Shown: in pieces, positions 1-9,032 of the stretch
Layout of the letters: each line of letters starts with the position of its first letter
Position numbering within the stretch: the first letter of the stretch is position 1
NCBI GenBank assembly: GCA_003140115.1
Contig: PLIQ01000110.1
Span: 12,065 to 21,096 of the forward strand
From: Actinomycetota bacterium
Lineage (GTDB): Bacteria; Actinomycetota; Actinomycetes; Streptosporangiales; Streptosporangiaceae
Reading direction: 5' to 3'
DNA length: 9,032 bases
The notes under the pieces: generated by a model
Seen by the model: only the letters and a program-made list of their open reading frames with translations
The model's database searches: none
Told to the model about the DNA's origin: nothing
Program-made: the position numbers and the translations under genes

Positions 1-1395
1 CAGCGCGCCGTTGTTGAACACGACGATCTTGACCGGGAGCTGCATCTGGCGCAGCGTGAGCAGCTCGCCGAGCAGCATGGCCAGCCCGCCGTCGCCGGAC
101 AGCGCGATGACCTGCCGGCCGGGCTGGGTGGCCTGGGCGCCGATGGCGTGCGGCAGCGCGTTGGCCATGGACCCGTGGCTGAACGAGCCGATCAGCCGGC
201 GGGTTCCGTTCATCCGCAGATAACGGGCCGCCCAGATGCACGGGGTACCGACGTCGACGGTGAAGATCGCATCGGCGGCGGCCAGCTTGTCGACGGTGGC
301 CGCGACGTACTGCGGGTGCAGCGGAGAATCGCTGGCCCGGTCGCGGGCCAGCTTGTCCAGCCGGGACCGGGCCCGCCGGTAGTGCGCCGTCATCCGGTCC
401 AGGTGCGCCGTGTGGGCCCTGGGCTCCAGCAGCGGCAGCAGCGCGTCGATCGTGTCCTTGACCGTGCCCACCAGCGGCGCCCGCACCTGCACCCGCTTGC
501 CGATCTGCTCGCCCCGCACGTCGACCTGGACCACCGGCACGTGGTCCGGGAGGAACGGCCGGTAGGGGAAGTCAGTGCCGAGCAAGACCAGGGCGTCGCA
601 GTGCTCCATGGCCCGGTACCCGGAGCTGAACCCGATCAGCCCGGTCATCCCCACGTCGTACGGGTTGTCGTACTCCACGAACTCCTTGCCGCGGAACGCG
701 TGCACCACCGGGGCCTTCAGCGCGCCGGCCAGCGCGATGAGCTGGTCGTGCGCCCCGGCGCAGCCCGCCCCGGCCATGATCGTCACCGCGCTGGCGTCGT
801 TCAGCACCTGCGCGGCGGCCGCCAGCGACGCCTCGTCCGGGCGGACGACCGACGAGGTGGCCCGGATCGCGACCGGATCGGGGTGCGAGGGGGCGTCGGC
901 GAGGAACACCTCGCCGGGCACCACGACCACGGCGACCCCGCCGCGGGCCAGCGCCGCACGCATGGCCATCTCCAGCACGCGGGGCAGCTGCTCCGGGACG
1001 CTGACCAGCTCGCAGTACACGCTGCACTCGACGAACAGCCGGTCCGGATGGGTCTCCTGGAAGTAGCCGTCGCCGATTTCCACCCGCGGGATGTGGGCCG
1101 CGATGGCCAGCACCGGCACCCGGCTCCGGTTCGCGTCGAACAGCCCGTTGATCAGGTGCAGGTTGCCCGGCCCGCAGCTGCCCGCGCACACGGCCAGCTC
1201 TCCGGTCAGCGCGGCTTCCGCCGCCGCCGCGAACCCGGCGGCCTCCTCGTGCCGGACGTGCTCCCAGGTGATCTCGCCGTCGCGCCGCAGCGCGTCGGTG
1301 AACCCGTTCAGCGAATCCCCCGGCAGCCCGTACACCCGGCGCACGCCGGATGCCTTCAGCGTTTCCACCATGACCTCAGCGACTGTCGCGGTCAT
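1..1395 (-). CDS. poxB: Pyruvate dehydrogenase (quinone) / pyruvate oxidase PoxB, C-terminus cut by window edge
   Basis: Thiamine-diphosphate and FAD enzyme that oxidatively decarboxylates pyruvate to acetate and CO2 and passes electrons to membrane quinone. The 465 visible residues align closely with E. coli PoxB as I remember it, with the same numbering at the start. The catalytic Glu50 lies in HEE (49-51). The signature GSCGPGNLHLINGLFD follows from about residue 73, then AAHIP, GYFQETHP, a central RGKEFVEYDNPYDVGMTG block and the C-terminal ThDP site beginning SGDGG and ending in FNN. The visible part stops right after FNN, so about 110 residues are off the window, including the C-terminal lipid-binding segment known in E. 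coli. The ATG at 1395 is preceded by GGAAGGA with 7-nt spacing, so the start is secure. It is last in a minus-strand series, 216 nt after a receiver-only protein, and probably has its own promoter. Acetolactate synthase relatives share the fold, but the signature blocks are PoxB-specific. Confidence 0.95.
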   Translation of the reverse strand, partial: MTATVAEVMVETLKASGVRRVYGLPGDSLNGFTDALRRDGEITWEHVRHEEAAGFAAAAEAALTGELAVCAGSCGPGNLHLINGLFDANRSRVPVLAIAAHIPRVEIGDGYFQETHPDRLFVECSVYCELVSVPEQLPRVLEMAMRAALARGGVAVVVVPGEVFLADAPSHPDPVAIRATSSVVRPDEASLAAAAQVLNDASAVTIMAGAGCAGAHDQLIALAGALKAPVVHAFRGKEFVEYDNPYDVGMTGLIGFSSGYRAMEHCDALVLLGTDFPYRPFLPDHVPVVQVDVRGEQIGKRVQVRAPLVGTVKDTIDALLPLLEPRAHTAHLDRMTAHYRRARSRLDKLARDRASDSPLHPQYVAATVDKLAAADAIFTVDVGTPCIWAARYLRMNGTRRLIGSFSHGSMANALPHAIGAQATQPGRQVIALSGDGGLAMLLGELLTLRQMQLPVKIVVFNNGAL

Positions 1396-1402
1396 CGTCC
1401 GG

Positions 1403-1409
1403 TCCTTCC
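1403..1409 (-). promoter_or_regulatory. Ribosome binding site of poxB (GGAAGGA)
   Basis: On the minus strand GGAAGGA sits 7 nt before the poxB ATG at 1395. It is the clearest Shine-Dalgarno sequence in the window and fixes the poxB start. The other minus-strand genes rely on weak or no such motif. Confidence 0.75.
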
Positions 1410-1435
1410 GTTTCAGCTCGATCCGCGTACTACCG

Positions 1436-1528
1436 ACGATCCCGGATGTGACCGTTCATGTCTTGGCGGCAGGCACCCAACCGCGCCTACCAGCTAGCTG
1501 CCATACGGCCAGGACCAACCGGGATCGT
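1436..1528. repeat. Separated 10-bp perfect inverted repeat upstream of poxB
   Basis: ACGATCCCGG at 1436-1445 is the exact reverse complement of CCGGGATCGT at 1519-1528, with 73 nt between the arms. Both arms lie in the 216-nt gap between the receiver gene and poxB, the inner arm about 40 nt upstream of the poxB ATG. Two identical oppositely oriented sites could bind one regulator, or could be chance in GC-rich DNA. Function is unknown. Confidence 0.45.
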
Positions 1529-1540
1529 AGGCAGCCTACG
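1526..1540. promoter_or_regulatory. 15-bp perfect palindrome (possible operator or hairpin) upstream of poxB
   Basis: CGTAGGCAGCCTACG is a perfect palindrome around a central A, two 7-bp arms, 131 nt before the poxB start. It overlaps the outer arm of the 10-bp inverted repeat. Odd-length palindromes of this kind suit dimeric regulators such as TetR, GntR or LacI types. As RNA it would form only a 6-bp stem with a 3-nt loop and no U-tract, so an operator is likelier than a terminator. A weaker GGCGG/CCGCC hairpin lies beside it at 1553-1568. No regulator is identified. Confidence 0.4.
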
Positions 1541-1611
1541 GGGGCCCAGACTGGCGGGCATTGCCGCCTGCGGGTTCGCCGTGATCGTTCTGGCCAGCGG
1601 CCTGCCTCCGG

Positions 1612-1980
1612 TTACGGCGTGTGGCTGAGGATCCGGTCGATCGCCTGCGCCGACAGGTCGGACTTGACCAAGAACCCGGCCGCCGGGCTCTCGGCGATCA
1701 GCTCCGCATAATCGGCTTCGGCCCGCGCCGAGATCAAGATCACCTCAGCGCCGCCGGCCTGCCCATCCTGGGCCAGCAGCCGGGCCAGATCAAAGCCGCT
1801 CTCCTCCCGCAGCCCGATGTCGACCAGGATGACGTCCGGCCGCAGCGCGCCGGCCAGCCGCAGCGCCTCGGCGCTGTTCGAGGCCGTGCCCAGCACCGTC
1901 ATGCCTTCTCGCTCCAGCAACACGCTCGCCGCCTTGAGGAAGGCGTCGCTGTCATCAACGAGCAGGCACCGTATCGACAC
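1612..1980 (-). CDS. Stand-alone receiver-domain response regulator (CheY-like)
   Basis: A 122-residue protein that is a single phospho-receiver domain with no output domain. All receiver landmarks are present: acidic pair D9-D10 in LLVDD, phospho-acceptor D54 in VILVD, S84 in ILISA and K106 in FLVK. It should take a phosphoryl group from a histidine kinase and signal by protein-protein contact; the partner is unknown. The GTG at 1980 is chosen because it places the first beta strand (SIRCLLVDD) at the N-terminus. An upstream in-frame extension to 2097 adds about 39 residues of no recognisable character. No good Shine-Dalgarno precedes the GTG. A TATACC element at 2001-1996 could be a -10 box giving a near-leaderless mRNA, but no -35 is convincing. 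It lies 120 nt after the HemA-HemC chimera and 216 nt before poxB. Confidence 0.85.
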   Translation of the reverse strand: MSIRCLLVDDSDAFLKAASVLLEREGMTVLGTASNSAEALRLAGALRPDVILVDIGLREESGFDLARLLAQDGQAGGAEVILISARAEADYAELIAESPAAGFLVKSDLSAQAIDRILSHTP

Positions 1981-2100
1981 GCGCTCATGGTGCCAGGTAT
2001 ACCGAGCGGTCGCATTGCGGCTAGCAGGAATACCGTCGTGGCGCGTCGAGGCTCCCGTCGGAGTCGGACCGGACAACCTGACCAGTGGGGTGGACATGTA

Positions 2101-3297
2101 TTAGGTGCCGCCGTTCGTGGTCGCGATCAGGACAGAGGATTGAGAGCGGTAGAGCAGCGCGGCGCCGCCGTGCTGCAGCAGTCTCTGGGCCAGCCGGCGG
2201 CCGAGCGCGTCGCCGTCGCTGGCCGCACCGGTCATCTGGGCCCGGATCACCGAGGACCCGTCGGGGGCGGCGATGACGCCGGACAGGCGGATCACTGGTT
2301 CGGTGGTCAGCTCGGCGAGAGCGCCGACTGGGGTGCCGCAGCCGGCGCCGAGGGCGGCCAGGAAGGCGCGTTCGGCGGTGGCCACGGCCCGGGTAGACGG
2401 GTGGTCCAGGGTACGCAGCTGGGCCGCGGTGACCGGGTCGTCGGTGCGGCACTCGACGGCCAGCACGCCTTGCGCCGGGGCGGGCATCAGCAGCGAGGGG
2501 TGCAGGGGTGCGGCGGAGAACTGTTTGGCCCGGATGGTCGGCTGGTGCAGGACCTTGCGCAAGATGCGGTGGACGGTGGCCGCCGTCTCGGCCCGCTGGT
2601 CGGTGAGGTCGGGGAGCCGGTCGTGCAGGCGGGCCAGCTCGGCGTCGGCGAGCTGCCTGATCTGCGCGTGCATCGCGGCGATGACGGGCGCCGCGATCGT
2701 TTGGTCCTGCCGGGTGGTGTAAGCCGCGGCCTCGGCGGCGACGATCGCGCGGACCTGAGGGATCTGGCTCGGCATGGCCCGGCCGGCCAGGTGCCGGCCG
2801 AGGGCGACGAGCCCGCCCAGGTGCGCAGCGGCGAAATCCAGGCCAGCCCGGGCCAGCGAGATGCCTTCGGTGCTGATCGTGGTCTGGGTGCGGGCCCGTT
2901 TGCTGGCCCGCAGCGCCGCGTCCTTGATCTGGGCGACGATCTGGTCCTCACCGACGGCCATCGAATCCAGCCCGCACGCGACCGTAAACAAGTGCTCGAT
3001 CGCCGCGCCGCCGATCCGGACGCGGGCCAGCCGCCAGACCTGGCCGGCCGCAACCCGCCCATGGACGGCCAGGACGTCCGCGACCGCCCGGGCCACGGGT
3101 CCAGCGGGGCCGTGCGCGGCCGCGTAGATCTCGACCCGGTTGCAGGTCGACAAGACGGCCACCTCATCGACGGATGGCACGGCGCGCAACCGGGCTAGGA
3201 CACTGCCGCGTTGTTCGGGCGGAACAGTGAGCTTCTCGAGTACCTCCGCCGCAGCGCTCCGGTGGGAGACGCCGACGTTCAGGATCGTCATAGCCAC
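2101..3297 (-). CDS. Chimeric HemA-HemC protein: glutamyl-tRNA reductase lacking its NADPH domain, joined to C-terminal porphobilinogen deaminase
   Basis: One open frame of 398 residues with parts of two haem-pathway enzymes. Residues 3-126 match the glutamyl-tRNA reductase catalytic domain: GVSHRSA (9-15), STCNRVEIYA with nucleophile Cys52, and HLFTVACGLDSM with the conserved His102. About 20 residues expected after QIKDA (123-127) are missing. Residues 128-165 resume the family, but the whole NADPH-binding domain is absent. Residues 178-260 match the dimerisation region (VRAIV, RLPDL, HQPTIRAKQ). From about 266 it becomes HemC: PAPAQG at 272-277 (family PAPGQG), AVECR, and AGCGTPVGA with Cys320, where the dipyrromethane cofactor attaches in true deaminases. 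The first roughly 200 HemC residues, with the catalytic Asp of HSxKD, are absent. It cannot be a normal reductase or deaminase; Glu-tRNA binding or ester hydrolysis is conceivable. Start: GTG 3297 or ATG 3291; the ATG better fits the family N-terminus. Confidence 0.85.
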   Translation of the reverse strand: MAMTILNVGVSHRSAAAEVLEKLTVPPEQRGSVLARLRAVPSVDEVAVLSTCNRVEIYAAAHGPAGPVARAVADVLAVHGRVAAGQVWRLARVRIGGAAIEHLFTVACGLDSMAVGEDQIVAQIKDAALRASKRARTQTTISTEGISLARAGLDFAAAHLGGLVALGRHLAGRAMPSQIPQVRAIVAAEAAAYTTRQDQTIAAPVIAAMHAQIRQLADAELARLHDRLPDLTDQRAETAATVHRILRKVLHQPTIRAKQFSAAPLHPSLLMPAPAQGVLAVECRTDDPVTAAQLRTLDHPSTRAVATAERAFLAALGAGCGTPVGALAELTTEPVIRLSGVIAAPDGSSVIRAQMTGAASDGDALGRRLAQRLLQHGGAALLYRSQSSVLIATTNGGT

Positions 3298-3348
3298 GGC
3301 CGTTCGGTCCCATGATTTTTGTTTTCGGGTTCAACCTGGACGCCACGA

Positions 3349-3663
3349 TCAGCTCGCGAACGCCAGTGGTCGCAGGCTCGGAGCCGGGGTCGTTGACGGC
3401 GCCGGATAGACCATGCGGACCGTGGTCAGCGCCCAGCACATCCTGGCGGCCGCGGTGTCCGGGTGGTCACCGAACTCGGCGGCCGTCCGGGCGGCACAGC
3501 CGCTGCTCCCTAGCCGCAGCAGCGTGGTCGCGACGGCGCCGCGGACGTGGTCGGGCGAGGGCGCCACGGAAGGCTGCAGGGTCGAGGCGAACAGCGCCTC
3601 GGCCCGGACCGTCTCGGACGTGCCCGGCATCTCGCTTCGGGCCAGCGATGTCCTGTCCGCCAT
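3349..3663 (-). CDS. Small conserved-looking actinobacterial protein of unknown function
   Basis: A 104-residue soluble protein without signal peptide or membrane segment. It resembles a family of small actinomycete hypothetical proteins I recall with the pattern LFASxLQPS followed by GCAARxAxEFGDHPxxAxxRMxWA; here these lie at residues 24-32 and 55-78. The alternating predicted helices in 40-87 could form a small helix-turn-helix, but that is a guess. The ATG at 3663 is chosen because GAGG lies 8 nt upstream and the residues encoded before it, to 3783, look non-coding (R/P/W-rich). The last 17 residues are Pro/Ser-rich. It lies 51 nt before the HemA-HemC chimera on the same strand and may share its transcript. 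Function unknown. Confidence 0.7.
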   Translation of the reverse strand: MADRTSLARSEMPGTSETVRAEALFASTLQPSVAPSPDHVRGAVATTLLRLGSSGCAARTAAEFGDHPDTAAARMCWALTTVRMVYPAPSTTPAPSLRPLAFAS

Positions 3664-3798
3664 GGCTCTGGCCTCGCATCCTTCGACGTTTGCGGCTACT
3701 GGGTTCGCGCCGCATGTTGTCCAGCTTCGCGGTCGGGCCGGCTTATGTCTTCGCGGCCAGCCTCCAGCCCGGCTACCTGCCACCCGGAATAAGCGGCT

Positions 3799-3812
3799 AC
3801 CCGCCAGCGGGT
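3799..3812. repeat. Short inverted repeat downstream of the NarL-type regulator
   Basis: ACCCGCCAGCGGGT is an inverted repeat of 6-bp arms around CA, 25 nt beyond the stop codon of the NarL-type regulator on the minus strand. As RNA it would be a 5-bp stem with a 4-nt loop. No U-run follows, so it is at best a weak factor-independent terminator. The rest of the 173-nt gap to the next gene shows nothing I recognise. Confidence 0.3.
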
Positions 3813-3836
3813 CAGCGTCCGTGGCGCCGCGGTTTC

Positions 3837-4454
3837 TTAGCGGGTTTCGAGGTACCTCAGGACGGCCAGTACCCGGCGGTGCTCGGTGTCGTTCTCGGGC
3901 AGGTCCAGCTTGGTCAAGATGCCGCGGACATGCTTTTCGACCGTGCCCTCGGTGACGAAGATCCGCCGGGCGATGCCCGCGTTGGACGCGCCCTCGGCCA
4001 TCAGCGCGAGCACCTCACGCTCCCGCGGCGACAGCACGTCCAGCGGATCACTTCGCCGCCGCGCCCGGATCAGCTCCTGCACCAGCGACGGGTCCACCAC
4101 CGACCCGCCCGCCGCGATCCGCCCCACCGTCTCGATGAACTCCGCCACATCGGTCACCCGGCTCTTCAGCAGGTACCCGGTACCCGCCCCCCCGGCCAGC
4201 AGCTCCATCGCCTCCTCCACCTCCACATGGGCGGACAGCACGATGATCGCCGTACCCGGCAGCTCCGCGCGGATCACCCGCGCCGCCTGCAACCCCTCCG
4301 TGCCATGCCCGGGCGGCATCCGGATATCGATCACCGCCAGCTCCGGACGCTCCGCACGGACCTGCGCCAGCAACTCCACCCCGTTGCCCGCCTGGCCGAC
4401 CACATCGAACCCCGACCGGTCCAGCAAGCTGGCCAGGCCCTCCCGCAGCAGCAC
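3837..4454 (-). CDS. NarL/LuxR-type response regulator with truncated receiver N-terminus
   Basis: From the first usable start (GTG 4454) the product has 205 residues. It contains most of a receiver domain: phospho-acceptor D43 in VIDIRMPP, S74 in VLSAH and K97 in YLLKS. A complete LuxR-type helix-turn-helix follows at 131-190, opening LSPREREVL and continuing through EGTVEKHV. The family normally starts with a strand of the type MRVVIADD before VLLREGL. Here the reading frame before VLLREGL holds only HDD and unrelated residues, then reaches the stop codon of the upstream kinase, 36 nt away. There is no ATG, GTG or TTG in that stretch and no good Shine-Dalgarno. The first beta strand is lost and the acidic pocket is untranslated unless initiation is unusual, so phosphorylation is doubtful. 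The neighbouring kinase is of the type that pairs with OmpR regulators, so the adjacency is probably not a cognate pair. Possible pseudogene; the DNA-binding end is intact. Confidence 0.75.
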   Translation of the reverse strand: MLLREGLASLLDRSGFDVVGQAGNGVELLAQVRAERPELAVIDIRMPPGHGTEGLQAARVIRAELPGTAIIVLSAHVEVEEAMELLAGGAGTGYLLKSRVTDVAEFIETVGRIAAGGSVVDPSLVQELIRARRRSDPLDVLSPREREVLALMAEGASNAGIARRIFVTEGTVEKHVRGILTKLDLPENDTEHRRVLAVLRYLETR

Positions 4455-4490
4455 GTCATCATGGCCTGGCGGGAAGAGCCGGAACCTGGT

Positions 4491-5942
4491 TCAGGTTTCG
4501 CTGTCCACACTGGCGGCCAGCGGGAGGCGGACGTGGAACGCGGCCCCCTGGCCGGGTTTCGTCTCGACGGTGATGTCGCCGCCGTGGGCGGCGGCCAGCG
4601 AAGCCGCGATCGAAAGGCCGAGCCCGGTGCCGCCGAGGGCGCGGCTCCGGGCGCCATCGGTCCGGTAGAAGCGCTCGAAAATGTGCGCGGCCTGCTCTGC
4701 GGTCATGCCGGGCCCGTTATCCGCGACGATGATCTCCCCGGTCCCGGAGGTACCGGTCACGGACACGGTGACCGGCGACTGCGGCGGGGTGTGCTGGGTG
4801 GCGTTGCCGATCAGGTTGTCGATGACCTGGCGCAGCCGTTCGGTATCGGCGTAGACGATGACCGGATCGCCGGCCCGCAGCGTGATCGGGCGCCCAGGGT
4901 TGACGATGCGGGCGGCCTGGACCGCCTGTGCCGCGATACTGGCCAGGTCGACATGGCGCCGGTCCAGGGAGCGGTCGGTGTCGAACCTGGCCAGCAGGAG
5001 CAGGTCCTCCACCAGCCGCCTCATCCGGCTGGCCTCGGCTTGGATGAGGGTCATCAGCCGCAGCAGCTCCTCAGGACTTGCCGCGTCGCCCTGCTGCAAG
5101 CCGAATTCGGCCAGTCCGCTGACCGACGTCAGCGGGGTGCGCAGCTCGTGGCTGGCGTCAGCGACGAACTGCCGCATCCGGTCTTCGGATCGCAGCGCCC
5201 GTGCCTCGCCCTCCGCGCGCGCCAGGTACGCGACTTCGATCCGGCCGAGCATGGCGTCCAGGGCATCAGCCAGTCGGCCGACTTCGGTGTCGCGCGAGGG
5301 ATGGTCGATGCGCCGCGAAAGGTCACCGCCGGCGATCGCCGCGGCGGTCGCCTCGATCCGGCGGAGCGGCGCCAGGCTGGCGCGCACAAGCGGCAGCCCG
5401 ATTCCTGCCAGCATCGCGACCGCGACCGCCCCAGCCAGAGCATCCGCAATCTCCAGGCGAGTGACGGTGCTGTTGACATCACCGAGGCTGAACCCGACGA
5501 CGGCGTGCCGCCCGCCGGACAGGGGCACGACCAGGACCCGCCAGGAATATCCGGGCGACCCGGACGCCGACGCGGTGAACGGGGTGCGGTCGTCCTTGAG
5601 CTGTGCCGCCGACAGCCGCGGGGCGGGGCCGGCGTGCAGCGGTGTCTCCTCGGTAAGGATCTTCCCGTCGGTGCCGACCAACTCGACCAGGAACTGCGGG
5701 GGCAGTTGCCCGTTCTGCACGGCGGGCACGTGTGATCGCTCCAGGTTGCGGCTGGCGACCGCGGCGAAGTCACTTAGCTGGCTGTCTGACCGGCTGTACA
5801 GGTAACTGCGTAGCAGCGCCGTGCCGAGCAAGCCTGATACCAGCGAGGTCAGGGCGACCAGGATCGCCGCGACTGCCATCACCCTGGTGCGCAGCGACGC
5901 GTCCGTGAGGGCTCCCCGCAGGCGACCTCGTCTCGGTCTCAC
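4491..5942 (-). CDS. Membrane sensor histidine kinase (HAMP-HisKA-HATPase) paired with the OmpR-type regulator
   Basis: A 483-residue sensor kinase of the classic EnvZ/MprB-like layout. After a basic N-terminus a membrane helix spans about 19-43. An extracytoplasmic sensor of about 120 residues follows, with a second helix at about 166-186. HAMP lies at about 187-240. HisKA carries phospho-acceptor His265 in SHELRTPL. The ATPase domain shows N-box residues N376 and N380, the DNGPGM box (408-413), FERFYR (422-427) and GGTGLGL (437-443). All catalytic boxes are intact. It starts at GTG 5942, sharing GTGA with the stop of the regulator gene, so translation is almost certainly coupled and the two form a two-component system. 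The stimulus is unknown; the sensor region has no domain I recognise. The downstream NarL-type gene begins 36 nt after the stop. Confidence 0.93.
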   Translation of the reverse strand: MRPRRGRLRGALTDASLRTRVMAVAAILVALTSLVSGLLGTALLRSYLYSRSDSQLSDFAAVASRNLERSHVPAVQNGQLPPQFLVELVGTDGKILTEETPLHAGPAPRLSAAQLKDDRTPFTASASGSPGYSWRVLVVPLSGGRHAVVGFSLGDVNSTVTRLEIADALAGAVAVAMLAGIGLPLVRASLAPLRRIEATAAAIAGGDLSRRIDHPSRDTEVGRLADALDAMLGRIEVAYLARAEGEARALRSEDRMRQFVADASHELRTPLTSVSGLAEFGLQQGDAASPEELLRLMTLIQAEASRMRRLVEDLLLLARFDTDRSLDRRHVDLASIAAQAVQAARIVNPGRPITLRAGDPVIVYADTERLRQVIDNLIGNATQHTPPQSPVTVSVTGTSGTGEIIVADNGPGMTAEQAAHIFERFYRTDGARSRALGGTGLGLSIAASLAAAHGGDITVETKPGQGAAFHVRLPLAASVDSET

Positions 5943-6640
5943 GAAGGCGGGATCCGCAGAACGTAGCCGACGCCGCGGATAGTGTGAATCAGGCGTGGCT
6001 CACCCTGATCGAGCTTGCGCCGCAGGTAGCTGACACAAGGCTCGACCACGTTCCCCTCGCCGGCCTGGTTGTGATCCCAGACATGCTCAAGTATCTGGCC
6101 TTTACTCACAACGTGGCCGGCGTTCAGCATCAGGAACTGCAGCAGCCTGAACTCGGTCGGCGTGAGCGCGATGAGGGTGCCGTCCCGTCTGACTTCGTGG
6201 CTTTCTTCGTCGAGTTCCAGGCCCGCGACGCGCAGCCGGGTGGCCGCGGCCGGCCGGCCGGCGCGCCTCAGCACCGCCCGGATGCGTTCCACCACCTCGT
6301 CCAGGCTGAATGGCTTGGTGACGTAGTCGTCGGCGCCCAGGGCCAGGCCGGCGACGCGCTCATGGACACCGTCGCGTGCGGTCACGAAGATGACCGGAAC
6401 GTGCGGGCCGGATGACCGCAGCTGGCGCATCACCCCGAATCCGTCGCCGTCCGGCATCATCACGTCCAGCAGCACCAGGTCGGGCTTTGACGCCGCCACG
6501 GCGCGCAGCGCTTCCGCGCCGCTCGCCGCGGTCACCACCTCGAATCCGGCAAACCGGAGCGATCCGGATAGCAGCTCCAGGATCGTTTCGTCGTCCTCGA
6601 CGACGAGCAGCCGCGCCGCACCAGGACCGTCTCCAGCCAT
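5939..6640 (-). CDS. OmpR/PhoB-family response regulator (winged helix)
   Basis: A 233-residue transcription factor. The receiver domain (about 10-125) has acidic residues E15-D16-D17, phospho-acceptor D59 in LLDVMMPDGDGF, T87 in FVTAR and K109 in VTKPF. The C-terminal winged helix (about 133-230) contains LTPTEFRLL, VVEPCVSYLRRKLD and the terminal HTIRGVGYVLR. It is the partner of the kinase whose gene overlaps by four bases. ATG 6640 is preferred because GGAG lies 11 nt upstream. ATG 6649 has the same GGAG only 2 nt away, and TTG 6670 is unlikely. Only N-terminal residues of no consequence differ. A tandem CTGAATG repeat of 11-bp period about 40 bp upstream suggests autoregulation. Cysteine in VVEPCVSYL replaces a residue more often Y or T in relatives I know. 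No specific named orthologue can be assigned. Confidence 0.93.
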   Translation of the reverse strand: MAGDGPGAARLLVVEDDETILELLSGSLRFAGFEVVTAASGAEALRAVAASKPDLVLLDVMMPDGDGFGVMRQLRSSGPHVPVIFVTARDGVHERVAGLALGADDYVTKPFSLDEVVERIRAVLRRAGRPAAATRLRVAGLELDEESHEVRRDGTLIALTPTEFRLLQFLMLNAGHVVSKGQILEHVWDHNQAGEGNVVEPCVSYLRRKLDQGEPRLIHTIRGVGYVLRIPPS

Positions 6641-6682
6641 AGACCTCATGACTCCACGGTGCGTCGGCAACCTTGGGGATCA

Positions 6683-6700
6683 CTGAATGGCCGCTGAATG
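6683..6700. promoter_or_regulatory. Tandem heptamer CTGAATG with 11-bp period: likely OmpR-family operator
   Basis: CTGAATG occurs exactly twice, at 6683-6689 and 6694-6700, separated by GCCG, giving an 11-bp repeat period (CATTCAG-N4-CATTCAG on the other strand). OmpR/PhoB-family dimers bind head-to-tail to direct repeats of about 11 bp, for example the 7-bp repeats with 4-bp gaps of Streptomyces PhoP boxes. It lies 34-60 nt upstream of the regulator start and within the divergent region shared with the GAF kinase. Autoregulation by the adjacent regulator is the simplest reading. Confidence 0.55.
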
Positions 6701-6728
6701 CGCCCTCCAGCCCGCCAGAGCGCGCTGC

Positions 6729-6738
6729 CCCGTACGGG
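6729..6738. promoter_or_regulatory. 10-bp palindrome in the divergent intergenic region
   Basis: CCCGTACGGG is a perfect palindrome, flanked by GCT on one side and AGC on the other with one unpaired base. It lies 76 nt upstream of the GAF kinase start and about 90 nt from the OmpR-type regulator start. It could be a dimeric operator for either direction, or chance in GC-rich DNA. Confidence 0.3.
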
Positions 6739-6801
6739 AGCAACCAGGCCACGTCGAGCTGCGAGGGAACAGCCCCCTACCGGCCCACCGGGCATCGGGC
6801 T

Positions 6802-6807
6802 ACCGTC
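6802..6807 (+). promoter_or_regulatory. Possible -10 box giving a leaderless mRNA for the GAF kinase
   Basis: TACCGT fits the actinomycete TAnnnT -10 pattern and ends 6 nt before the base preceding ATG 6814, so transcription could begin at or very near the A of the start codon. No Shine-Dalgarno precedes that ATG, which agrees with a leaderless start. No convincing -35 is seen. Confidence 0.3.
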
Positions 6808-6813
6808 AGCGTT

Positions 6814-9032
6814 ATGAACGCGCCAGACTCCGGCGCCGATAGGGGCCAGGCCGCTGACGCGGGGGAGGGCCGTGGTCTACCCGGCCAGGCACGGCTCCGT
6901 CAGCTCGCCAATGAGCAGGCTGCACTGCGGCGCGTGGCCACGCTGGTAGCCAAGGGCGCCCGGCCGGACGAGGTGTTCACTGCCGTCGCGGATGAGCTCG
7001 CGCGGCTGATCGGCGCCGAGGCGTCGTTCGTCTCCAGCGTCGATCACCAACCGGAGGAAGGCGCAGAGCTCAAAGGGGCGATCACCGTCGTAGGATCCTA
7101 CGGCCGGGTCAGTGATGAAGTACCGGTTGGCTTCCGGATCGGGCTGCAGCCCGGGATGATTCACGCGGATGTCCTGCGAACCGGGCTCCCGGCTCGGATC
7201 AACGGCGAACCGCTGGCGACCGGCCCGTTCGGTGCCATCGTCGGCAGGCTGGGCCTACGGGCCGCGGTGGCTACGCCCATCGTGGTCGGGGGACGCCACT
7301 GGGGCGTGACGTTGGCCGCGACCTCACGCGAGGACTTCGCGGTCGGCACGGAGTCGCAGATGGCGGAGTTCATGGAGCTTGCCGGGATGGCGATCGCCAA
7401 CGCTCGAGCCGAGGAGGAACTGCGCGAACTCGCCGACACCCAGGCGGCCCTGCGCCGCCTGGCTACCTTGGTCGCCCAGGGCGAGCCGCCCGAGGCGATG
7501 TTCGCGGCCGCGACCCGGGAGGCGCTGCAGTACTTCGGCAGCGGCATCGCCGCGATGATCCGATACGAGCCGGACGGGACGACGACGCTGCTCGCCTACG
7601 AAGGCTCGGCGGGCCCGGACCTGCGGGCCGGCGAACGCCGGGAGGGCTATCCGCCGGACGGGCTGACCGCGGTCGTGCGGCGGACCGGCCAGGCCGCCCG
7701 GGTCGAGGACTACCGTGACATCCCGGGCGGCGAACTTTATCTCCGCGCGGGGCTGCAGTCCGGGGTCGGCACGCCTATCCACGTCGACGGCCGGCTGTGG
7801 GGGATGATCGCGGTCGGGTCCGCGGCGGGACCGCTGCCGCCCGGCACCGAGCAGCGGATGAGCGAGTTCACTGACCTCGTGGCCACCGCGGTCGCGAACG
7901 CGCAGAACCGCAGCGCGCTGGAAGCGAGCCGGGACGAGCTCACCCGCCTGCTGGCCGAGCAGGCCGCGCTGCGCCGGGTGGCCACGCTGGTCGCCCGCGG
8001 AATCGACCCGGCCGAGATCTTCTCGGCGGTCGCCGGAGAGTTCGGCCGCCTGCTTGACGCGGACAACGCTGGCATCAGCCGTTTCGATCCGGATGGGTCC
8101 TCGGTCGTGATCGTCGGCAGCGTCGGGCCGGACGCGGCCACGGTGCCGATCGGGACGCGCGTGCGAATCCCCGACTACTTTGCCCCGGGGGTGGTATGGC
8201 GGACCGGTCGCTCGGCTCAGGTCGACGAGGACGTGTGGGACACACTGCCGGGCCCGGCCGCCGACCGCCTGCGCATGCTGGGAATTCGCTCGCAGGTGGC
8301 GAGCCCGATCATCGTCGAGAGCCACCTGTGGGGCGTGATTACCGTATCGTCCAGGCGAGGGCCGTTTCCTGCTGACGCCGTCGACCGCCTGGCGGACTTC
8401 ACCGAACTCCTCGCCACGGCCATCGGGAACGCCGAGAGCCGCGGCGAGCTGGCCGCCTCGCGGGCGCGGGTCGTGGCGGCCGCGGATGCGGCCCGTCGGC
8501 GGATCGAGCGGGATCTGCACGACGGGACCCAGCAGCGCCTGGTCTCCCTTGGCCTGGAGCTTCGCCTCGCGCAGTCCATGGTGCCTGCCGGGCTGCCCGA
8601 GCTCGAGACGGAGGTCGGCCGGGTCGCGGACGAGCTCGGCGGGGTGGTGGAGGACCTGCGGGAGATCGCCCGCGGCATCCACCCGGCGATCTTGTCCGAG
8701 GGCGGGCTAGGGCCGGCCCTGCGCACGCTGGCCCGCCGGGCCGCGGTCGCGGTCGAGCTCGAGGTGGCCGGGATTACACGGCTGCCGGAGGCGGTCGAGG
8801 TGGCGGCGTATTACGTCGTCTCCGAGGCGCTCACCAACGCGACCAAGTATGCGAACGCCTCGGTCGTGAGTGTCGCGGTCGAGGAACGGGCCGGCGGCCT
8901 GCACCTGTCGGTTCGTGACGACGGCGCGGGCGGCGCCGATCCCGCCCGCGGCTCGGGCCTGATCGGCCTCCGCGACCGGGCCGAAGCACTGGGCGGATCG
9001 CTCGAGGTCAGCAGCCCTCCTGGCCACGGGAC
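6814..9032 (+). CDS. Triple-GAF sensor histidine kinase (HisKA_3/DesK-NarX type), C-terminus cut by window edge
   Basis: The frame is open to the window edge: 739 complete codons, probably lacking only the last few residues. It is soluble, with no membrane helix. Three GAF-like modules lie at about 34-195, 210-367 and 383-548. Each opens with the same helix, close to QAALRRVATLVARG, then a domain ending in a W-G-(V/M) strand and a long linking helix. The HisKA_3 dimerisation helix carries phospho-acceptor His569 in RDLHDGTQQRLV. The ATPase has the N-box EALTNATKYA (N675), DDGAGG (702-707) and GSGLIGLRDRA (713-723). This class normally phosphorylates NarL/LuxR-type regulators, so the NarL-type or the receiver-only protein in this window are candidate partners, alongside any gene beyond the right edge. 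GAF modules bind small molecules or cofactors; I see no diagnostic ligand motif. ATG 6814 has no Shine-Dalgarno. Transcribed divergently from the OmpR-type system. Confidence 0.93.
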   Translation, partial: MNAPDSGADRGQAADAGEGRGLPGQARLRQLANEQAALRRVATLVAKGARPDEVFTAVADELARLIGAEASFVSSVDHQPEEGAELKGAITVVGSYGRVSDEVPVGFRIGLQPGMIHADVLRTGLPARINGEPLATGPFGAIVGRLGLRAAVATPIVVGGRHWGVTLAATSREDFAVGTESQMAEFMELAGMAIANARAEEELRELADTQAALRRLATLVAQGEPPEAMFAAATREALQYFGSGIAAMIRYEPDGTTTLLAYEGSAGPDLRAGERREGYPPDGLTAVVRRTGQAARVEDYRDIPGGELYLRAGLQSGVGTPIHVDGRLWGMIAVGSAAGPLPPGTEQRMSEFTDLVATAVANAQNRSALEASRDELTRLLAEQAALRRVATLVARGIDPAEIFSAVAGEFGRLLDADNAGISRFDPDGSSVVIVGSVGPDAATVPIGTRVRIPDYFAPGVVWRTGRSAQVDEDVWDTLPGPAADRLRMLGIRSQVASPIIVESHLWGVITVSSRRGPFPADAVDRLADFTELLATAIGNAESRGELAASRARVVAAADAARRRIERDLHDGTQQRLVSLGLELRLAQSMVPAGLPELETEVGRVADELGGVVEDLREIARGIHPAILSEGGLGPALRTLARRAAVAVELEVAGITRLPEAVEVAAYYVVSEALTNATKYANASVVSVAVEERAGGLHLSVRDDGAGGADPARGSGLIGLRDRAEALGGSLEVSSPPGHG
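6913..8001 (+). repeat. Three diverged tandem GAF repeats inside the kinase gene
   Basis: The module-opening helix is encoded at 6913-6957, 7438-7482 and 7957-8001, at 525 and 519 nt intervals. Copies 1 and 3 remain similar at DNA level: both start GAGCAGGC and share an uninterrupted GTGGCCACGCTGGT. Copy 2 is more diverged. The pattern implies duplication of a unit of about 173-175 residues. Confidence 0.7.

What the first reader, a model, noticed from the sequence alone, without database searches (positions are those of the whole stretch)
2101..3297. Uninterrupted HemA-HemC chimera lacking both catalytic cofactor halves
Seen: one frame joins the glutamyl-tRNA reductase catalytic domain (Cys52, His102), its dimerisation region and the C-terminal part of porphobilinogen deaminase (Cys320). 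The NADPH domain, about 20 residues after QIKDA, and the N-terminal ~200 deaminase residues are missing. Known: hemA and hemC are often adjacent in actinomycetes, and reductase without NADPH can still hydrolyse Glu-tRNA. Inference: successive deletions collapsed a duplicate hemA-hemC pair, yet every join is in frame with no stop. That hints the product is kept, perhaps as a Glu-tRNA-binding or hydrolysing protein, a regulator of haem synthesis, or an accessory-pathway enzyme.
Basis: partly seen in the sequence, partly recalled or inferred. Interest (0 to 1): 0.8.

Follow-up and report, generated by a model that had tools for sequence, protein, structure and literature searches.

The report
Collapsed spare haem-gene pair
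A soil-type bacterium's spare copies of two haem-making genes seem to have shrunk, by deletions, into one short reading frame that probably no longer makes haem; that the frame stayed open is what deletions in such genes tend to give and is not in itself a sign of a new function.

Summary
One open 398-aa frame (minus strand, 2101-3297) joins the catalytic and dimerisation domains of glutamyl-tRNA reductase (HemA) to domain 3 of porphobilinogen deaminase (HemC). Missing are 20 residues of the catalytic domain, the NADPH domain (~121 residues), the last ~24 HemA residues and the first ~183-188 HemC residues. One correction: the HemC cofactor cysteine is kept (Cys320 = E. coli Cys242).

It is unlikely to be an assembly accident: a protein with the same joins and one different residue is held (P0001, cluster of 19 sequences). 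Eight related actinomycete genomes each carry a primary hemA and hemC plus a second hemA2 (hemC2 found in four). The window is a collapsed form of such a second pair. Three other hemA2-hemC2 fusions exist in close relatives; two contain frameshifted stretches.

dN/dS on the window branch is low (0.14, as in intact genes), so the collapse is recent or the product is still selected; the data cannot decide. Best reading: a young deletion relic of a redundant pair.

The parts
2101..3297 (-). Chimeric hemA2-hemC2 ORF, 398 aa (stop included); probable start ATG at 3289-3291
2875..3276 (-). GlutR_N catalytic domain (residues 8-141), 20 residues missing inside; Cys52 at 3142-3144, His102 at 2992-2994
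   Evidence: (Pfam PF05201), alignment
2917..2925 (-). Join 1: 60-bp deletion QIK|DAAL; both edges encode DAA in intact relatives' proteins (KDAAR / IDAAL)
2803..2812 (-). Join 2: NADPH (Rossmann) domain deleted, HLGGL|VALGRHLAG
2515..2757 (-). GlutR_dimer domain (residues 181-261)
   Evidence: PF00745
2503..2516 (-). Join 3: hemA2 tail (24 residues) and hemC2 N-terminal 183-188 residues deleted, RAKQFSA|APLHPSLLMPAPAQG
2152..2514 (-). Porphobilinogen deaminase part (residues 262-382), domain 3 with Cys320 (2338-2340) = E. coli Cys242
1612..2097 (-). Receiver-only response regulator; a relative (71% identical) follows hemC2 in L006

Best explanation
The ORF is a young deletion relic of an accessory hemA2-hemC2 pair. 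Shown: related genomes have a primary hemA and hemC and a second hemA2 (half of them with hemC2 found); the window ORF corresponds to such a second pair with three large and one or two small in-frame losses; sister lineages carry other deletion and frameshift states. Inferred: the deletions arose by slippage or recombination between short direct repeats, which in GC-rich, codon-biased genes are mostly in phase, so the reading frame survives by default. The product should be neither a reductase (no NADPH domain) nor a deaminase (no domains 1-2) and is most likely without function, tolerated because primary genes supply haem. Whether the window's own genome holds a primary hemA and hemC could not be seen.
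For: Second hemA2 plus primary hemA and hemC in 8 of 8 related genomes, hemC2 in 4 of 8 (the eight were chosen because their loci matched best, and several hemA2 copies are cut by contig ends). In three of them (L002, L003, L007) no hemC2 is found on the contig after hemA2, so hemC2 looks dispensable. Order hemA2-hemC2-receiver in L006 matches hemAC-receiver in the window. Of 158 distinct hemA-type proteins in the capped lists of two searches, 144 are 415-465 aa and 14 are not: P0001 and P0002 (window type), the fusions P0020, P0076, P0121, and P0085, P0086, P0124, P0125, P0132, P0135, P0147, P0155, P0158, some of which may be cut by contig ends. Frameshifted stretches: P0121 residues 283-395 (64% over 106 aa to a shifted frame, no true-frame match), P0020 tail (62% over 42), P0132 tail (74% over 35), P0155 tail (73% over 66), and P0023 in the NADPH domain (54% over 65). 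Repeat phase: 76% of 221 repeats of 8 bp or more inside four hemA2 genes, 60% of 172 between hemA2 and hemC2 in two loci. N-domain tree: window, P0001 and P0002 form one clade (0.99); P0020 groups with intact P0003 (0.79), P0076 with P0121 (0.74), nearest intact P0004.
Against: No stop or frameshift in the window ORF or in P0001. omega on the window branch is 0.14 (grid interval 0.10-0.20), the same as the background 0.135; omega = 1 is 34 log units worse. The hemC part breaks 0 of 43 columns that are 98% conserved, the hemA part 1 of 98. Residues 1-100 and about 300-380 are predicted as confident units. P0001 (cluster of 19 sequences, members not seen) suggests that the allele persists. P0076 shows no frameshift.
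Confidence: 0.75

Rival explanations
1. A retained new protein: the Glu-tRNA-binding half of HemA joined to the cofactor-bearing domain of HemC acts as a regulator, for example by binding or deacylating Glu-tRNA, by forming inactive mixed dimers with HemA, or by binding porphobilinogen through Cys320.
For: Open frame, constraint on the surviving residues, kept Cys52, His102 and Cys320, two confident predicted units, P0001 with the same joins, receiver regulator directly downstream.
Against: Constraint can be inherited from before a recent collapse; no diverged orthologue with these joins was found; the 20 missing residues span two helices of the catalytic domain (115-131 and 137-156 in the intact model, itself of low confidence there); two of three sister fusions are frameshifted and all keep different parts.
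Confidence: 0.17
2. Assembly or base-calling artefact: reads of several hemA2/hemC2 alleles were collapsed into a false join.
For: No genome is held for the window, which fits a metagenome contig; P0002 shares the two hemA deletions but differs at 12 of the first 31 residues and at only two later ones, which could be a mis-joined contig.
Against: P0001 (one residue different, 19 member sequences) has all the same joins; the neighbouring frames are open and match their families.
Confidence: 0.03
3. A working HemA-HemC fusion enzyme that complements missing parts in trans with full-length subunits.
For: hemA2 and hemC2 overlap by ATGA in L004-L006; full hemC2-receiver fusions exist (P0179, 31 members).
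Against: Neither catalytic centre is complete; the different fusions keep different parts.
Confidence: 0.03

Closest known systems
Glutamyl-tRNA reductase (HemA/GluTR; PF05201 + PF01488 + PF00745)
   Same: N-terminal catalytic domain with Cys52 and His102, and dimerisation domain
   Different: No NADPH domain; 20 residues of the catalytic domain missing; NCBIfam hemA scores under cut-off (202 against 429 bits)
Hydroxymethylbilane synthase / porphobilinogen deaminase (HemC)
   Same: Domain 3 with the cofactor cysteine; closest solved chains by sequence 1ypn, 1ah5, 1pda; also found by fold
   Different: First 183-188 residues (domains 1 and 2, with the catalytic Asp by recall) absent; 81.7 bits against cut-off 164
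Other hemA2-hemC2 fusion proteins in sequence databases (P0020, P0076, P0121)
   Same: Same parent pair, close relatives
   Different: Different joins; P0020 and P0121 contain frameshifted stretches, P0076 does not
Separate accessory hemA2 and hemC2 genes, e.g. L004, L005, L006
   Same: Same genes in the same order; receiver regulator after hemC2 in L006
   Different: Separate, overlapping genes (hemA2 of L006 cut by the contig end); catalase on the same contig

Membership tests
Glutamyl-tRNA reductase | Catalytic Cys and His of the N-terminal domain | tested here: met
   Cys52 in STCNR and His102 present
Glutamyl-tRNA reductase | NADPH-binding Rossmann domain | tested here: not met
   No PF01488 match; 121-132 residues absent against three intact relatives
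Glutamyl-tRNA reductase | Dimerisation domain | tested here: met
   PF00745 53.2 bits over cut-off 22.9
Glutamyl-tRNA reductase | Full-length family model above curated cut-off | tested here: not met
   NF000744 202 of 429 bits; TIGR01035 165.6 of 209.55
Porphobilinogen deaminase | Cofactor-attachment cysteine in domain 3 | tested here: met
   Cys320 = E. coli 242 (role from PMC7242693 passages)
Porphobilinogen deaminase | Domains 1 and 2 | tested here: not met
   Only profile positions 177-204 of 207 of PF01379 matched, under its cut-off; TIGR00212 81.7 of 164 bits
Pseudogene / deletion relic | Loss of parts needed for the parental activities | tested here: met
Pseudogene / deletion relic | Redundancy with other copies in the same genome | tested here: inconclusive
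   Met in 8 of 8 relatives; the window's own genome is not held
Pseudogene / deletion relic | Stops or frameshifts in the gene itself | tested here: not met
   Frame open; no shifted-frame match apart from its own DNA
Pseudogene / deletion relic | Relaxed selection after the loss | tested here: inconclusive
   Window branch omega 0.14, interval 0.10-0.20; the branch covers time before the loss too
Pseudogene / deletion relic | No expression or phenotype | not testable with these tools
   needs RNA, protein or a mutant

The most novel reading that the evidence does not exclude
The collapsed gene encodes a kept, non-enzymatic tetrapyrrole-pathway regulator: a Glu-tRNA-binding HemA half joined to the dipyrromethane-bearing HemC domain, reading Glu-tRNA at one end and porphobilinogen at the other, encoded next to a receiver-only response regulator; recurrent hemA2-hemC2 fusion in sister lineages would then be convergent.
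Probability: 0.1. Interest if true: 0.7.

Novelty: new member of a known kind. Interest (0 to 1): 0.32.

Why it matters
It is a clear case of how a dispensable gene pair in a GC-rich genome can decay without losing its reading frame: codon bias puts most direct repeats in phase, so repeat-mediated deletions leave open, annotated 'fusion proteins'. Fusion catalogues built from metagenome ORFs may hold more such relics (inference from this one family). If the chimera is kept after all, it would link the first dedicated step of haem synthesis with porphobilinogen polymerisation in one regulator.

Tried and rejected
In-frame joins as evidence of selection: set aside after counting repeat phase. 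The first count pooled two Nocardia hemA genes, counted overlapping words and, across the pair, used coordinate phase without regard to the hemA/hemC frame change (36-59% in phase at 8-10 bp), with maximal repeats and codon phase, replaces it. The true ancestor's repeats are unknown.

Conserved-site test: the first run counted positions in a misaligned tail (13 violations). Restricted to residues 3-259 and without the frameshifted P0023 (143 rows) it gives 9 of 172 columns at 90%, 7 of 142 at 95% (7 of 143 intact proteins have as many) and 1 of 98 at 98%. Against an 'as good as intact' view: the hemA part differs from consensus at 43 columns (median of intact 26; 27 of 143 have as many), and the hemC part at 31 of 133, equal to the most divergent of 103 intact proteins (median 19).

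Branch model: the free-omega fit ended 0.04 log units below the one-omega fit, an optimiser tolerance; the grid is used. By part, window omega is 0.18 (N domain, background 0.119), 0.12 (dimer domain) and 0.10 (hemC). Tree support is weak (41, 56, 57) except T4-T5 (100). T3 and T8 were left out of the tree.

Structure: alignments A2, A4 and A6 were poor or misaligned and not used. A5, used for the chimera, misplaces the stretch after join 1, and the intact control is also low there (pLDDT 45-67 for residues 101-170), so low confidence between the two units proves nothing.

Plasmids: 0 of 72,556 records cover 80% or more of the chimera; 89 have a partial match. Viral contigs: no relative. Genomes: 56 loci (exact-peptide patterns, so close relatives only). 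Among all 144 loci held, 106 have both a hemA and a hemC part; none has them in one stop-free frame. Samples of 394 and 297 genomes around G006 and G005 (E at most 1e-60, few candidates scored per genome, lists cut) show hemA2 at 69-79% identity only in G006 and G005; the next best copies are at 43-47% (G462, G523 and G476, each with a second match, head that list).

Literature: five searches; no title or abstract start listed names a HemA-HemC fusion. Two papers were seen as passages only. That is no proof of absence.

Full report
What is there. The window ORF 2101-3297 on the minus strand encodes 398 aa without a stop. Pfam finds GlutR_N, GlutR_dimer and Porphobil_deamC in that order, plus a scrap of the PBGD N-terminal model; NCBIfam scores hemA and hemC models below their cut-offs. 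Against the PDB the C-terminal part aligns with E. coli PBGD from residue 184, placing Cys320 on residue 242, to which the dipyrromethane cofactor is attached (PMC7242693, passages). So the chimera keeps the HemC cofactor site and loses domains 1-2; from HemA it loses 20 residues of the catalytic domain, the NADPH domain (121-132 residues) and the last 24 residues.

It is probably a real allele. P0001 (396 aa, cluster of 19 sequences whose members were not seen, one contig listed) has every join and one different residue. P0002 (231 aa, partial) has the two hemA deletions, differs at 12 of the first 31 residues and at two later ones.

Where it comes from. A pattern scan of the species-genome collection found close relatives in eight actinomycete MAGs (L001-L008). 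All eight carry a primary hemA and hemC (about 32-50% identical to the window parts) and a second hemA2 (about 60-77%); four carry hemC2 (68-80%). Some hemA2 copies are cut by contig ends (G001, G006, G007, G008). In L004-L006 hemA2 and hemC2 overlap by ATGA, and in L006 a receiver regulator follows, as in the window. Catalase lies on the same contig in L002, L004, L005, L006 and L008, aquaporin in L005, L006 and L008 (upstream of hemA2 in L008), uroporphyrinogen decarboxylase upstream in L004, cytochrome bd downstream in L003. The parent pair is therefore perhaps a haem supply linked to redox stress (inference). It looks rare: among matches listed for 394 and 297 sampled genomes only G006 and G005, the centres of the samples, had it at this similarity.

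Decay around it. Two searches, each listing its best 120, gave 158 distinct hemA-type proteins; 144 are 415-465 aa, 14 are not. Among the 14 are three other hemA2-hemC2 fusions with other joins (P0020, P0076, P0121) and hemA2 proteins missing the NADPH part (P0086) or pieces of the dimerisation part (P0124, P0147). Comparing the 278 held proteins with shifted frames of 13 segments, 6 match. On exact stretches five are convincing (P0020, P0023, P0121, P0132, P0155); P0229 is weak and not counted. In L002, L003 and L007 no hemC2 follows hemA2 on the contig.

Does the open frame mean selection? Maximal direct repeats inside four hemA2 genes are in phase in 60% (6 bp or more, 1861), 76% (8 bp or more, 221) and 86% (9 bp or more, 63) of cases; repeats from hemA2 into hemC2 in two loci would give in-frame fusion in 53-73%. 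With the 8-bp figures three in-frame joins have a chance of about 0.35. Whether each join lay between repeats is only indirectly visible: join 1 is bordered by DAA on both sides in intact relatives' proteins, but DNA of the nearest intact gene is not held. The small in-frame losses (one Q, about four residues) are not in this estimate.

Constraint. A branch model on concatenated codons (window and six relatives) gives omega 0.14 for the window (0.10-0.20), 0.12-0.14 for four other terminal branches, background 0.135; neutrality over the whole branch is rejected by 34 log units. If the gene drifted freely after the collapse, that phase can fill only about 8% of the branch (crude mix: (0.20-0.135)/(1-0.135)). 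Strictly conserved columns agree: hemC part 0 of 43, hemA part 1 of 98 at 98%. Looser measures show a rather diverged copy: 7 of 142 breaks at 95% in the hemA part (7 of 143 intact proteins have as many), and 31 of 133 differences from consensus in the hemC part, the top of the intact range. So the collapse is recent or the product is still selected.

Fold. The intact HemA2 model (P0003, mean pLDDT 72) places the 20 missing residues across two helices (115-131, 137-156), with low confidence there. The chimera model (mean pLDDT 67, pTM 0.38) is confident for residues 1-100 and about 300-380 and poor between; Foldseek returns GluTR and PBGD chains. The alignment fault after join 1 and the low control limit this.

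Conclusion. The simplest account is a young in-frame deletion relic of a redundant accessory hemA2-hemC2 pair. A retained regulator is possible and is not excluded by any test here.

Noticed in passing
P0179 (483 aa, 31 members) and P0229 (501 aa): Full-length HemC2 read through into the receiver-only response regulator that follows hemC2, over a linker of roughly 50-60 residues that resembles the stretch between the two genes in L006; a possible HemC-receiver protein.
   Followed up: partly
L002, L004, L005, L006, L008, L003: Catalase lies on the hemA2/hemC2 contig in five of eight genomes, aquaporin in three, uroporphyrinogen decarboxylase in L004, cytochrome bd in L003: perhaps a stress-linked haem branch.
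   Followed up: partly
window 6652-9030 (+), L069, L065: A histidine kinase with three GAF domains lies near hemA2 in the window and in two related genomes; such GAF kinases can be haem sensors (recalled).
   Followed up: no
P0023 (428 aa): A full-length-looking HemA2 whose NADPH-domain glycine motif is read in a shifted frame and then returns to frame.
   Followed up: partly
window 3349-3783 (-): Small ORF upstream of the chimera without Pfam match and without a hit in the 28 related loci searched.
   Followed up: partly
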